This document shows positions 1 to 64,000 of a stretch of DNA of 64,000 nucleotides, in pieces (within the stretch, counting starts at the first letter, position 1; every line of letters starts with the position of its first letter). The translations under genes and the position numbers were made by a program. A model generated the notes under the pieces. That model was not told where the DNA came from and did not search any database. It was given only the letters and a program-made list of their open reading frames with translations. Source of the DNA: an uncultured Bacilli bacterium (lineage in GTDB: Bacteria > Bacillota_I > Bacilli_A > RF39 > UBA660); contig CANRAF010000003.1 in NCBI GenBank assembly GCA_947628535.1, forward strand, positions 1 through 64,000, read 5' to 3'.

Positions 1-298
1 TTTTGCGTTAACTCAATTATACAACTTGAATTACTTTTTTTATATAGAAATGTTTCACATCAATTGTAACTCTACATCATTGGGAAGAGATTTGAATGAT
101 TTCTTATTGACAGTTCGTGTATTTTCCGTTATAATATTTGCTGCTTAAGAAGAGGACGTTTGGGAAATTGCAAAATTAAAATATGAAAAACATATGTACA
201 ATATAATGCCAATGTCTAATTCTAAATATGTATTAAAAAAATAAAAAAAATTCTTTTAAATAGTTTAATTTTATGTTAAAATTTTATTAATGGCTTTG

Positions 299-480
299 AT
301 AAGAAAGTAGTAGTAAGAAAATTTATTTTTTAGAGAAAAAGTGGTTGGTGAAAACTTTTAAAATAAATTCTTATGAATTCACTCTTTAGCTAAATCGTAT
401 TACTTGCGTTAAAAGTAAGAGATAGTTATTACTATAAAATAAGGTGGTACCACGATTAAATCGTCCTTTGGTTCCATCTT
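299..480 (+). promoter_or_regulatory. T-box riboswitch leader (Phe specifier) upstream of pheST
   Basis: Canonical T-box AAGGTGGTACCACG at 441-454; GGTTGGTGAAAA stem I-type motif; GAATTCAC specifier region with TTC (Phe) at 378-380; terminator-like pairing followed by a T-run before pheS. Confidence 0.9.
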
Positions 481-501
481 TTTATTTTAAGGAGGAAGGG
501 T

Positions 502-1533
502 ATGGAAAATATAAAAACCGATATTTTAAAAGATTTAGAAAATGTTAAAAACATGGAAGATTTAAATCAGTTAAAAGTAAAATATATTGGTAAAAAAGGT
601 ATTATTACTATGCTTTATAGTAAGATGAAAGATATTTCAAATGAAGAGAAAAAAGACTATGGAATGAAGATTAATGAACTTAAAAATCTTTTTAATGAAA
701 AATATAGTGAAAAACAAGTAGAATTTGAAGATAAGTTAATTAATGAAAAACTGGAAAAAGAGGCTATAGATATAAGTCTTCCAGCAATTAAAGTTTTAAA
801 TGGTGCTCCTAATATTTTAGAGAAATTAATTGAAGAAGTAGAAGAAGTATTTATGTCTATGGGATATGATGTTGTAGATGGACCAGAAATAGAAGAAGAT
901 AAATATAATTTTGAAATGCTTAATATTCCAAAAGGACATCCCGCTAGAGATGCTCAAGATACATTTTATTTAAAGGGTGAAGAAATTTTATTGCGTAGTC
1001 AAACTTCTCCTGTTCAAGTAAGAACTATGCTTAAAGGTGAAGGAAAAACTCCTATTAGAATGATTTGTCCTGGTAAAACTTATAGAAGAGATGATGATGA
1101 TGCGACTCATTCTCATCAATTTATGCAAATAGAAGGATTATTAGTAGATAAAGATATTAGTTTATCAGATTTAAAAGGAACAATTGATATTGTTGTTAAA
1201 AAGATGTTTGGAGAATCTATTGAAACTAGATTTAGACCTAGTTATTATCAGTTTACTGAACCATCTGTAGAAGTGGATATTAGCTGTTTTAACTGTGAGG
1301 GTAAGGGCTGTAATATATGTAAAAAAACTGGTTGGATAACTATTGCAGGTGCAGGTATAGTCCATCCAAATGTTTTAAAAATGAGTGGTTATGATCCTAA
1401 AAAATGGAGTGGATTTGCCTTTGGATTCGGTGCTGAGAGAATGGCAATGTTAAAATATGATATAAACGATTTAAGAGTATTTTACAGCACTGATTTAAGA
1501 GAAAGTAAATTGTTTGATAGAGAGGAGGTTTAA
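502..1533 (+). CDS. pheS: Phenylalanine--tRNA ligase alpha subunit
   Basis: Class II aaRS motifs (GHPARDAQDTFY, FRPSYYQFTEPSVEVD, GFGAERMAML); RBS AGGAGGAAGGG; adjacent to pheT. Confidence 0.98.
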   Translation: MENIKTDILKDLENVKNMEDLNQLKVKYIGKKGIITMLYSKMKDISNEEKKDYGMKINELKNLFNEKYSEKQVEFEDKLINEKLEKEAIDISLPAIKVLNGAPNILEKLIEEVEEVFMSMGYDVVDGPEIEEDKYNFEMLNIPKGHPARDAQDTFYLKGEEILLRSQTSPVQVRTMLKGEGKTPIRMICPGKTYRRDDDDATHSHQFMQIEGLLVDKDISLSDLKGTIDIVVKKMFGESIETRFRPSYYQFTEPSVEVDISCFNCEGKGCNICKKTGWITIAGAGIVHPNVLKMSGYDPKKWSGFAFGFGAERMAMLKYDINDLRVFYSTDLRESKLFDREEV

Positions 1534-1534
1534 T

Positions 1535-3904
1535 ATGATTAGTTTAGAGTGGGTAAAAGATTATATTGATATAAGTGATCAAGATTTAAAAGAATTAGCA
1601 GTTAAGATAACTAAGGCTGGAATAAATGTTGAAAAAGTTATTTGTAATCAAATAGATAATCTAGTTATTGGAGAAATAGTAGAATGTGAAATGCATCCAG
1701 ATAGCGATCATTTACATGTATGTAAAGTTGATATTGGCTCTTCTATTAAACAAATAGTATGCGGGGCAGGAAATGTAAGAAAAGGAATAAAAGTAATAGT
1801 AGCTTTACCTGGAGCTACTTTACCTGGAGATTTTACTATTGGAAAGAGTAAGATTAGAGGTGTAGAATCTGACGGAATGATTTGTGCACTATTTGAATTA
1901 GGATTAGAAGAGAAAACAAAAGAAAATTATGAAAAAGGAATTCACGAATTAGGTAGTGATGCTAAAGTAGGAGATGATCCTTTAGACTATTTAGGAGTAA
2001 ATAACACTTTATATGAATTAGACATTCATAAACATAGAAATAATGATTGCTATTATCATATTGGTTTTGCTTATGAGATAGCGGCTATATTAAATAGAAA
2101 AGTTAAACTACCTGTTTGTGATTATAAAGAAATAGAAGACTCTATCGATAAACATTTTAAATTAAAAGTAAATACTGATAAATGTCCTTATTATTTAGCT
2201 AAGATGGTAAAAGATGTCAAAATTGGGCCATCGCCAGATTTTATTAAAAGGAGATTAAGAGATGCTGGAATGCGTTCAATAAATAATGTAGTAGATATTT
2301 CTAATTATGTTATGCTTGAATATGGGCAACCTCTTCACTTCTTTGATAAAAATAAGCTAGGAGATTATATTGAAGTAAGAGATGCTAAAGAAAAAGAAGA
2401 AATAATAACTTTAGATGGAAAAGAAAGAGTTTTAAAATCTAGTGATATTGTTATAACTGATGGAAATAGGCCTGTATGTATCGCAGGAGTTATGGGTGGT
2501 GAGAATACTGAAGTAGACGAAAATACTAAAGATATATTAATTGAAAGTGCTATTTTTGATGCTGTAAGTATTCGTTATACTGCTACTAATTTAGATTTAA
2601 AAAGTGAAGCTTCTATTAGATATGGAAAAGGACTTAATTATGAATATACTGAAAAAGCAATTAATAGAGCATGTTATCTATTAGAAAAATATGCTGGTGC
2701 TAAAGTGCTAAAAGGCACAGTAAAACATGATAAAGTAGAAAAAGAAGATAAAAAGATTTCTTTCTATGCTGAAGATATTAACAAAATATTAGGAATTAAT
2801 ATTAGTGAAGAAGATATGAAAGTAGAACTAGAAAGATTAGATTTTGCTTATACTTTAAAAAATGGTGTTTTTGAAGTAACAATTCCTAAGAGAAGATTAG
2901 ATATAGATGCAAATGTTAATGATATTGCCGAAGAAATAGGTAGATTATATGGTTATAATAATTTAAAATCTACTTTACCAGTAGTTCCTATCAGAAGAGG
3001 TAATTATATTGGAGATGTAAAATATAGAAAAATTATTTCTAAAAGACTTAGAACTTTAGGACTTAATGAAGTAAAAACTTATACTTTAGTATCAAAAGAA
3101 TTATCCCAAATGTTTAATTACCAAAATAAAGAAAATGCTTATCTTCCAAATCCTTTAAGTAGTGATAAAAGTGTTGTTAGAACTACTTTAATACCGTCAC
3201 TATTAAATGTTTATGAATATAATAAGAAAAGAAAAGTAAATGACATAATGATTTACGAAATTAGTAAAACTTATGATAAAGATTTTAAAGAGGAAAGTTT
3301 AATTACTGGTCTTATGTATGGAAATTATATAACAAATGGCTGGGGCAAGTCTTTAAAAGTTGATTTTTATCTAATAAAGGGAATAGTAGAAAATATATTA
3401 GACTTTTTAGGTTTTAAAAATCGTTATTCATTTGTTAAAGGAGACGTTACATCACTTCATCCAGGAATAAGTGCTAAAATTATTTTAGATAAAGAAGAAA
3501 TAGGTATATTAGGAAGAGTACATCCTAAAATAAATAAAGATGATATATATGTATTCGAACTATCTCTTAATAAACTTATGAGAAAAGTTAAACCACTTAA
3601 ATTTAAAGAAGCTAATAAATATCCAGAAATGGAAAAAGATGTTGCCTTTATTATTCCAAAAGACATTCCATCTTCTGATATTGAAAAAGAAATAAGAAGA
3701 AATGGTACTAAAATATTAACAGATGTAAAAGTATTTGATTTATATGAAGGTGAAAAAGTAGCTGATGGTAAAAAATCAATTGCTTATAGTTTAGTATTTA
3801 ACGATTATACTAAAACATTGAAAGAAGAAGAAGTAGATAAAGTTTTTAGAAATATTATTGATAAAGTAACAAGTAAATTTAACTGTGAAATAAGAGATAA
3901 ATAA
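1535..3904 (+). CDS. pheT: Phenylalanine--tRNA ligase beta subunit
   Basis: MISLEWVKDYIDI N-terminus, EMAP-like tRNA-binding, B3/4, B5 and FDX-ACB regions; RBS GAGGAGG supports the start at 1535 rather than 1514. Confidence 0.98.
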   Translation: MISLEWVKDYIDISDQDLKELAVKITKAGINVEKVICNQIDNLVIGEIVECEMHPDSDHLHVCKVDIGSSIKQIVCGAGNVRKGIKVIVALPGATLPGDFTIGKSKIRGVESDGMICALFELGLEEKTKENYEKGIHELGSDAKVGDDPLDYLGVNNTLYELDIHKHRNNDCYYHIGFAYEIAAILNRKVKLPVCDYKEIEDSIDKHFKLKVNTDKCPYYLAKMVKDVKIGPSPDFIKRRLRDAGMRSINNVVDISNYVMLEYGQPLHFFDKNKLGDYIEVRDAKEKEEIITLDGKERVLKSSDIVITDGNRPVCIAGVMGGENTEVDENTKDILIESAIFDAVSIRYTATNLDLKSEASIRYGKGLNYEYTEKAINRACYLLEKYAGAKVLKGTVKHDKVEKEDKKISFYAEDINKILGINISEEDMKVELERLDFAYTLKNGVFEVTIPKRRLDIDANVNDIAEEIGRLYGYNNLKSTLPVVPIRRGNYIGDVKYRKIISKRLRTLGLNEVKTYTLVSKELSQMFNYQNKENAYLPNPLSSDKSVVRTTLIPSLLNVYEYNKKRKVNDIMIYEISKTYDKDFKEESLITGLMYGNYITNGWGKSLKVDFYLIKGIVENILDFLGFKNRYSFVKGDVTSLHPGISAKIILDKEEIGILGRVHPKINKDDIYVFELSLNKLMRKVKPLKFKEANKYPEMEKDVAFIIPKDIPSSDIEKEIRRNGTKILTDVKVFDLYEGEKVADGKKSIAYSLVFNDYTKTLKEEEVDKVFRNIIDKVTSKFNCEIRDK

Positions 3905-3911
3905 AAAAAGT

Positions 3912-3947
3912 AAAATAATGTGTAATTTTACGCACATTATTTTTTTT
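3912..3947 (+). terminator. Rho-independent terminator after pheT
   Basis: AAAATAATGTG / CACATTATTTT perfect stem followed by a T-run. Confidence 0.85.
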
Positions 3948-3994
3948 CGACAAATTTCTTAAAAAGAGATTTGTATACTTACTTTGGTGATAGT

Positions 3995-4453
3995 ATGAAA
4001 TACAAATTTTTAGTGCCAATTGTACTTTCAATTTTGATTGGCTTATTTTTTGGAAAGATATTTTTTGATAATTATGATTCAAATTCTTTAACTGTTTTCG
4101 ATGAAAAAGATAAAGTTTATATGCTTCAGATAGGAGTTTATTCATCAAAAGAAAAAATGGCTTCATCTTTTAAAAACTATGAAAAGTATTTATATATTTC
4201 TAATGATGACGGATATCATTTGTATGTTGGAATAACAAAAAGTAAAGATTTAGCATCAAAAATTAAGGAATACTACGAAAAACTTGGTTATAGTATTTAT
4301 GTAAAAGAAAATATAATTGATAATCAATCTTTTCTCTCCGTACTCGGAGAATACGATAAAATTATTGATATAACCTCAAATAGTGATATTCCTGAAATAG
4401 AAAAGATTGTAATTTCAAATTACAAGGAGATGGTTTTAGAAAGTGAATCTTAA
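3995..4453 (+). CDS. Membrane-anchored SPOR-domain protein, SpoIIB-like
   Basis: N-terminal TM followed by a SPOR-like repeat (VYMLQIGVYSSKEKMASSFKNY...YHLYVGITKSKDLASKIKEYYEKLGYSIYVK); upstream of radC-mreCD as spoIIB is in Bacillus. Confidence 0.65.
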   Translation: MKYKFLVPIVLSILIGLFFGKIFFDNYDSNSLTVFDEKDKVYMLQIGVYSSKEKMASSFKNYEKYLYISNDDGYHLYVGITKSKDLASKIKEYYEKLGYSIYVKENIIDNQSFLSVLGEYDKIIDITSNSDIPEIEKIVISNYKEMVLESES

Positions 4454-5132
4454 AGAAGTGCCTATAGAAGAAAGACCTAGAGAAAAAATTTTAAAATATG
4501 GGAGAGAAAACCTTACGGATAGTGAACTTTTAGCAATAATTTTAAAAACAGGAGTTAAAAATGAAAATGTTTGTACTTTAGCATATAGAGTTATTAATGA
4601 AATAGGATCAGTTCAAAATTTAAAAAATATTACTTACTCTGATTTAGTTAAAATAAAAGGAATTGGAGATGCTAAAGCAACATCTCTTATGGCTCTTTCA
4701 GAACTTGCTAAAAGAATTTATTATAAAAAAAATGAATTAAAGGAAAAGTGTTTAAATCCAAAAACTATTTATGAAAATAATAGATATTTATTTGATAATT
4801 TAAAGCAAGAACACTTTTATTGTCTTTATTTAAACTCAAAAAAGGAACTTATAGAAAGGAAGTTATTATTTATGGGAACATTAAATCAAAGCGTAGTACA
4901 TCCAAGAGAAATATTTAAAGAAGCATATAAACTTTCTGCTTCCAGCATTGTTTGTCTTCATAATCACCCAAGTGGAAATGTTATGCCAAGTAGTGAAGAT
5001 ATACATCTTACAGAATCTTTAATAAAAATTGGAAAAATAAATGGTATCCCCGTAGTAGATCATTTAATTATTTCAGAAAACGGTTATTATAGTTTTTATG
5101 AAAATAAAGTAACTGAAGAGGATTTTGTATGA
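4443..5132 (+). CDS. radC: RadC/JAB-domain DNA repair-family protein
   Basis: PREKILKYGRENLTDSELLAIILKTG and CLHNHPSGNVMPSSEDIHLTE (JAMM motif); GTG start. Confidence 0.95.
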   Translation: MNLKEVPIEERPREKILKYGRENLTDSELLAIILKTGVKNENVCTLAYRVINEIGSVQNLKNITYSDLVKIKGIGDAKATSLMALSELAKRIYYKKNELKEKCLNPKTIYENNRYLFDNLKQEHFYCLYLNSKKELIERKLLFMGTLNQSVVHPREIFKEAYKLSASSIVCLHNHPSGNVMPSSEDIHLTESLIKIGKINGIPVVDHLIISENGYYSFYENKVTEEDFV

Positions 5133-5923
5133 AAAAACTTCATTGGTATTATAAGTTCTTAATAGTTTTTTTAATATTTTTTAGTATGTTTTTTTTACTT
5201 ACAGAAAATATGTCTAAAATTGTTAATTCTTCAGGTTATAAAAATTATGTTAATTTTATAAGTGTTCCTTTTAATTTTATCAATAAATATAATATTTTTA
5301 ATTATAGAAATGTTTTAAAACAAAATGATGAGTTAAGCAAAAAGATAATAGTTGTAAATACTACTGAAAGTGAAAGGGATAATCTTTTAAAAGAAGTAGA
5401 AGAACTTAGAAGTACACTTAAAATTAAAGATGTTTATACAAGTTATAAAAAAGTTTATTCTAAAGTAATACTTAGAAATAAAATGTATTGGTATAGCACA
5501 GTTACTATTGATAAAGGTAGCATCGATAATATAGAAGAGGGAGATGCTGTTATTAATAAAGATGGTTTAATTGGTAAAGTAAAAAATGTAACAAAGAATT
5601 ATAGTACAGTAAAATTAATAACAGATGAATCTTCTGAAAATAAGATTTCAACAGTTATCAATCTTAAAGATAAAAAACTTCATGGTACAATTATTGGTTA
5701 TGAATATCCATATATAAAAATAGAACTTATAACGGATAGTAAAGGGGTAAAAAAAGGAGATAAAGTATATACTTCTGGACTTGGTAATTTTCCTAAAAAT
5801 ATTTACATTGGAACTGTAGAAAAAATAGTTAAAGATAGTTTTGGCGTAAGTTATATTCTTTATGTTACACCTGCAAGTGACATGAATGATATAGGTTATG
5901 TAGCGGTGCTTAAAAGAAAATGA
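5129..5923 (+). CDS. mreC: Rod shape-determining protein MreC
   Basis: N-terminal TM, coiled coil, MreC beta domain; 4-nt overlap with radC; followed by mreD. Confidence 0.93.
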   Translation: MKKLHWYYKFLIVFLIFFSMFFLLTENMSKIVNSSGYKNYVNFISVPFNFINKYNIFNYRNVLKQNDELSKKIIVVNTTESERDNLLKEVEELRSTLKIKDVYTSYKKVYSKVILRNKMYWYSTVTIDKGSIDNIEEGDAVINKDGLIGKVKNVTKNYSTVKLITDESSENKISTVINLKDKKLHGTIIGYEYPYIKIELITDSKGVKKGDKVYTSGLGNFPKNIYIGTVEKIVKDSFGVSYILYVTPASDMNDIGYVAVLKRK

Positions 5924-6426
5924 TTTATTTACTTATATCAGCATTTTTAGATATACTTTTATCATTTAATATTCCATTAAATTTTGGAGATATTAACTAT
6001 TTTTTCCCAGCTTTATTTATAAGTTCTATTCCTATTAGTTATTTATTAATCAAAAGAAAAAGTCTTTTTTTCACTTTAATTATTTTAATTTCTATTATTT
6101 ATGATGCTTTATTTAGTGATATTATCTTTATAAATGTTTATTATGTAGTTTTATATGGACTATTTTTAAATATTTTTTATAAAAACAAAAAGGGAAGTTA
6201 TTTAAATATTTTTTTAATCTCTATTATGGGAGTTATTTTTTATGATATATTTATATTCTTTACTTTAATTCTTTTAAAATATGAAACTTTCAAAATAGGA
6301 TTTTTAGGCTATAAAATTTCTAGGACGCTTCTTTTAAATAGTATATATATAATAATTTCTATTATTATATTTAGAAGTCGAATATTTAGAGAAAAAAGAA
6401 AAAGAAAAAAGTTTTACTATAAGTAA
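5920..6426 (+). CDS. mreD: Rod shape-determining protein MreD
   Basis: Small polytopic membrane protein overlapping the mreC stop by 4 nt. Confidence 0.85.
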   Translation: MIYLLISAFLDILLSFNIPLNFGDINYFFPALFISSIPISYLLIKRKSLFFTLIILISIIYDALFSDIIFINVYYVVLYGLFLNIFYKNKKGSYLNIFLISIMGVIFYDIFIFFTLILLKYETFKIGFLGYKISRTLLLNSIYIIISIIIFRSRIFREKRKRKKFYYK

Positions 6427-6457
6427 GTTCTTCATAATATGTGATAGGTGATATATT

Positions 6458-7054
6458 ATGAAATACAAACAAGTAGAAAAGTTTTTAAATAAAAATAAGA
6501 AAAAGAAAAAAGGGAAAAGCTTTTTTTATAAATTTATGATAAGGGCATGTATTTGCATTTTAATAGTGCTTGTAGGCCTTGTGTTTTTAAAATATGATAA
6601 GAATAACAAGCAAATAATATATAGGTATTTATACGAAAATAATATTAATTTTGCAACACTTAATAAATGGTATACAGAGCATTTCGGAGATATTGTACCA
6701 TTTCAAAATATGGTAAAAGATAATACTGAACTTGTATTTAATGAAAATTTATCTTATAAAGATGCAAGTGTTTATAAAAATGGAGTTAAATTAAATGTTG
6801 AAGATAATTATTTAGTGCCAATTATTGAAAGTGGAATAGTAGTCTTTATTGGTAATAAAGATGATTTTGGAAAGACAGTAATAATTGAACAAACAGATGG
6901 AGTTGATGTTTGGTATGGTAATGTTACTAATATAAATGTTAGTTTATATGACTATGTATCGAAAGGAGAGTTTTTAGCAGAAGCAAATGGAAGTTTTTAT
7001 ATGGCATTTCAAAAAGATGGGAAATATATAAAATATCAAGACTATCTTAAATAA
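6458..7054 (+). CDS. spoIVFA: SpoIVFA-like M23-type membrane protein
   Basis: N-terminal TM, degenerate LytM/M23-like C-terminal domain (VVFIGNKDDFGKTVIIEQTDGVDVWYGN), immediately upstream of an M50 protease in the mreCD-spoIVF gene order. Confidence 0.75.
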   Translation: MKYKQVEKFLNKNKKKKKGKSFFYKFMIRACICILIVLVGLVFLKYDKNNKQIIYRYLYENNINFATLNKWYTEHFGDIVPFQNMVKDNTELVFNENLSYKDASVYKNGVKLNVEDNYLVPIIESGIVVFIGNKDDFGKTVIIEQTDGVDVWYGNVTNINVSLYDYVSKGEFLAEANGSFYMAFQKDGKYIKYQDYLK

Positions 7055-7109
7055 AATATATATTCATCCATTTACGTATCTTTTAATTTTTCTTTCGATT
7101 ATAACTGGA

Positions 7110-7793
7110 ATGTTTAAAGAGTTTTCTTATGTCTTCATAATTATTATAGTACATGAGATAGGACATTTAATTGCTGCTAAAATATGTTCTTGGAATTTTG
7201 ATAAAATTGAAGTTTATCCATTTGGGGGTTGTGTTAAATTAGATGATAAAATAAATAGATCAATGAAAGAAGAACTTTTTATTTTAATAGCAGGTCCAGT
7301 AATGCAAATATTATTTTTTTATGTTTGTTATCTTTTTTTAAATGAAGGATTTATAAGTTATAGAAACTTTTTAATTTTTAAAAATTATCACTATACATTA
7401 CTTATATTTAATCTTCTTCCAATTTATCCACTTGATGGTGGAAGAATTCTAAATATTATAATAAATTTTTTTATGCCTTTTAAAAAAAGCAACAAAATAA
7501 CAATATGTTTATCATTTCTTTTGATATTTAGCCTTTTGTTTTTTTATAAGAGTTTAAACTTTACTTTGATGGGAATTCTTCTTATAACAGAACTTATAGT
7601 TTATTTTAAAAGACAAGATTTTTTATATAATAAAATGCTTCTTGAAAGATTTATAAATCCATTTAAATTTAAAAAGATGAAAATAATTAAAAATAAAGAT
7701 AATATGTATAAAGATAAAAGGCATATAATTTTATATAAAGATAAATATATTACAGAAAAGGAATACTTAAAGGAAAGATTTAAGGTGAGATAA
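7110..7793 (+). CDS. spoIVFB: SpoIVFB-like site-2 protease (M50); true start probably upstream of 7110
   Basis: HEIGHLIAA zinc motif, LPIYPLDGGRIL second metal motif, FGGCVKLDD; in-frame upstream sequence KIYIHPFTYLLIFLSIITG matches the SpoIVFB N-terminus. Confidence 0.88.
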   Translation: MFKEFSYVFIIIIVHEIGHLIAAKICSWNFDKIEVYPFGGCVKLDDKINRSMKEELFILIAGPVMQILFFYVCYLFLNEGFISYRNFLIFKNYHYTLLIFNLLPIYPLDGGRILNIIINFFMPFKKSNKITICLSFLLIFSLLFFYKSLNFTLMGILLITELIVYFKRQDFLYNKMLLERFINPFKFKKMKIIKNKDNMYKDKRHIILYKDKYITEKEYLKERFKVR

Positions 7794-8992
7794 TGAAAAA
7801 AGTAATAGTTTTTTTAATAATAGTTTGTCTATTTTTCTTTATATTTAATATTTTAAAAAGCGAAGATGTAGAAGTTAAGGATAAAGAACAAAAACAAGAA
7901 GAGGCACGGGATAAGTTTTCTTTTGAAGAAAGAGGAGTATTTATCTCATATATAGATTATGGACATTTCAGAGGAAAAAGTAAAGATGAAATAGAAACAT
8001 TAATTACAGATATGGTTAATAATGTAAGTTATTTTGGCTTAAATTCTATTATTTTACAAGTAAGACCTTTTAGTGATGCTATTTATCCATCAGAAATATA
8101 TGAAAGTTCTCATACAGTTGTAAAAAATGAAGGTGATGAACTTCCCTTAGATATTTTAAAATATTTTATTGAAATATCTAAAGAGAAAAATATTGATGTT
8201 TATGCTTGGATTAATCCTTATAGAATAAGAAATGAAAATAATACTGGGGATATAAGTAAAAATTCTTATTATTATAAGTGGCTTGATACTAATTTAATAG
8301 AAAAAACAAAAGATGGAATATATTTAAATCCTGCGCGAAGTGAAGTTGTTGATTATATTACAGATGGAATAAAGGAACTATGTAAAAATTATGATATAAA
8401 AGGAGTTTTATTTGATGATTATTACTATCCTACAGATACAATTGATCTAGAAAATTATGAAAAAACAGATAAGAGTTTAAATTTAAAAGAGTATCGTATT
8501 AATAATATAAATAAACTTATCGAAGAAAGTTATAAAGCTGTAAAAAGTGTTAATAAAGAAATCAAATTTGGTCTTTCACCTGCGGGTAATATTGAAAATA
8601 ATTTAGATAAAGAGTATTTAGATGTTAAAAGTGTTTTGAAAAGTGATTACATAGATTTCATAATTCCACAACTCTATTATGGTTTTAGTAATAGTACTAA
8701 ACCTTATATAAGTACTTTAAATGATTGGAATGAGATAAATGTTAATAATAAAGATTTATATGTTGCACTTTCTCTTTATAAGTCAGGTAAAATAGATACT
8801 TTTGCAGGTAAAGGAGAAAATGAATGGATTGAAGAAAACGACATTATAAAAAAGCAGATAATAACAGCGAGAAACAAGAAAAATTATAAAGGATTCTATA
8901 TATTTAGATATGAATATTTGTTTAATATACATAATAACAATAATTTGGAAAAAGAAACTAAAAATTTAAAAGATTTAATTGACATAAGTTAA
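7793..8992 (+). CDS. Secreted/lipid-anchored GHL10 (DUF187, YngK-like) glycoside hydrolase
   Basis: N-terminal hydrophobic segment; ERGVFISYIDYGHF, LNSIILQVRPFSDAIYPSEIYESSH, VYAWINPYRIR, GLSPAGN motifs. Confidence 0.85.
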   Translation: MKKVIVFLIIVCLFFFIFNILKSEDVEVKDKEQKQEEARDKFSFEERGVFISYIDYGHFRGKSKDEIETLITDMVNNVSYFGLNSIILQVRPFSDAIYPSEIYESSHTVVKNEGDELPLDILKYFIEISKEKNIDVYAWINPYRIRNENNTGDISKNSYYYKWLDTNLIEKTKDGIYLNPARSEVVDYITDGIKELCKNYDIKGVLFDDYYYPTDTIDLENYEKTDKSLNLKEYRINNINKLIEESYKAVKSVNKEIKFGLSPAGNIENNLDKEYLDVKSVLKSDYIDFIIPQLYYGFSNSTKPYISTLNDWNEINVNNKDLYVALSLYKSGKIDTFAGKGENEWIEENDIIKKQIITARNKKNYKGFYIFRYEYLFNIHNNNNLEKETKNLKDLIDIS

Positions 8993-9014
8993 GTAATTTT
9001 GCTTAACTTTTTTT
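8987..9014 (+). terminator. Rho-independent terminator
   Basis: AAGTTAAG / CTTAACTT stem followed by a T-run. Confidence 0.8.
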
Positions 9015-9076
9015 AAGTTTTATTTACATATATTATGTATTTTTGATATACTAAATATGATAATAGGAGTGGTTAT

Positions 9077-10957
9077 ATGAAAAAAGTGATGATGCTCGCG
9101 GGAATTTTTTCTGTTTTATTATTTGGCATTAATGTTTATGCTACTAATGGTATAAATCTTTCTTTAAGTTGTCCAAGTGAAGTAGAACCAAATTCAAGTT
9201 TTACATGCGGATTATATGCTACAGTAACAGGGAATAATGTTGATAGCTTTAAAATTACTAGTATAAAAGGTGAAGATGGGGTTAAATATATAAGTCATCA
9301 AGTAGATAGTTCTATTGGTAAAACTTCTAATAAAAAGATAGGTACTGTAAATGCAAAATCTAAAAATGTAAGTGGTGGCGGGAGAATAATAATCAAATAT
9401 AAAGCTGAATTTGAAGGTGGTAGTACAAAATATTCAGATGTTGCAAAATATATAGATATAATAAGTTCAGTTAATACTTTAAACTCAATTAAAGTAGATG
9501 GTAAAACAGTTTCTAATTTTTCAAAAACTACTACTAATTATGCTTTAACTACTACTAAATCAAAAGTAAGTATAACTGCTACTAGAACAAGTTCTAAATC
9601 AACTTTAACAGGTACAGGCACTAAAAATTTAAAGTGTGGGAATAATGTTAATGTGTTATCAGTACGTGCAGAAAATGGAAAAGTTAAAAAATATAGTGTA
9701 AATGTAAATAGAAAATGTAGTAATAATGCTTATTTAAAAGGAATTACTATATCTGAAGGAACTTTATCTCCAGCATTTAAAGAAGATGTTTATGATTATA
9801 CAGTTAACGTTGATAAAAACACTAAAACAATAACTGTTACAGGTATCAAAGATGATGCTGCACAAAAGATTACAGGGGAAGTTACTAATAAGAAATTAAC
9901 GTATGGAAAAAATAAAGTTTCTTTAATTGTAACAAGTCAAACAGGAGGAACCAAAACCTATAATATTGTCATAAATAAAAAAGATGATAGGAGTTCTAGC
10001 ACACAACTTAAAAGCCTTACTTTAAGTGAAGGAGATATTGAATTTGATAAAAATGTTTATGAATACGAAACAAAAGTTTTGTATGATGTAAAAAATATTG
10101 TTGTAACAGCACTTCCTGAAGATGAAAAGTCAAAAGTAGAAATAACAGGAAATGAAAATTTAAAGGTTGGAGAAAATATAATTACTATTTTAGTAAAATC
10201 GGAAAAGGGCTCTAAAAGTGAATATAAAATTAAAGTAACAAAATTAGAAGAAGGAGCTACTTTTGGAGACAATGCTAATATTAAAAACATTACTATAAAA
10301 GGATATAAATTTCCTTTTGATTATAATAAATATGACTATAAATTAGTTATTAATAGAGAGAATTCTTTAGATATAAATGTAGTAATGGATGATGAAAGTG
10401 CAACTTATGAGATAAAGGGAAATGAAAATTTAAAAGATGGAAGTGTAATTGAGATAATTACAAAGTCCAACGATGGTAGTTCAAAAACATATACAATTAC
10501 TGTAACTAAATCAAGTTATGCTATATATTATATAATTTCTGGTATTTTAGTAGCTTTAGCAATTTTAATACCAACGTTAGTCTATTTTAAATCAGTTAAA
10601 AAGAAAAAAGAACTTTTAGATGTAAATGGTTATAAAGTAGGAAAAGAATATGAAGAAAAAGATTATTCCAGAAAAGTAATTAGTAATACGAGTGATAATA
10701 CTTTAAATGATTCATCAATTAATACAAATCAGATTAGTCAAAATAGTGGTGATGATAGCAATATAGGTAATATGAATAAATTAGTTTATAGTTCTTTTGA
10801 TTCCATACAAAATTCTAATGTTAATGATAGTAATATGACTCAAGAGCAAGTTATGACAGATAATATAAATCAATCTGTTAATTCATGTCCTAATTGTGGG
10901 AGAGAGCTTTTAGGAACTCCTGATATATGCCCTTATTGCAGTGCAAAATTAAGATAA
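9077..10957 (+). CDS. Signal-peptide surface protein with cadherin-like beta-sandwich repeats, C-terminal TM and cytosolic zinc ribbon
   Basis: Signal peptide; repeated 'L..I.(L)SEG...F....Y.Y...V......I.VT' modules (cadherin-like PF12733 type); TM IYYIISGILVALAILIPTLVYF; terminal CPNCGRELLGTPDICPYC. Confidence 0.75.
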   Translation: MKKVMMLAGIFSVLLFGINVYATNGINLSLSCPSEVEPNSSFTCGLYATVTGNNVDSFKITSIKGEDGVKYISHQVDSSIGKTSNKKIGTVNAKSKNVSGGGRIIIKYKAEFEGGSTKYSDVAKYIDIISSVNTLNSIKVDGKTVSNFSKTTTNYALTTTKSKVSITATRTSSKSTLTGTGTKNLKCGNNVNVLSVRAENGKVKKYSVNVNRKCSNNAYLKGITISEGTLSPAFKEDVYDYTVNVDKNTKTITVTGIKDDAAQKITGEVTNKKLTYGKNKVSLIVTSQTGGTKTYNIVINKKDDRSSSTQLKSLTLSEGDIEFDKNVYEYETKVLYDVKNIVVTALPEDEKSKVEITGNENLKVGENIITILVKSEKGSKSEYKIKVTKLEEGATFGDNANIKNITIKGYKFPFDYNKYDYKLVINRENSLDINVVMDDESATYEIKGNENLKDGSVIEIITKSNDGSSKTYTITVTKSSYAIYYIISGILVALAILIPTLVYFKSVKKKKELLDVNGYKVGKEYEEKDYSRKVISNTSDNTLNDSSINTNQISQNSGDDSNIGNMNKLVYSSFDSIQNSNVNDSNMTQEQVMTDNINQSVNSCPNCGRELLGTPDICPYCSAKLR

Positions 10958-10980
10958 ATTAAAAAATGAGGAGGAGAAAA

Positions 10981-12090
10981 ATGATATATAACAATAAAAA
11001 GAAAGCTATAGTGTTAATAGTAATTATAATTATAATAATATTATGTGGTTTAATAAGTAGTTATTTTATATTTACTAAAGATGATAATAAGGTATCAACA
11101 GAAAAAGTTGAAAATACTCAAAGTAGATATACAAAGGACTATTTGCTTTCAAATAATTATATTAAAGAATTAGATAAAGCATTAACAAATGATCTTGCTT
11201 GTAATTCTGAAAATATAGGTAAGGCTTATATATATTTCAATAATGAAGATGTTTATTTTAAAATATGTACAAAAAATGGTTTAACTAGTGAAAAATTAAA
11301 TGATGATATTCTTGCAAAGGATGTTTATTATAATGAAAAAAGTGATAAAGAAGGTACTCGTATTTGGGAGATAGTTATTTTTGATGATGTAAATGCCTAT
11401 TATTCTTTAATTACTTTAGATTCTAATAGTTATAAATTCAAATATGAAAATCAATTTAATAATTATAAGATAGAAAATATAAAAGCAGTTTATAAATTAG
11501 ATTATGAAAAACCATATTCATATAATAATACAACTAATCAAATTATATTTGAACAAAATAATAATTCTAATCAACTTGTATATTTGTTAGAGGGGATTCC
11601 TATACCAATTAACGATGCAATTCCATATTTTGATTATGTTTGTGTAGATAATAATCCAATATGTATAGACACTAAAATATATATAACAGATGATATGATG
11701 CTCTCGCCATATTATAATATTTATGGAACTTTTAAAACAAATAGTGGCGATAATCTTGTTATAAAAGATGTTTTTACTTCTTTTAAAATAATAGGAGATA
11801 GTGATGTAACAGGTAAATGGGTTAATAGTGATGATTTGAAGTTTGATTATAATATATATGCTTTAGGAAAAGACAATAATCTTTATACTTTAAAACTTAA
11901 TAATAAATTATTAGAGGAACAAAGTATGAAACCTTTTGATTTGCATAAACAAGGTGTTTCTAGTATTGAATACACAAAATCAAGTTTAAGAGAGGGTTTC
12001 AGCAATGTAACTATAAAATATGATGATGGGACTCAGGAAATAATTAGTAGAGTTTTAACTTCAACATTACATGATAGAGAAAATAGTTAA
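10981..12090 (+). CDS. Membrane-anchored extracytoplasmic protein of unknown function
   Basis: Start at 10981 after RBS GAGGAGG; one N-terminal TM followed by a ~330 aa extracytoplasmic domain. Confidence 0.6.
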   Translation: MIYNNKKKAIVLIVIIIIIILCGLISSYFIFTKDDNKVSTEKVENTQSRYTKDYLLSNNYIKELDKALTNDLACNSENIGKAYIYFNNEDVYFKICTKNGLTSEKLNDDILAKDVYYNEKSDKEGTRIWEIVIFDDVNAYYSLITLDSNSYKFKYENQFNNYKIENIKAVYKLDYEKPYSYNNTTNQIIFEQNNNSNQLVYLLEGIPIPINDAIPYFDYVCVDNNPICIDTKIYITDDMMLSPYYNIYGTFKTNSGDNLVIKDVFTSFKIIGDSDVTGKWVNSDDLKFDYNIYALGKDNNLYTLKLNNKLLEEQSMKPFDLHKQGVSSIEYTKSSLREGFSNVTIKYDDGTQEIISRVLTSTLHDRENS

Positions 12091-12122
12091 AAGTACATGG
12101 TTTTATACTATGTACTTTTTTA
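12090..12122 (+). terminator. Rho-independent terminator
   Basis: AAAGTACAT / ATGTACTTT stem with T-run. Confidence 0.8.
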
Positions 12123-12171
12123 AAATATTTTATTAAATTACTAGACATAGTAATATTTTTGTGATATTATT

Positions 12172-12240
12172 AGTAACGTTAAATGAAGCAATCCGCTGAT
12201 GTTTTAAAATTATGATTGTGGTAAGCAAAGGAGGAAATAA
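12172..12240 (+). promoter_or_regulatory. Candidate L19 ribosomal-protein leader
   Basis: Intergenic leader before rplS with CAATCCGCTGATG...GATTGTGGTAAGCAAAGGAGG, resembling the Firmicute L19 leader; structure not computed. Confidence 0.45.
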
Positions 12241-12241
12241 G

Positions 12242-12595
12242 ATGAATTTAGTTGACAAAGTATCGGCTAAACAACTAAAAAGTGATATTCCTGAATTTAG
12301 AGTAGGAGATACTGTTCGTGTAGATGTAAAAATCATCGAAGGGAAAAAAGAACGTATCCAAACATTTGAAGGAATAGTCACAAGCCGTAAAGGTGGAGGA
12401 GTAAGTGAAACATTTACTGTAAGAAAAATTTCTTATGGTGTTGGAGTTGATAGAATATTCCCTATGCATTCTCCAAAAATAGCAAAAATTATTGTTGTTA
12501 AAAAAGGTAAAGTAAGACGTGCTAAACTTAACTTCTTAAAAGATTACGTTGGTCAATACAGAATTAAAGAAAGAGGAAATAAGGAGAATAAATAG
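12242..12595 (+). CDS. rplS: 50S ribosomal protein L19
   Basis: [52 protein letters not shown]; start at 12242 with AGGAGG RBS. Confidence 0.97.
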
Positions 12596-12611
12596 CCTTA
12601 TTTTTTTGAAT

Positions 12612-13121
12612 ATGAAGGAAGAAACTAAAAAAGAAATATTTATATATGCTGCTATAATACTTGTAATTATTTTAATTAGAACATTTATAGTAACACCAGT
12701 AAGAGTAAATGGTACCAGTATGTATTCAACTCTTAAACATGGCGAAATTATGCTTTTAGATAAAATTAATTATACATTTAATAATATTAAAAGATTTGAT
12801 ATTGTAGTAGTAGATACAAGTGATAATAAAATTATAAAAAGGGTTATTGGCCTACCTGGCGAAACATTAAAGTATGAAAATAATATTTTATATATAAATG
12901 GGAAAGAAGTTAAAGAACCATTTTTAAATGAAAAAACAGCAGATTTTGATATAAGAGAACTTGGATATGATAAAATACCTAGTGACTGTTATTTTGTACT
13001 CGGTGATAATAGAGATAATTCAGAAGATAGTAGATATATAGGTTGTATTCCAAAAGATGAAATAAAAGGTAAAACTTCTTTAGTAATATTTCCATTTAAG
13101 AATGCAGGACATAGAGAGTAG
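12612..13121 (+). CDS. lepB: Signal peptidase I
   Basis: VRVNGTSMYSTL catalytic Ser, DIVVVDTSDNKIIKRVIGLPGE catalytic Lys, FVLGDNRDNSEDSRYIG box E; start at 12612. Confidence 0.93.
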   Translation: MKEETKKEIFIYAAIILVIILIRTFIVTPVRVNGTSMYSTLKHGEIMLLDKINYTFNNIKRFDIVVVDTSDNKIIKRVIGLPGETLKYENNILYINGKEVKEPFLNEKTADFDIRELGYDKIPSDCYFVLGDNRDNSEDSRYIGCIPKDEIKGKTSLVIFPFKNAGHRE

Positions 13122-13135
13122 TCTATGTCTTTTTT
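13108..13135 (+). terminator. Rho-independent terminator after lepB
   Basis: GACATAG / CTATGTC stem followed by T7. Confidence 0.75.
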
Positions 13136-13142
13136 TATAAAA

Positions 13143-13166
13143 AAAGAATGAAAGCTTCCATTCTTT
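13143..13166 (-). terminator. Hairpin downstream of the minus-strand DUF2624-like gene
   Basis: AAAGAATG / CATTCTTT stem with A/T flanks between convergent genes. Confidence 0.5.
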
Positions 13167-13185
13167 AGATAATATGTAAAAATTT

Positions 13186-13446
13186 TTAATTTAAAAAATC
13201 TTTATATTCATCGAATAACATTAACATTTGATAATAATTGTCATCACTTATTTTACCCTTTAACATTTTTATATATTTAATAGGATCATCAAATATAACA
13301 TTACAATATTTTTTTATATGATTATAAATTATATCAACTTCTTCATCTGTAACAGAGAAATTATTTTTGTTAATAAATTTATAAATATCTTCTTTGGTTA
13401 TATTTTTAGCATAATTTTTTAAAAATAGTTTTTGCATTTTTCTCAC
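13186..13446 (-). CDS. Small DUF2624 (YqfT)-like protein
   Basis: 86 aa MQKLFLKNYAKNITKEDIYKFINKNNFSVTDEEVDIIYNHIKKYCNVIFDDP..., resembling the DUF2624 pattern. Confidence 0.5.
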   Translation of the reverse strand: MRKMQKLFLKNYAKNITKEDIYKFINKNNFSVTDEEVDIIYNHIKKYCNVIFDDPIKYIKMLKGKISDDNYYQMLMLFDEYKDFLN

Positions 13447-13476
13447 CTATAAAATTATATGTAAGTTTTTAGCAAA

Positions 13477-15573
13477 ATGAAACAAAATAATAATATGAAA
13501 ACAAGAGCAAAAAAGAAATATAAAACTAAATATAAGATGGAACCTTTAAAAGAAGAAAATAGGCGAATGATGATACTATTTATTTTTGTACTTATCTTTT
13601 TTTCTTTGATAATTTTTAGAATTTTATATTTAAATATTTTTATGGCAAATTATTATGACATGAAACTTAATAAAATGTCAGATAATTATGTTTATGGAGA
13701 AAGTGTTCCAAGAGGAAGAATTTTAGATAGAAATGGTAAACTTTTGGCATACAATAAAGCTGTTAAAAGTATTTATTATAAAAGACCAAGTGGAGTATCT
13801 ACAGAAGATGAAGTAAAAACAGCTTATGATATAAGTAAAATACTTTCTCTTGATTATAATAGTATCTTAACTAGAAATTTAAAAGAATTTTATATTTTGA
13901 TAAATAAAGATTATACAGATAAATTAATAACAGATGAAGAATATGAAAAGTTAGAAAATAGAAAACTTACAGAGGATGAAATATATGAACTTAAGATAGA
14001 TAGAATTACTAAAAAAGATTTAAAGACTATGTCTAAAGAAGATAAAAAAGCTGCTTATGTTTATTATTTAATGAATAAAGGATATTTTTATGAAGAAAAA
14101 GAAATAAAAGTTAAAAATGTTACAGATAAAGAATACGCATATTTTTCAGAAAATAGTAAAAAGTTAAATGGTTTTTATAGCAAACTTGAATGGGAAAGAG
14201 TATATCCTTATAAAGATACTTTAGGGATTATTTTAGGAAGTGTTTCAAGTAAAAAAAGTGGAATACCTAAAGAAGAGGCAAAGGAATATTTGGAAAAGGG
14301 ATATAATCTTAATGATCGTGTAGGTATTTCAGGACTTGAAAAATATTATGAAAATATCCTTAGAGGGGAAAAAGCTATTTATAAACTTGGGGATGATGGA
14401 AAATTAACTTTAGTGAAAGAAGGTAAAAAGGGAACAGATATTATGCTTTCTATTGATATAGATTTGCAACTTAAAATAGATAAAATGCTTGAAAGGGAAC
14501 TTATTAGAGCTAAAAGTGAAGCTAATACTCAGTATTTTAATAGAAGTTATGTTATTATAGAAAATCCTTACACTGGAGAAATACTTTCTATGTCTGGTAA
14601 AAAAATAATTAGTGAAAATGGAGAATATAAAGCATACGATAATAGTGAAGGCGCTTTTTTATCTACAGTTACTCCAGGGTCAGTTGTTAAAGGAGCATCT
14701 ATTATGGTGGGATATACAACTGGAGCAATTGACATTGGAACTTATATGCAGGATTCTTGTATTAAACTTTATAATCTTCCTGAAAAATGCTCTTGGAAAA
14801 CTCTTGGATATATTAATGATTTAGATGCGCTTGCTTTTTCTTCTAACGTTTATCAATATAAAATTGCTATGAAAGTTGGAGGATTTGATTATGCTTATGG
14901 GAAAGAACTTAAAATAAATGAAAAAGCTTTTGATACATATCGAAATATGTTTTATAGATTTGGTCTTGGAGTTAAAACAGGAATAGATTATCCTAAAGAA
15001 GAAGATGGTTATAAAAGTGATAATAGAGCAGGTGATCTTCTTATAAATTATGCAATTGGACAATATGATACTTATACACCACTTCAACTTTCTCAGTATG
15101 CTTCAACAATTGCTAATGGTGGGACAAGATATAAAACAAGATTTTTAAAAAAAGTTTTAAATGATAAAGGTGAAGTTTTATATGAAGTAAAACCTACTGC
15201 TCTTAACACTTTAGGAGTTAAGAAAAAATATATTAAAAGAGTAAGATTAGGTTTTAGAAAAGTTTTAGAGTACGGAACTGGTAGTGGTTATATGGATAGC
15301 GCTCCTTATCCATCAGGTAAGACAGGCACAAGTGAATCATTTATAGATTTAGATGGTGATGGAGTAATAGATGCTGAAAGTGTAAGTAATAATTTCATAG
15401 GATATGCTCCTACAAATAAACCTGTAATGACTATAACAGGGGCTTTTCCTGATATTCAAAATCCTAATACTGGAGAGTATAAAAGTTATGCAAATCAAAC
15501 AATAATTTCAAAGGCTACTGACATATTTTTCCATTTATATGATAAAAATGGTAAAAAGATAAATAAAAATTAA
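13477..15573 (+). CDS. Class B penicillin-binding protein (PBP2/MrdA-like transpeptidase)
   Basis: N-terminal TM, PRGRILDRNGKLLAYN, SVVK, SSN and SGKTGTSES motifs. Confidence 0.92.
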   Translation: MKQNNNMKTRAKKKYKTKYKMEPLKEENRRMMILFIFVLIFFSLIIFRILYLNIFMANYYDMKLNKMSDNYVYGESVPRGRILDRNGKLLAYNKAVKSIYYKRPSGVSTEDEVKTAYDISKILSLDYNSILTRNLKEFYILINKDYTDKLITDEEYEKLENRKLTEDEIYELKIDRITKKDLKTMSKEDKKAAYVYYLMNKGYFYEEKEIKVKNVTDKEYAYFSENSKKLNGFYSKLEWERVYPYKDTLGIILGSVSSKKSGIPKEEAKEYLEKGYNLNDRVGISGLEKYYENILRGEKAIYKLGDDGKLTLVKEGKKGTDIMLSIDIDLQLKIDKMLERELIRAKSEANTQYFNRSYVIIENPYTGEILSMSGKKIISENGEYKAYDNSEGAFLSTVTPGSVVKGASIMVGYTTGAIDIGTYMQDSCIKLYNLPEKCSWKTLGYINDLDALAFSSNVYQYKIAMKVGGFDYAYGKELKINEKAFDTYRNMFYRFGLGVKTGIDYPKEEDGYKSDNRAGDLLINYAIGQYDTYTPLQLSQYASTIANGGTRYKTRFLKKVLNDKGEVLYEVKPTALNTLGVKKKYIKRVRLGFRKVLEYGTGSGYMDSAPYPSGKTGTSESFIDLDGDGVIDAESVSNNFIGYAPTNKPVMTITGAFPDIQNPNTGEYKSYANQTIISKATDIFFHLYDKNGKKINKN

Positions 15574-15635
15574 AAAAACTTTTGCATTTTATAAAAAATC
15601 TGTTATAATACTTATGGAAATGAGGAGGGATTAAA

Positions 15636-15800
15636 GTGGCAAAACTTGGAAATAGACAATATAAAACACTTACTTGTACTGTTTGTAAATCTTACAGTTA
15701 TCGTACAGATAAAAATGTAAAGAATTCTCCAGAACGTTTAGAACTTAATAAATACTGTCCTAAATGTAAAAAACATACAAGTTTTAAAGAAGAAAAATAG
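15636..15800 (+). CDS. rpmG: 50S ribosomal protein L33
   Basis: GTG start after [60 protein letters not shown] (two CxxC); below the ORF-track length cut-off. Confidence 0.93.
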
Positions 15801-15815
15801 TAAGTAGGTGAAAAT

Positions 15816-16373
15816 ATGATAAATGTTAACGATTTTAAAAATGGAATGACAATTAAAGTAGAAGGAAATATTTATACTATAATTGAATTCCAACATGTTA
15901 AACCAGGAAAAGGTGCAGCATTTGTTAGAACAAAACTTAAAAATTTAAGAACAGGAGCAACTATTGAATATACTTTTAATTCTGGGGTAAAATGTGAAAC
16001 GGCGAGAATTGAGAGAAAACCTATGCAATATCTTTATAACAGCGGTGATGATTATACTTTTATGAACATGAATGATTATTCACAAGTTGAAATATCTAAA
16101 AGTGTAATTGGAGACGATGTAAAGTATTTGAAAGAAAATCAAGATTTAGATATAACATTTTATGAAGGAGAAGTTCTTGGACTTTCTCTTCCAGATAAAA
16201 TAGAACTTGAAGTAGTTCAAACAGAACCTGGAGTAAAAGGAAATACTACTTCAAGTGCATATAAAGATGCCACTTTAGAAACAGGTTACCAAATTAAGGT
16301 TCCTTTGTTTATTGATCAAGGTGAAAAGGTAATTATATCAACCAAAGATGGTAAATATGTTTCAAGGGCTTAG
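15816..16373 (+). CDS. efp: Elongation factor P
   Basis: INVNDFKNGMTIKVEGNIYTIIEFQHVKPGKGAAFVRTKLKNL and a typical C-terminal domain. Confidence 0.98.
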   Translation: MINVNDFKNGMTIKVEGNIYTIIEFQHVKPGKGAAFVRTKLKNLRTGATIEYTFNSGVKCETARIERKPMQYLYNSGDDYTFMNMNDYSQVEISKSVIGDDVKYLKENQDLDITFYEGEVLGLSLPDKIELEVVQTEPGVKGNTTSSAYKDATLETGYQIKVPLFIDQGEKVIISTKDGKYVSRA

Positions 16374-16411
16374 GCTCTTTTCTTATTCTTAAAAATTAGG
16401 GAGGTTTTGAA

Positions 16412-16780
16412 ATGGAAAAAGAAAGAACAACGCATGAAAATATGTACTATATAGCAGGAAGATCAGAAGGATTTTTTGATATTAGACTATCTACACTTGA
16501 AGATGCTGAACCAAGTGAAATCGAAAGTTATAATGAAGGACTTTTAGATGGAAAGGAAAAAAGAGAATCATTAGATAAAAAAGGTGAAGTAAAAAGAAGA
16601 ATAAATAAAATTCAATACATAAAAATGATGGCTAGAGATATGGCTTTAGGAAAACTTCGTTATAATATTACAAATACAATGCTTTCTGATGAAAATAAAG
16701 AAATTTTTGACATAGGTTTTGAAGAAGGAGAGCGTCAAGTTATTGATACTTTAAAACCAGCTAAAGTACAAAGAAGATAA
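16412..16780 (+). CDS. Hypothetical protein between efp and spoIIIAH
   Basis: Good RBS (GGGAGG), 122 aa, no family recognised. Confidence 0.6.
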   Translation: MEKERTTHENMYYIAGRSEGFFDIRLSTLEDAEPSEIESYNEGLLDGKEKRESLDKKGEVKRRINKIQYIKMMARDMALGKLRYNITNTMLSDENKEIFDIGFEEGERQVIDTLKPAKVQRR

Positions 16781-16855
16781 TAGATATTAAAATAAATATC
16801 TATTTTTTTAATATTTAAAAAATAAAAGCATAGACTTAATCAGGAGGAAAATATT

Positions 16856-17377
16856 ATGATAAATAAACAAGGTCTATGGTTTTTAACATTATTTAGTTTA
16901 ATTCTTGTCTTAAGTATTTACTATATTACGATGCCAAATGAAATTTTTCAAAGTGAAGAAGTAACTGAAAAAGCAGATGTCAAAAATGAAGATAACAAAG
17001 AAGAAAAAGATACAGAAGAAGTCAGCAGTCAAAACACAAGTTATGTTGAAACACTTAAAATAGAACTTGACTCAGAACGTTCTGAAATTCTTAATACACT
17101 TCAGGAAATATTAAATGACAAACAAAAAACTAGTGATGAAAAAAATCAGGCATATGAACAAATGAAAGAAATAAACAATTTAAAAGCAAGTGAAGAAAGA
17201 CTTTCTAGTAAAATCAAAGATGAATATTCACTTGATGCTTATGTAAAACAAGAAGATAATACTGTAGAAGTAGTAATAGATAGTAAAGATCATGATGTAA
17301 AACTTGCTAACAAAATAATGAGAACAATTCAATCAGAATTTGATGAAGCAATGAGTATATCGATAAAATTTTCCTAA
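16856..17377 (+). CDS. spoIIIAH: SpoIIIAH-like stage III sporulation protein
   Basis: MINKQGLWFLTLFSLILVLSIYYITMP N-terminal TM and a C-terminal ring-building-like domain (EEVVSS..., EMKEINNLKASEERLSSKIK...VVIDSKDHDVKLANKIMRTI); located downstream of efp. Confidence 0.85.
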   Translation: MINKQGLWFLTLFSLILVLSIYYITMPNEIFQSEEVTEKADVKNEDNKEEKDTEEVSSQNTSYVETLKIELDSERSEILNTLQEILNDKQKTSDEKNQAYEQMKEINNLKASEERLSSKIKDEYSLDAYVKQEDNTVEVVIDSKDHDVKLANKIMRTIQSEFDEAMSISIKFS

Positions 17378-17396
17378 AACTAGGTTAGTTCCTCTC

Positions 17397-17423
17397 ACAA
17401 AATGAAAAAATCTTCATAAAATA
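17397..17423 (+). promoter_or_regulatory. Candidate sigma-K promoter of gerE
   Basis: AC-N16-CATAAAATA at 17397-17423, matching the B. subtilis sigma-K pattern (AC-N16/17-CATAnnnTA). Confidence 0.6.
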
Positions 17424-17469
17424 ATATGAATAATATAAAACCACCCAAGACTTGAAAGTGAGGGGAAAA

Positions 17470-17679
17470 ATGAAAGTAAAATCAATACTTACCAAAAGGG
17501 AAAGAGAAGTGTTTTTACTTCTAGTTAAAAATAAATCAACAAAAGATATAGCAGAAGAACTTGGAATTAGTGAAAAAACTGTTAGGAATCACATATCAAA
17601 TGTTATGCAAAAGCTAGGAGTTAAAGGAAGGGCTGCAGCAGTTGTAGAACTTCTAAAATTAAATGAAATAACACTTTAG
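17470..17679 (+). CDS. gerE: GerE, LuxR-type late spore transcription regulator
   Basis: LTKREREVFLLLVKNKSTKDIAEELGISEKTVRNHISNVMQKLGVKGRAAAVVELLKLNEI; start at 17470 after GAGGGG. Confidence 0.93.
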   Translation: MKVKSILTKREREVFLLLVKNKSTKDIAEELGISEKTVRNHISNVMQKLGVKGRAAAVVELLKLNEITL

Positions 17680-17705
17680 ACATGTTATAAAAAAACATGT
17701 CTTTT
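17679..17705 (+). terminator. Terminator between gerE and gerM
   Basis: GACATGTT / AACATGTC perfect stem followed by TTTT. Confidence 0.75.
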
Positions 17706-17729
17706 CATATGCTTTTTATGAGGGATGTT

Positions 17730-18641
17730 ATGTTAAAAAAGAAAGCCTTTAATAGAATATTTATTACAACTATTATCTTTTTTATAGTTTTTACTTTATA
17801 TAGTTTAAAAGAAGTAGATAAAAAAGTAGAGGTAAAAACTAATAACGAAAAAAATGAAGAAGTAATTTATACATTAAATGATGACGATTACATATCTAAA
17901 ACAAGTGTTTATGTAAGTAAAGCACTTACTTTAGAAGATAAAATAAGAGAAAAATTAGAAATAATGGTATCTGAAAATAATAAAAATGCACTTCTTCCTA
18001 GTTATTTTAGACCAATTCTTCCAGAAAATACTAGGGTTTTAGATGTAACAGTAGAAGACTCTTTAGTAAAAATAAATTTTTCTAAAGAATTTATGGATGT
18101 TACAGAACTTCAATCAGAGAAAATGATTGAGGCTATAGTTTATACAATAACAGATGAAAATATACTGGGGATTGAGATATATGTAGAAGGTGCTATGCTT
18201 AAATATGTTCCTCATACTAAAAAAGCTCTTCCAACAATTCTAACAAAAGATATAGGGATTAACAAAACATATGAAATCTTTTCAAGTGATGACATTTCAA
18301 AAGTAGTTATGACATATTATGGTAGTGATGAAAATGATTTATATGAAGTACCAGTAACTAAATATGTAAACGATAATAGAGAAAAATTAGAGATAATATT
18401 TGACGAACTTAGTAAGGTTGTTTTAGATAAAAACCTAATAACTCTTTTGGAGGGGATAGAGATAAACGACTATAAAATAACAAATAAAAAAATTAGTGTA
18501 GATATAAGCTCAGAATTAAAAGAAGAAGAACAAAATTTAATATTTACATCACTTTTTAATAATTATGATACAGATCTAATAGAAATTTTAGTGAATGGTG
18601 AAAAAAAATATGAAAAAACTAAAAAAGATATTGAAAATTAA
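17730..18641 (+). CDS. gerM: GerM-domain sporulation/germination protein
   Basis: Two GerM-like domains (LPENTRVLDVTVEDSLVKINFSKEFMD...; VVMTYYGSDENDLYEVPVTKYV...); follows gerE; start at 17730 after GAGGG. Confidence 0.85.
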   Translation: MLKKKAFNRIFITTIIFFIVFTLYSLKEVDKKVEVKTNNEKNEEVIYTLNDDDYISKTSVYVSKALTLEDKIREKLEIMVSENNKNALLPSYFRPILPENTRVLDVTVEDSLVKINFSKEFMDVTELQSEKMIEAIVYTITDENILGIEIYVEGAMLKYVPHTKKALPTILTKDIGINKTYEIFSSDDISKVVMTYYGSDENDLYEVPVTKYVNDNREKLEIIFDELSKVVLDKNLITLLEGIEINDYKITNKKISVDISSELKEEEQNLIFTSLFNNYDTDLIEILVNGEKKYEKTKKDIEN

Positions 18642-18689
18642 ATAGATCTATTGTATAATTAAGTAGCTATTAGTTTATAGCAAAAGTGT

Positions 18690-18766
18690 GTCCTGGTAGC
18701 TCAGCAGGATAGAGCAATGGCCTTCTAAGCCATCGGTCAGGGGTTCGAATCCCTTCCAGGACGCCA
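18690..18766 (+). tRNA. tRNA-Arg (TCT)
   Basis: Cloverleaf with GTCCTGG/CCAGGAC acceptor, CTTCTAA anticodon loop, GGTTCGAATCC T-arm, encoded CCA. Confidence 0.97.
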
Positions 18767-18767
18767 C

Positions 18768-18844
18768 CGGGAAGTGGCTCAACTTGGCAGAGCACTTGGT
18801 TTGGGACCAAGGGGTTGCAGGTTCAAATCCTGTCTTCCCGACCA
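18768..18844 (+). tRNA. tRNA-Pro (TGG)
   Basis: CGGGAAG/CTTCCCG acceptor, TTTGGGA anticodon loop, GGTTCAAATCC, encoded CCA. Confidence 0.97.
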
Positions 18845-18855
18845 TTTTTAAATAT

Positions 18856-18879
18856 AACTTGATAAAATCAAGTTTTTTT
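18856..18879 (+). terminator. Terminator after the tRNA pair
   Basis: AACTTGAT / ATCAAGTT stem followed by a T-run. Confidence 0.8.
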
Positions 18880-18899
18880 AATATAAGTAGGTGTTTTAG

Positions 18900-19096
18900 T
18901 ATGATAAATATGGTCTTGAAGAAGATCAAAAAATTGTAGTCATAAAATTGAATGCATTACAAGTGGTTATGAAAAAACTTTAGAATGTTATTATAAAAAA
19001 GAAGAAGATTATAAAAAGGTACAAATTATAATATTTATTTTTATTAAAGATGACGATAGGGAAGTTATAAAGTTTGAAAACTTTATAACATATTAA
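18900..19096 (+). pseudogene. Possible frameshifted small gene remnant
   Basis: Frame 0 YDKYGLEEDQKIV... continues plausibly in another frame as CSHKIECITSGYEKTLECYYKKEEDYKKVQIIIFIFIKDDDREVIKFENFITY*. Confidence 0.3.
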
Positions 19097-19232
19097 AACA
19101 AAAGAAATGATAAAATAAGATATTTTATTGTTTTTTTATCTAAATTTAAGTAAAATAAGTAAACTTTTAAAAAATATTATCAAATTGTTTGCCAAATTTC
19201 TTTAAATATGATACTATCAAGATAGAAAAATA

Positions 19233-19261
19233 TTGTAATTTTCATATTTTTGTGTTATAAT
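19233..19261 (+). promoter_or_regulatory. Candidate sigma-A promoter
   Basis: TTGTAA-N17-TATAAT upstream of the 19302 gene. Confidence 0.6.
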
Positions 19262-19301
19262 ACACAAAGAAAAAAAGGGGAAACCCTAAGGAGTGATAAT
19301 A

Positions 19302-20741
19302 ATGAACGATAATTTTGAAGAAAAAAGAAATGAAATAGAATCATATTTATTAGAGTTAAAAAGCTTTGAAGATTTAAAAGAAAAATTAAATAATTTAGAT
19401 ACAGATAGTCTAAGATATGATAGAAGTATAAGTGCTGATGAATATAATAAAGTATTTGAGGCAGAAAAATTTCTTGAAAAAAATGTAAAATGGTATGAAA
19501 ATAAAATTGAAAAGGATTATTTCCGTTTAAAAGAATTATTTTTAAGTAGTAGTGATGAACTTCAAGAATTAATTAATAGACGTGATGATATTGCAAAAAG
19601 TATGATTACAGGCCCAAAAGTTCAAAATGTTGATTCTGGTAATCCTTTATCAAGTAGAGATAGTTCTGAAATTATACAATATGAAATGGATGCTTTAAAT
19701 AGAAAAATTGAAGCATTAGAAATGAATATTATAGATATTAAAAAACCATTATCGAAACTCGTTAATGAAGTTAAGTCTTTAAGATTTGAAGGTAAAGTAT
19801 TATCTAATCCTAATGGTTCAAAGTATAAAGAAGCAATGAATATGGTTGATAAGTATTCCGCTGTTGTTAATGAAGAAGAATATGAATTAACTATGGAAGA
19901 TGCTAAAAGAGTAATTGAGATTAATAATAAAGCAAAGAATAATGAACTTACTAATGAAGAACTAGCTTTAAGCAAAAAATATATAGAAGATTTGGCAAAT
20001 AAACTTGGAATTTCTGGGGAAGAATTACTTGAAAGAGCTAAAGGAATGGTAAATAGCAATAATTTAGATAATAGTAAAAAGGGAAATGACTCTAATCAAA
20101 TTGGAATTGATCCTGTAAAAACTGCAGCATTTTTATCAAAAACTGATGTTGCTGAGTTAAATGATGAAGAAAAAGATTATGTAGTAAAAGTATGTGGATT
20201 AAATAGTCCTAATGAACTTACTAATGAACATTTAGCATTTGCACAACAAAAACTTATTGAACCAAGAAAAAATGATAATAAAAACGATAATGACAATTCT
20301 AAATCTTCTAGTGATTTGGGACATAATACAGAAAAGATGGCAGACTTCTTAGCAAAAACAGATCCTGCAAATCTTACTCCTGAAGAAAAAGATTATGTAG
20401 TAAATACATGTGGGTTAAATAATCCTGGAGAGATAACTAAAGATACTTTAGCATCTGCTCAACAAAACTTATCATCAGCAGGAAATGAAAGACCTAAACG
20501 TGTCACAAAAATATCTACTGCCACTCAAAATTTAAAAGATAAAGCAGTAAATAAATTAAGAAGTATAGGAAATAAATCAAAAATAATTGCAAGTTTAGTG
20601 GCAATAGGTGTTGGAGTAGCAGCTCTTTTAACTGCAGGTGCTTCTCTTGGCCTTACTGTTCCAGCAACTGTTGCTATGGCAGGAGCTGGTGCATTAGGTG
20701 GTAGTGCTGTTAGTAATTTCAATAAAGGAAGATCTTTATAA
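19302..20741 (+). CDS. Hypothetical protein with two EEKDYVV-C-GLN repeats and a C-terminal Gly/Ala-rich hydrophobic segment
   Basis: RBS AAGGAGTGATAATA; internal repeats (KTDVAELNDEEKDYVVKVCGLNSPNELTNEHLAFAQQKL / KTDPANLTPEEKDYVVNTCGLNNPGEITKDTLASAQQNL). Confidence 0.7.
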   Translation: MNDNFEEKRNEIESYLLELKSFEDLKEKLNNLDTDSLRYDRSISADEYNKVFEAEKFLEKNVKWYENKIEKDYFRLKELFLSSSDELQELINRRDDIAKSMITGPKVQNVDSGNPLSSRDSSEIIQYEMDALNRKIEALEMNIIDIKKPLSKLVNEVKSLRFEGKVLSNPNGSKYKEAMNMVDKYSAVVNEEEYELTMEDAKRVIEINNKAKNNELTNEELALSKKYIEDLANKLGISGEELLERAKGMVNSNNLDNSKKGNDSNQIGIDPVKTAAFLSKTDVAELNDEEKDYVVKVCGLNSPNELTNEHLAFAQQKLIEPRKNDNKNDNDNSKSSSDLGHNTEKMADFLAKTDPANLTPEEKDYVVNTCGLNNPGEITKDTLASAQQNLSSAGNERPKRVTKISTATQNLKDKAVNKLRSIGNKSKIIASLVAIGVGVAALLTAGASLGLTVPATVAMAGAGALGGSAVSNFNKGRSL

Positions 20742-20778
20742 TAAATATAATAAGAAGGAATAAGAAAGGGGAAAAATT

Positions 20779-21039
20779 ATGACTTTTAAAAAATATGATT
20801 TAATAACATTTGAAGAAAATGATAAAGTGATGGTTCTCGCAGCTTTAGAACACGAGGGTAATGAATATGTATTCGTTAATGAAGTTCTTCCAGATGAATC
20901 AGATGTAACAGACTTGTACAAAATAATGGTTGTTCATTATGAAGATGGTACTCTTGAAAGAGTTAATGATCCAGAACTTTTAAAAGTACTTGGGCCTAAA
21001 TTTCAAGAAATACTAGAAAATGACCCAGAGTTTAACTAA
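20779..21039 (+). CDS. DUF1292 family protein
   Basis: YDLITFEENDKVMVLAALEHEGNEYVFVNEVLPDESDVTDLYKIM, DUF1292-like. Confidence 0.75.
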   Translation: MTFKKYDLITFEENDKVMVLAALEHEGNEYVFVNEVLPDESDVTDLYKIMVVHYEDGTLERVNDPELLKVLGPKFQEILENDPEFN

Positions 21040-21050
21040 TAAAAATACTA

Positions 21051-21079
21051 AAATATGGGATTTGTTCCCATATTTTTTA
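21051..21079 (+). terminator. Rho-independent terminator
   Basis: AAATATGGGA / TCCCATATTT stem with T-run. Confidence 0.8.
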
Positions 21080-21104
21080 TGTTATAATATATTTGGTGAT
21101 ATAA

Positions 21105-22085
21105 ATGGGAATATTTGATAGACTTAAAAAAAGTTTTAAAAAAGAAGAAGTAGTAGAGGATGCTAAACTTTATGATAAAGGACTTACTAAAACACGTGAT
21201 AATTTTGTATCAAAACTTGTTAATATTACAAATAAATATAGTAAAATAACAGAAGAGTTTTTTATGGAACTTGAAGAAATACTTATTATGGCTGATCTTG
21301 GAGTAAATACTGTTATGAAATTTATGGATAGACTTCGTGATAGAGTAAAAAAAGAACATATTGAGGACCCATCTATGCTTAAAGAAATAATAGTTGATGA
21401 GCTTTTCATAATTTATGTTAATAATGAAATAATAGTAAATAAAATAAACTATGCTAAAGAAGGACCAACAGTAATCTTATTTGTCGGAGTAAATGGTGTT
21501 GGAAAAACCACAACAATTGCTAAAATAGCCGCTAAAGAGATAAAAAAAGGTAAAAAAGTATTAATGGTTGGAGCAGATACTTTTAGGGCAGGGGCTGTTA
21601 AACAACTAAATGAATGGGCCGAAAAAACAGGATCTACATTTGTAGGTGATGAAAAACTAAAAGACCCAGCATCTGTTGTTTATGATGGACTTAAAAAGGC
21701 TAAAGAAGAAAATTTTGATATTGTTTTAATAGATACTGCAGGAAGACTTCAAAATAAAATAAATCTAATGAAAGAACTTGAAAAAATAAATAAAGTCATT
21801 GGTAATTTTATACCTGATGCCCCTCATGAAACTCTTTTAGTAATTGATGCAACAACTGGACAAAATGGTATTAGTCAAGCAAAAACTTTTAAAGAAGTTA
21901 CTAATATTACAGGAATAGTACTTACTAAACTAGATGGTACTGCTAAAGGAGGAATAGTTTTAGCAATTAAAGATGAAGTTAAAATACCTGTAAAATATGT
22001 AGGACTTGGAGAAAAAGAAGAAGATTTAAGTGTGTTTGATATTGAAAAATATATATATGGGTTATTTAAGGATATGATAAAATGA
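21105..22085 (+). CDS. ftsY: Signal recognition particle receptor FtsY
   Basis: GVNGVGKTTTIAKIA, DTFRAGAVKQL, DTAGRLQNK, TKLDGTAKGG. Confidence 0.98.
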   Translation: MGIFDRLKKSFKKEEVVEDAKLYDKGLTKTRDNFVSKLVNITNKYSKITEEFFMELEEILIMADLGVNTVMKFMDRLRDRVKKEHIEDPSMLKEIIVDELFIIYVNNEIIVNKINYAKEGPTVILFVGVNGVGKTTTIAKIAAKEIKKGKKVLMVGADTFRAGAVKQLNEWAEKTGSTFVGDEKLKDPASVVYDGLKKAKEENFDIVLIDTAGRLQNKINLMKELEKINKVIGNFIPDAPHETLLVIDATTGQNGISQAKTFKEVTNITGIVLTKLDGTAKGGIVLAIKDEVKIPVKYVGLGEKEEDLSVFDIEKYIYGLFKDMIK

Positions 22086-22369
22086 AAAGAGAAGTGTATC
22101 TAACAATTTTATTTGACTATTATGAATCTTTATTAAGCGATAAAGATAAAGATTATTTTAAAGCTTATTACTTTGATAATTTATCTTTAGGAGAAATAGC
22201 TTTAAACTTAGATATTTCAAGAAATGCTGTTCATAAAAGATTAAAAAAAATAGAAGAGATTTTAGAAAATTATGAAGAAAAATTAAAACTTTTTGAAAAA
22301 GAGAAAAAAATTATGAGTTTAATTAGTGATGAAAAGTTAAAAGAAGACATTAAAAATATACTTAATTAA
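22082..22369 (+). CDS. ylxM: YlxM-like SRP-associated protein (UPF0122)
   Basis: LTILFDYYESLLSDKDKDYFKAYYFDNLSLGEIALNLDISRNAVHKRLKKIE; overlaps the ftsY stop. Confidence 0.9.
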   Translation: MKREVYLTILFDYYESLLSDKDKDYFKAYYFDNLSLGEIALNLDISRNAVHKRLKKIEEILENYEEKLKLFEKEKKIMSLISDEKLKEDIKNILN

Positions 22370-22383
22370 AGTCTTTTTTTTGT

Positions 22384-22409
22384 ATAAATAGTAAAAATAG
22401 ACATAGTAT
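22384..22409 (+). promoter_or_regulatory. Weak candidate sigma-E promoter of spoIVA
   Basis: ATAAA-N13-CATAGTAT upstream of spoIVA; approximate match only. Confidence 0.3.
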
Positions 22410-22431
22410 TAAATTGAAAGAGAGTGATGCT

Positions 22432-23907
22432 ATGGATAAACAAGAGATAATCAAAAATATTGCCTATCGTACAGGGGGAGATATATATTTAGGAGTAGTA
22501 GGAGCGGTTAGAACAGGGAAATCTACATTTATCAAAAAAGTAGTTGAATCGCTTGTTGTTCCTAATATTGAAGATGAATATGAGAGAAAAAGAACTTTAG
22601 ATGAAATACCTCAATCAAGTGGCGGGAAAACTATTATGACAATTGAACCAAAATTTGTACCTAACAATGTTGCTAAAATAAAAATTGACGATATGACTTG
22701 CAATATGCGTTTAGTGGACTGTGTTGGGTATGTTATAGATGATGCCAAAGGTTATGAAGATGAAAATGGGCCAAGAATGGTAAAGACTCCTTGGTATCCA
22801 GATGAAATACCATTTATTGAAGCTGCAGAAATAGGAACAGAAAAAGTTATTAAAGATCATTCAACAATTGGTATTATCGTAACAACAGATGGTTCAATTG
22901 GAGAATTTGAAAGAAATGACTATGTAGATGCAGAGGAAAAAATAGTAGAGGAACTTGAATCTATTCATAAACCATTTATAATGGTGCTTAATACTACTAA
23001 ACCGGGTAGTACAGAGGTAGAAAGTTTAACTAGAGAACTTAATGATAAATACAAAGTCCCAGTACTTCCAATGGATGTTCTTAATATGAATGAAGTTGAA
23101 ATAACTAATATTTTGCGTGAGGCATTATATGAATTCCCTGTTATTGAAGTTGATGCTAAAATTCCTGAATGGATAGGAGTTTTAAAACCAAATCATTATG
23201 TTAAAAAAGCATATATTGAAAAAATAAAAGAAAGTGTTGTTGAAGTAGATAAACTTCGTGATGTAGATGGAATTATAAATCATTTTAGTGATTGTGAATA
23301 TATTAAACAAGCTTATATGTCAGAAGTTGATCCCAAAACAGGAGTTATTACTATAACTTTAGAGGCACCTGAAGAATTATTTGAACAAGTTTTAAATGAA
23401 ATGATTGATATAGATATTTCAAATAAGGCTAATTTACTTTCAATGTTTCAAGAATATAAAGAATCAAGACTTGAATATGAACAGTTTAAGACAGCCCTTA
23501 AAATGGTTAAAACAACAGGATATGGAGTTGCTAATCCAACTATAAATGATATGAAACTTGATAAACCTGAAGTTACTAAACAAGGAACAAGATATGGTAT
23601 TAAATTAAAAGCAACAGCTCCTTCAATTCATATGATTAGAGTAGATGTTGAATCTAGTTTTGAACCAATTATAGGAACTGAAGCTCAAAGTAAAGAATTA
23701 ATAGATCATCTTATGAAAGATAGTAAGGACGATCCAAATAGTGTTTGGTCTAGTGAAATCTTTGGTAGAAGTTTAGATACAATAGTTCAAGAAGGAATTC
23801 AATCAAAAATAGCAATGATGCCAGAAAATGTAAGATATAAATTCCAACAAACTATGTCAAAAGTAGTTAATAAAGGCTCAAATAATTTAATAGCAATAGT
23901 AATTTAA
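22432..23907 (+). CDS. spoIVA: Stage IV sporulation protein A (SpoIVA)
   Basis: MDKQEIIKNIAYRTGGDIYLGVVGAVRTGKSTFIKKVVESLVVPNI...QSSGGKTIMTIEPKFVPN. Confidence 0.98.
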   Translation: MDKQEIIKNIAYRTGGDIYLGVVGAVRTGKSTFIKKVVESLVVPNIEDEYERKRTLDEIPQSSGGKTIMTIEPKFVPNNVAKIKIDDMTCNMRLVDCVGYVIDDAKGYEDENGPRMVKTPWYPDEIPFIEAAEIGTEKVIKDHSTIGIIVTTDGSIGEFERNDYVDAEEKIVEELESIHKPFIMVLNTTKPGSTEVESLTRELNDKYKVPVLPMDVLNMNEVEITNILREALYEFPVIEVDAKIPEWIGVLKPNHYVKKAYIEKIKESVVEVDKLRDVDGIINHFSDCEYIKQAYMSEVDPKTGVITITLEAPEELFEQVLNEMIDIDISNKANLLSMFQEYKESRLEYEQFKTALKMVKTTGYGVANPTINDMKLDKPEVTKQGTRYGIKLKATAPSIHMIRVDVESSFEPIIGTEAQSKELIDHLMKDSKDDPNSVWSSEIFGRSLDTIVQEGIQSKIAMMPENVRYKFQQTMSKVVNKGSNNLIAIVI

Positions 23908-23921
23908 ACTATTGCTTTTTT
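23892..23921 (+). terminator. Rho-independent terminator
   Basis: AGCAATAGT / ACTATTGCT with T-run. Confidence 0.8.
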
Positions 23922-24011
23922 TATATTAAAATATTTTGCTCATTTCATAAGTTTATCTTGCAAGTATTTTTGTAATATTGTATAATTTTATTGAGGTTAA
24001 GAGGGATGCTT

Positions 24012-25247
24012 ATGAGAAAAATATATACAAGTATTGATATTGGTACTGATGAAGTAAAAGCAGTAACAATTGAAGAGTATAATGAAAAATTTAACGTTTT
24101 AGCAACTGCTATTGTTAAATCCAAAGGCGTTAAAAAGGGTTTAATAACTGATGCATCACTTATTACAAGTGCTGTTAAAAAAGCAATTAAACAACTTGAA
24201 AGCAAACTTGGAACAAAAATAGAACAAGTTATAGCAGTAGTTCCTTCTAATAACAGAGATATAAATATTACAATGGGCGAAACTACAGTTAATACAGAAG
24301 ATCATATAATTGATGGTGAAACTATCTTTAACTGTCTTCAAAAATCTTTAAAAAACAATGTTTCTAAAGATGTAGAAGTAGTAAGTGTAATGCCTATTGA
24401 ATATAAAATTGACGATGAAAAGAAAGTTAAAAATCCTCTTGGTCTTGAAGGCTCTAAATTAGCCTCTAAATCTGTTGTTGTAACAGTTCCTAAAAAAAAT
24501 GTTTATTCAGTAGTTGGAATACTTGAAAATATTGGTGTTGAAGTAGTTGATATTACAATTTCTTCAATTTCTAGTTATTTTGCAATATCTGATAATGAAC
24601 TTGATAAAAATGTAGTAGCTTTGGTAGATATTGGTAAAGAAAAAAGTGTTCTTTCAGTATTTAATAAAGGAATTTTAGTTAAGGAATCAATTACTTCAAT
24701 GGGTGGAGATGATTTAGATGAGTTAATTAGTTTTAATTTTAAAACTGATGAAAGAGAATCAAAAAGAATAAAAGAAGAATATGGAGTTGCTAATAGAAAA
24801 TATGCTGATTCAGATGAAACATATAAAGTAATAAATAGAATTAACCAAAATATTGTTATAAATCAGTATATTTTAGCAGAAATGATAGAGCATAAAATAA
24901 CAGAAGAACTCAAAAATATCAAAAATAATATAAATAACTTAACAAATCGAGAAATTAGTTATATAATAGTTACAGGAGCAATTTCTTCAATGCTTGGGTT
25001 TGATGCTCTAGTGCAAGATGTATATGGAAGCAAAGGACAAATATTAAATTTAAATATTATTGGACTTCGTGATAATAGGTTTGATGTTTGTTATGGAGCA
25101 ATCAAATATTTTGTAAACAAATTAGAACAAAGAGAAAAAGAATATACGATGTTTATAGATGAAAAGGTCGATGAAATGCTAAAGGCAAGGAAAAAAATGG
25201 GGACAGGCAGTGCACTAGGAAAAATATTTGGAAAAATATTTGAATAA
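24012..25247 (+). CDS. ftsA: Cell division protein FtsA
   Basis: SIDIGTDEVKAVTIEEY, actin-like fold motifs, C-terminal amphipathic tail LGKIFGKIFE; upstream of ftsZ. Confidence 0.95.
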   Translation: MRKIYTSIDIGTDEVKAVTIEEYNEKFNVLATAIVKSKGVKKGLITDASLITSAVKKAIKQLESKLGTKIEQVIAVVPSNNRDINITMGETTVNTEDHIIDGETIFNCLQKSLKNNVSKDVEVVSVMPIEYKIDDEKKVKNPLGLEGSKLASKSVVVTVPKKNVYSVVGILENIGVEVVDITISSISSYFAISDNELDKNVVALVDIGKEKSVLSVFNKGILVKESITSMGGDDLDELISFNFKTDERESKRIKEEYGVANRKYADSDETYKVINRINQNIVINQYILAEMIEHKITEELKNIKNNINNLTNREISYIIVTGAISSMLGFDALVQDVYGSKGQILNLNIIGLRDNRFDVCYGAIKYFVNKLEQREKEYTMFIDEKVDEMLKARKKMGTGSALGKIFGKIFE

Positions 25248-25259
25248 GGAGATGAAGTT

Positions 25260-26339
25260 ATGTTTGATTTAGCAATGACAGACCAACTAGCTAAAATAAA
25301 AGTAGTTGGAGTTGGTGGAGGCGGAGGTAACGCCATTAACAGAATGATAGATGCTGGAGTACGTGGCGTTGACTTTATTGCAGTTAATACCGATGCTCAA
25401 GTTTTAAATGCCTCAAAAGCTGAGAAAAAAATACAACTTGGCACTCTTGGAGCCGGGGGAAGACCTGAAATAGGAAAAGAAGCTGCTATGAAAGCTAAAA
25501 AAGAATTAGAGGAATGTTTAAAAGGTGCTGATATGGTATTCATCACTTGTGGTATGGGTGGTGGAACTGGAACAGGAGCAGCACCAGTAATCGCTGAAAT
25601 TTCTCAAAATTTAGGGGCTCTTACAGTAGCTATCGTAACTAGACCATTTTCATTTGAAGGAAAACGCCGAATGGATAACGCTTTGGAAGGAATTGAAGAA
25701 TTAAGAGAACATGTTGATACTTTAATTGTTATTCCAAATGATAGATTAAGAGAAATTATTGATAAATCCACTTCAATGCTTGATGCCTTCAAAGAAGTTG
25801 ATAATGTTCTTCTTCGTGGAGTTCAATCAATTTCTGATTTAATTGCAGTTGTTGGACTTGTTAACCTTGACTTTGCCGATGTAAGAGCAGTAATGGAAAA
25901 CTCTGGTAACGCAATTATTGGTATTGGTATTGGAATGGGTGAAGATAGAGCAATTGAGGCTGCTAAACAAGCTGTTTCATCTCCACTTCTTGAAACCTCA
26001 ATTCATGGAGCAACAGATGCTATAATCAATATAACTGGTGGTGCTAATTTAACCCTTTTTGAAGCAGAACAAGCCGCTGAAGTTGTTCGCGCAGCTGCTA
26101 ATACAGATATTAATACAATATTTGGATCAGTTATCAATGAAAACTTAACTGATGAAGTAATTGTTACTGTAATAGCAACAGGTTTTGATAAAAAAGGGAA
26201 AAAACCACTTTACAATCAATTAAATAATAGAAGTGAATCTAGTTATATAGATGATGACGATGATGATAATGAAACTTCAGATGGAGATTTTGAACCACAA
26301 GAAATAGAAATACCAACATTTATGCATAAAAATTTTTAA
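25260..26339 (+). CDS. ftsZ: Cell division protein FtsZ
   Basis: [37 protein letters not shown]-terminal [11 protein letters not shown]. Confidence 0.99.
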
Positions 26340-26416
26340 GTGTCAAATAAGTAAGAAAGCATACTACTAAGTTTGCTTTTTTCATATAATATGGTATAAT
26401 GTTTTGTGGTGAGGAA

Positions 26417-26905
26417 ATGGAAAACAAAGAATATTTACAGATTGTTGGAGATTTGTTAGAAAACAGAAAATTCAATAAATTAAAACAAGAAAAACACCAT
26501 CATAACAGCAATAGATTTAATCATTGTGTAGATGTTTCATATATGACATATAATGTTTGTAAAAAATTAAAATTAGATTATGAAAGTGCTACAAAAGCGG
26601 CACTTTTACATGACTTTTTCTTTGATGATGAATTTAAAAACAAAAGAAAAAGAATGCTTTCGCATCCAGAAACGGCAATTAAAAATGCTAAAAAAATTAC
26701 AACGTTATCTTCCAAAGAAGAAAGCATAATTGTATCACATATGTATCCAATTGGTGGGAAAATGCCTAAGAATATAGAAAGTATTGTTGTAGATGTAGTA
26801 GATGATTATGTTTCATTAAAAGAAAAACTTGGAGGGGACTTGAAGAGTTTAAAAGCAGCAGTAAATTTTTTATTTGTATTAACGATAAATGTTTTATTAA
26901 GATAA
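26417..26905 (+). CDS. HD-domain phosphohydrolase-family protein
   Basis: RFNHCVDVSYM...ALLHDFFFDD...HPETAIKNA; start at 26417. Confidence 0.75.
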   Translation: MENKEYLQIVGDLLENRKFNKLKQEKHHHNSNRFNHCVDVSYMTYNVCKKLKLDYESATKAALLHDFFFDDEFKNKRKRMLSHPETAIKNAKKITTLSSKEESIIVSHMYPIGGKMPKNIESIVVDVVDDYVSLKEKLGGDLKSLKAAVNFLFVLTINVLLR

Positions 26906-26916
26906 AACATTTATTT
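26884..26916 (+). terminator. Terminator-like hairpin containing the HD gene stop codon
   Basis: ATAAATGTTTTAT-TAAG-ATAAAACATTTAT perfect 13-bp stem then TTT. Confidence 0.7.
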
Positions 26917-26994
26917 TGTCCCCGTAGCTCAGTAGGATAGAGCAATTGCCTCCTAAGCAATAGGTCGGAGGTTCGACTCCTCTCGGGGACGCCA
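26917..26994 (+). tRNA. tRNA-Arg (CCT)
   Basis: GTCCCCG/CGGGGAC acceptor, CTCCTAA anticodon loop, GGTTCGACTCC, encoded CCA. Confidence 0.96.
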
Positions 26995-26996
26995 CT

Positions 26997-27671
26997 TTAA
27001 ATATACTTTATTGGCATGTCGACGATATAGAAAGTATTATCGGACATGTTTTTTTTAAGTTCTAAATATTTTTTCTTATTGTTAAGAGCCCAAACAAATA
27101 TAGGTTTTTTATAGTCTTTTAATTTATCAATACTATAACTACTTAAAGCTAAAAAATCATAATTATCATTTAAGTGAGAAGAATTTATAATTTTACTAAT
27201 TAAGATGCCACATTTTAAGTTTGGATAAGAATTTTTAATTTGCTTTATAATATCTTCGTTAAAACTCATTATATAAATATTTTTAAATAAATATTTACTA
27301 ATTTCTTTATAAAATCTTTCTACAAATAAAGTACTTTCTTTATCTTGTTTTATTTCTATTAAAATAATTTTATCTTTAGGACATATTTTAATAATTTCTT
27401 TTAACGTACTTATTTTACAAGGATTTTCTTTGGTACCAAAATTATATTTTCTAAGATTTTTATAAGTCATATTTTTAACAAAACCAAATCCATCACTTGT
27501 TCTATTGATAGTGCTGTCATGAATTACAACAATTTTTCCATCTTTTGTCATTCTAACATCAAATTCAATACCTTTAACATAATCTTTAAGTAAACTATCT
27601 CTAATAGCAAGTTTAGTATTTTCTTTATAATTTTTATTATTAACACCACGATGAGCAATTAAATTTGACAT
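26997..27671 (-). CDS. Glycerophosphodiester phosphodiesterase
   Basis: IAHRGVNNKNYKENTKLAI, EFDVRMTKDGKIVVIHDSTINRTSDG. Confidence 0.93.
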   Translation of the reverse strand: MSNLIAHRGVNNKNYKENTKLAIRDSLLKDYVKGIEFDVRMTKDGKIVVIHDSTINRTSDGFGFVKNMTYKNLRKYNFGTKENPCKISTLKEIIKICPKDKIILIEIKQDKESTLFVERFYKEISKYLFKNIYIMSFNEDIIKQIKNSYPNLKCGILISKIINSSHLNDNYDFLALSSYSIDKLKDYKKPIFVWALNNKKKYLELKKNMSDNTFYIVDMPIKYI

Positions 27672-27844
27672 AATATTTCACCATTATATAATATGAAAAA
27701 AGAACTAAATTTGGACCTTAAGTCTACAAATGTTTATTATATAATCGTTTTTTGTGTTTTACTACGAAAAAGAAATGATTTAGAATAAATGTAAAAGAAA
27801 CAAAAATTTGAAATAAATACTTTCAAGTTTTTTCTTTTTATACT

Positions 27845-27863
27845 ATTGGTAATTTTTACCAAT
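27845..27863. promoter_or_regulatory. Perfect inverted repeat, candidate operator for the downstream HTH gene
   Basis: ATTGGTAA-TTT-TTACCAAT. Confidence 0.5.
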
Positions 27864-27923
27864 TAATGCATATCTATTGAAAACAGTATAATATATTATA
27901 CAATATTGTTAGGAGGTAAAAAT

Positions 27924-28160
27924 ATGGAAAAGGAAAAAATTTTAATGGACTTGGAGTATGAATTTATTTGTGATTTTATTAAACTTAGGAAAGAAAAGGG
28001 ACTTACTCAAAAGGCCCTTGCAGAAATGTCTGGAGTGGTAAGAGAAAAAATTGCTAAAATTGAAAACAAACTTAACTCTCCACAACTTAATTCTTTAATC
28101 AAAATTTTAGAACCTATTGGTTATACAGTAAAAATAATGCCAATAGAAAAGGAAAAATAA
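27924..28160 (+). CDS. XRE-family helix-turn-helix protein
   Basis: IKLRKEKGLTQKALAEMSGVVREKIAKIENKLNSPQLNSLIKILEPIGYTVKI; RBS AGGAGG. Confidence 0.88.
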   Translation: MEKEKILMDLEYEFICDFIKLRKEKGLTQKALAEMSGVVREKIAKIENKLNSPQLNSLIKILEPIGYTVKIMPIEKEK

Positions 28161-28161
28161 A

Positions 28162-28671
28162 ATGCCTTATCTAAAAGCAGGAATAGTTACTAGGATAGAG
28201 ATAGATAGAATAAAAAATGATTTAAATTATTTAGATAAGTTTTTTAATTTAAATCTTTTTTGTAATGGTAATAATGTATTTTTATTAAAAAAAAATATTT
28301 TAAGAGAAAACCTTGTTAGTTTTAGAAAAGAGTTTATGAATATAACTAATTATAGAGGTGATAGTTTAAATAATTGTGAGGCATATTCTCTTGAAATTGA
28401 TGTAAATAAAATGCTTGAAAATGAAATATACTTAAGTGATGATGGTAAAAAATTTTATTTTGAAAATTTTGAAAATATGAAATTTGATACTGATCAGTGT
28501 TATTACAAAGATAAAAAAATATCAATGCTAATATTTTTTATTCCTATTTTTTGGGATATAAATAAAATAGTAGCAGAAGATTTTGATATTATTACTGTAA
28601 CTGTAAATAATTTGACGCGTTTAGCATTAAAAAATAAATTAAAAGATGCTTGTTGGTTTGCAGTAATATAA
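28162..28671 (+). CDS. Hypothetical protein paired with the XRE-HTH gene
   Basis: Starts 1 nt after the HTH stop; 169 aa, no family recognised. Confidence 0.6.
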   Translation: MPYLKAGIVTRIEIDRIKNDLNYLDKFFNLNLFCNGNNVFLLKKNILRENLVSFRKEFMNITNYRGDSLNNCEAYSLEIDVNKMLENEIYLSDDGKKFYFENFENMKFDTDQCYYKDKKISMLIFFIPIFWDINKIVAEDFDIITVTVNNLTRLALKNKLKDACWFAVI

Positions 28672-28713
28672 AAAAATTTGTTTACGTGGTATAATACTAT
28701 AGAGGTGGTATAC

Positions 28714-29991
28714 ATGAAAAGAGCGCTTGTTTTATCTGGTGGAGGTGCTAAAGGTTCTTATCAACTTGGGGTTTATAAAGCTTTAAAGAGACTAAGAATT
28801 AAAATTGATATTATAGCAGGTACATCAATAGGTTCTATTAATGGTGCTCTTTTTGTAGCAGGGGATTATCATAAGGCTAAAAGATTATGGCAAAAAATCA
28901 CAACCGAGGAGCTTCTTAATTATGGATTTGAAGACGTAAAAGATTATCCAAAGGCTGCTAAAGAAATTGTTAAAAATAAAGGTTTAAAATTTGATAAAGC
29001 TGAGGAATATATTGGTAAAGTAATAGATGAGAGAAAGGTTAGAGAATCAAAAATAGATTATGGTTTAGTTACAGTTAATTTAAAAAATATGGTACCTAAA
29101 ATGCTTACTAAGGAACAAATACCTAATGGAAAACTTATTTCTTATATTGTAGCATCATCAACTTGTTTCCCAGCAGTTGAAATGAAAGAGATAGATGGGA
29201 ATTACTATATAGATGGGGGATATTATGATAACCTTCCTATTAATTTAGCAGTTCAAATGGGAGCAGATGAGGTAATAGCAGTAGATCTTTCAGCAATTGG
29301 AATAAAACAAAAAGTAAAGGACAAAGATATAAAAATAGATTATATAAAAACAAAAAATAAACAGTTATTTGTTTTAGAATTTAATCCAGAAGTTGCAACA
29401 CGTAATATTAAACTTGGATATAACGATACAATGAAATATTATGGAAAACTAGATGGAGATATGTTTACCTTTAAAAAAGGCTCACTTGAAAGAAACTGTA
29501 AAAAATATAGTGAAAAGTACATAAATTTAATTAAAGCAGTGTTAATTTCTGATAGTAAAAAGGTAAAAATTACTGATATTTTAAAAAATAAAAGATATCA
29601 AAGTATTTTCCTTAAAATAAAACAAAACAAGAGTTTAGAAAAGGAAATAAATAGTTCTCTTGAATATTTAGGTAATTTATTTGGACTTGAAAATGAAAAA
29701 ATTTATAATATAGAAATATTTAATAAAAAATTGATATCTGAGGCAGAAAGCTTAAAATATATAACTATTGATAAAAAACTAAAAGGTAAGATGCTTATAG
29801 GTTATATATACAATCAATATATGAATTCTGAAAATAAAGAAGATGTATATAAAAAATTATTTAATATTGCCCTTATTTTTCAAAAAGATTTTTTAGCGGC
29901 AATTTATTTAATAGCTATTTCAAATATTGAACCAATTAATTTAAAAAGTGAAAGTTTCTTTGATGAAATTTTAAATCTAATTAAAAAGTGA
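28714..29991 (+). CDS. Patatin-like phospholipase
   Basis: LVLSGGGAKGSYQLGVYKAL, AGTSIGSINGA (GxSxG), YIDGGYYDNLP (DG/A); start at 28714. Confidence 0.93.
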   Translation: MKRALVLSGGGAKGSYQLGVYKALKRLRIKIDIIAGTSIGSINGALFVAGDYHKAKRLWQKITTEELLNYGFEDVKDYPKAAKEIVKNKGLKFDKAEEYIGKVIDERKVRESKIDYGLVTVNLKNMVPKMLTKEQIPNGKLISYIVASSTCFPAVEMKEIDGNYYIDGGYYDNLPINLAVQMGADEVIAVDLSAIGIKQKVKDKDIKIDYIKTKNKQLFVLEFNPEVATRNIKLGYNDTMKYYGKLDGDMFTFKKGSLERNCKKYSEKYINLIKAVLISDSKKVKITDILKNKRYQSIFLKIKQNKSLEKEINSSLEYLGNLFGLENEKIYNIEIFNKKLISEAESLKYITIDKKLKGKMLIGYIYNQYMNSENKEDVYKKLFNIALIFQKDFLAAIYLIAISNIEPINLKSESFFDEILNLIKK

Positions 29992-30073
29992 TTGTCAAAT
30001 TATGTCTAATTTACACTCATTGCTTGTAAAGGGAAAAAATATATTATATTCTTAATATAGGGAGTGTGATACA

Positions 30074-30274
30074 ATGATATATCCATCTATTGATAAACTA
30101 CTTTTGCATGTTGATTCTAAGTATCGTTTAGTACATATAGTTGCTAAACGTAGCAATGAAATAAAAAAAACAGGACATTTGCAAATGAATGATGAAGAGT
30201 ATATTTCTTCAAAAAATATAGGAAAGGCTTTAGAAGAAGTTGAAAAAGATCTAATTGATATTAAAAAGAATTAG
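30074..30274 (+). CDS. rpoZ: RNA polymerase omega subunit
   Basis: MIYPSIDKLLLHVDSKYRLVHIVAKRSNEI...SSKNIGKALEEVEKDLI. Confidence 0.85.
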   Translation: MIYPSIDKLLLHVDSKYRLVHIVAKRSNEIKKTGHLQMNDEEYISSKNIGKALEEVEKDLIDIKKN

Positions 30275-30299
30275 TTCTTTTTATTTAAGGAGTTTGTTT

Positions 30300-31034
30300 A
30301 TGAAAATTGAAAAGTATAAATATTTAGGGAACGGAAGATATAAAGTATTTATTGATAAAAATGATTACATTATTTTTGAAGATATAATCTTAAAATATAA
30401 AATTTTAGGGAAAGATAATATCACTAAAGAAGAACTTTCAAAATATTTAAAAGAAAATACTTTTTATGAAGGATATTATAAAGCTACTTCTTATATAAAT
30501 ATTAAATTAAGGACTAAAAAAGAAATAGAACAATACTTAAGTAAGAATGATTTTGATAGTAAAGTAATAACAAAAATAATAGATAAACTTACAAAAGATG
30601 GGTATTTAAATGAAAATATTTATACTGAAGCATATATAAATGATCAAATAAATTTGAAAATTATTGGGCCTTTAAAAATAGAAAATGATTTAATAAAACT
30701 TGGAATAGATAAAAATATAATAAATAAACATTTAAACTGTTATACAAAAGAAATGCAATATGAAAAAATAAGAAAAGTTATAGATAAAGAAATAAGGTTA
30801 AATAAAAATAAATCTAGTGAAATGCTTAAAAATAAAATATTAATGGGATTAATAAATAAAGGTTTTTATAGAAATGATATCATTTTAATTTTAGATGAGT
30901 TTGAAATAGATGATAAAGATATTTATGAAAAAGAATATCAAAAATTATATAATAAGTTATCTAAAAAATATAGTGGTCAAGTTCTTGAATATAAAATAAA
31001 GGAAAAATTATATCAAAAAGGTTTTAGAAAATAG
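30300..31034 (+). CDS. recX: Regulatory protein RecX
   Basis: RTKKEIEQYLSKNDFDSKVITKIIDKLTKDGYLNENIYTEAYINDQINLKIIGPLKIENDLIKLGI, RecX triple-helix repeats. Confidence 0.85.
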   Translation: MKIEKYKYLGNGRYKVFIDKNDYIIFEDIILKYKILGKDNITKEELSKYLKENTFYEGYYKATSYINIKLRTKKEIEQYLSKNDFDSKVITKIIDKLTKDGYLNENIYTEAYINDQINLKIIGPLKIENDLIKLGIDKNIINKHLNCYTKEMQYEKIRKVIDKEIRLNKNKSSEMLKNKILMGLINKGFYRNDIILILDEFEIDDKDIYEKEYQKLYNKLSKKYSGQVLEYKIKEKLYQKGFRK

Positions 31035-31120
31035 AAAGTGGTTTTGAATCCATTTTTTATTTTCTTTTTGTATAAAAAAACTAAAAGGTCTAATACTAAT
31101 AAAAAAGGAGGCTTTTAATA

Positions 31121-31549
31121 ATGGAAGAAAATATTAATGCTTTAGATGAGTTACATAAGGGTACTTGTATGGGTATGGATGCCATTCATTTTGTTAGAGA
31201 AAAAGTTGAAGATGAATCTTTAAAAAAGGAACTTGATAAGGAATATAATGATTATAAAGATATTGCTAAGAGAATAGAAGAGGTTTATCCAAAATATAAT
31301 GATGGTAAACCACATACTACTAATGCAATGACTAAAACTATGACTTGGTCAATGACTGAGATGAAAACTTTAGCAGATAAAAGTACTTCAAAAATAGCAG
31401 AGTTATTGCTTCAAGGGGTAAACATGGGTATTATTGAAGGTAGGAAGATATTAAATAATAAAAATATTGATAAAGAAGTTAATAAAATTGCATCAACATA
31501 TGTAAATATGCAGGAAGAAAGTGTAGAAACACTTAAAAATTATTTATAA
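31121..31549 (+). CDS. Small helical protein (possible ferritin-like/DUF2383-type bundle), unknown function
   Basis: 142 aa all-helical pattern; strong RBS AAGGAGGC. Confidence 0.5.
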   Translation: MEENINALDELHKGTCMGMDAIHFVREKVEDESLKKELDKEYNDYKDIAKRIEEVYPKYNDGKPHTTNAMTKTMTWSMTEMKTLADKSTSKIAELLLQGVNMGIIEGRKILNNKNIDKEVNKIASTYVNMQEESVETLKNYL

Positions 31550-31555
31550 TAAAAA

Positions 31556-31595
31556 AAGAAATTATTTCATGTTATTTTAGAAATAATTTCTTTTT
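31556..31595. terminator. Bidirectional terminator between convergent genes
   Basis: AAAGAAATTATTTC / GAAATAATTTCTTT perfect 14-bp stem. Confidence 0.85.
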
Positions 31596-32304
31596 ATATA
31601 CTTTTATTTTTTCCTGTTACAAGTGCTGTCAAAGATGAAATACTATCTATTTCCATTATTATAGCTTTTTTATCAGCTTTTTTAAGTAATCTTCCTTCAA
31701 TACTTTTTGCTTTTTTTATATCAAATATTGAATTAATAGAATTATCTGTATTTTCTACTAAAAAGTTATAATATTTAAAGTTTTTAAGAAGATGCTTATT
31801 ATTTAAATCTAAATCCTTTGAATTTACTTTCCTAACAGGAAGAGGCCACATATGATGAATAATTCCATCAATTATTTTTTCAGCACGTTTCTCATCTTTA
31901 AAATATTCAGGATACCAAGAATAAGCATTTAAAACTGCTTCAATAGGATGAGTAAATCCATGTTTGTTTTTTAAGGATTTAATCCTGTTTTTTTCATTAT
32001 TTTGCCAAGGCTCTGTGTATAGATCATGAAAAAGAGCAATTACAACAGCATCTTCAACATTTATTTTACCTGGATTTTCTATTTCATAATCTATTGCTAG
32101 TCTTAAAGTTAAAATTGCATCTGTTAGAATATGTTGTCCTAAAGTTGTATTAGAGTGATGTGGAAATTCATCTGTACATCTTTTTACAAATTCATTATGA
32201 AAAATAATAGGTTCAACTATATTATAAAACAGTCTCTTTTCTTCTACTGTTAAATCACTATTTTTTAATGTGAGCCATAATAATTCTTCGACATTTTCAC
32301 GCAT
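31594..32304 (-). CDS. HD-domain phosphohydrolase-family protein
   Basis: LGQHILTDAIL...ALFHDLYTEPW...IIHHMWP; GGTGATAAAT RBS supports the start at 32304. Confidence 0.7.
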   Translation of the reverse strand: MRENVEELLWLTLKNSDLTVEEKRLFYNIVEPIIFHNEFVKRCTDEFPHHSNTTLGQHILTDAILTLRLAIDYEIENPGKINVEDAVVIALFHDLYTEPWQNNEKNRIKSLKNKHGFTHPIEAVLNAYSWYPEYFKDEKRAEKIIDGIIHHMWPLPVRKVNSKDLDLNNKHLLKNFKYYNFLVENTDNSINSIFDIKKAKSIEGRLLKKADKKAIIMEIDSISSLTALVTGKNKSI

Positions 32305-32381
32305 ATTTATCACCTTTATACAGATATCAATATATCAGCTTTAATATTAAATGTCAAAAAAATGTGTCTAGTTTTTTGTAA

Positions 32382-33059
32382 CTATTCGTAAAGTCCTATA
32401 GCCTCACTTATTGGAAGAGAAAATACAATGCCACTACCTTTAGTTTTTAGACCATTTTCTTTAACTATTGCTTCCATAACAGTATTTTTTATGTCTTTCT
32501 TAATAACATTTATAACTATGTCTTTTTCAGGTTCTATAGAAAATCCTAGGAACTGTCTTTTTGTATCTCCCTTTACTAGACTTCTTCCTCTTATTAAAGT
32601 ACCACCATTTGCACCCGCTTTTTTAGCAGTTGCCATTACATTTTCAGCAAATCCTTCACTTACAATTGATACTATAAGTTCATAGTTTTTATTATTAATT
32701 ATTTTTTCTTCGTTATCTTTTTCCATAGTAACCTCCTTATTTACATTACTTGTTAATTTATCACTTATATATTTTGTTGAACTTGATAGGGGAATAGTAA
32801 AACAAATTCCATTGCCTGGAGTATCAAGTTTTATGTCATTGTTTATTTTATTTAAAACTTTGCTGCTCATATCTTTTTTTATGAGAGAAAAATAAATATA
32901 TTTTTTAACTTCTTCAAGACCAAAATACTCTAAAAGGGAAGATGATGCAGTACCATTACCATAAGTTGCTAAATTAAGTGGTAAGTTAAATTTTTTATAA
33001 ATGGCTTTTATTTTTTTATCGTATTTAGCATTAGTTATAATACATAATAGTTCTATCAT
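32382..33059 (-). CDS. Tandem PII-like (nitrogen-regulatory-type) protein
   Basis: Two ferredoxin-like PII-type halves, C-half GGTLIRGRSLVKGD...KGSGIVFSLPISEAIGL; adjacent to DUF1538. Confidence 0.75.
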   Translation of the reverse strand: MIELLCIITNAKYDKKIKAIYKKFNLPLNLATYGNGTASSSLLEYFGLEEVKKYIYFSLIKKDMSSKVLNKINNDIKLDTPGNGICFTIPLSSSTKYISDKLTSNVNKEVTMEKDNEEKIINNKNYELIVSIVSEGFAENVMATAKKAGANGGTLIRGRSLVKGDTKRQFLGFSIEPEKDIVINVIKKDIKNTVMEAIVKENGLKTKGSGIVFSLPISEAIGLYE

Positions 33060-34555
33060 AATGCACTCCTCCAATCATATTCAATTATCTCTTCATCAAT
33101 ACTACTATAGATTTCTTGTTTTGTTTTTATTTTAAAGATAAATCCAAGAAGCTGAATAGTTATAAGAGGGGACATAGCGATTAAAGCTACAAGTCCAAAA
33201 GCATCTGTAAATATATTTCCCCCTAAAGCAGAAGATGCTCCAATTGCAAGAGGCAGGATAAATGTTGCAGTAAGCGGACCACTTACAGAACCTCCAGCAT
33301 CAAAAGCAATTGATGTAAATATTTTTGGAGAGATAAACATAAGGACTAAAGCAATAATATAACCAGGTATTAAAAAATATAAAATAGATATACCTGTTGC
33401 AATTCTTATTAAAGATAAACAAATTGCTAAAGCCGTTCCTATTGATAAAGAGATTTGCATCATTGATTTTGAAATAGATCCCTCAGTAATATTTTCAACT
33501 TCATTATTTAGAATTTTAACAGCAGGTTCTACTAAAATAATTAAAAATCCAATTATCATACCAAATGGTAAGAGAAGAGCAAGTTTTTCATGATTTATAA
33601 ATAATTCTCCAATTTGATAACCTATTTTCATATAACCTACATTAGCACCTGTTAAAAATAAAGTAAGACCAATAAAAGTTATAATAAATCCTAAAATAAT
33701 TTTCCTGTTTTCTCTTTTACTAATAGTATCTTTTTTTATTGTTTTAAATATTAAATAGACTATAAAAACAGGAAGAATACAGAATAAAACATCTTTTAAA
33801 CAAGTAACAAAATTATTTAGATAAGAAGTAATTAAAGGTAAGTTACTTGTATAAATACTAGCATCATAAGTACTGGTACCATGGAATAAAAGTCCTAAAA
33901 TAAGAACAGTTATAATTGGACCAATAGAACATAAAGCAATTAAGCCAAAAGTATCATTTTTTGATTCTTTATCAGTTCTAAATGATGTGAGACCAACTCC
34001 TAAAGCTAAAATAAATGGAACGCTTATAGGCCCTGTTGTAACACCACTTGCATCAAATGCTACAGGGATAAATTCCTGTGGTGAAAAACAAAGGAGAGCA
34101 AAAATAATTAAATAACTAATTATTAAAATAGTTCTCATTTCTAATTTAAATAATATTTTTATTGCTGAAAGCATTAGAAAAAGACCAATTCCTAGAGACA
34201 CTACGAGAATTAAAGTTTCCTCTGGTATACTGGTAAGTTGAGTTGCTAGGACTTTTAAATCAGGTTCAGCCATAGTAATAATAACTCCAATTAAAAAGGT
34301 TACTAAAAGAATAATTTTTGTTTTTCTACTGTTTATCAAAGCACTACCAATTTTTTCTCCTATTATCATCATTGAAATATCTGCACCAAAGGTAAAAAAT
34401 GATATACCAATTATCAAAAGAACTGAACTTATAATAAAAGAAAAAACATTTTTACTATCTACTCCAAAAAGAAGTGATACGAAAATTATTAATAAAGCAA
34501 TTGGAATAATTGTAATTGTTGTCTCTTTACAAGATTTTATGAAATTGTTTATCAT
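33056..34555 (-). CDS. DUF1538 (tandem) integral membrane protein
   Basis: Two homologous halves with AFDASGVTTGPISVPFILALGVG / AFDAGGSVSGPLTATFILPLAIG motifs, ~12 TM. Confidence 0.88.
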   Translation of the reverse strand: MINNFIKSCKETTITIIPIALLIIFVSLLFGVDSKNVFSFIISSVLLIIGISFFTFGADISMMIIGEKIGSALINSRKTKIILLVTFLIGVIITMAEPDLKVLATQLTSIPEETLILVVSLGIGLFLMLSAIKILFKLEMRTILIISYLIIFALLCFSPQEFIPVAFDASGVTTGPISVPFILALGVGLTSFRTDKESKNDTFGLIALCSIGPIITVLILGLLFHGTSTYDASIYTSNLPLITSYLNNFVTCLKDVLFCILPVFIVYLIFKTIKKDTISKRENRKIILGFIITFIGLTLFLTGANVGYMKIGYQIGELFINHEKLALLLPFGMIIGFLIILVEPAVKILNNEVENITEGSISKSMMQISLSIGTALAICLSLIRIATGISILYFLIPGYIIALVLMFISPKIFTSIAFDAGGSVSGPLTATFILPLAIGASSALGGNIFTDAFGLVALIAMSPLITIQLLGFIFKIKTKQEIYSSIDEEIIEYDWRSAL

Positions 34556-34660
34556 TATACCACCTATTATAAGTTTAACATGAAAATAAAAATTGTTAAA
34601 GAAATTTGTTGTTATAAACCTAATTTAAAGATATAATAAAGTTAATAGTAGGTGATTGTT

Positions 34661-35908
34661 TTGAAAGATATAATAAATAAATTAGAGAAAAAAGAGATTT
34701 TAACTTATGAAGAATTAGATAAATTATTTACTGGATATTTAAAAGGAAAAGTAAATGATAAAGATATGACTTCAGTTTTAAAACTTATATGTAAAAACTC
34801 TCTTACTAGGGAAGAAGTATTTAATCTTACAGATATTTTTATTAAAAGCGGGGATGTTTTTTTAAAAAATTTATCTTTTATTGATAAACATTCAACAGGA
34901 GGAGTAGGAGATAAAACAACACTTATTGTTCTTCCTATTTTAGCAAGTTTAGGAATTAAAATTTCTAAGATGAGTGGTAAGGCTTTAGGGTATACAGGAG
35001 GCACTATTGATAAGTTAAATAGTATTGGAGTTAAAACTGATCTAACTAAGAAAGAATTTTATGACACAATTGGTAAAGTTAATATGGTTATATCTTCTCA
35101 AACTGATAATTTGTGTCCTCTTGACAAAAAGGTTTATGCTCTTCGTGATGTAACAGGTACTACTAATTCTGTTCCTTTAATTGCTGTTAGTATTATGAGT
35201 AAAAAAATTGCTAGTGGTGCTGGTAAGATTTTAATTGATATAAAAGTTGGAAGAGGAGCATTAGTTGAAAATAAAAAAGATGCTTTAGAACTTGCTCATT
35301 TAATGATTGATATTGGGAAAAAATATGGCCGTGAAGTTAAATGTTTGCTTACTAAAATGGATAATCCTTTAGGAAGTAATATTGGAAATAAACTAGAAGT
35401 AATGGAAGTAGTTGATATTTTAAAAAATGGTAAAGAAAATAATCTTAGTTTTTTATGTACTGAAATGGCTTCTATTATGTATAAAATGATGAAAAAAGTT
35501 TCTTTAGATGTAGCAAGAGAAAAAGTAAAAGATGTTCTTAAAAATGGTAAAGCCTATGAAACGTTTATTAAATTTGTAAATTTACAAGGGGGCTTTATAA
35601 AAGATGAAGAACTTAAATATAAAGAAATTAAATCAGTTAAATCTGGTTTTATAAAGAGTATTGATAGTAGACTTATAGGAAAAAGCTCTATGGCGCTTGG
35701 AGCTGGAAGAGTTAAAAAAAATGATAAGATAAACTATGATGCTGGTATAATACTACAAAAAAGGGTAGGAGACTATGTTAGAAAAGGTGAGGTATTATGC
35801 TATCTTTATGGAAAAGATATAAATCATAATGATATTTATGATGCTTATAAATTTTCATTTTTCAAACCTTTAAAAGAAAAAATCATAATTGATTTGATAG
35901 AAGAATAA
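34661..35908 (+). CDS. pdp: Pyrimidine-nucleoside (thymidine) phosphorylase
   Basis: KHSTGGVGDKTT, SGKALGYTGGTIDKLNSI, ALRDVTGTTNSVPLI; TTG start at 34661 with AGGTGAT SD (GTG at 34652 also possible). Confidence 0.93.
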   Translation: MKDIINKLEKKEILTYEELDKLFTGYLKGKVNDKDMTSVLKLICKNSLTREEVFNLTDIFIKSGDVFLKNLSFIDKHSTGGVGDKTTLIVLPILASLGIKISKMSGKALGYTGGTIDKLNSIGVKTDLTKKEFYDTIGKVNMVISSQTDNLCPLDKKVYALRDVTGTTNSVPLIAVSIMSKKIASGAGKILIDIKVGRGALVENKKDALELAHLMIDIGKKYGREVKCLLTKMDNPLGSNIGNKLEVMEVVDILKNGKENNLSFLCTEMASIMYKMMKKVSLDVAREKVKDVLKNGKAYETFIKFVNLQGGFIKDEELKYKEIKSVKSGFIKSIDSRLIGKSSMALGAGRVKKNDKINYDAGIILQKRVGDYVRKGEVLCYLYGKDINHNDIYDAYKFSFFKPLKEKIIIDLIEE

Positions 35909-35959
35909 CATTGTAATAAACGATTTCTTATGATATAATTTAGCTAGGAGTGATGTTAA

Positions 35960-36313
35960 ATGAGTAAATTTTGTTCTAATTGTGGTACTGAAATTAAGAA
36001 AGGTGCTTCGTTTTGTTCAAACTGCGGAAAAGAATTAAAAGAGGCGACTTCAGTAAGTCAAGAAGAAACTCAAACTGAATATGTTCAAAAATCAAGACTT
36101 GCAGGCGGTCTTTTAGGAGTCTTTTTAGGATCTCTTGGGGTACACAATTTTTATTTAGGTTATACTGGTAAAGCCGTAGCACAACTTTTAATTACTGTTC
36201 TTTCATGTTGGTTTCTATTTCCTGTATCAGGAATTTGGGGATTAATTGAAGGAATACTTATTTTGACTGGTTCAATTAATGTTGATGCTGAAGGAAGAAA
36301 ATTAATTGACTAA
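35960..36313 (+). CDS. Zinc-ribbon plus TM2-domain protein
   Basis: CSNCGTEIKKGASFCSNCGKEL then SRLAGGLLGVFLGSLGVHNFYLGYTGKAVAQLLITV. Confidence 0.9.
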   Translation: MSKFCSNCGTEIKKGASFCSNCGKELKEATSVSQEETQTEYVQKSRLAGGLLGVFLGSLGVHNFYLGYTGKAVAQLLITVLSCWFLFPVSGIWGLIEGILILTGSINVDAEGRKLID

Positions 36314-36674
36314 AGAATATAAATTTATTTTATTTATAATGCTAATACTACTTGTATTTGGAATACTAGTAGTATTTGTTTTTGATGTAAACTGTATTTT
36401 TAAAAGTATTTTTTCTATTAGTTGCCCAGGATGTGGACTTACAAGAGGTTTTAGAGAACTTTTTTCAGGTAATATTATTGGGGCATTTTATTATAATATT
36501 TTAACAGTTCCTATTTTTGTATTTTTAGTTTTGTTTGTAATTTTATTTTTAATTGATATTTTTAAAAACAAAAGATATTTAATTAATTATTTAAAGTTTT
36601 TTGAAAGACATTATGTTTTTATTATTTTATTAGTAATCTTAAGTTTTATAATTAATATTTTAAAAGATATTTAA
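36306..36674 (+). CDS. DUF2752 membrane protein
   Basis: SCPGCGLTRGFRELFSGNIIGAFYYN; TTG start overlapping the TM2 gene. Confidence 0.85.
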   Translation: MTKEYKFILFIMLILLVFGILVVFVFDVNCIFKSIFSISCPGCGLTRGFRELFSGNIIGAFYYNILTVPIFVFLVLFVILFLIDIFKNKRYLINYLKFFERHYVFIILLVILSFIINILKDI

Positions 36675-36695
36675 AAAGAGCATTAAGCTCTTTTT
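36673..36695. terminator. Bidirectional terminator
   Basis: AAAAAGAGC / GCTCTTTTT between convergent genes. Confidence 0.75.
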
Positions 36696-38137
36696 ATGTC
36701 TATAACATAAGGAGAAGTTTTGTCTTTGGTGTTATAAAATTTTTCAAATCTATAATTTTTATTACTTTTTAGATATTTTATTACTTCTTTACTTTCTTTA
36801 AGACCTTCTTCATGCCCTGGATATATTACCATTACAATATGGCCTTTTCTGTTTAATAATTTAAACCCTTCTTCAATTGCTTTAATAGTAGATTTATAAT
36901 TTGTAGTGATAGGGCTTTTACTTTTTGGAAGATATCCAAGATTAAATACAATTAAACTTATTTTATTTTGATAATCTTTTAATATTTTTGCTATGTTTTC
37001 ATGACTAGTTTGAAATAATTCATAATTACTATATTCTTTTAAAAGCATTTTACTTTTAATAATTGCTTCTTTTTGAATGTCGAAACCAAATAATTTTCCT
37101 TTTTTAATATGTGGTAGTAAAAATAAACTATCTTTACCATTGCCTAATGTAGCATCAATTACTAAATCTTTTTCTTTTAAATTTTCAAGCATTAAATTTC
37201 TGGCTTTATTTAAAATACTTAAATTAAAACCTTGATAGGTATTTTTTTCTTTTAACTTTTTATCAATATCATTTAAAACAGTAAATTTTTTAAGAGTCCA
37301 TAGAGGCGCAATTAAATCTTCTTTTATAGGATCACCTGTGAGTCTACAAATTACAACGTTTTCATTTAAGTTTTCAATTTGACTTGTAGTTATGTCAATA
37401 TATTCTTCTTTTGTAAGAATATGAAAAGGTTTTTCTTTATATAACTTTTCAAGTTTAGTGCCCTTTAAAATTTGAAGCATATGAATTTTTATTCCATCTA
37501 TTTTAAGTTTATTTAAATATTTTACAGTTTCAAGCATCATTTCTTTAGTTTCATAAGGCAAACCATTTATAATATGAACTATAACTTTGATACCTGATTT
37601 TTTAAGTAATTTATAAGTTTCTTCAAATTCTTCTAAAGTGTGCCCTCTATTTATTAAAATAGATGTTTTATCGTGAATTGTTTGAAGTCCTAATTCAATA
37701 GTTAAATCAGTTTTTTTATTTAATTCTTTTAAATAGTTTAGACATTCTCTGGAAATGGCATCAGGACGAGTAGCAATATTTATTCCAAGAACATCTTCAT
37801 AAGTTAAAACTTCTTCAAATGATTTTTTAAGATAGTTTAAATCTCCATAGGTATTGGTATTATTTTGAAAATAAGCAATATATTTAGCATTTTTCCATTT
37901 TTTATGTAAAACAGTTTTTACTTCTTCAAATTGAATTTTTAAAGGTTTTTTATAATCATTTATACTTGTTTTACTACCATTTTTACAGAAAATACAGCCA
38001 CCATAACCTTTAGTGCCATCAATATTAGGACAGGTTAAGTTTAAATCAAGAGTAACTTTAAAAACTTTAGTACCGTATTTTTCTTTATAATAAGAATCTA
38101 AAGTATAGTATCTTTTGTTTTTGTCTAAATATTTCAT
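36683..38137 (-). CDS. Fusion of YtqA/MnmL radical SAM protein and YtqB/MnmM tRNA methyltransferase
   Basis: N-half KVTLDLNLTCPNIDGTKGYGGCIFC...TIELGLQTIHD (TIGR01212-type); C-half VIDATLGNGKDSLFL...FNLGYLPKSKSPITT...MVIYPGHEEG (YtqB-type Rossmann MTase); GGAGG RBS before MKYLDKNKRYY. Confidence 0.9.
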   Translation of the reverse strand: MKYLDKNKRYYTLDSYYKEKYGTKVFKVTLDLNLTCPNIDGTKGYGGCIFCKNGSKTSINDYKKPLKIQFEEVKTVLHKKWKNAKYIAYFQNNTNTYGDLNYLKKSFEEVLTYEDVLGINIATRPDAISRECLNYLKELNKKTDLTIELGLQTIHDKTSILINRGHTLEEFEETYKLLKKSGIKVIVHIINGLPYETKEMMLETVKYLNKLKIDGIKIHMLQILKGTKLEKLYKEKPFHILTKEEYIDITTSQIENLNENVVICRLTGDPIKEDLIAPLWTLKKFTVLNDIDKKLKEKNTYQGFNLSILNKARNLMLENLKEKDLVIDATLGNGKDSLFLLPHIKKGKLFGFDIQKEAIIKSKMLLKEYSNYELFQTSHENIAKILKDYQNKISLIVFNLGYLPKSKSPITTNYKSTIKAIEEGFKLLNRKGHIVMVIYPGHEEGLKESKEVIKYLKSNKNYRFEKFYNTKDKTSPYVIDIKRA

Positions 38138-38207
38138 AAAAACCTCCAACAGTATTATAAATAAAACCATAAAAAAATACAAATAATTTATTTCTTATTT
38201 GTATTTG

Positions 38208-39218
38208 TTATTTAAGTTTTCTAACCTTTGGGAAAGATTCTACTTCTAACTTTTGATTATTACAACTATTTCCATTATGTTTTAGTTTAGAAGTATATTC
38301 ACCAATTTTAAATATTTCATCTTCAGTTATTAATATATGATTGATAAAACAACTTTCAATATGACCAAATTTATCAAATGTAAGTTCCATATCTAACATT
38401 TGGGGCATATAAAGATGACCATGATTCATATCGATACTACACATAGCAGGAGCATGTATAACTAAATTATTGCTGTCATAAAAATGTAGTTTATTCATGT
38501 GACTTCCGCCTTTTATACATATATTAGCGTCATATGATTTAGCTTGTATTTCACTAATTTTGTGATATATAGAAAGTTTATCTTTTTTAATACTTACAGT
38601 ACCATATGCAAAACCAATTGGAACAATATCTTGTCTTCTTGCTTTTAAAACTTCTTCAATATTTAATCCTTGTTCTTTGAAAATATGAGTATCATGGTTT
38701 CCTAAAAGTGTAAAGTTTAAAATATTTTTATCAAAAGGGTAATTTTCAATTAGGTAACTGACTTGATCGTATAAATTTTTAATTTTAGGAGAGGCCATTG
38801 TTCCACCAGCTCCTTCTACTAAATCACCACCATTAATTATGACGTGAATATTATTTTTTATGCAGTAATCATAAGCGTCGTTTAAAGCTTTTATATTATC
38901 TTCGCTGGATCCTATATGAGTGTCAGATATTATTATCATTCTCGCAGTGTCATCATTTTTTAAAGTTATAATATCAACATTATTTTCTTCTTTTGTCTCT
39001 GTTAATGTTTTCATATTTCTTTTTTTTAAAAGAGTTTGACCATTTATAAAGTATTTTCTATTAAAATCAAAACCTTGGTTTTTTAAAATATTTAATCTAT
39101 TATAGAGTTGTTTATGAGTTATATTTAAATCGCTTGCAATATCATTAATGGTATACCCACTGTTTATTAATTCCAGGATTCTTAAAGAACTTTCACTTAA
39201 TCTTGTAACTTTATTCAT
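38208..39218 (-). CDS. Metallophosphoesterase with N-terminal helix-turn-helix
   Basis: N-term LRILELINSGYTINDIASDLNITHKQLYNRLNIL; then IISDTHIG, NGGDLVEG, LGNHDTH. Confidence 0.85.
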   Translation of the reverse strand: MNKVTRLSESSLRILELINSGYTINDIASDLNITHKQLYNRLNILKNQGFDFNRKYFINGQTLLKKRNMKTLTETKEENNVDIITLKNDDTARMIIISDTHIGSSEDNIKALNDAYDYCIKNNIHVIINGGDLVEGAGGTMASPKIKNLYDQVSYLIENYPFDKNILNFTLLGNHDTHIFKEQGLNIEEVLKARRQDIVPIGFAYGTVSIKKDKLSIYHKISEIQAKSYDANICIKGGSHMNKLHFYDSNNLVIHAPAMCSIDMNHGHLYMPQMLDMELTFDKFGHIESCFINHILITEDEIFKIGEYTSKLKHNGNSCNNQKLEVESFPKVRKLK

Positions 39219-39416
39219 TGTAACAACTCCTTATGTGCAATTAATGCGTATAAATGTAGTTGTTATTATAATTATTAAATGAAATGTTGTCAACAGGATT
39301 TTATTTATTAAGGGATATTATTTTTTAATGTTAAAATTTATTTATTTTTAATATTTACTATTTTTATTAAATTTATTATAATAAAGGGGAAATGTTTCTA
39401 TTTAGGAGTTGAGATT

Positions 39417-39782
39417 ATGAATTTTTATTTTTTAGTTATGCAGTTTTCTATAGCTGTAGTGTTGGTACTTCTGTATTATTATTTTTTTGAATTTTCTAAA
39501 TCGGATAATTATACTAAAAAAAATATTCCTGTTGATTTGAAGTTTTTTATAGAAACTCAAAAAATAAATGTTAGAAAAATAAAATATAAAAAACTTATTA
39601 GAATTTTAGCATTTATTAATGCAGTTGATGTAGGAATTGTTCTCTTAATTACTAATCTAGTTAGCAATTTACTTTTGAAACTTTTAATTGCTATACCATT
39701 TATATTTATTGTTTTATATGCAAGTTATAATTTTGCAGGATATATTTTTAAAAAGAAAGGATTGACTATTGATGAATCATAA
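39417..39782 (+). CDS. Small membrane protein upstream of leuS
   Basis: Three hydrophobic segments, overlaps the leuS start. Confidence 0.65.
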
Positions 39783-42183
39783 ACAAATAGAAGAAAAATG
39801 GCAAAAATATTGGGAAGAAAATGAAACATTTAAGACTGATATTTGGGATTTTGAAAAACCTAAGTTTTATGCTCTTGATATGTTTCCTTATCCTTCAGGA
39901 GTAGGACTTCATGCAGGACATCCTGAGGGTTATACGGCAACAGATATAGTTTCTCGTATGAAAAGAATGCAAGGATATAATGTTCTTCATCCAATGGGGT
40001 TTGACTCATTTGGTCTTCCTGCAGAGCAATATGCTGTAAATACAGGGAATCATCCATCAGGATTTACTGAAGAAAATATTAAAACTTTTACTAAACAATT
40101 AAAAATGCTTGGATTTGATTTTGACTGGAGTAGAGTACTTGCTACAAGTGATCCAAAATATTATAAATGGACTCAATGGATTTTTAAGAAACTTTATGAA
40201 GATGGACTTGCTAAACTTATAGATATGCCTGTTAATTGGTGTGAAGAACTTGGAACAGTTCTTGCCAATGACGAAGTAATAGATGGAAAAAGTGAACGTG
40301 GAGGTTTTCCTGTTGTTAGAAAAAATATGAAGCAATGGGTAATTGATATACCAAAATATGCTGAAAGATTACTCGAAGGACTTGATGAAATAGATTGGCC
40401 AGAATCAACTAAGGAAATTCAAAGAAACTGGATTGGAAAAAGTAATGGAGCAGAAGTTACTTTTAAAGTAGCAGGAACTTCTAAAGATTTTACAGTTTAT
40501 ACTACAAGACCTGATACACTTTTCGGAGCTACTTACTGTGTGCTTGCTCCAGAACATGATTTAGTAGATGAAATAACAACTGATAAACAAAAAGAAGAAG
40601 TAGAAAAATATAAAGCAGAATGTGCTACAAAAAGTGAACTTGAAAGAACAGAACTTAATAAAGATAAAACAGGAGTGTTTACAGGTGCTTATGCAATTAA
40701 TCCTGTTAATGATGAAGAAATTCCTATTTGGATTAGTGATTATGTTTTAGCATCTTATGGAACAGGGGCTATTATGGCAGTACCTGCTCATGATGAAAGA
40801 GATTATGAGTTTGCTAAAAAATTTGATATACCAATTATTCAAGTTTTAGAAGAAATAAAGGATGAATCAAATCAAAAATCCATTGAAAATGGTGCAATGG
40901 TTGGTGATGGAATTCATATTAATTCATCTTTCTTAAATGGTCTTAATAAGGATGAAGCAATAGAAAAAATAATTTCTTTCCTTGAAGAAAAGAAATGTGG
41001 TAGAAGAAAAACTAATTATAGAATTAGAGAATGGATTTTTGCTCGTCAAAGATATTGGGGAGAACCGGTACCAATCGTTTATTTAGAAGATGGTTCTATG
41101 AAAGCTTTAGATGATAAAGATCTTCCTTTAATTCTCCCTGAAATGGAAGATTATAAAGGTAAAAATGGTAAGGCTCCTCTTGATAATGCTGAAGAATGGA
41201 AAAATGTTGTTATTGATGGTAAGAAAGGTGTTAGAGAAACATCTACTATGCCGGGATCTGCTGGGTCATCATGGTATTTCTTAAGATATATTGATCCACA
41301 TAACGATGATGCTTTTGCAGACCCAAAATTATTAAAACACTGGATGCCTGTTGATTTATATGTAGGTGGTCCTGAACATGCTGTTGGACATTTACTATAT
41401 TCTAGAATGTGGAATAATTATCTATATGATAAAGGTTTAGTACCTGTTAAAGAACCATTTAAAAAACTAGTCCATCAAGGAATGATTCTTGGATCAAATG
41501 GTTTAAAAATGGGCAAGAGATTTCCTGAATTTGTTATTAATCCAAATGATATTGTAAGAGATTATGGTGCTGACACTCTTAGATTATATGAAATGTTTAT
41601 GGGACCTTTAGAGGCCGATAAACCTTGGAATGATCGTGGTGTTGAGGGGGCTCATAAATTCTTAGAGAGAATTTGGCGTCTGTATACAGAAGATAATAAA
41701 ATTAAAGATGAAGAAAACAAAAATTTAGATAAGGTTTATAATGAAACTGTTAAAAAGGTTACTCTTGATTATGAAACACTTAATTTTAATACTGCTATCA
41801 GTCAAATGATGATATTTATAAATAGTGTTTATAAAGAAAATATTTTCCCAAGAAAATATGCACTTAACTTTTTAAAACTTTTAAATCCAGTATGTCCTCA
41901 TATTACTGAAGAACTTTGGGAAAGAATGGGTAATAAGGATACTATTGCGTATGAAAAATGGCCAGAGTTTGACGAAAGTAAACTTGTAGAAGATGAAAAA
42001 CAAATTGCTGTTCAAGTAAATGGTAAGGTGCGTGGGGAAATTACTATTAATACATCACTTACAGAAGATGAGATAAAGGAAAAAGCTTTAAATCATGAAA
42101 ATGTAAAGAAACATATTTCAGGAAAAGAAGTTGTAAAAGTAATTGTTATTAAAGGAAAAATAATAAATATAGTAGTTAAGTAG
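39772..42183 (+). CDS. leuS: Leucine--tRNA ligase
   Basis: [22 protein letters not shown] (HIGH region), [10 protein letters not shown] (KMSKS region). Confidence 0.99.
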
Positions 42184-42327
42184 GATTTCAGGGATTTAAT
42201 CCTTATAATAAATGGTAATTTTGATTTGGTTAAATAAAGTTAAGTTTTATAACTTAGCTTTTTTTATTTACGTTTTTATGTTATAATTTAGATACTATAA
42301 TTAATAAAATTAGAATAAGGAGGATTT

Positions 42328-44895
42328 ATGCTGGAACTAGTTGATATTAAAAAAGATTATGCGATGAATAGTGAAGTAGTTCATGCTTTAAAGGGAATAA
42401 ATTTAACATTTAGAGAAAGTGAATTTGTATCAATACTCGGACCATCTGGTTGTGGAAAGACAACACTTTTGAATATAATTGGAGGACTTGATAGGTATAC
42501 AAGTGGAGATTTAATAATAAATAATGTATCAACAAAAAAATATAAAGATAAAGATTTTGATAAATATAGAAATCACAAAATAGGTTTTGTTTTTCAAAAT
42601 TATAATTTAATATCTCATTTAAATGTTCTTACCAATGTTGAGCTTTCACTTACTTTATCTGGAATTTCTAAATCTCTTAGAAGAGAAAAGGCTTTAGAGG
42701 TTCTAGAAAAAGTTGGTCTTAAAGATCAAATATATAAAAAACCTAATCAAATGAGTGGCGGTCAAATGCAAAGAGTTGCTATTGCTCGTGCACTTATAAA
42801 CGATCCAGATATAATTTTACTTGATGAACCAACAGGAGCACTTGACTCTAAAACAAGTGTTGAGATTATGGAACTTTTAAAAGAAATAGCATCTGATAAA
42901 TTAGTCATTATGGTAACACATAACCCTGAACTTGCAGATAAGTATTCTTCGAGAATAATTAAACTTCTTGATGGAAAAATAATTGATGATTCTAATCCTT
43001 ATAAAAACGAGCAGGATAAAGATGCTAAAAAATCATCTGAAAAAACATCAATGTCATTTTTTACAGCTCTTCATCTTAGTTTTAATAATTTACTTACTAA
43101 AAAAGGACGTACATTTTTAACAGCTTTTGCAGGTTCAATTGGAATTATAGGAATTGCGCTTATTCTTAGTTTATCAAATGGAGTTCAAAGTTATATTGAT
43201 GGAGTAGAAGAAGATACTTTATCATCTTATCCGATAACGATTGAAAAAGATGCTGTTGATTTTGCAGCTCTTTTAGAAGAAATGATGAAAATGAATCAAA
43301 CAAATGATGATAATAAAAGTGGTAAAATAAAATCTAAAAATATTATGAATGATATGTTAGAGACTATGACTGGGGATAAGAAAAGTAATAATTTAGAAAA
43401 GTTTAAGAAGTATTTAGATAAAAATTCTTTAGTAAAAGATTACACAAGTGACATACAATATAGTTATCCTCTTAAAATAAATGTTTATAATGAAGATGTA
43501 AATGATCAAATTGTAAGGGTAAACCCAAATACTATTATAGAAAAAATAGGACTTCAAGATGCTTATGAAATGGGATCTACTTTTATGTCTGAGAGTATGA
43601 ATACTAATGATGTTTTTAAAGAATTATATAGTGATGAAGATTTACTTAAAAGTCAGTTTGAAATAGTAAAAGGAAAATTTCCTGAAAAGTATAATGAAGT
43701 TGTTTTAGTAGTTGATCAAAATGAAGAAATAAGTGATTATACTTTATATGCTCTTGGATATTTGAATCAGGATGAACTTATTGATAATATGAATAAGATG
43801 TTAAAAGGAGATAAAGTATCTAAATCAAAAGATCTTTCTTATAATTATGACGATTTTATAGGGGATAAATTTAAACTTGTTCTAAACACAGATATCTATG
43901 AAAAGGAAAATGGTATTTGGACTGATAAAAGTGATGATGAAAAATATATAAAAGATATGGTGAAAGATAAAGAAAATCTTGAAATCGTAGGTATTATAAA
44001 ACCTACTAACAATACTAATAATACTCTTATGTATGGTGGAATAGGATATACAGAAGATCTTACTAAATATGTTGTAGATAAAATAAAAGATGAAGAAATA
44101 GTTAAAGATCAATTAAAAAATAAAAATATTAACATTTTTACAGGTATGAAATTTAATTCTGACGAAGAATTTTCTTTAGATAACTTAACTATTGAGCAAC
44201 AAAGATATATTATGGGACTTTCTGATAGTGAAAAATTAGATTTTTATGAAAGATATCAAAAATATAGTAAAGCAACTTATGAATCTAATTTAGAATCTTT
44301 AGGTTATGTTGATTTAGAAAATCCAAGCATGGTAAATATTTATGCTAAGGATTTTGAAACTAAAGAAAAACTTACTGATTTAATAAATGATTATAATAAA
44401 AAAGAAAAAAATGCTGGTAATGATGAAGATATTATAAATTATACAGATATTGTTGGAGTGATGATGTCTTCTGTTAAAAGAATCGTTAATATGATTAGTT
44501 ATGTACTAATAGCTTTTGTAGCAGTATCTTTAATTGTTTCATCAATAATGATTGGTATAATTACTTATATTTCAGTACTTGAGAGAACAAAAGAAATTGG
44601 TATTTTAAGAAGTTTAGGGGCTTCTAAAAAAGATATATCAAGAGTGTTTAATGCTGAAACGTTTATAATAGGACTTGTAAGTGGAATTATTGGAATAGCA
44701 GTTACTATTTTAATTAATATACCTATCAACATAATAGTTAAGAATTTAACAGATATTGATAAAATAGCAACTTTACCAGTTGGAGGGGCTATAATTTTAA
44801 TTATAATAAGTATGATTTTAACTATAATAGCAGGTCTTATTCCTTCGAGGATGGCAAGTAAAAAGGATCCTGTAGAAGCTTTAAGAACTGAATAA
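42328..44895 (+). CDS. ABC transporter with fused ATPase and MacB/FtsX-type permease
   Basis: GPSGCGKTTLLN, MSGGQMQRVAIARAL, LLDEPTGALDS; C-terminal FtsX-like domain TKEIGILRSLGASKKDI. Confidence 0.92.
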   Translation: MLELVDIKKDYAMNSEVVHALKGINLTFRESEFVSILGPSGCGKTTLLNIIGGLDRYTSGDLIINNVSTKKYKDKDFDKYRNHKIGFVFQNYNLISHLNVLTNVELSLTLSGISKSLRREKALEVLEKVGLKDQIYKKPNQMSGGQMQRVAIARALINDPDIILLDEPTGALDSKTSVEIMELLKEIASDKLVIMVTHNPELADKYSSRIIKLLDGKIIDDSNPYKNEQDKDAKKSSEKTSMSFFTALHLSFNNLLTKKGRTFLTAFAGSIGIIGIALILSLSNGVQSYIDGVEEDTLSSYPITIEKDAVDFAALLEEMMKMNQTNDDNKSGKIKSKNIMNDMLETMTGDKKSNNLEKFKKYLDKNSLVKDYTSDIQYSYPLKINVYNEDVNDQIVRVNPNTIIEKIGLQDAYEMGSTFMSESMNTNDVFKELYSDEDLLKSQFEIVKGKFPEKYNEVVLVVDQNEEISDYTLYALGYLNQDELIDNMNKMLKGDKVSKSKDLSYNYDDFIGDKFKLVLNTDIYEKENGIWTDKSDDEKYIKDMVKDKENLEIVGIIKPTNNTNNTLMYGGIGYTEDLTKYVVDKIKDEEIVKDQLKNKNINIFTGMKFNSDEEFSLDNLTIEQQRYIMGLSDSEKLDFYERYQKYSKATYESNLESLGYVDLENPSMVNIYAKDFETKEKLTDLINDYNKKEKNAGNDEDIINYTDIVGVMMSSVKRIVNMISYVLIAFVAVSLIVSSIMIGIITYISVLERTKEIGILRSLGASKKDISRVFNAETFIIGLVSGIIGIAVTILINIPINIIVKNLTDIDKIATLPVGGAIILIIISMILTIIAGLIPSRMASKKDPVEALRTE

Positions 44896-44898
44896 TAT

Positions 44899-44944
44899 AA
44901 AAGATAATATTGCAAGAGTTAATTCTTAAAATATTATCTTTTTT
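44899..44944 (+). terminator. Rho-independent terminator
   Basis: AAAAGATAATAT / ATATTATCTTTT stem. Confidence 0.7.
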
Positions 44945-45096
44945 AAAGTAATAAAATTTTATGATAAAATATAATTATAATAAATTGTTTTTTATATAGC
45001 TTTAAAATTATATTTTTTAGAAAAAAAGTAATAATAGTTTAAAAAGCAAGCAAAACATACAAAACTTTATATGAAAATAATCATTAAGATATTTAA

Positions 45097-45125
45097 TTGA
45101 TAATGAAAAAACACTGTGTTATAAT
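45097..45125 (+). promoter_or_regulatory. Candidate sigma-A promoter
   Basis: TTGATA-N17-TATAAT. Confidence 0.65.
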
Positions 45126-45144
45126 AAAAAAGGAGAGTGATAAA

Positions 45145-45888
45145 ATGAGATTAAAAAATAAAGTTGCAATTGTAACAGGAGGTTCTACAGGAATAGGACT
45201 TGCCATAGTAAATGCTTATTTAAAAGAGGGGGCTAAAGTAGTAATTGTATCATATAGTAAGGATGAAATAGACCAAGCAATTTCAGATCTTTCTAAAAAA
45301 TATGATAAAAATAATATTCTTGGAGTTCCTTGTGATGTAAGAAGTACAAAAGATGTAAAAAATGTAGTTTCTGAGGCCATTAAAAAGTTTAATAGAATTG
45401 ATATTTTAGTAAATAATGCTGGTATAACAAGTGCAAAACCAAGTGAAGAAGTAACAGATGAAGAATTTATTAATATGTTTGATGTAAATACTTTTGGAGT
45501 ATTTAGATTTATTAGAGAAGTTATTCCACATATGAAAAAAGAGGGGGGCTCTATTATTAATACTAGTTCTATGGTTGCTAATAATGGGGCAAGAATGCAA
45601 GCAGCTTATTCAGCATCAAAATATGCTATAAATGGAATAACTACATCATGTGCTAAAGAATTAGGAATGTATAATATTAGGGTAAATGCTGTTAGTCCTG
45701 GAGCAGTAATGACTAATATGGTTAGACAGTCAACTACTGAAGAGATGAGAGAAATGCTTTGTAAAACATGTGCTCTTAATAGAATATCAGAACCTGAAGA
45801 ACTTGCGGGGGCTTATGTTTATTTAGCTAGTGACGAAGCATCTTTTACAACAGGGGCAATATTAAAAGTTGATGGGGCTACTCAATAA
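45145..45888 (+). CDS. SDR-family oxidoreductase (FabG-like)
   Basis: VAIVTGGSTGIGLAIV, NNAGIT, YSASKYAI. Confidence 0.92.
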   Translation: MRLKNKVAIVTGGSTGIGLAIVNAYLKEGAKVVIVSYSKDEIDQAISDLSKKYDKNNILGVPCDVRSTKDVKNVVSEAIKKFNRIDILVNNAGITSAKPSEEVTDEEFINMFDVNTFGVFRFIREVIPHMKKEGGSIINTSSMVANNGARMQAAYSASKYAINGITTSCAKELGMYNIRVNAVSPGAVMTNMVRQSTTEEMREMLCKTCALNRISEPEELAGAYVYLASDEASFTTGAILKVDGATQ

Positions 45889-45975
45889 TTTTAAAAAATT
45901 AAATATACTTATAATAAAGCTTAATCATATTTATGTTTAATTGCATAAATGATATACTTTAAAAGAGGTGTTAAA

Positions 45976-46566
45976 GTGAAAACAAAAGAAGAAATAAAAC
46001 AAGTATTAAAACAAATGCAAGTGAGTTTTAATCCTATGAAATCTACTTATAGAATTATTGATAAAATAGTTAAAAATGATTTATCTTCTGAAGAGATGCT
46101 TTCTTATTTTTCTGATATTAAAGGGACAGAAAAATATCCTAAAGAATTAAAAGATCAATATGATGATGTCAAAAAATCTCTTGATAATTTAATAATGATG
46201 GAAAAAGAAGCTGAAGAAAAAGCTAAGCAAGAAGAAACAACTAAAGAGTTAAAAGAAATAATAGATAAACTAGAGGCAAATGTTGGTAAAAAGGAAGAGT
46301 CTGAAAGTTCTTTAGAGGATTTAGACAAAACAGAAGTTATTGATCTTGATTTTGATGAAAAAGAAGAAAATAAAGAGGATAATAAAGAAGCCAGTCATGA
46401 ATCTTTAGAAAAAGAGCATGAAAATAAAATAGATAAAACTGATGTAAAAAAAGAATCTAAAGAGCCTGAAGAAGATAAATATAAAGGTAAAAAATTATTT
46501 GTATTTTTAACTATAATGATTTTTGTTTTACTTGTTTGTGGAGCTTTAATATTATTATTTTATTAA
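45976..46566 (+). CDS. Tail-anchored acidic membrane protein, unknown function
   Basis: Acidic/coiled N-terminal domain and a single C-terminal TM; GTG start after GAGGTG. Confidence 0.6.
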   Translation: MKTKEEIKQVLKQMQVSFNPMKSTYRIIDKIVKNDLSSEEMLSYFSDIKGTEKYPKELKDQYDDVKKSLDNLIMMEKEAEEKAKQEETTKELKEIIDKLEANVGKKEESESSLEDLDKTEVIDLDFDEKEENKEDNKEASHESLEKEHENKIDKTDVKKESKEPEEDKYKGKKLFVFLTIMIFVLLVCGALILLFY

Positions 46567-46578
46567 GGGTGATTTATA

Positions 46579-47412
46579 ATGAGTAATATTATAGATGGAA
46601 AAGAAATTGCAAATATTAAAAAAAATGCTTTAATTAAAGAGATAAACAGTGTTAAAGATAAATTAAAACTTGTAGTAATTCAAGTAGGAAATGATCCTGC
46701 GAGTGATGTATATGTTAGGAACAAAAGAAAAATTTGTGAAGAATTAGGGATTTTATTTAATCATTTAAAGTATGAATCTATAAGTGAAGATGATCTTATT
46801 ACGACAATAGAAAAACTTAATAATGAAAAAGAAGTTACAGGAATTTTAGTGCAACTTCCGCTTCCAAAAAATATTGATGAAAAAAAAGTTATAGAAGCTA
46901 TTTCTCCTTTGAAGGATGTAGATGGATTAACTAAAGCAAATGTTGGAAATTTATTTTCATTTCAAGATGGTTTAAAACCTTGTACAGCTTTAGGGGTTAT
47001 AGAAATTTTAGATTGTGCAAATACTAAAATAGAAGGTAAAAATGTCGTTATTGTTGGAAGAAGTAGATTAGTGGGACTTCCTCTTATTTCACTTTTTCTT
47101 AAAAGAAATGCAACTGTTACTATTTGTCACTCTAAAACAGAAAATTTAAAAGACATTACAAAAAAAGCCGATATTCTTGTAGTAGCTATTGGTAAAAAAG
47201 AGTATATAAAAGAAGATTATGTAAAAGATGGAGCAGTTGTAATAGATGTTGGTATAAATAGAGAAAATGGTAAATTATATGGAGACTGTGACTTTGAAAA
47301 TATAAAAGATAAGTGCAGTAAAATAACAAAGGTTCCCGGAGGAGTTGGACCACTTACAGTAATTATGCTTGCAAGCAATGTTGTAGAGGCTTATAAACTT
47401 CAAAATAGGTAA
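46579..47412 (+). CDS. folD: Bifunctional methylene-THF dehydrogenase/cyclohydrolase
   Basis: LVQLPLPKNIDEKKVIEAISPLKDVDG, GRSRLVGLPL, PGGVGPLTVIML. Confidence 0.98.
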   Translation: MSNIIDGKEIANIKKNALIKEINSVKDKLKLVVIQVGNDPASDVYVRNKRKICEELGILFNHLKYESISEDDLITTIEKLNNEKEVTGILVQLPLPKNIDEKKVIEAISPLKDVDGLTKANVGNLFSFQDGLKPCTALGVIEILDCANTKIEGKNVVIVGRSRLVGLPLISLFLKRNATVTICHSKTENLKDITKKADILVVAIGKKEYIKEDYVKDGAVVIDVGINRENGKLYGDCDFENIKDKCSKITKVPGGVGPLTVIMLASNVVEAYKLQNR

Positions 47413-47491
47413 AACATATAAAAATAGCGATTTTACTTGAAATATTTCTGTTTATATTTTATAATTAATATGCACTATTTTAAGTGCCTTT

Positions 47492-47582
47492 GGAGTGGTA
47501 CTCAAGAGGCTGAAGAGGCGCCCCTGCTAAGGGTGTAGGTCGGGTAACTGGCGCGAGGGTTCAAATCCCTCCCACTCCGCCA
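47492..47582 (+). tRNA. tRNA-Ser (GCT)
   Basis: GGAGTGG/CCACTCC acceptor, CTGCTAA anticodon loop, long variable arm, encoded CCA. Confidence 0.96.
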
Positions 47583-47645
47583 TATAAAAATTAAACTCTT
47601 TTTAAGAGTTTTTTTAATGCTTTTAAATTTTGAGCTTCACTTACA

Positions 47646-47659
47646 TTTCAAAATTGTAA
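47646..47659 (+). promoter_or_regulatory. Degenerate BceR-type box upstream of the response regulator
   Basis: TTTCA-AAAT-TGTAA, one mismatch to TNACA-N4-TGTAA. Confidence 0.45.
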
Positions 47660-47714
47660 GGTTAATATTATAATAATGCATGATATAATTTTAACTATGG
47701 AAAGTGGTGAAATT

Positions 47715-48377
47715 ATGGATAGAATAATGATTATTGAAGATGATAAAATAATTTGTGAAGAATTGAAGAAGTTATTAGTAAGTAATGGTTATGAAGTATT
47801 TATTGTTAAAGACTTTAATAATTCTTTAAATGAAATACTAACAATATCCCCAAATTTGATTTTACTTGATATTAACATACCTTATATAAATGGAGAACTT
47901 CTTTTAAAAAAATTAAGAAAAGAATCTAATATTCCAGTTATTATGGTAACTAGTAAAATTTCTGAAACAGATGAAGCATTATCAATATCATATGGAGCAG
48001 ATGATTACATTACAAAACCATATAATCCTAATATTTTACTTCTTAGAATTGGTGCTGTTTTAAAAAGAACAAATGAAAAATTAGATGATATTTATTATAG
48101 AGATTTAAAAATAGATGTTGGTAAAGGAACTATTAAAAATGATAAAAAAGAAATTATTCTAACAAAAAATGAAATGATAATTTTTAATTATTTGTTAAAA
48201 CATAAAAATAAAATAGTAACAAGAGATGAATTAATGACAGATTTATGGAATAATAGTGAGTTTATAAACGATAATGCTTTAACAGTTAATATAAGTAGGT
48301 TAAGAACAAAACTTAAAAGTATTGGTTATGAAAATGTTATAGATACAAGAAAGGGAATAGGGTACATATTATTATGA
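47715..48377 (+). CDS. OmpR-family response regulator (BceR-like)
   Basis: MIIEDDKIICEEL, LLDINIPYINGELLLKKLR, winged-helix C-terminal domain. Confidence 0.92.
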   Translation: MDRIMIIEDDKIICEELKKLLVSNGYEVFIVKDFNNSLNEILTISPNLILLDINIPYINGELLLKKLRKESNIPVIMVTSKISETDEALSISYGADDYITKPYNPNILLLRIGAVLKRTNEKLDDIYYRDLKIDVGKGTIKNDKKEIILTKNEMIIFNYLLKHKNKIVTRDELMTDLWNNSEFINDNALTVNISRLRTKLKSIGYENVIDTRKGIGYILL

Positions 48378-49390
48378 ATTTTAAAAAGTATTTAAAAGAT
48401 AAATCTTACGCATTTATAATTTTAATAATTAGTTATTTCATAATTTTACTAATGCTATTTGCTTTTGAAATTAGAGTAGAACTTATAATTTCAATAACTA
48501 TTATTTTTTTAGTATCGTCTATTTTAATTTTAACAATCTCATATTTGAGAAAAAAGAATTTTTACAATAATCTTTTTTTTGGTATAAAAAACTTAGATGA
48601 AAGTTATCTAGTAGTTGAAACTCTTTCTAAGCCAGAGTTTTACGAAGGAAAATTACTAATGAATGCTCTATATGATATAAATAAATCTATGATAGAAAAT
48701 GTAAATAATCAAAAAACATTACTTAGAGATTTTAAAAATTATATAGAAATGTGGATACATGAAGTTAAAATACCACTTGCAACTTTAAATTTAACTTTGA
48801 CTAATAAAAAAGGATTAAATACTAAAGTTAAAACTCAATTAAAAAGAGTTGAAGACTGTGTAGATCAAGTGCTTTTTTATGTTAGAAGTGAAAATGCTGA
48901 AAAAGATTATCTTATAAAAGAAACTAATCTTAAAGAAATAATAAAAAATGTTGGTCTTAAAAATATAGATGATTTAAGAGAAAATAAAATTGATTTCATT
49001 ACAGAAAATATTGACTATAAAGTTTTAACAGATTCCAAATGGTTAGAATTTATATTAAGACAAATTATAAATAATAGCATTAAATATAAGAGAAATATAA
49101 AAAATTCATATATAAAAATAAAAGCATTTAAAGATTTTGATACACTAGTTTTAATGATTGAGGATAATGGAATTGGTATTTTAAAGCAAGATATAAATCA
49201 AGTTTTTGATAAAACATTTACAGGAAGTAATGGAAGAGAATATAACTCTTCTACAGGTATGGGACTTTTTATTGCTAAAAATTTATGTAATAAACTTGGT
49301 CACAAAATAAAAATAGAATCTATTAAAGATAAATATACAAGAGTTTATATAACATTTGGAAGTAATAATTATTATGATGTTTTAAAATAA
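48374..49390 (+). CDS. Intramembrane-sensing histidine kinase (BceS-like)
   Basis: Two closely spaced TMs, WIHEVKIPLATL H-box, ATPase motifs; followed by BceAB-type ABC. Confidence 0.9.
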   Translation: MNFKKYLKDKSYAFIILIISYFIILLMLFAFEIRVELIISITIIFLVSSILILTISYLRKKNFYNNLFFGIKNLDESYLVVETLSKPEFYEGKLLMNALYDINKSMIENVNNQKTLLRDFKNYIEMWIHEVKIPLATLNLTLTNKKGLNTKVKTQLKRVEDCVDQVLFYVRSENAEKDYLIKETNLKEIIKNVGLKNIDDLRENKIDFITENIDYKVLTDSKWLEFILRQIINNSIKYKRNIKNSYIKIKAFKDFDTLVLMIEDNGIGILKQDINQVFDKTFTGSNGREYNSSTGMGLFIAKNLCNKLGHKIKIESIKDKYTRVYITFGSNNYYDVLK

Positions 49391-49392
49391 TG

Positions 49393-49406
49393 TTACAAAA
49401 TTGTAA
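49393..49406 (+). promoter_or_regulatory. BceR-type operator box
   Basis: TTACA-AAAT-TGTAA, exact match to TNACA-N4-TGTAA, upstream of the ABC genes. Confidence 0.65.
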
Positions 49407-49476
49407 TAATCTGTAATATTAAAATAGCGACAAACTTAGTATTTTAAGTTATGTTTAATTTGAAAGGAGAAATTAT

Positions 49477-50244
49477 ATGGAACCAATTTTAAAAGTTAAA
49501 AATATAGAAAAATACTATGGAAGTCGTTTTTCTTTAACTAAAGCCATTGATGATATGTCGTTCGAAGTTTTAAAAGGAGAATTTGTTGCTATTATGGGTG
49601 CATCTGGCTCTGGAAAGACTACACTTTTAAATGTAATTTCAACAATTGATAAAGTAACAGTAGGTAAAATTTATGTTGGAGATGAAGAAGTTACAAAATT
49701 AAAAGGAAATAATCTTAATAAATTTAGAAGAGAAAAGTTAGGATTTATATTTCAAGATTTTAATTTACTTGATACTTTAACATCTTATGAAAATATTGCT
49801 CTTGCTCTATCTATTTTAAATGTAAAAGCAAATGAGATAGATAAAAGAATAAAAAAAATAGCTAGAGAACTTCAAATTACAGATGTTTTAGATAAATATC
49901 CTTATCAAATGAGTGGAGGGCAAAAGCAAAGAGTAGCAGCTGCCAGGGCTATTATAACTAATCCTAAACTTGTTTTAGCAGATGAACCGACAGGAGCACT
50001 TGATTCTAAATCTTCAAAAATGTTACTAGAAAAGTTTAAGTATTTAAACGAAGAAATGAAAGCCACAATACTTATGGTAACACATGATGCTTTTACAGCC
50101 TCTTATAGTAATAGAGTAATTTTTATTAAAGATGGTAAGATTTTTAAAGAACTTTACAGAGGAGATAATACAAGAAAAGAATTTTTTGACAGAATAATAG
50201 ATGTGGTAACTTTACTTGGAGGAGATTTAAATGATGCTTTGTAA
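49477..50244 (+). CDS. BceA-type ABC transporter ATPase
   Basis: GASGSGKTTLLNVISTID, MSGGQKQRVAAARAI, LADEPTGALDS. Confidence 0.93.
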   Translation: MEPILKVKNIEKYYGSRFSLTKAIDDMSFEVLKGEFVAIMGASGSGKTTLLNVISTIDKVTVGKIYVGDEEVTKLKGNNLNKFRREKLGFIFQDFNLLDTLTSYENIALALSILNVKANEIDKRIKKIARELQITDVLDKYPYQMSGGQKQRVAAARAIITNPKLVLADEPTGALDSKSSKMLLEKFKYLNEEMKATILMVTHDAFTASYSNRVIFIKDGKIFKELYRGDNTRKEFFDRIIDVVTLLGGDLNDAL

Positions 50245-52303
50245 ATTATCACTTAAAAATGTTAAGAAAAGTTTTAAAGATTACGCTATTTATTTTTTTA
50301 CTTTGATTTTAGGAGTTTCAATATTTTATGTATTTAACGCTTTAGAAAGTCAAACAGTTATGATGAATGTTTCAGAATATACCTCAAGTTTAATAAAAAT
50401 GATGATGTCAATGCTCTCTGGGGTAAGCGTCTTTGTTTCATTTATTTTAGGTTTTCTAATTGTATATGCATCAAGGTTCTTAATGAAAAGAAGAAATAAA
50501 GAATTTGGTATATATTTAACTTTAGGAATGGGAAGAAGAAAAATATCAATAATTTTGTTTTTGGAAATACTTTTTATGGGTATTATTTCTCTTTTCATAG
50601 GACTTATACTAGGATTTATCTTATCACAGTTAATGAGTATTTTAGTTGCAAATATGTTTGAATCAGATTTAACTAATTTTAAATTTGTATTTTCTTTAAG
50701 TGCCTGTGTAAAAACAATTATTTATTTTGGAATTATGTATCTTTTAGTAATGATTTTTAATACTTTAAGTGTTAGTAGATGTAAACTAATTGACCTTTTA
50801 AATAGTTCTAAAAAAAGTGAAAAAATAAAACTTAAAAATCCTTATCTTTGCACAGTTATTTTTCTAATTTCTGCTTTTGTTTTGGGAGCAGCTTATTACA
50901 TCGTATGCTATAAAACTTATGCCCTTAGAGAAGTTACAGATATAATTATTCCTATAATAATGGGATCAGTTGCAACCTTTTTTATATTTTGGTCGTTATC
51001 AGGTTTAATATTTAGAATTATTAGTTCTTTTAAAAATCATTATTATAAAGGATTAAATAGTTTTACCTTAAGACAGTTTAGTAGTAAGATTAACACTACA
51101 GTTTTCGGGGCAACAATTATTTGTTTAATGCTTTTTATTACTATTTGTTTACTATCCTCATGTCTTACAATAAAAAATTCTATGAATGCTAATATTGAAA
51201 AACTAACACCAGCTGATGCTGAATTTTCAGTTGTTATGAATATGGAAAAATACTATGATGATTTCAAGAGTTATGGATATAGTGATTCACAAATAAAAAA
51301 TTCTAATTATACTGTTATAGAAGATTTTGCTTTATTTGATTTTGACATACTTTCATATTTTAAAGATTATATTGAAGTAAATATTTATACTACTCCTGAT
51401 TTAACTTTTAATCATACTTTAGGGTCAAAATTAGAAATAGTTAAATCGAAGTTTCCTTTTTTAGATTATGATGACTCTGAAGCAATAATGAAGATTAGTG
51501 ATTATAATAAAGTAGCTAAATTTTATGGAATAGATGAATATTCTTTAAAAAATGATGAGTATATGATTATTGCAGATTTTGACTCTATGGTTGAAATAAG
51601 AAATATTGCTCTTAAAAATAAAGAATCAATTAATTTATTTGGGCATACTTTAAAACCAAAATACGATGCTTGCCAAGATGGATTTTTAGAGATGTCTAGT
51701 CAGCATATTAATACAGGTATAATTTTAGTTCCAGATGATATAGTAAAGGAAGAATATTTATATGAAAATCATTTAATAGGTAATTATAAAACAACTGATA
51801 AAAAAGAGATTACGAAAATAGAAAATGATATTAGAAAACTTGAGAAAAATGAATTAGTTACTACTTATTTACTACCTAATGGAAATACTAAACTATCAAT
51901 TAAAGAAGCAACAGTAGGCCTTAGTGCAATGGTAACATTTATTGGACTTTATATAGGTATTATTTTCCTAATTAGTAGTGCTGCTATTTTAGGATTGAAA
52001 GAATTATCTGAGAGTAGTGATAATAAAGAAAGATTTAAAATGCTTCGTAAGATTGGTGTAGATGAAAAGATGATAAATAAGGCTTTATTTAGACAAATTG
52101 CAATTTTCTTTGGGTTACCACTTATTCTTGCAATTATTCATTCAGTATTTGGAATTATTTTTGCTATCAATATTTTAGAGGTATTTGGAAATGAAGAGTT
52201 ATTACCATCGATTATTATGACAGCAATATTTATTATTTTAATATATGGTGGTTATTTTTTAATTACTTATTGGTCTAGTAAAAATATAATTAAAGATAAA
52301 TAA
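50231..52303 (+). CDS. BceB-type FtsX-domain ABC permease
   Basis: ~10 TM, large extracellular domain, KRRNKEFGIYLTLGMGRRKI; overlaps the ATPase gene. Confidence 0.92.
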   Translation: MMLCKLSLKNVKKSFKDYAIYFFTLILGVSIFYVFNALESQTVMMNVSEYTSSLIKMMMSMLSGVSVFVSFILGFLIVYASRFLMKRRNKEFGIYLTLGMGRRKISIILFLEILFMGIISLFIGLILGFILSQLMSILVANMFESDLTNFKFVFSLSACVKTIIYFGIMYLLVMIFNTLSVSRCKLIDLLNSSKKSEKIKLKNPYLCTVIFLISAFVLGAAYYIVCYKTYALREVTDIIIPIIMGSVATFFIFWSLSGLIFRIISSFKNHYYKGLNSFTLRQFSSKINTTVFGATIICLMLFITICLLSSCLTIKNSMNANIEKLTPADAEFSVVMNMEKYYDDFKSYGYSDSQIKNSNYTVIEDFALFDFDILSYFKDYIEVNIYTTPDLTFNHTLGSKLEIVKSKFPFLDYDDSEAIMKISDYNKVAKFYGIDEYSLKNDEYMIIADFDSMVEIRNIALKNKESINLFGHTLKPKYDACQDGFLEMSSQHINTGIILVPDDIVKEEYLYENHLIGNYKTTDKKEITKIENDIRKLEKNELVTTYLLPNGNTKLSIKEATVGLSAMVTFIGLYIGIIFLISSAAILGLKELSESSDNKERFKMLRKIGVDEKMINKALFRQIAIFFGLPLILAIIHSVFGIIFAINILEVFGNEELLPSIIMTAIFIILIYGGYFLITYWSSKNIIKDK

Positions 52304-52314
52304 TTGATATATGA

Positions 52315-52347
52315 AAAAATAGTTACTTTGTGTAGCTATTTTTTTAG
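52315..52347 (+). terminator. Terminator after the BceAB-like operon
   Basis: AAATAGTTAC / GTAGCTATTT stem with T-run. Confidence 0.65.
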
Positions 52348-52410
52348 TATTTAAAACATTTACTTTTTCATAAAAACCTTATAAAAACATAGTTTATATT
52401 AGGTGATGTT

Positions 52411-53598
52411 ATGAATTATAAAGTTGTAATAGACCCAGGGCACGGGGGAAATGACTCTGGAAATACTGGTAATGGGTTAGTAGAGAAAGACTATGCTCTT
52501 TTAGTTTCTAATTACATAAAAGATAGACTTGATGATTTAGGTATAGATAATATAATAACTAGAAATACAGATCGAGATTTATCAATAGATGAGAGAATAA
52601 GTATAATAGAATCTACTTATGGACTTGATGAAAATGTCCTTGTTGTTTCAAATCATCTTAATAAAGGTGGAGAAGAAGGTTTAGAGGTTATCTATGCTTT
52701 AAGAGATAAAGATGATTTTGCAGAACAAATTGCAAATGAAGTTGAAAAGTCTGGAGGTCTTGTAAATAAATACTATCAATTAAGAGATAATGTTAACACA
52801 CAAAATGATTATTATCCACTTCTTCGCGATACACCAAATTATGAAACTGTAATGATAGAATATGGTTATGTCGATAATGCTAAGGATGCTAAAAGGGTGA
52901 GTGATGACTATTTAGAATATGCTGAAGCTGTTGTTAGAGCAATAGCACTTTATACTAAAACAGATTATGTTCCACTTCCTGGAGATAACTATTATGTTGT
53001 CAAAAAAGGAGATAGTTTATATAAAATAGCCAATATGTATGGTATTACAGTCGACGAACTTAAAAAAGCTAATAATCTAACGAGTAATAATTTGGATATT
53101 GGACAGCTTTTGCTTATTCCATCAAGTTCTAAGGCTCCAAGCAGTGACCAAAGTGGAACAACTTATGTAGTTAAAAAGGGAGATACATTATACAAAATAG
53201 CAAGTGAATACAAAGTAACAGTAGATGCAATAAAAAAAGCTAACAACTTAACAAGCAACACACTTCAAATAGGCCAAAAATTAATAATTCCAGGGAATAG
53301 TTCTAATACTTATATAGTAAAAGCAGGGGATACACTATACAAAATAGCAACTGAATATAATGTAACAGTGGATGAAGTAAAAAGAGCTAACAATTTAACA
53401 AGTAATATACTTCAAATAGGACAAAAATTAATAATTCCAGGAAGCACGACTAATACTTCTTATACAGTCAAAAAAGGAGATAGTTTATATAAAATAGCCA
53501 ATATGTATGGTATTACAGTTAATGAACTTAAAAAGGCTAATAATTTAACAAGTGATATTTTACAAATAGGGCAGATACTTACTATACCTTCAAATTGA
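52411..53598 (+). CDS. N-acetylmuramoyl-L-alanine amidase (Amidase_3) with four LysM domains
   Basis: VVIDPGHGGNDSGN catalytic domain; four (Y)VVKKGD(S/T)LYKIA...IPS/G LysM repeats. Confidence 0.93.
   Translation: MNYKVVIDPGHGGNDSGNTGNGLVEKDYALLVSNYIKDRLDDLGIDNIITRNTDRDLSIDERISIIESTYGLDENVLVVSNHLNKGGEEGLEVIYALRDKDDFAEQIANEVEKSGGLVNKYYQLRDNVNTQNDYYPLLRDTPNYETVMIEYGYVDNAKDAKRVSDDYLEYAEAVVRAIALYTKTDYVPLPGDNYYVVKKGDSLYKIANMYGITVDELKKANNLTSNNLDIGQLLLIPSSSKAPSSDQSGTTYVVKKGDTLYKIASEYKVTVDAIKKANNLTSNTLQIGQKLIIPGNSSNTYIVKAGDTLYKIATEYNVTVDEVKRANNLTSNILQIGQKLIIPGSTTNTSYTVKKGDSLYKIANMYGITVNELKKANNLTSDILQIGQILTIPSN
52999..53051 (+). repeat. 53-nt exact direct repeat, copy 1 (LysM1)
   Basis: GTCAAAAAAGGAGATAGTTTATATAAAATAGCCAATATGTATGGTATTACAGT. 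Confidence 0.9.
53467..53519 (+). repeat. 53-nt exact direct repeat, copy 2 (LysM4)
   Basis: Identical to 52999-53051, offset 468 nt (in frame). Confidence 0.9.
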
Positions 53599-53649
53599 CA
53601 TTTGCGCAAACTTATGTTACAATGTTAACTACTCGAAAGGATGTTCATT

Positions 53650-54114
53650 ATGGAGGAAAAATATAAAAATTACGAGAATTTAATTGACGTTATTTCAGAA
53701 AATGAAGATATAACTAGCATTTATTTAGATGACGCTGATGGTAAATATGAATATAAAAGAACAGGTCATAATAACACAGATTATAAATTTATAGATATAA
53801 TGGATACAGATGGAATTATAAAATTAGAAAATAATAAATCATGTTACGTAGAAAATGCTAGTTATGTAGCAATAAAAACATATGAAAAGGATAGTTTAAA
53901 AAAAGTTTTAATAATATTATCACTCGAAGGTTATGGACTTTTGCATTCAACTATTTTACGAAGTGGTAATGATAATTTATTTTCTAAAATAAATAGTGAT
54001 AATGGTATAGTTTCATATGGAATCGAAAATTATGAAATAGATGAAAAAAGTTCAAGTTTTTCAATAATACCTTCAGCAGGTATAGAAAGTAAAAAAATAA
54101 GATCAAGAGTTTAA
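53650..54114 (+). CDS. Hypothetical protein
   Basis: 154 aa ORF with upstream RBS; no family recognised. Confidence 0.6.
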   Translation: MEEKYKNYENLIDVISENEDITSIYLDDADGKYEYKRTGHNNTDYKFIDIMDTDGIIKLENNKSCYVENASYVAIKTYEKDSLKKVLIILSLEGYGLLHSTILRSGNDNLFSKINSDNGIVSYGIENYEIDEKSSSFSIIPSAGIESKKIRSRV

Positions 54115-54497
54115 ATAAGAGGGGTATCAATATTTCCTGGTTCATCATTTCTTTTAATACCTTCAAAGGTTGTATAAAAAAGAATAAAACCAGCAATTAA
54201 AGTTAAAATTGAGGCGATAAATTCATATAATGAAAGAGTCCCTTGATTTTTTTTCTTGTTAATTTCATAAAAAACATAATTGATATAAGTAAAGACTATT
54301 ACTAAAACAGTAACTATTATTCTGTTTATAATAGTTAAATCATTTTCGCTTTTAATATTAAATAAAGGTTTTTTTCCGTTTTTTTTAAGGATATTGTTAT
54401 AAGTTAGTATAACGGAAACTATAATGGTAATAATAAATAATAAAGAAGCATATATTTGTTCATATAATAGTTGTGTTTCTTTATTTGTTTCATTCAT
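54111..54497 (-). CDS. Small integral membrane protein, unknown function
   Basis: Three TM; stop overlaps the convergent gene's stop. Confidence 0.6.
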   Translation of the reverse strand: MNETNKETQLLYEQIYASLLFIITIIVSVILTYNNILKKNGKKPLFNIKSENDLTIINRIIVTVLVIVFTYINYVFYEINKKKNQGTLSLYEFIASILTLIAGFILFYTTFEGIKRNDEPGNIDTPLI

Positions 54498-54529
54498 GAT
54501 TTATTATATGAGAAAAAAATTAAAATATT

Positions 54530-54556
54530 TTAGCACTCACACTTGACAAGTGCTAA
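54530..54556. promoter_or_regulatory. CIRCE element (HrcA operator)
   Basis: TTAGCACTC-N9-AAGTGCTAA, one mismatch to consensus GAGTGCTAA. Confidence 0.9.
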
Positions 54557-54570
54557 AATAAGTGTATAAT
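54543..54570 (+). promoter_or_regulatory. Consensus sigma-A promoter overlapping CIRCE
   Basis: TTGACA-N16-TATAAT. Confidence 0.85.
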
Positions 54571-54594
54571 ATAAATTGTAAGGAGGAATGAAAA

Positions 54595-54981
54595 ATGAAT
54601 TTAATACCTAGAAGTTTCTTTTTAGATGATTTCTTTGATGATTTTGGGAAGGTAAAAACAGTAGATATGAAATGTGATGTCTATGAAGAAGGAAATGATT
54701 ATGTTATCGAAATGGATGCTCCAGGACTTAAAAAAGAAGATATTGATATTGATGTAGATAAAGGATATCTTACAGTTTCTATATCACGTAATGTAGAAAA
54801 TAGCGATGAAGGTAAAAATTATATTAGAAAAGAAAGATTTTATGGTTCTACAAGAAGACAATTCTATATTGGTGATGCCAGTGAAGATGACATAAAAGCT
54901 AACTTTGATCATGGTGTATTAAAAATAGTCGTTCCTAAAAAAGAAGAAATTCAAAGTAAAAAGAAAATAGAAATCGAATAG
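54595..54981 (+). CDS. Small heat-shock protein Hsp20
   Basis: DVYEEGNDYVIEMDAPGLKKEDIDIDVDKGYLTVS...FDHGVLKIVVPKKE alpha-crystallin domain. Confidence 0.95.
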   Translation: MNLIPRSFFLDDFFDDFGKVKTVDMKCDVYEEGNDYVIEMDAPGLKKEDIDIDVDKGYLTVSISRNVENSDEGKNYIRKERFYGSTRRQFYIGDASEDDIKANFDHGVLKIVVPKKEEIQSKKKIEIE

Positions 54982-54982
54982 T

Positions 54983-55007
54983 AAAACGCCTACTAAAGGC
55001 GTTTTTA
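54983..55007. terminator. Bidirectional terminator hsp20/feoB
   Basis: AAAACGCCT / AGGCGTTTT. Confidence 0.85.
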
Positions 55008-55022
55008 ATTTAATTTAGAAGA

Positions 55023-56900
55023 TTAGATAAATAGTTTTAGTAAACTTGTTACTATAAAGCAGAGAATAAATCCAGTAATAGTTGGAATTAAAATTGAAAG
55101 TATAGTCCATTTTAAACTATTTGTCTCTTTTTTTATTGTCATAATAGTTGTTCCGCATGGGAAGTGACATATAGTAAATATCATAAATGCTATAGCAGTT
55201 ATTATAGTCCAGTTATTACTTACAAGTAAATTTTTTAGAGATTCTAAAGATGAATAATCCATTAAACTTGAAGTTTTTGTATAAGCCATTAACATGATTG
55301 GTATAACTATTTCATTAGCAGGAAGTCCAAAAAGGAAAGCAATAAGTATGGTACCATCAAGTCCAATAAGGTTTCCTAAAGGATCTAAAAATGATGAGAT
55401 ATAGTATAAAATAGAATAGTCGTTTATCATTATATTAGCAGCAAGCCAAATAATGATTCCCGCGGGCATTGAAACACATATAGCTCTTCCTAAAACAAAT
55501 ATTGTTCTATCTAGAATTGATCTTATAATAGTATCTATAATTTTTGGTTTTCTATAAGGGGGTAGCTCTAAAGTAAACGATGATGGTTCTCCTTTTAAGA
55601 CAGTTAAAGATAAAATCTTAGAGATTAAAAGAGTTACCAAACAAGAGAAAACTATTAGGCCTAAAAGAGTTAGGGCAGACATTCCTGAAGATACAAATTT
55701 ATTGGAAAATCCTGATACTAAAAATATAGAAATAATTGCAATTAAACTTGGAAATCTTCCATTACAAGGAGAAAATACATTTGTTAAAATAGCAATTAGT
55801 TTTTCTTTTTTTGATTCAATAATACGACAACCTATAACTCCGCAGGCATTACAACCATATCCCATACACATTGTTAAAGACTGTTTTCCATGGGCACCAC
55901 ATTTTTTAAATAACCTATCCATATTAAAAGCTATTCTTGGTAAATATCCTAAATCTTCCATTAAAGTGAAGAGTGGAAAAAATATTGCCATTGGTGGAAG
56001 CATTACAGATATTACCCAAGCTACAACTTTATATATACCATTTAATAAAAAATCTATTACTGTTTGATTGATTCCAAGATTAGTTAATAATATGAATAAC
56101 TTATCATAAATATAGAATAGTCCCTTACTTAAAAGTTCAGAAGGGTAATTAGCACCAATTATAGTTATCCAAAGAATCATACCTATAGTTAAAAGCATTA
56201 TAGGAATACCATATTTTTTAGAAGTTAGTATTTTATCTATTTTAATAGTTCTTTTATTATAATTTTCATCTTTTAACGTTACACATTTATCATATATTTC
56301 TTTAGCTTTGTCTTCAGTATTAACAATATAAGATGATTTTTCATCTTTATTTTTAAAGGAGTAGATTTTTTCAAGTAATTTATTTATACCTTCTTTTTTT
56401 CTAGCACTCATACCTATTACAGGAAGATTTAATTCTTTTTCAAGACCTTTTATATCAATAGATATATTTTTCTTTTTTGCTTCATCAAGAAGATTTAAAC
56501 AAACAATGATATTTGTTTTTATATTTTTAGCTTCTAAAACTAAATTTAAATTTCTTTCAAGTGATGTTGCATCTACTACTATTAAAATAATATCTATATC
56601 TTTTTCGATTAAAAAATCTTTAGCGATTTCCTCTTCTTCAGAAAAGGCATTTAACGAGTAAATACCGGGAAGGTCAATTACATTATAAGTTTTGTCTTTT
56701 ATTTTCATAATTCCTTCAGCATTTGATACTGTCTTTCCTGGCCAGTTACCAGTATGTCCACGAAGTCCTGTTAAATTATTAAAAAGAGTAGTTTTTCCGA
56801 CATTAGGATTTCCTAAAAGAGCAATTAAATTTGAAGATGCATTTGTTATATTTTCTTTGTTTTTACTTTTAAATTTTTTAGAACTTCTAGTAAGACCCAT
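55023..56900 (-). CDS. feoB: Ferrous iron transport protein B
   Basis: GNPNVGKTTLFNNLTG, GHTGNWPGKTV, DLPGIYSL, Gate domains MCMGYGCNACGVIGCRI. Confidence 0.97.
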   Translation of the reverse strand: MGLTRSSKKFKSKNKENITNASSNLIALLGNPNVGKTTLFNNLTGLRGHTGNWPGKTVSNAEGIMKIKDKTYNVIDLPGIYSLNAFSEEEEIAKDFLIEKDIDIILIVVDATSLERNLNLVLEAKNIKTNIIVCLNLLDEAKKKNISIDIKGLEKELNLPVIGMSARKKEGINKLLEKIYSFKNKDEKSSYIVNTEDKAKEIYDKCVTLKDENYNKRTIKIDKILTSKKYGIPIMLLTIGMILWITIIGANYPSELLSKGLFYIYDKLFILLTNLGINQTVIDFLLNGIYKVVAWVISVMLPPMAIFFPLFTLMEDLGYLPRIAFNMDRLFKKCGAHGKQSLTMCMGYGCNACGVIGCRIIESKKEKLIAILTNVFSPCNGRFPSLIAIISIFLVSGFSNKFVSSGMSALTLLGLIVFSCLVTLLISKILSLTVLKGEPSSFTLELPPYRKPKIIDTIIRSILDRTIFVLGRAICVSMPAGIIIWLAANIMINDYSILYYISSFLDPLGNLIGLDGTILIAFLFGLPANEIVIPIMLMAYTKTSSLMDYSSLESLKNLLVSNNWTIITAIAFMIFTICHFPCGTTIMTIKKETNSLKWTILSILIPTITGFILCFIVTSLLKLFI

Positions 56901-57135
56901 TTTCTTTCCTTATTACCATTATTTGACTTGCATCTTCTTTTCTAATAGCAAGTATTACATTTTTTACAAGATATGCTGTAGGATCTTTAAAAGGACTTTT
57001 ATAAAGACATTTTATTTTGGTATTTTTAGTAATTCCAAGATTAGTTAAGTGCTGTTTATTATCTTTCTTTATGTTGTTTTCGACAATATAGGCAGTTTCT
57101 TCTAAATTTAAATTATCTAATGTATCTATTTTCAT
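56887..57135 (-). CDS. feoA: Ferrous iron transport protein A (SH3-like)
   Basis: FeoA-type small domain overlapping the feoB start. Confidence 0.85.
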   Translation of the reverse strand: MKIDTLDNLNLEETAYIVENNIKKDNKQHLTNLGITKNTKIKCLYKSPFKDPTAYLVKNVILAIRKEDASQIMVIRKENGSY

Positions 57136-57308
57136 TTAAACTCACCTATCTAGTTTAATATATGCCCATTTATTTTGGTTTGTGAGTACTAGTTAAATAT
57201 TAATAAACTAAAAAAATATTTTTAATAGGTTGCAATTTTTTAAAACTTTGATGCCTTGTAATTTTTTTCATAGTAATATATACTTGTAAATAAAGTAGGG
57301 TGATTTTT

Positions 57309-57896
57309 TTGGAAAATAAGAAAGATGAAAAAATAAAAAAAATTAGATATACTTTAGCACTTATTATTTCTATAGTAGGACTTTTATGCTTAATAGGAAT
57401 ACCGAGTTATGCCATATTAAAAGGAAAATTATTTTCTTCAAATGAGCAAATTATAAGAGCAGGAAGTGTAGAACTTTCTTTAACTGAATATTATAGTGAT
57501 ATGAATGGTGATATTTCAGTAATGAATGATAAAGATGGTCTTGATGATACTGATACTTATGATTTTGTGATAAAAAATATTGGTAGTGAACCTGCTACAT
57601 ATGATGTAAAACTATTTAATGAAGCTCCAAGTGATTTTTCTGGGAATTTGCTTAAAGATGAATATATAAAAGTTGGACTTTTGGTAAATGATAAAGAAAT
57701 GGGACCAATGAGTTTAAAAGATGTAGAAAATGTAATTGATAGTAACACTTTAAATAAAAAAGAATTAGTAAAATATAAACTTAGAATATGGATTGATAAA
57801 AAATATGAGTCAGAACTTTTAAAAGAGGATAATTACAAAGCATTTTTAAAAATAGCAGTATCTGCAAAACAAAGTGAAAACTTAGATAATAACTAA
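57309..57896 (+). CDS. TasA/camelysin-like secreted or membrane-anchored protein
   Basis: N-terminal hydrophobic signal region; DTDTYDFVIKNIGSEPATYDVKLFNE typical of TasA/camelysin folds; TTG start with GGTGAT SD. Confidence 0.6.
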   Translation: MENKKDEKIKKIRYTLALIISIVGLLCLIGIPSYAILKGKLFSSNEQIIRAGSVELSLTEYYSDMNGDISVMNDKDGLDDTDTYDFVIKNIGSEPATYDVKLFNEAPSDFSGNLLKDEYIKVGLLVNDKEMGPMSLKDVENVIDSNTLNKKELVKYKLRIWIDKKYESELLKEDNYKAFLKIAVSAKQSENLDNN

Positions 57897-57942
57897 AGAA
57901 TAATTGAAAAAAATTTACATAAGATTTTATGGGTGATTGTAT

Positions 57943-58893
57943 TTGGAAAAAGTAAATACTAAATTAATAAACTTTTTGCTAATAACAATTGCTATTTTTT
58001 TTATTTCGGAGTGTTTAGATTTTTACAAGAATATATTATTAGTTGTTCTTGATGTAATTTTTCCTATATTCCTTTCTTTTTTTATTAGTTATTCTCTTTA
58101 TCCATGTGTTACTTTTTTAAATAAGAAACTTTCATTTAATGTTTCTTCTTTTTTAACATTATTTATAGTATTTACTTTGTTTTTTTTAATGATATATTTT
58201 TCAGTACCTTTATTTACCAAAGAGATAGGTTTAATAAGTGAAGATATAGTTTACTTTCTTTCTAAATTTAATATATTCGATTTTGATATTTCTTCTTTTG
58301 TTAAACAATTTTTATCTTTTAATAATAGTCTTTCTTTAATTAATAAAGGAACAGTTTTTTTTACTAAATTTATAATTGTTTTTGTTCTTTCAATCTATTT
58401 TCTTTTTAATATGAATAACATAAAAAAGTTTTTATCCAAATACGAACTTTTTAATATGATAGATAAAGATTTATATAATTATTATAAGGGATTTTATTTA
58501 GTTATATTAATTGAAATAGTAGAGTACTTAGTAGTTTATTTTTTAATAGGACATCCTTACTATTTTCTTCTGGCAACTTTATCTGGGCTTACTTCTGTTA
58601 TTCCTTTTTTTGGAGCAATTTTTACTAATTTACTGGCACTTATATCGGCTTTTTCAATAAGTACACCTCTTTTTATAGCAACTTCTATAGTGATGGTTTT
58701 AATTCCACTTTTTAACAGTTATTTTATTGAACCTAAAATTTATAATAAGACTTTAAAAGTATCTTTAATAAGTATAATAATCTCTTGTTTTGTCTTTGGA
58801 ATGCTCTTTGGTTTTACAGGAGTTATCTTTGCTATTCCTTTTTTCTTAATTATTAAGAATTTTATCACTTTTTTCTTGTTACGTGAAAGATAA
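57943..58893 (+). CDS. AI-2E/PerM-family transporter
   Basis: Polytopic; LSGLTSVIPFFGAIFTNLLALISAF, SYFIEPKIYNKTLKVSLISIIIS; TTG start. Confidence 0.85.
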   Translation: MEKVNTKLINFLLITIAIFFISECLDFYKNILLVVLDVIFPIFLSFFISYSLYPCVTFLNKKLSFNVSSFLTLFIVFTLFFLMIYFSVPLFTKEIGLISEDIVYFLSKFNIFDFDISSFVKQFLSFNNSLSLINKGTVFFTKFIIVFVLSIYFLFNMNNIKKFLSKYELFNMIDKDLYNYYKGFYLVILIEIVEYLVVYFLIGHPYYFLLATLSGLTSVIPFFGAIFTNLLALISAFSISTPLFIATSIVMVLIPLFNSYFIEPKIYNKTLKVSLISIIISCFVFGMLFGFTGVIFAIPFFLIIKNFITFFLLRER

Positions 58894-58922
58894 ATGTGAT
58901 ATGATGTTTATAGGTGATAGTT

Positions 58923-59768
58923 ATGATGCTTGATATAGAAGTAAACAAGTATTTATTAATATGGCATTTACTTTATGAATCATCTGTTAGTGATGAGGTA
59001 AATAAGCTTAAACAAAAAATATGGAAAAATCATAAAAAGGAATATTCTCTAGTGCATAAAGATAAAAGAGAAATTTTAATGTGTTTAGATGATTATATAC
59101 CTAATGATGATCTTATTTATAATTTAGTAGAAGTAAGTCCAGTTTATAAAAAAATAAAATTAGATACTAATAGATACCGAAATAGTATTTTAGAGATATG
59201 GGATAAAAATAGAAAAAAATATTGTAAAGAACTTAATTCAATATTAAAGTTTGACTTTAAAGATAAATATAAAATATGCGTGGTTCATCCATTTTTAGAT
59301 GTTGTTGAAACAGATTTTGAGTCAAACATTATAACTATTGGAAAGAGAATTATTACTCGTGATAAAGATAATTTTTTAACGTATTTAGTATATAAAATTG
59401 TAAAAAATGAAATATCTCGTCTTAAGACAGATGAAAAAGATATTTTAGATGTTGTAGTAGAACTTGCAATAACTAATGAACTTTATACAAGAGTTACTAA
59501 AGAATCTAAATATAAAGTAGGTAAAAAAGATTTAAGGGAGTTAAAAGAAAAAATCTATCCTTACTGGCTTATGTATCTTGGAGTATCTCCTGATGATTTT
59601 GATAAATATATGATTAGAGATAATATCTTTTTTGATAAAAGCAAATATAAATATGAAAAATTACTTAGAACAGTTGATATTTATTCTTTTATCGCATTTT
59701 TAGTTAAGAATAAAAGGGTTATATTTAAAACAAAACTAGTACCAGTAGAGAGTATTGAAGTTTTATAA
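58923..59768 (+). CDS. Hypothetical protein upstream of polC
   Basis: ~280 aa soluble ORF with GGTGAT SD; no family recognised. Confidence 0.65.
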   Translation: MMLDIEVNKYLLIWHLLYESSVSDEVNKLKQKIWKNHKKEYSLVHKDKREILMCLDDYIPNDDLIYNLVEVSPVYKKIKLDTNRYRNSILEIWDKNRKKYCKELNSILKFDFKDKYKICVVHPFLDVVETDFESNIITIGKRIITRDKDNFLTYLVYKIVKNEISRLKTDEKDILDVVVELAITNELYTRVTKESKYKVGKKDLRELKEKIYPYWLMYLGVSPDDFDKYMIRDNIFFDKSKYKYEKLLRTVDIYSFIAFLVKNKRVIFKTKLVPVESIEVL

Positions 59769-59780
59769 CAAGGAGGAAAA

Positions 59781-62700
59781 ATGGAAGCAAGGATTGAAAA
59801 GTTACTAAAAAAAATAAATTACCCAGATGAGTATTTCTCTTGCTTTAATAATGCTTTACTTGAGAAAATTATCGTAATAGAGGATAAGAATACTTGGAAT
59901 ATATATATTAAAAACGATACTAATTTCAAATACGAAGCTATTAGTACTTTTTTAAAGTGCCTTGAAGATTTTACTTTAAATAAATATACTTATAATATAG
60001 TAGTAAAAACAGAAAAAGAGGATTTAGAACTTTTTCCTGAATATTTTAAACAAATACTTATTTTAATAAATAATAATAGTCTATTTTTAGATATGTTTTC
60101 TGATAGATTAATTAGAGAAAATAATGATTTTTATATTGAAATATATAATAAAGCAGAAGAGCTAACTTTAAATAAAAAACTTGATTGTATAAAAACTCGC
60201 TTTAAAAACTTTGGTTTTAAAACTATGCCTAGTATTCGTTATAATATGGGAAAGGGAAGTTTTATAAAAGAAGAGATTAAAGATCTTAAAAAGATTGATG
60301 AAAGTAAATTTGAAGCTATAAAAAGTTCTAAAGAAAAGGTATCCCCTAAAAAAGATAATAAAAAAGGTTTTACTAAAGGATATGAAAGAAGTAATAGTAA
60401 AGGCTTTTTAGGAGAAGTTACAGGTAAAATTACACCTCTTAGTGATATAAGTTATGAAATTGATAATATTTGTATAGAAGCTAAAATTTTTGGAGTAGTA
60501 CCTTCTACAAAAAAAGATTTTTATTCACTTACTTTAAAAGTTACTGATTATACTACCAGTATGTATGTAAGACTTTTTGGTAGAAGTGAAGAAGAGTATG
60601 AAGAGATGCTTAGTAAATTTAAAGAGGGTATGTGGATTAGGGTTTCTGGTTATGTTAGAAATAATAGTTTTTATAATGATTTTGTAATAAGTGCGAGAAA
60701 AACTCAAATTATTGAAAAAGAAGAAAACATAGAAATGGATGAGGAAGAAGAAAAGAGAGTAGAACTTCATACTCATACAACAATGAGTCAGATGGATGGG
60801 GTAGTATCAGTATCTGATCTTATTAATAGAGCTATTAAATGGGGACATAAAGCAATTGCAATTACAGATCATAATGCTATTCAAACCTTTCCTGTAGCCT
60901 CTAAATTCAAAAAAGATATAAAAGTTTTATTTGGTGTTGAACTTGCTATGATAGATGATGATCTTGATTTAGTACTTAGAGAGGATGAGTCTAATCTTCT
61001 TGATAATACTTATGTAGTATTTGACTTTGAAACTACTGGATTTAATGCTGGTGGAGGAGACTCTATTATTGAAGTTGGGGCTGTAAAGATTAAAAATGGA
61101 GAAATAATTGATACATTTGACAGATTAATAAATCCTGGGAAACCTCTTGAAGAACATATTGTAAAACTTACTCATATAACTGATGATATGCTTAAAGATT
61201 GTCCAAGTGAAGAAGAAGTTATAAAAGAATTTATCGATTGGTATGGTGATCTTCCAATGGTTGCTCATAATGCTAAATTTGATTCTTCATTTTTAGAGAT
61301 GGCTTATCAAAAATATAACCTTGGAGAGTATGATAATATGCTTATTGATACTTTACAACTTTCAAGAGCTTTAGATACTGAATTTTCAAGACATTCTTTA
61401 TCAGCACTTGTTAAAAGATATGATATTGAATTTGATGAAGAAGGTCATCATAGAGCAGATTATGATGCTTTAGCAACTGCTAAAATATTTCATAAAATGC
61501 TTCTTAAACTAAAATCAAGGAAAATAGAAAAAGCAAGTGAGATAAGTTTATTAGTAAGTAAAAATGATATTCATAAATTTGGGGAATTATATCATATAAA
61601 TATTTTAGTTAAAAATAAAACTGGTCTTAAGAATTTGTTTAAACTTGTAAGTTATGCTAATACAAAATATTTATATAAAACCCCGCGAATAATTCGTAGT
61701 GAAGTAGAAAAACATCGTGAAGGACTTTTAATTGGAAGTTGCTGTAGTAATGGTGAAATATTTAAACAAGCTCGTAGTAAAAGTGAAGAAGAGTTAAGTG
61801 ATTTAATGAATTTTTATGATTTTATAGAAGTTCAACCTCCTGAAGTTTATTCTTATTTAGTTGATTTGTCTGACTTTAAAAATATGGATGAAGTAAAAGA
61901 TAATATTTCTAAAATTATAAAAGTTGCTGATGATAAGAGAAAAATAGTTGTAGCAACAGGAGATGTTCATCACTTAACAAGAGATGATAAAATCTATAGA
62001 GAAATAATTGTAAATCAAAAAGTTCCTGGAGGAGGAATGCATCCACTTAATAGAAAAGATATAAAAAATATTCCTTCAATGCACTTTAGAACTACTAAAG
62101 AAATGATTTCAGATTTTTCTTATTTAGGAGATGAAACTGCTAAAAAGATAGTAGTTACTAATACTAATAAGATAGCGGATTTAATTGAAGAATTTGAAAT
62201 TATTCCTGATACTAAGGGAATACCATTTTCTCCAAAATTTAAAGATAGTGATAAAACTATTAGAAAGATTTGTTATGATAAAGCAACTTCTATATATGGA
62301 GAAAAACTTCCTAAAATTGTAGAAGAGAGATTGGAGTCAGAGTTAACTGGTATTATAAATGGTGGTTTTGATTCAATTTACTTAATATCTCAAAAACTAG
62401 TTGAAAAAAGTAATAAAGATGGTTATGTTGTAGGATCACGTGGTTCGGTTGGTTCATCTTTTGTTGCGACAATGCTTGGAATTTCAGAGGTTAATCCTCT
62501 CCCAGCCCATTATGTTTGTCCTAAATGTAAAAAATCTATCTTTGAATATGAAGATGGAACTTTATTTGGCAAAGATTATCCAAGTGGATATGACCTTCCT
62601 GATAGAAAATGTGAGTGTGGAGAGATGATGAGAAAAGATGGCCAAGATATGCCATTTGCTACTTTCTTAGGATTTAATGCAGATAAAGTACCTGATATTG

Positions 62701-64000
62701 ATCTTAACTTTTCTGGAGATTATCAAGCAAGGGCTCATGATTATACAAAAGTTTTATTTGGAGAAGACCATGTATTTAGGGCTGGTACAATTGGTACAGT
62801 TGCTGATAAAACAGCTTTTGGTTTTGTAAAAGGTTATTATGAAGATAGAGGGATTGAAGGAGTTAGACCTTTAGAAATAGAACGTTTAGCAATTGGAGTT
62901 ACAGGCGTTAAAAGAACAACTGGACAGCATCCTGGGGGAATAGTAGTAGTTCCTGATTATAAAGAAATTTTTGATTTTACCCCTTATCAGTATCCGGCAG
63001 ATGATGCTTCTGCTGAATGGGCAACTACACATTTTAATTATCATGATATTGAAGATTGTCTTTTAAAACTTGATATACTTGGGCACGATAATCCAACAAT
63101 ATTTAAAATGCTTTATGATCTTACTGGAATAGACCCTCAAACAGTACCAATGGATGATAAAGAAGTTATGAGTCTTTTTACCTCTACAAAAGCTCTTGGA
63201 GTAACTCCAGAACAGATAGATTGTGAAGTAGGATGTGTTGGGCTTCCAGAGTTTACTCGCTTTGTTATAGGGATAGTTTTAGAGACCAAACCTAAAACTT
63301 TTGCTGAACTTGTTAAAATTTCTGGACTTTCTCATGGTACTGATGTTTGGAATGGTAATGCTCAGGAACTTGTTAGAAATAATATTTGTCCATTTAAAGA
63401 AACAATTGGTTGTCGTGATGATATTATGGTTTATTTAAGTAATCATGGAATAAAACCAATTGATGCGTTTAAAATAATGGAACTTGTCCGTAAAGGAAAA
63501 CAAAAGAAAATGAAAGATAAGTGGGATGAGTATAAAAAACTTTTAAGGGATGCTAAAATTCCTGAATGGTATATAGAATCATGTGATAAGATTAAATACA
63601 TGTTCCCTAAGGCTCATGCTACAGCTTATATTTCTGCTGCTTGGAGAATTGCTTGGTATAAAATAAATAGACCAATTGAATATTATGCTACGTTTTTCTC
63701 TATAAAAAGTTTTGCTTTTGATCTTGAAGCTATGGAACTTGGATATGATAAAATTAAAGAGAGACTTAATGAACTTAAACTTAAAAAATTTGGACTTACT
63801 GTAAAAGAACAAGATTTGATATCAACTTTAGAAGTTGCTCTTGAAATGACTGCACGTGGGTTTAAATTTGGTAGTGTAGATTTAGAAAAAAGTCACTCTA
63901 AAAACTTTATTATAGAAGGTGATACTTTAATTCCACCTTTTAGAGCAATTGATGGGCTTGGAGATGCAGTTGCAAATAATATAATAGTAGAAAGAGATAA
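59781..64000 (+). CDS. polC: DNA polymerase III PolC-type (incomplete, continues beyond the window)
   Basis: RBS AAGGAGG; open frame to the window end; PHP VELHTHTTMSQMDGV, DEDDh exonuclease VVFDFETTGF, zinc finger CPKCKKS...CECG, polymerase core. Confidence 0.97.
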   Translation, partial: MEARIEKLLKKINYPDEYFSCFNNALLEKIIVIEDKNTWNIYIKNDTNFKYEAISTFLKCLEDFTLNKYTYNIVVKTEKEDLELFPEYFKQILILINNNSLFLDMFSDRLIRENNDFYIEIYNKAEELTLNKKLDCIKTRFKNFGFKTMPSIRYNMGKGSFIKEEIKDLKKIDESKFEAIKSSKEKVSPKKDNKKGFTKGYERSNSKGFLGEVTGKITPLSDISYEIDNICIEAKIFGVVPSTKKDFYSLTLKVTDYTTSMYVRLFGRSEEEYEEMLSKFKEGMWIRVSGYVRNNSFYNDFVISARKTQIIEKEENIEMDEEEEKRVELHTHTTMSQMDGVVSVSDLINRAIKWGHKAIAITDHNAIQTFPVASKFKKDIKVLFGVELAMIDDDLDLVLREDESNLLDNTYVVFDFETTGFNAGGGDSIIEVGAVKIKNGEIIDTFDRLINPGKPLEEHIVKLTHITDDMLKDCPSEEEVIKEFIDWYGDLPMVAHNAKFDSSFLEMAYQKYNLGEYDNMLIDTLQLSRALDTEFSRHSLSALVKRYDIEFDEEGHHRADYDALATAKIFHKMLLKLKSRKIEKASEISLLVSKNDIHKFGELYHINILVKNKTGLKNLFKLVSYANTKYLYKTPRIIRSEVEKHREGLLIGSCCSNGEIFKQARSKSEEELSDLMNFYDFIEVQPPEVYSYLVDLSDFKNMDEVKDNISKIIKVADDKRKIVVATGDVHHLTRDDKIYREIIVNQKVPGGGMHPLNRKDIKNIPSMHFRTTKEMISDFSYLGDETAKKIVVTNTNKIADLIEEFEIIPDTKGIPFSPKFKDSDKTIRKICYDKATSIYGEKLPKIVEERLESELTGIINGGFDSIYLISQKLVEKSNKDGYVVGSRGSVGSSFVATMLGISEVNPLPAHYVCPKCKKSIFEYEDGTLFGKDYPSGYDLPDRKCECGEMMRKDGQDMPFATFLGFNADKVPDIDLNFSGDYQARAHDYTKVLFGEDHVFRAGTIGTVADKTAFGFVKGYYEDRGIEGVRPLEIERLAIGVTGVKRTTGQHPGGIVVVPDYKEIFDFTPYQYPADDASAEWATTHFNYHDIEDCLLKLDILGHDNPTIFKMLYDLTGIDPQTVPMDDKEVMSLFTSTKALGVTPEQIDCEVGCVGLPEFTRFVIGIVLETKPKTFAELVKISGLSHGTDVWNGNAQELVRNNICPFKETIGCRDDIMVYLSNHGIKPIDAFKIMELVRKGKQKKMKDKWDEYKKLLRDAKIPEWYIESCDKIKYMFPKAHATAYISAAWRIAWYKINRPIEYYATFFSIKSFAFDLEAMELGYDKIKERLNELKLKKFGLTVKEQDLISTLEVALEMTARGFKFGSVDLEKSHSKNFIIEGDTLIPPFRAIDGLGDAVANNIIVERD

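What the first reader, a model, noticed from the sequence alone, without database searches (positions are those of the whole stretch)
9077..12090. Cadherin-like surface protein with a cytosolic zinc-ribbon tail, plus an adjacent membrane-anchored partner
The 626-aa protein combines a signal peptide, several cadherin-like beta-sandwich repeats, a TM, a ~120-aa Asn/Ser-rich cytosolic linker and a terminal CxxC-x10-CxxC zinc ribbon. Adhesive exterior and metal-ribbon interior would fit a transmembrane sensor or scaffold. The next gene, 23 nt downstream, encodes a single-TM extracytoplasmic protein and may be its partner.
Basis: partly seen in the sequence, partly recalled or inferred. Interest (0 to 1): 0.6.

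Follow-up and report, generated by a model that had tools for sequence, protein, structure and literature searches.

The report
Zinc-ribbon-tailed cadherin-like surface protein
A small-genome Bacilli bacterium makes a membrane-anchored surface rod of cadherin-like domains whose inner tail ends in a conserved zinc-binding knuckle; the neighbouring gene that looked like its partner is almost certainly not one.

Summary
The 626-aa protein is as described: signal peptide, N-terminal beta-sandwich, four cadherin-like (PF12733-type) sandwiches, one TM, a 94-aa Asn/Ser-rich tail and a terminal CxxC-x10-CxxC ribbon. The ribbon is real. Its four cysteines are invariant in nine proteins from five genera, while the linker between TM and ribbon is 14-15% identical within the genus. 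In the window's own clade (six proteins, three genera) every member has it. Ribbon tails also occur in two other branches, so gain or loss happened more than once. It is the only membrane protein in this genome with a cytosolic C-terminal ribbon.

The partner claim fails. In both same-genus orthologs the next gene is an unrelated one (RlmD/TrmA-like). Gene 2 belongs to a genus-restricted orphan family whose usual place is downstream of gpr-spoIIP. The window carries an extra copy that landed behind the cadherin gene, with which it is probably co-transcribed in this species only.

Best reading: a vegetatively expressed type I surface protein. The tip diverges fast; the membrane-proximal domain, TM and ribbon are conserved, suggesting a flexible cytosolic tether that docks an unidentified partner. 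Known parallels (TcaA, YdjG) carry the ribbon at the other terminus. Verdict: new variant of a known kind, modest interest.

The parts
9023..9052 (+). housekeeping-type promoter TTTACA-18-TATACT of the cadherin gene
   Evidence: 10 of 12 matches, TG before -10; same TTTACA-17/18-TATACT/TATAAT upstream of orthologs in G002, G004, G031, G126, G245
9077..10957 (+). ribbon-tailed cadherin-like type I membrane protein, 626 aa
   Evidence: ORF, Pfam PF12733 E 1.8e-26, orthologs
9077..9148 (+). signal peptide, aa 1-24
   Evidence: hydrophobic stretch 2-23; sequence reading
9149..9460 (+). N-terminal beta-sandwich (tip), aa 25-128, with C32/C44 pair; fast diverging
   Evidence: AlphaFold (moderate pLDDT), identity 35/30/22/15% to orthologs
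9461..9718 (+). cadherin-like sandwich 1, aa 129-214, with cysteine pair C187/C214 that is present or absent together
9725..9979 (+). cadherin-like sandwich 2, aa 217-301
   Evidence: PF12733 match over cut-off, model
9998..10246 (+). cadherin-like sandwich 3, aa 308-390
   Evidence: PF12733 best stretch 311-389, model
10268..10510 (+). cadherin-like sandwich 4, membrane-proximal, aa 398-478; most conserved ectodomain part (65% in genus)
10511..10600 (+). transmembrane helix, aa 479-508, followed by lysines (stop-transfer)
10601..10879 (+). disordered Asn/Ser-rich cytosolic linker, aa 509-601
   Evidence: pLDDT under 50; N+S 33% over aa 509-602; 14-15% identical to genus orthologs from aa 531 on
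10880..10954 (+). C-terminal zinc ribbon C604-x2-C607-x10-C618-x2-C621
   Evidence: four cysteines invariant in 9 of 9; 68-76% identity in genus
10969..10976 (+). ribosome-binding site AGGAGGAG of gene 2
   Evidence: sequence reading
10981..12090 (+). gene 2: 369-aa single-TM extracytoplasmic orphan protein; extra paralog of a gpr-spoIIP-linked gene; not a conserved partner
12091..12121 (+). likely transcription terminator (11-bp hairpin and T run) ending the cadherin-gene 2 transcript
   Evidence: hairpin -12 kcal/mol; not flagged by the G+C-based scan

Best explanation
A vegetatively expressed type I membrane protein of the Gram-positive envelope. Shown by sequence and model: signal peptide, a rod of five beta-sandwiches, one TM, a disordered tail and a conserved zinc ribbon. 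Inferred: the rod crosses the wall and presents its fast-evolving N-terminal domain to the surroundings (adhesion or ligand binding). The membrane-proximal sandwich, TM and ribbon do the conserved work: the ribbon, on a flexible tether of very variable length, docks a cytosolic partner and so ties the surface rod to something inside the cell. Gene 2 is not part of this; it is a species-specific extra copy of a paralog.
For: Four ribbon cysteines invariant in 9 proteins of 5 genera while linkers vary widely in length. Identity to the two genus orthologs climbs from the outer to the inner part of the exterior, 35/30, 32/25, 44/38, 57/54, 65/65%, is 15/14% in the linker and 68/76% in the ribbon. 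Model of tandem sandwiches, TM, disorder; Foldseek matches include surface-layer, adhesin and Rib-domain tandem sandwiches (low TM-scores, so fold class only). C187/C214 occur together or not at all across the alignment, as expected of an exported disulphide. Housekeeping-type promoter conserved in three genera. The only C-terminal-ribbon membrane protein among 935 ORFs of the genome.
Against: No ligand or cytosolic partner is identified. Neighbourhoods differ in every genus, so context gives no clue. A same-genus genome that is 95% complete (G001) has no ortholog, so it is dispensable. Other cadherin-like membrane proteins of the family do without a ribbon. Zinc binding was not shown.
Confidence: 0.55

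Rival explanations
1. Transmembrane sensor processed by intramembrane proteolysis: the SpoIVFB-like M50 protease encoded two genes upstream cuts the TM after ectodomain engagement and frees the ribbon tail as a cytosolic signal.
For: An M23 (SpoIVFA-like) and an M50 (SpoIVFB-like) gene lie just upstream in all three genus members that carry the gene.
Against: The cadherin gene has its own conserved promoter. In G031, G126 and G245 the GHL10 gene (with the M50 gene next to it in G031 and G245) lies elsewhere, away from the cadherin gene. GHL10 was not found in G146, G293, G199. The protein is N-out, C-in, whereas classical site-2 substrates are mostly N-in (established knowledge).
Confidence: 0.12
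2. Plain TM-anchored adhesin: only the outside matters and the ribbon merely caps or stabilises the tail, or guards against degradation.
For: Many related cadherin-like proteins of the family end shortly after the TM or have N-rich tails without a ribbon, and the ectodomain resembles adhesins.
Against: Invariant cysteines across five genera, and ribbon tails on three separate branches of the tree.
Confidence: 0.25
3. The cadherin protein and gene 2 form a two-component surface complex.
For: 23-nt gap, same strand, no hairpin between the genes and a hairpin terminator after gene 2.
Against: Adjacency is unique to this species. Gene 2's relatives sit downstream of gpr-spoIIP in G000, G002, G003 and G004. 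No gene 2 relative outside the genus in 243 genomes of the family.
Confidence: 0.05

Closest known systems
PF12733 cadherin-like surface proteins of gut Bacilli/Clostridia (TM-anchored or giant)
   Same: Tandem cadherin-like sandwiches, signal peptide, often a C-terminal TM; clear sequence homology
   Different: Most relatives seen here lack the ribbon tail (29 of 38 in the tree)
TcaA of Staphylococcus aureus (PMC10328498: single span, intracellular zinc finger, bulk outside)
   Same: One TM, cytosolic zinc finger, large exterior
   Different: From my own knowledge, the TcaA finger is N-terminal (type II); here it is C-terminal behind a signal-peptide ectodomain (type I), and Pfam names only cadherin-like domains outside
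YdjG/YdjL and PspC-ZnR proteins of envelope stress systems (PMC11237479)
   Same: Zinc ribbons attached to membrane-associated proteins that act at the envelope
   Different: No PspA, band-7 or TPM neighbours recognised near the cadherin gene here; different topology and ectodomain
Classical (animal) cadherins
   Same: Distant fold class after which the Pfam family is named
   Different: No LDRE or DxNDN calcium motifs in the sequence; no evidence for calcium-dependent homophilic adhesion

Membership tests
PF12733 cadherin-like beta-sandwich proteins | Score above the curated cut-off | tested here: met
   92.9 bits against 24.2, four stretches
PF12733 cadherin-like beta-sandwich proteins | Tandem beta-sandwich structure | tested here: met
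   AlphaFold model, four sandwiches at pLDDT mostly 80-95
Classical cadherins | LDRE / DxNDN calcium-binding motifs at repeat junctions | tested here: not met
   Neither motif in the 626 aa (reading)
TcaA / YdjG type ribbon membrane proteins | Cytosolic zinc ribbon, single TM, large exterior | tested here: met
   Topology inferred from signal peptide, TM and following lysines; ribbon invariant
TcaA / YdjG type ribbon membrane proteins | Ribbon N-terminal, type II topology | tested here: not met
   Ribbon is at the very C-terminus, behind a signal peptide and TM
TcaA / YdjG type ribbon membrane proteins | Homologous ectodomain | tested here: not met
   Pfam returns only cadherin-like over its cut-off for the exterior, NCBIfam nothing over a cut-off; no direct comparison with TcaA was made
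Zinc ribbon (DZR / Zn_Ribbon_1 group) | CxxC-xn-CxxC knuckles | tested here: met
   Four cysteines, 9 of 9 proteins; profile scores below curated cut-offs
Zinc ribbon (DZR / Zn_Ribbon_1 group) | Binds zinc | not testable with these tools
   Needs metal analysis of the expressed tail
Two-gene complex with gene 2 | Conserved adjacency or co-occurrence | tested here: not met

The most novel reading that the evidence does not exclude
A class of outside-in receptors of small-genome gut Bacilli in which a cadherin-like ectodomain signals through a tethered C-terminal zinc ribbon, a tail acquired repeatedly by this surface-protein family to recruit one common cytosolic partner.
Probability: 0.15. Interest if true: 0.55.

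Novelty: new variant of a known kind. Interest (0 to 1): 0.3.

Why it matters
Small-genome, uncultured gut Bacilli carry many cadherin-like surface proteins of unknown role. A subset with a conserved cytosolic zinc hook is a handle for finding what ties surface proteins to the cell interior. The gene 2 result is a caution: a 23-nt gap and a probable shared transcript did not mean partnership here.

Tried and rejected
Gene 2 as partner: rejected by synteny and phyletic range. Gene 2 fold from its sequence alone: pLDDT 41.6, not usable, so no fold search was run on it. Sequence search of both families against solved structures: nothing significant. Foldseek with the whole model: only generic tandem sandwiches, TM-scores under 0.3 by query. 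Spore-specific expression of the cadherin gene: disfavoured, since the conserved promoter is of the housekeeping type. Sortase anchoring: the genome has four sortase matches, but the protein has no LPxTG and is predicted to end in the cytosol. Literature: no paper found in the held library on a cadherin-like protein with a zinc ribbon. Limits: tree membership came from a profile built on ribbon-bearing sequences; only the fetched loci were read for tails; outside the family the cadherin hits were mostly not read for tails.

Full report
What is there. The window lies in a 933-kb assembly of 20 contigs; its named relatives are uncultured Bacilli/Tenericutes/Firmicutes MAGs, including goat-omasum material. 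The ORF at 9077-10957 encodes 626 aa and the next, best started at 10981, encodes 369 aa. Pfam recognises cadherin-like repeats (PF12733, E 1.8e-26) in the first and nothing credible in the second. An AlphaFold model from four orthologs shows an N-terminal sandwich, four cadherin-like sandwiches, one TM helix at 482-507, disorder from 504 to 601 and the ribbon at the end.

The ribbon is conserved. Orthologs in the genus (G002, G004) and in G031 keep it. A search of 386 genomes of the family, a motif scan of the retrieved loci and an alignment of nine proteins from five genera show C604, C607, C618 and C621 invariant. Between the TM and the ribbon the linker varies freely in length and is 14-15% identical to the genus orthologs, while the ribbon is 68-76% identical within the genus; outside it little more than the cysteines remains (24-29%). 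In a tree of 38 related ectodomains, the window's clade of six (98/95 support) is all ribbon-bearing. Two other places (G146; G293 with G199) also carry ribbons, and at least two changes are forced by supported branches. Base rate: among 935 ORFs read from the whole assembly, seven have both a predicted TM and a CxxC..CxxC motif. In five the ribbon is N-terminal to the TM, one is a multi-span protein (prepilin-peptidase-like by sequence reading), and only the window's protein has it C-terminal behind a signal peptide.

Topology and constraint. A signal peptide, a lysine-rich stretch after the TM, and exterior cysteines that come in pairs support N-out, C-in: C187 and C214 are both present in four of the nine proteins and both absent in five. 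Identity to the two genus orthologs is low in the outer two domains and rises towards the membrane (35/30, 32/25, 44/38, 57/54, 65/65%). I read this as an environment-facing tip and a conserved membrane-proximal and cytosolic module. That is inference.

Expression. A TTTACA-18-TATACT site at 9023-9052 is the best promoter match upstream of the gene. A matching site occurs upstream of the orthologs in G002, G004, G031, G126 and G245, i.e. in three genera. The scan alone would be no evidence (25 found, 29 expected by chance); the conservation is. So the gene is probably transcribed by itself from a housekeeping promoter, not as part of the upstream cluster.

Neighbourhood. Upstream lies radC - mreC - (mreD position) - M23 - M50 - GHL10, in the order known from Bacillus for radC, mreCD and spoIVFA-spoIVFB (established knowledge). 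In the genus the cadherin gene follows GHL10 in G000, G002 and G004; in G001 it is missing there. In G126 and G245 the ribbon-tailed gene instead precedes rpsO-pnp-like genes, in G146 it lies near recA, in G293 by a thioredoxin-like gene (these names by sequence reading). There is no conserved neighbour outside the genus.

Gene 2. In G002 and G004 the gene after the cadherin gene is an RlmD/TrmA-like one (named by sequence reading), not gene 2. Relatives of gene 2 sit downstream of gpr and spoIIP (Pfam-confirmed in the window's genome) in G000, G002, G003 and G004 (profile E 1e-112); in G001 the contig ends too early to tell. Outside the genus no relative was found in a profile search of 243 family genomes. 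The window copy is 28-29% identical to the others. It is therefore an extra, diverged paralog placed behind the cadherin gene in this species. With no hairpin between the genes and one after gene 2, it is probably co-transcribed, which explains the first impression.

How it most likely works. Shown: architecture, conservation, promoter conservation, non-conservation of the pair. Inferred: the rod displays a divergent tip outside; the ribbon on its flexible line binds a cytosolic partner. TcaA of S. aureus is described as single-span with an intracellular zinc finger and most of the protein outside (PMC10328498), and zinc ribbons recur on envelope-stress membrane proteins (PMC11237479), so cytosolic ribbons on envelope proteins are a known kind of arrangement. 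The type I, C-terminal version on a cadherin-like rod is a variant I did not find described. Intramembrane proteolysis by the nearby M50 protease is possible but linked only inside the genus.

Verdict. Observation confirmed; partner interpretation not supported; sensor or scaffold idea open. A new variant of a known kind, interest 0.3.

Noticed in passing
window 4443-8992: radC - mreC - mreD position - M23 - M50 - GHL10 cluster kept across genera of the family, resembling the Bacillus radC-mre-spoIVFA-spoIVFB order in a 0.93-Mb genome.
   Followed up: partly
L050 8046-11486 (G000 contig C2): Germination protease and SpoIIP genes in the same 0.93-Mb genome, followed by a 111-aa single-TM protein and the gene 2 relative; the 105-111-aa gene follows spoIIP in other genera too (G031, G126).
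   Followed up: partly
L090 9129-11999: Near the ribbon-tailed gene of G126: SpoIIA-like, sporulation sigma-like and SpoVA-like genes by sequence reading.
   Followed up: no
window 35960-36313: N-terminal zinc ribbon followed by a TM2-like domain, one of five N-terminal-ribbon membrane proteins of the genome.
   Followed up: partly
family genomes (e.g. G272 C17, G248 C17): Giant open frames of 2000-7000 aa with cadherin-like repeats are common in the family and occur elsewhere in the class.
   Followed up: no
L047 76-2364: G003 (same genus) has a related cadherin-like TM protein with a long Asn-rich tail but no zinc ribbon.
   Followed up: partly
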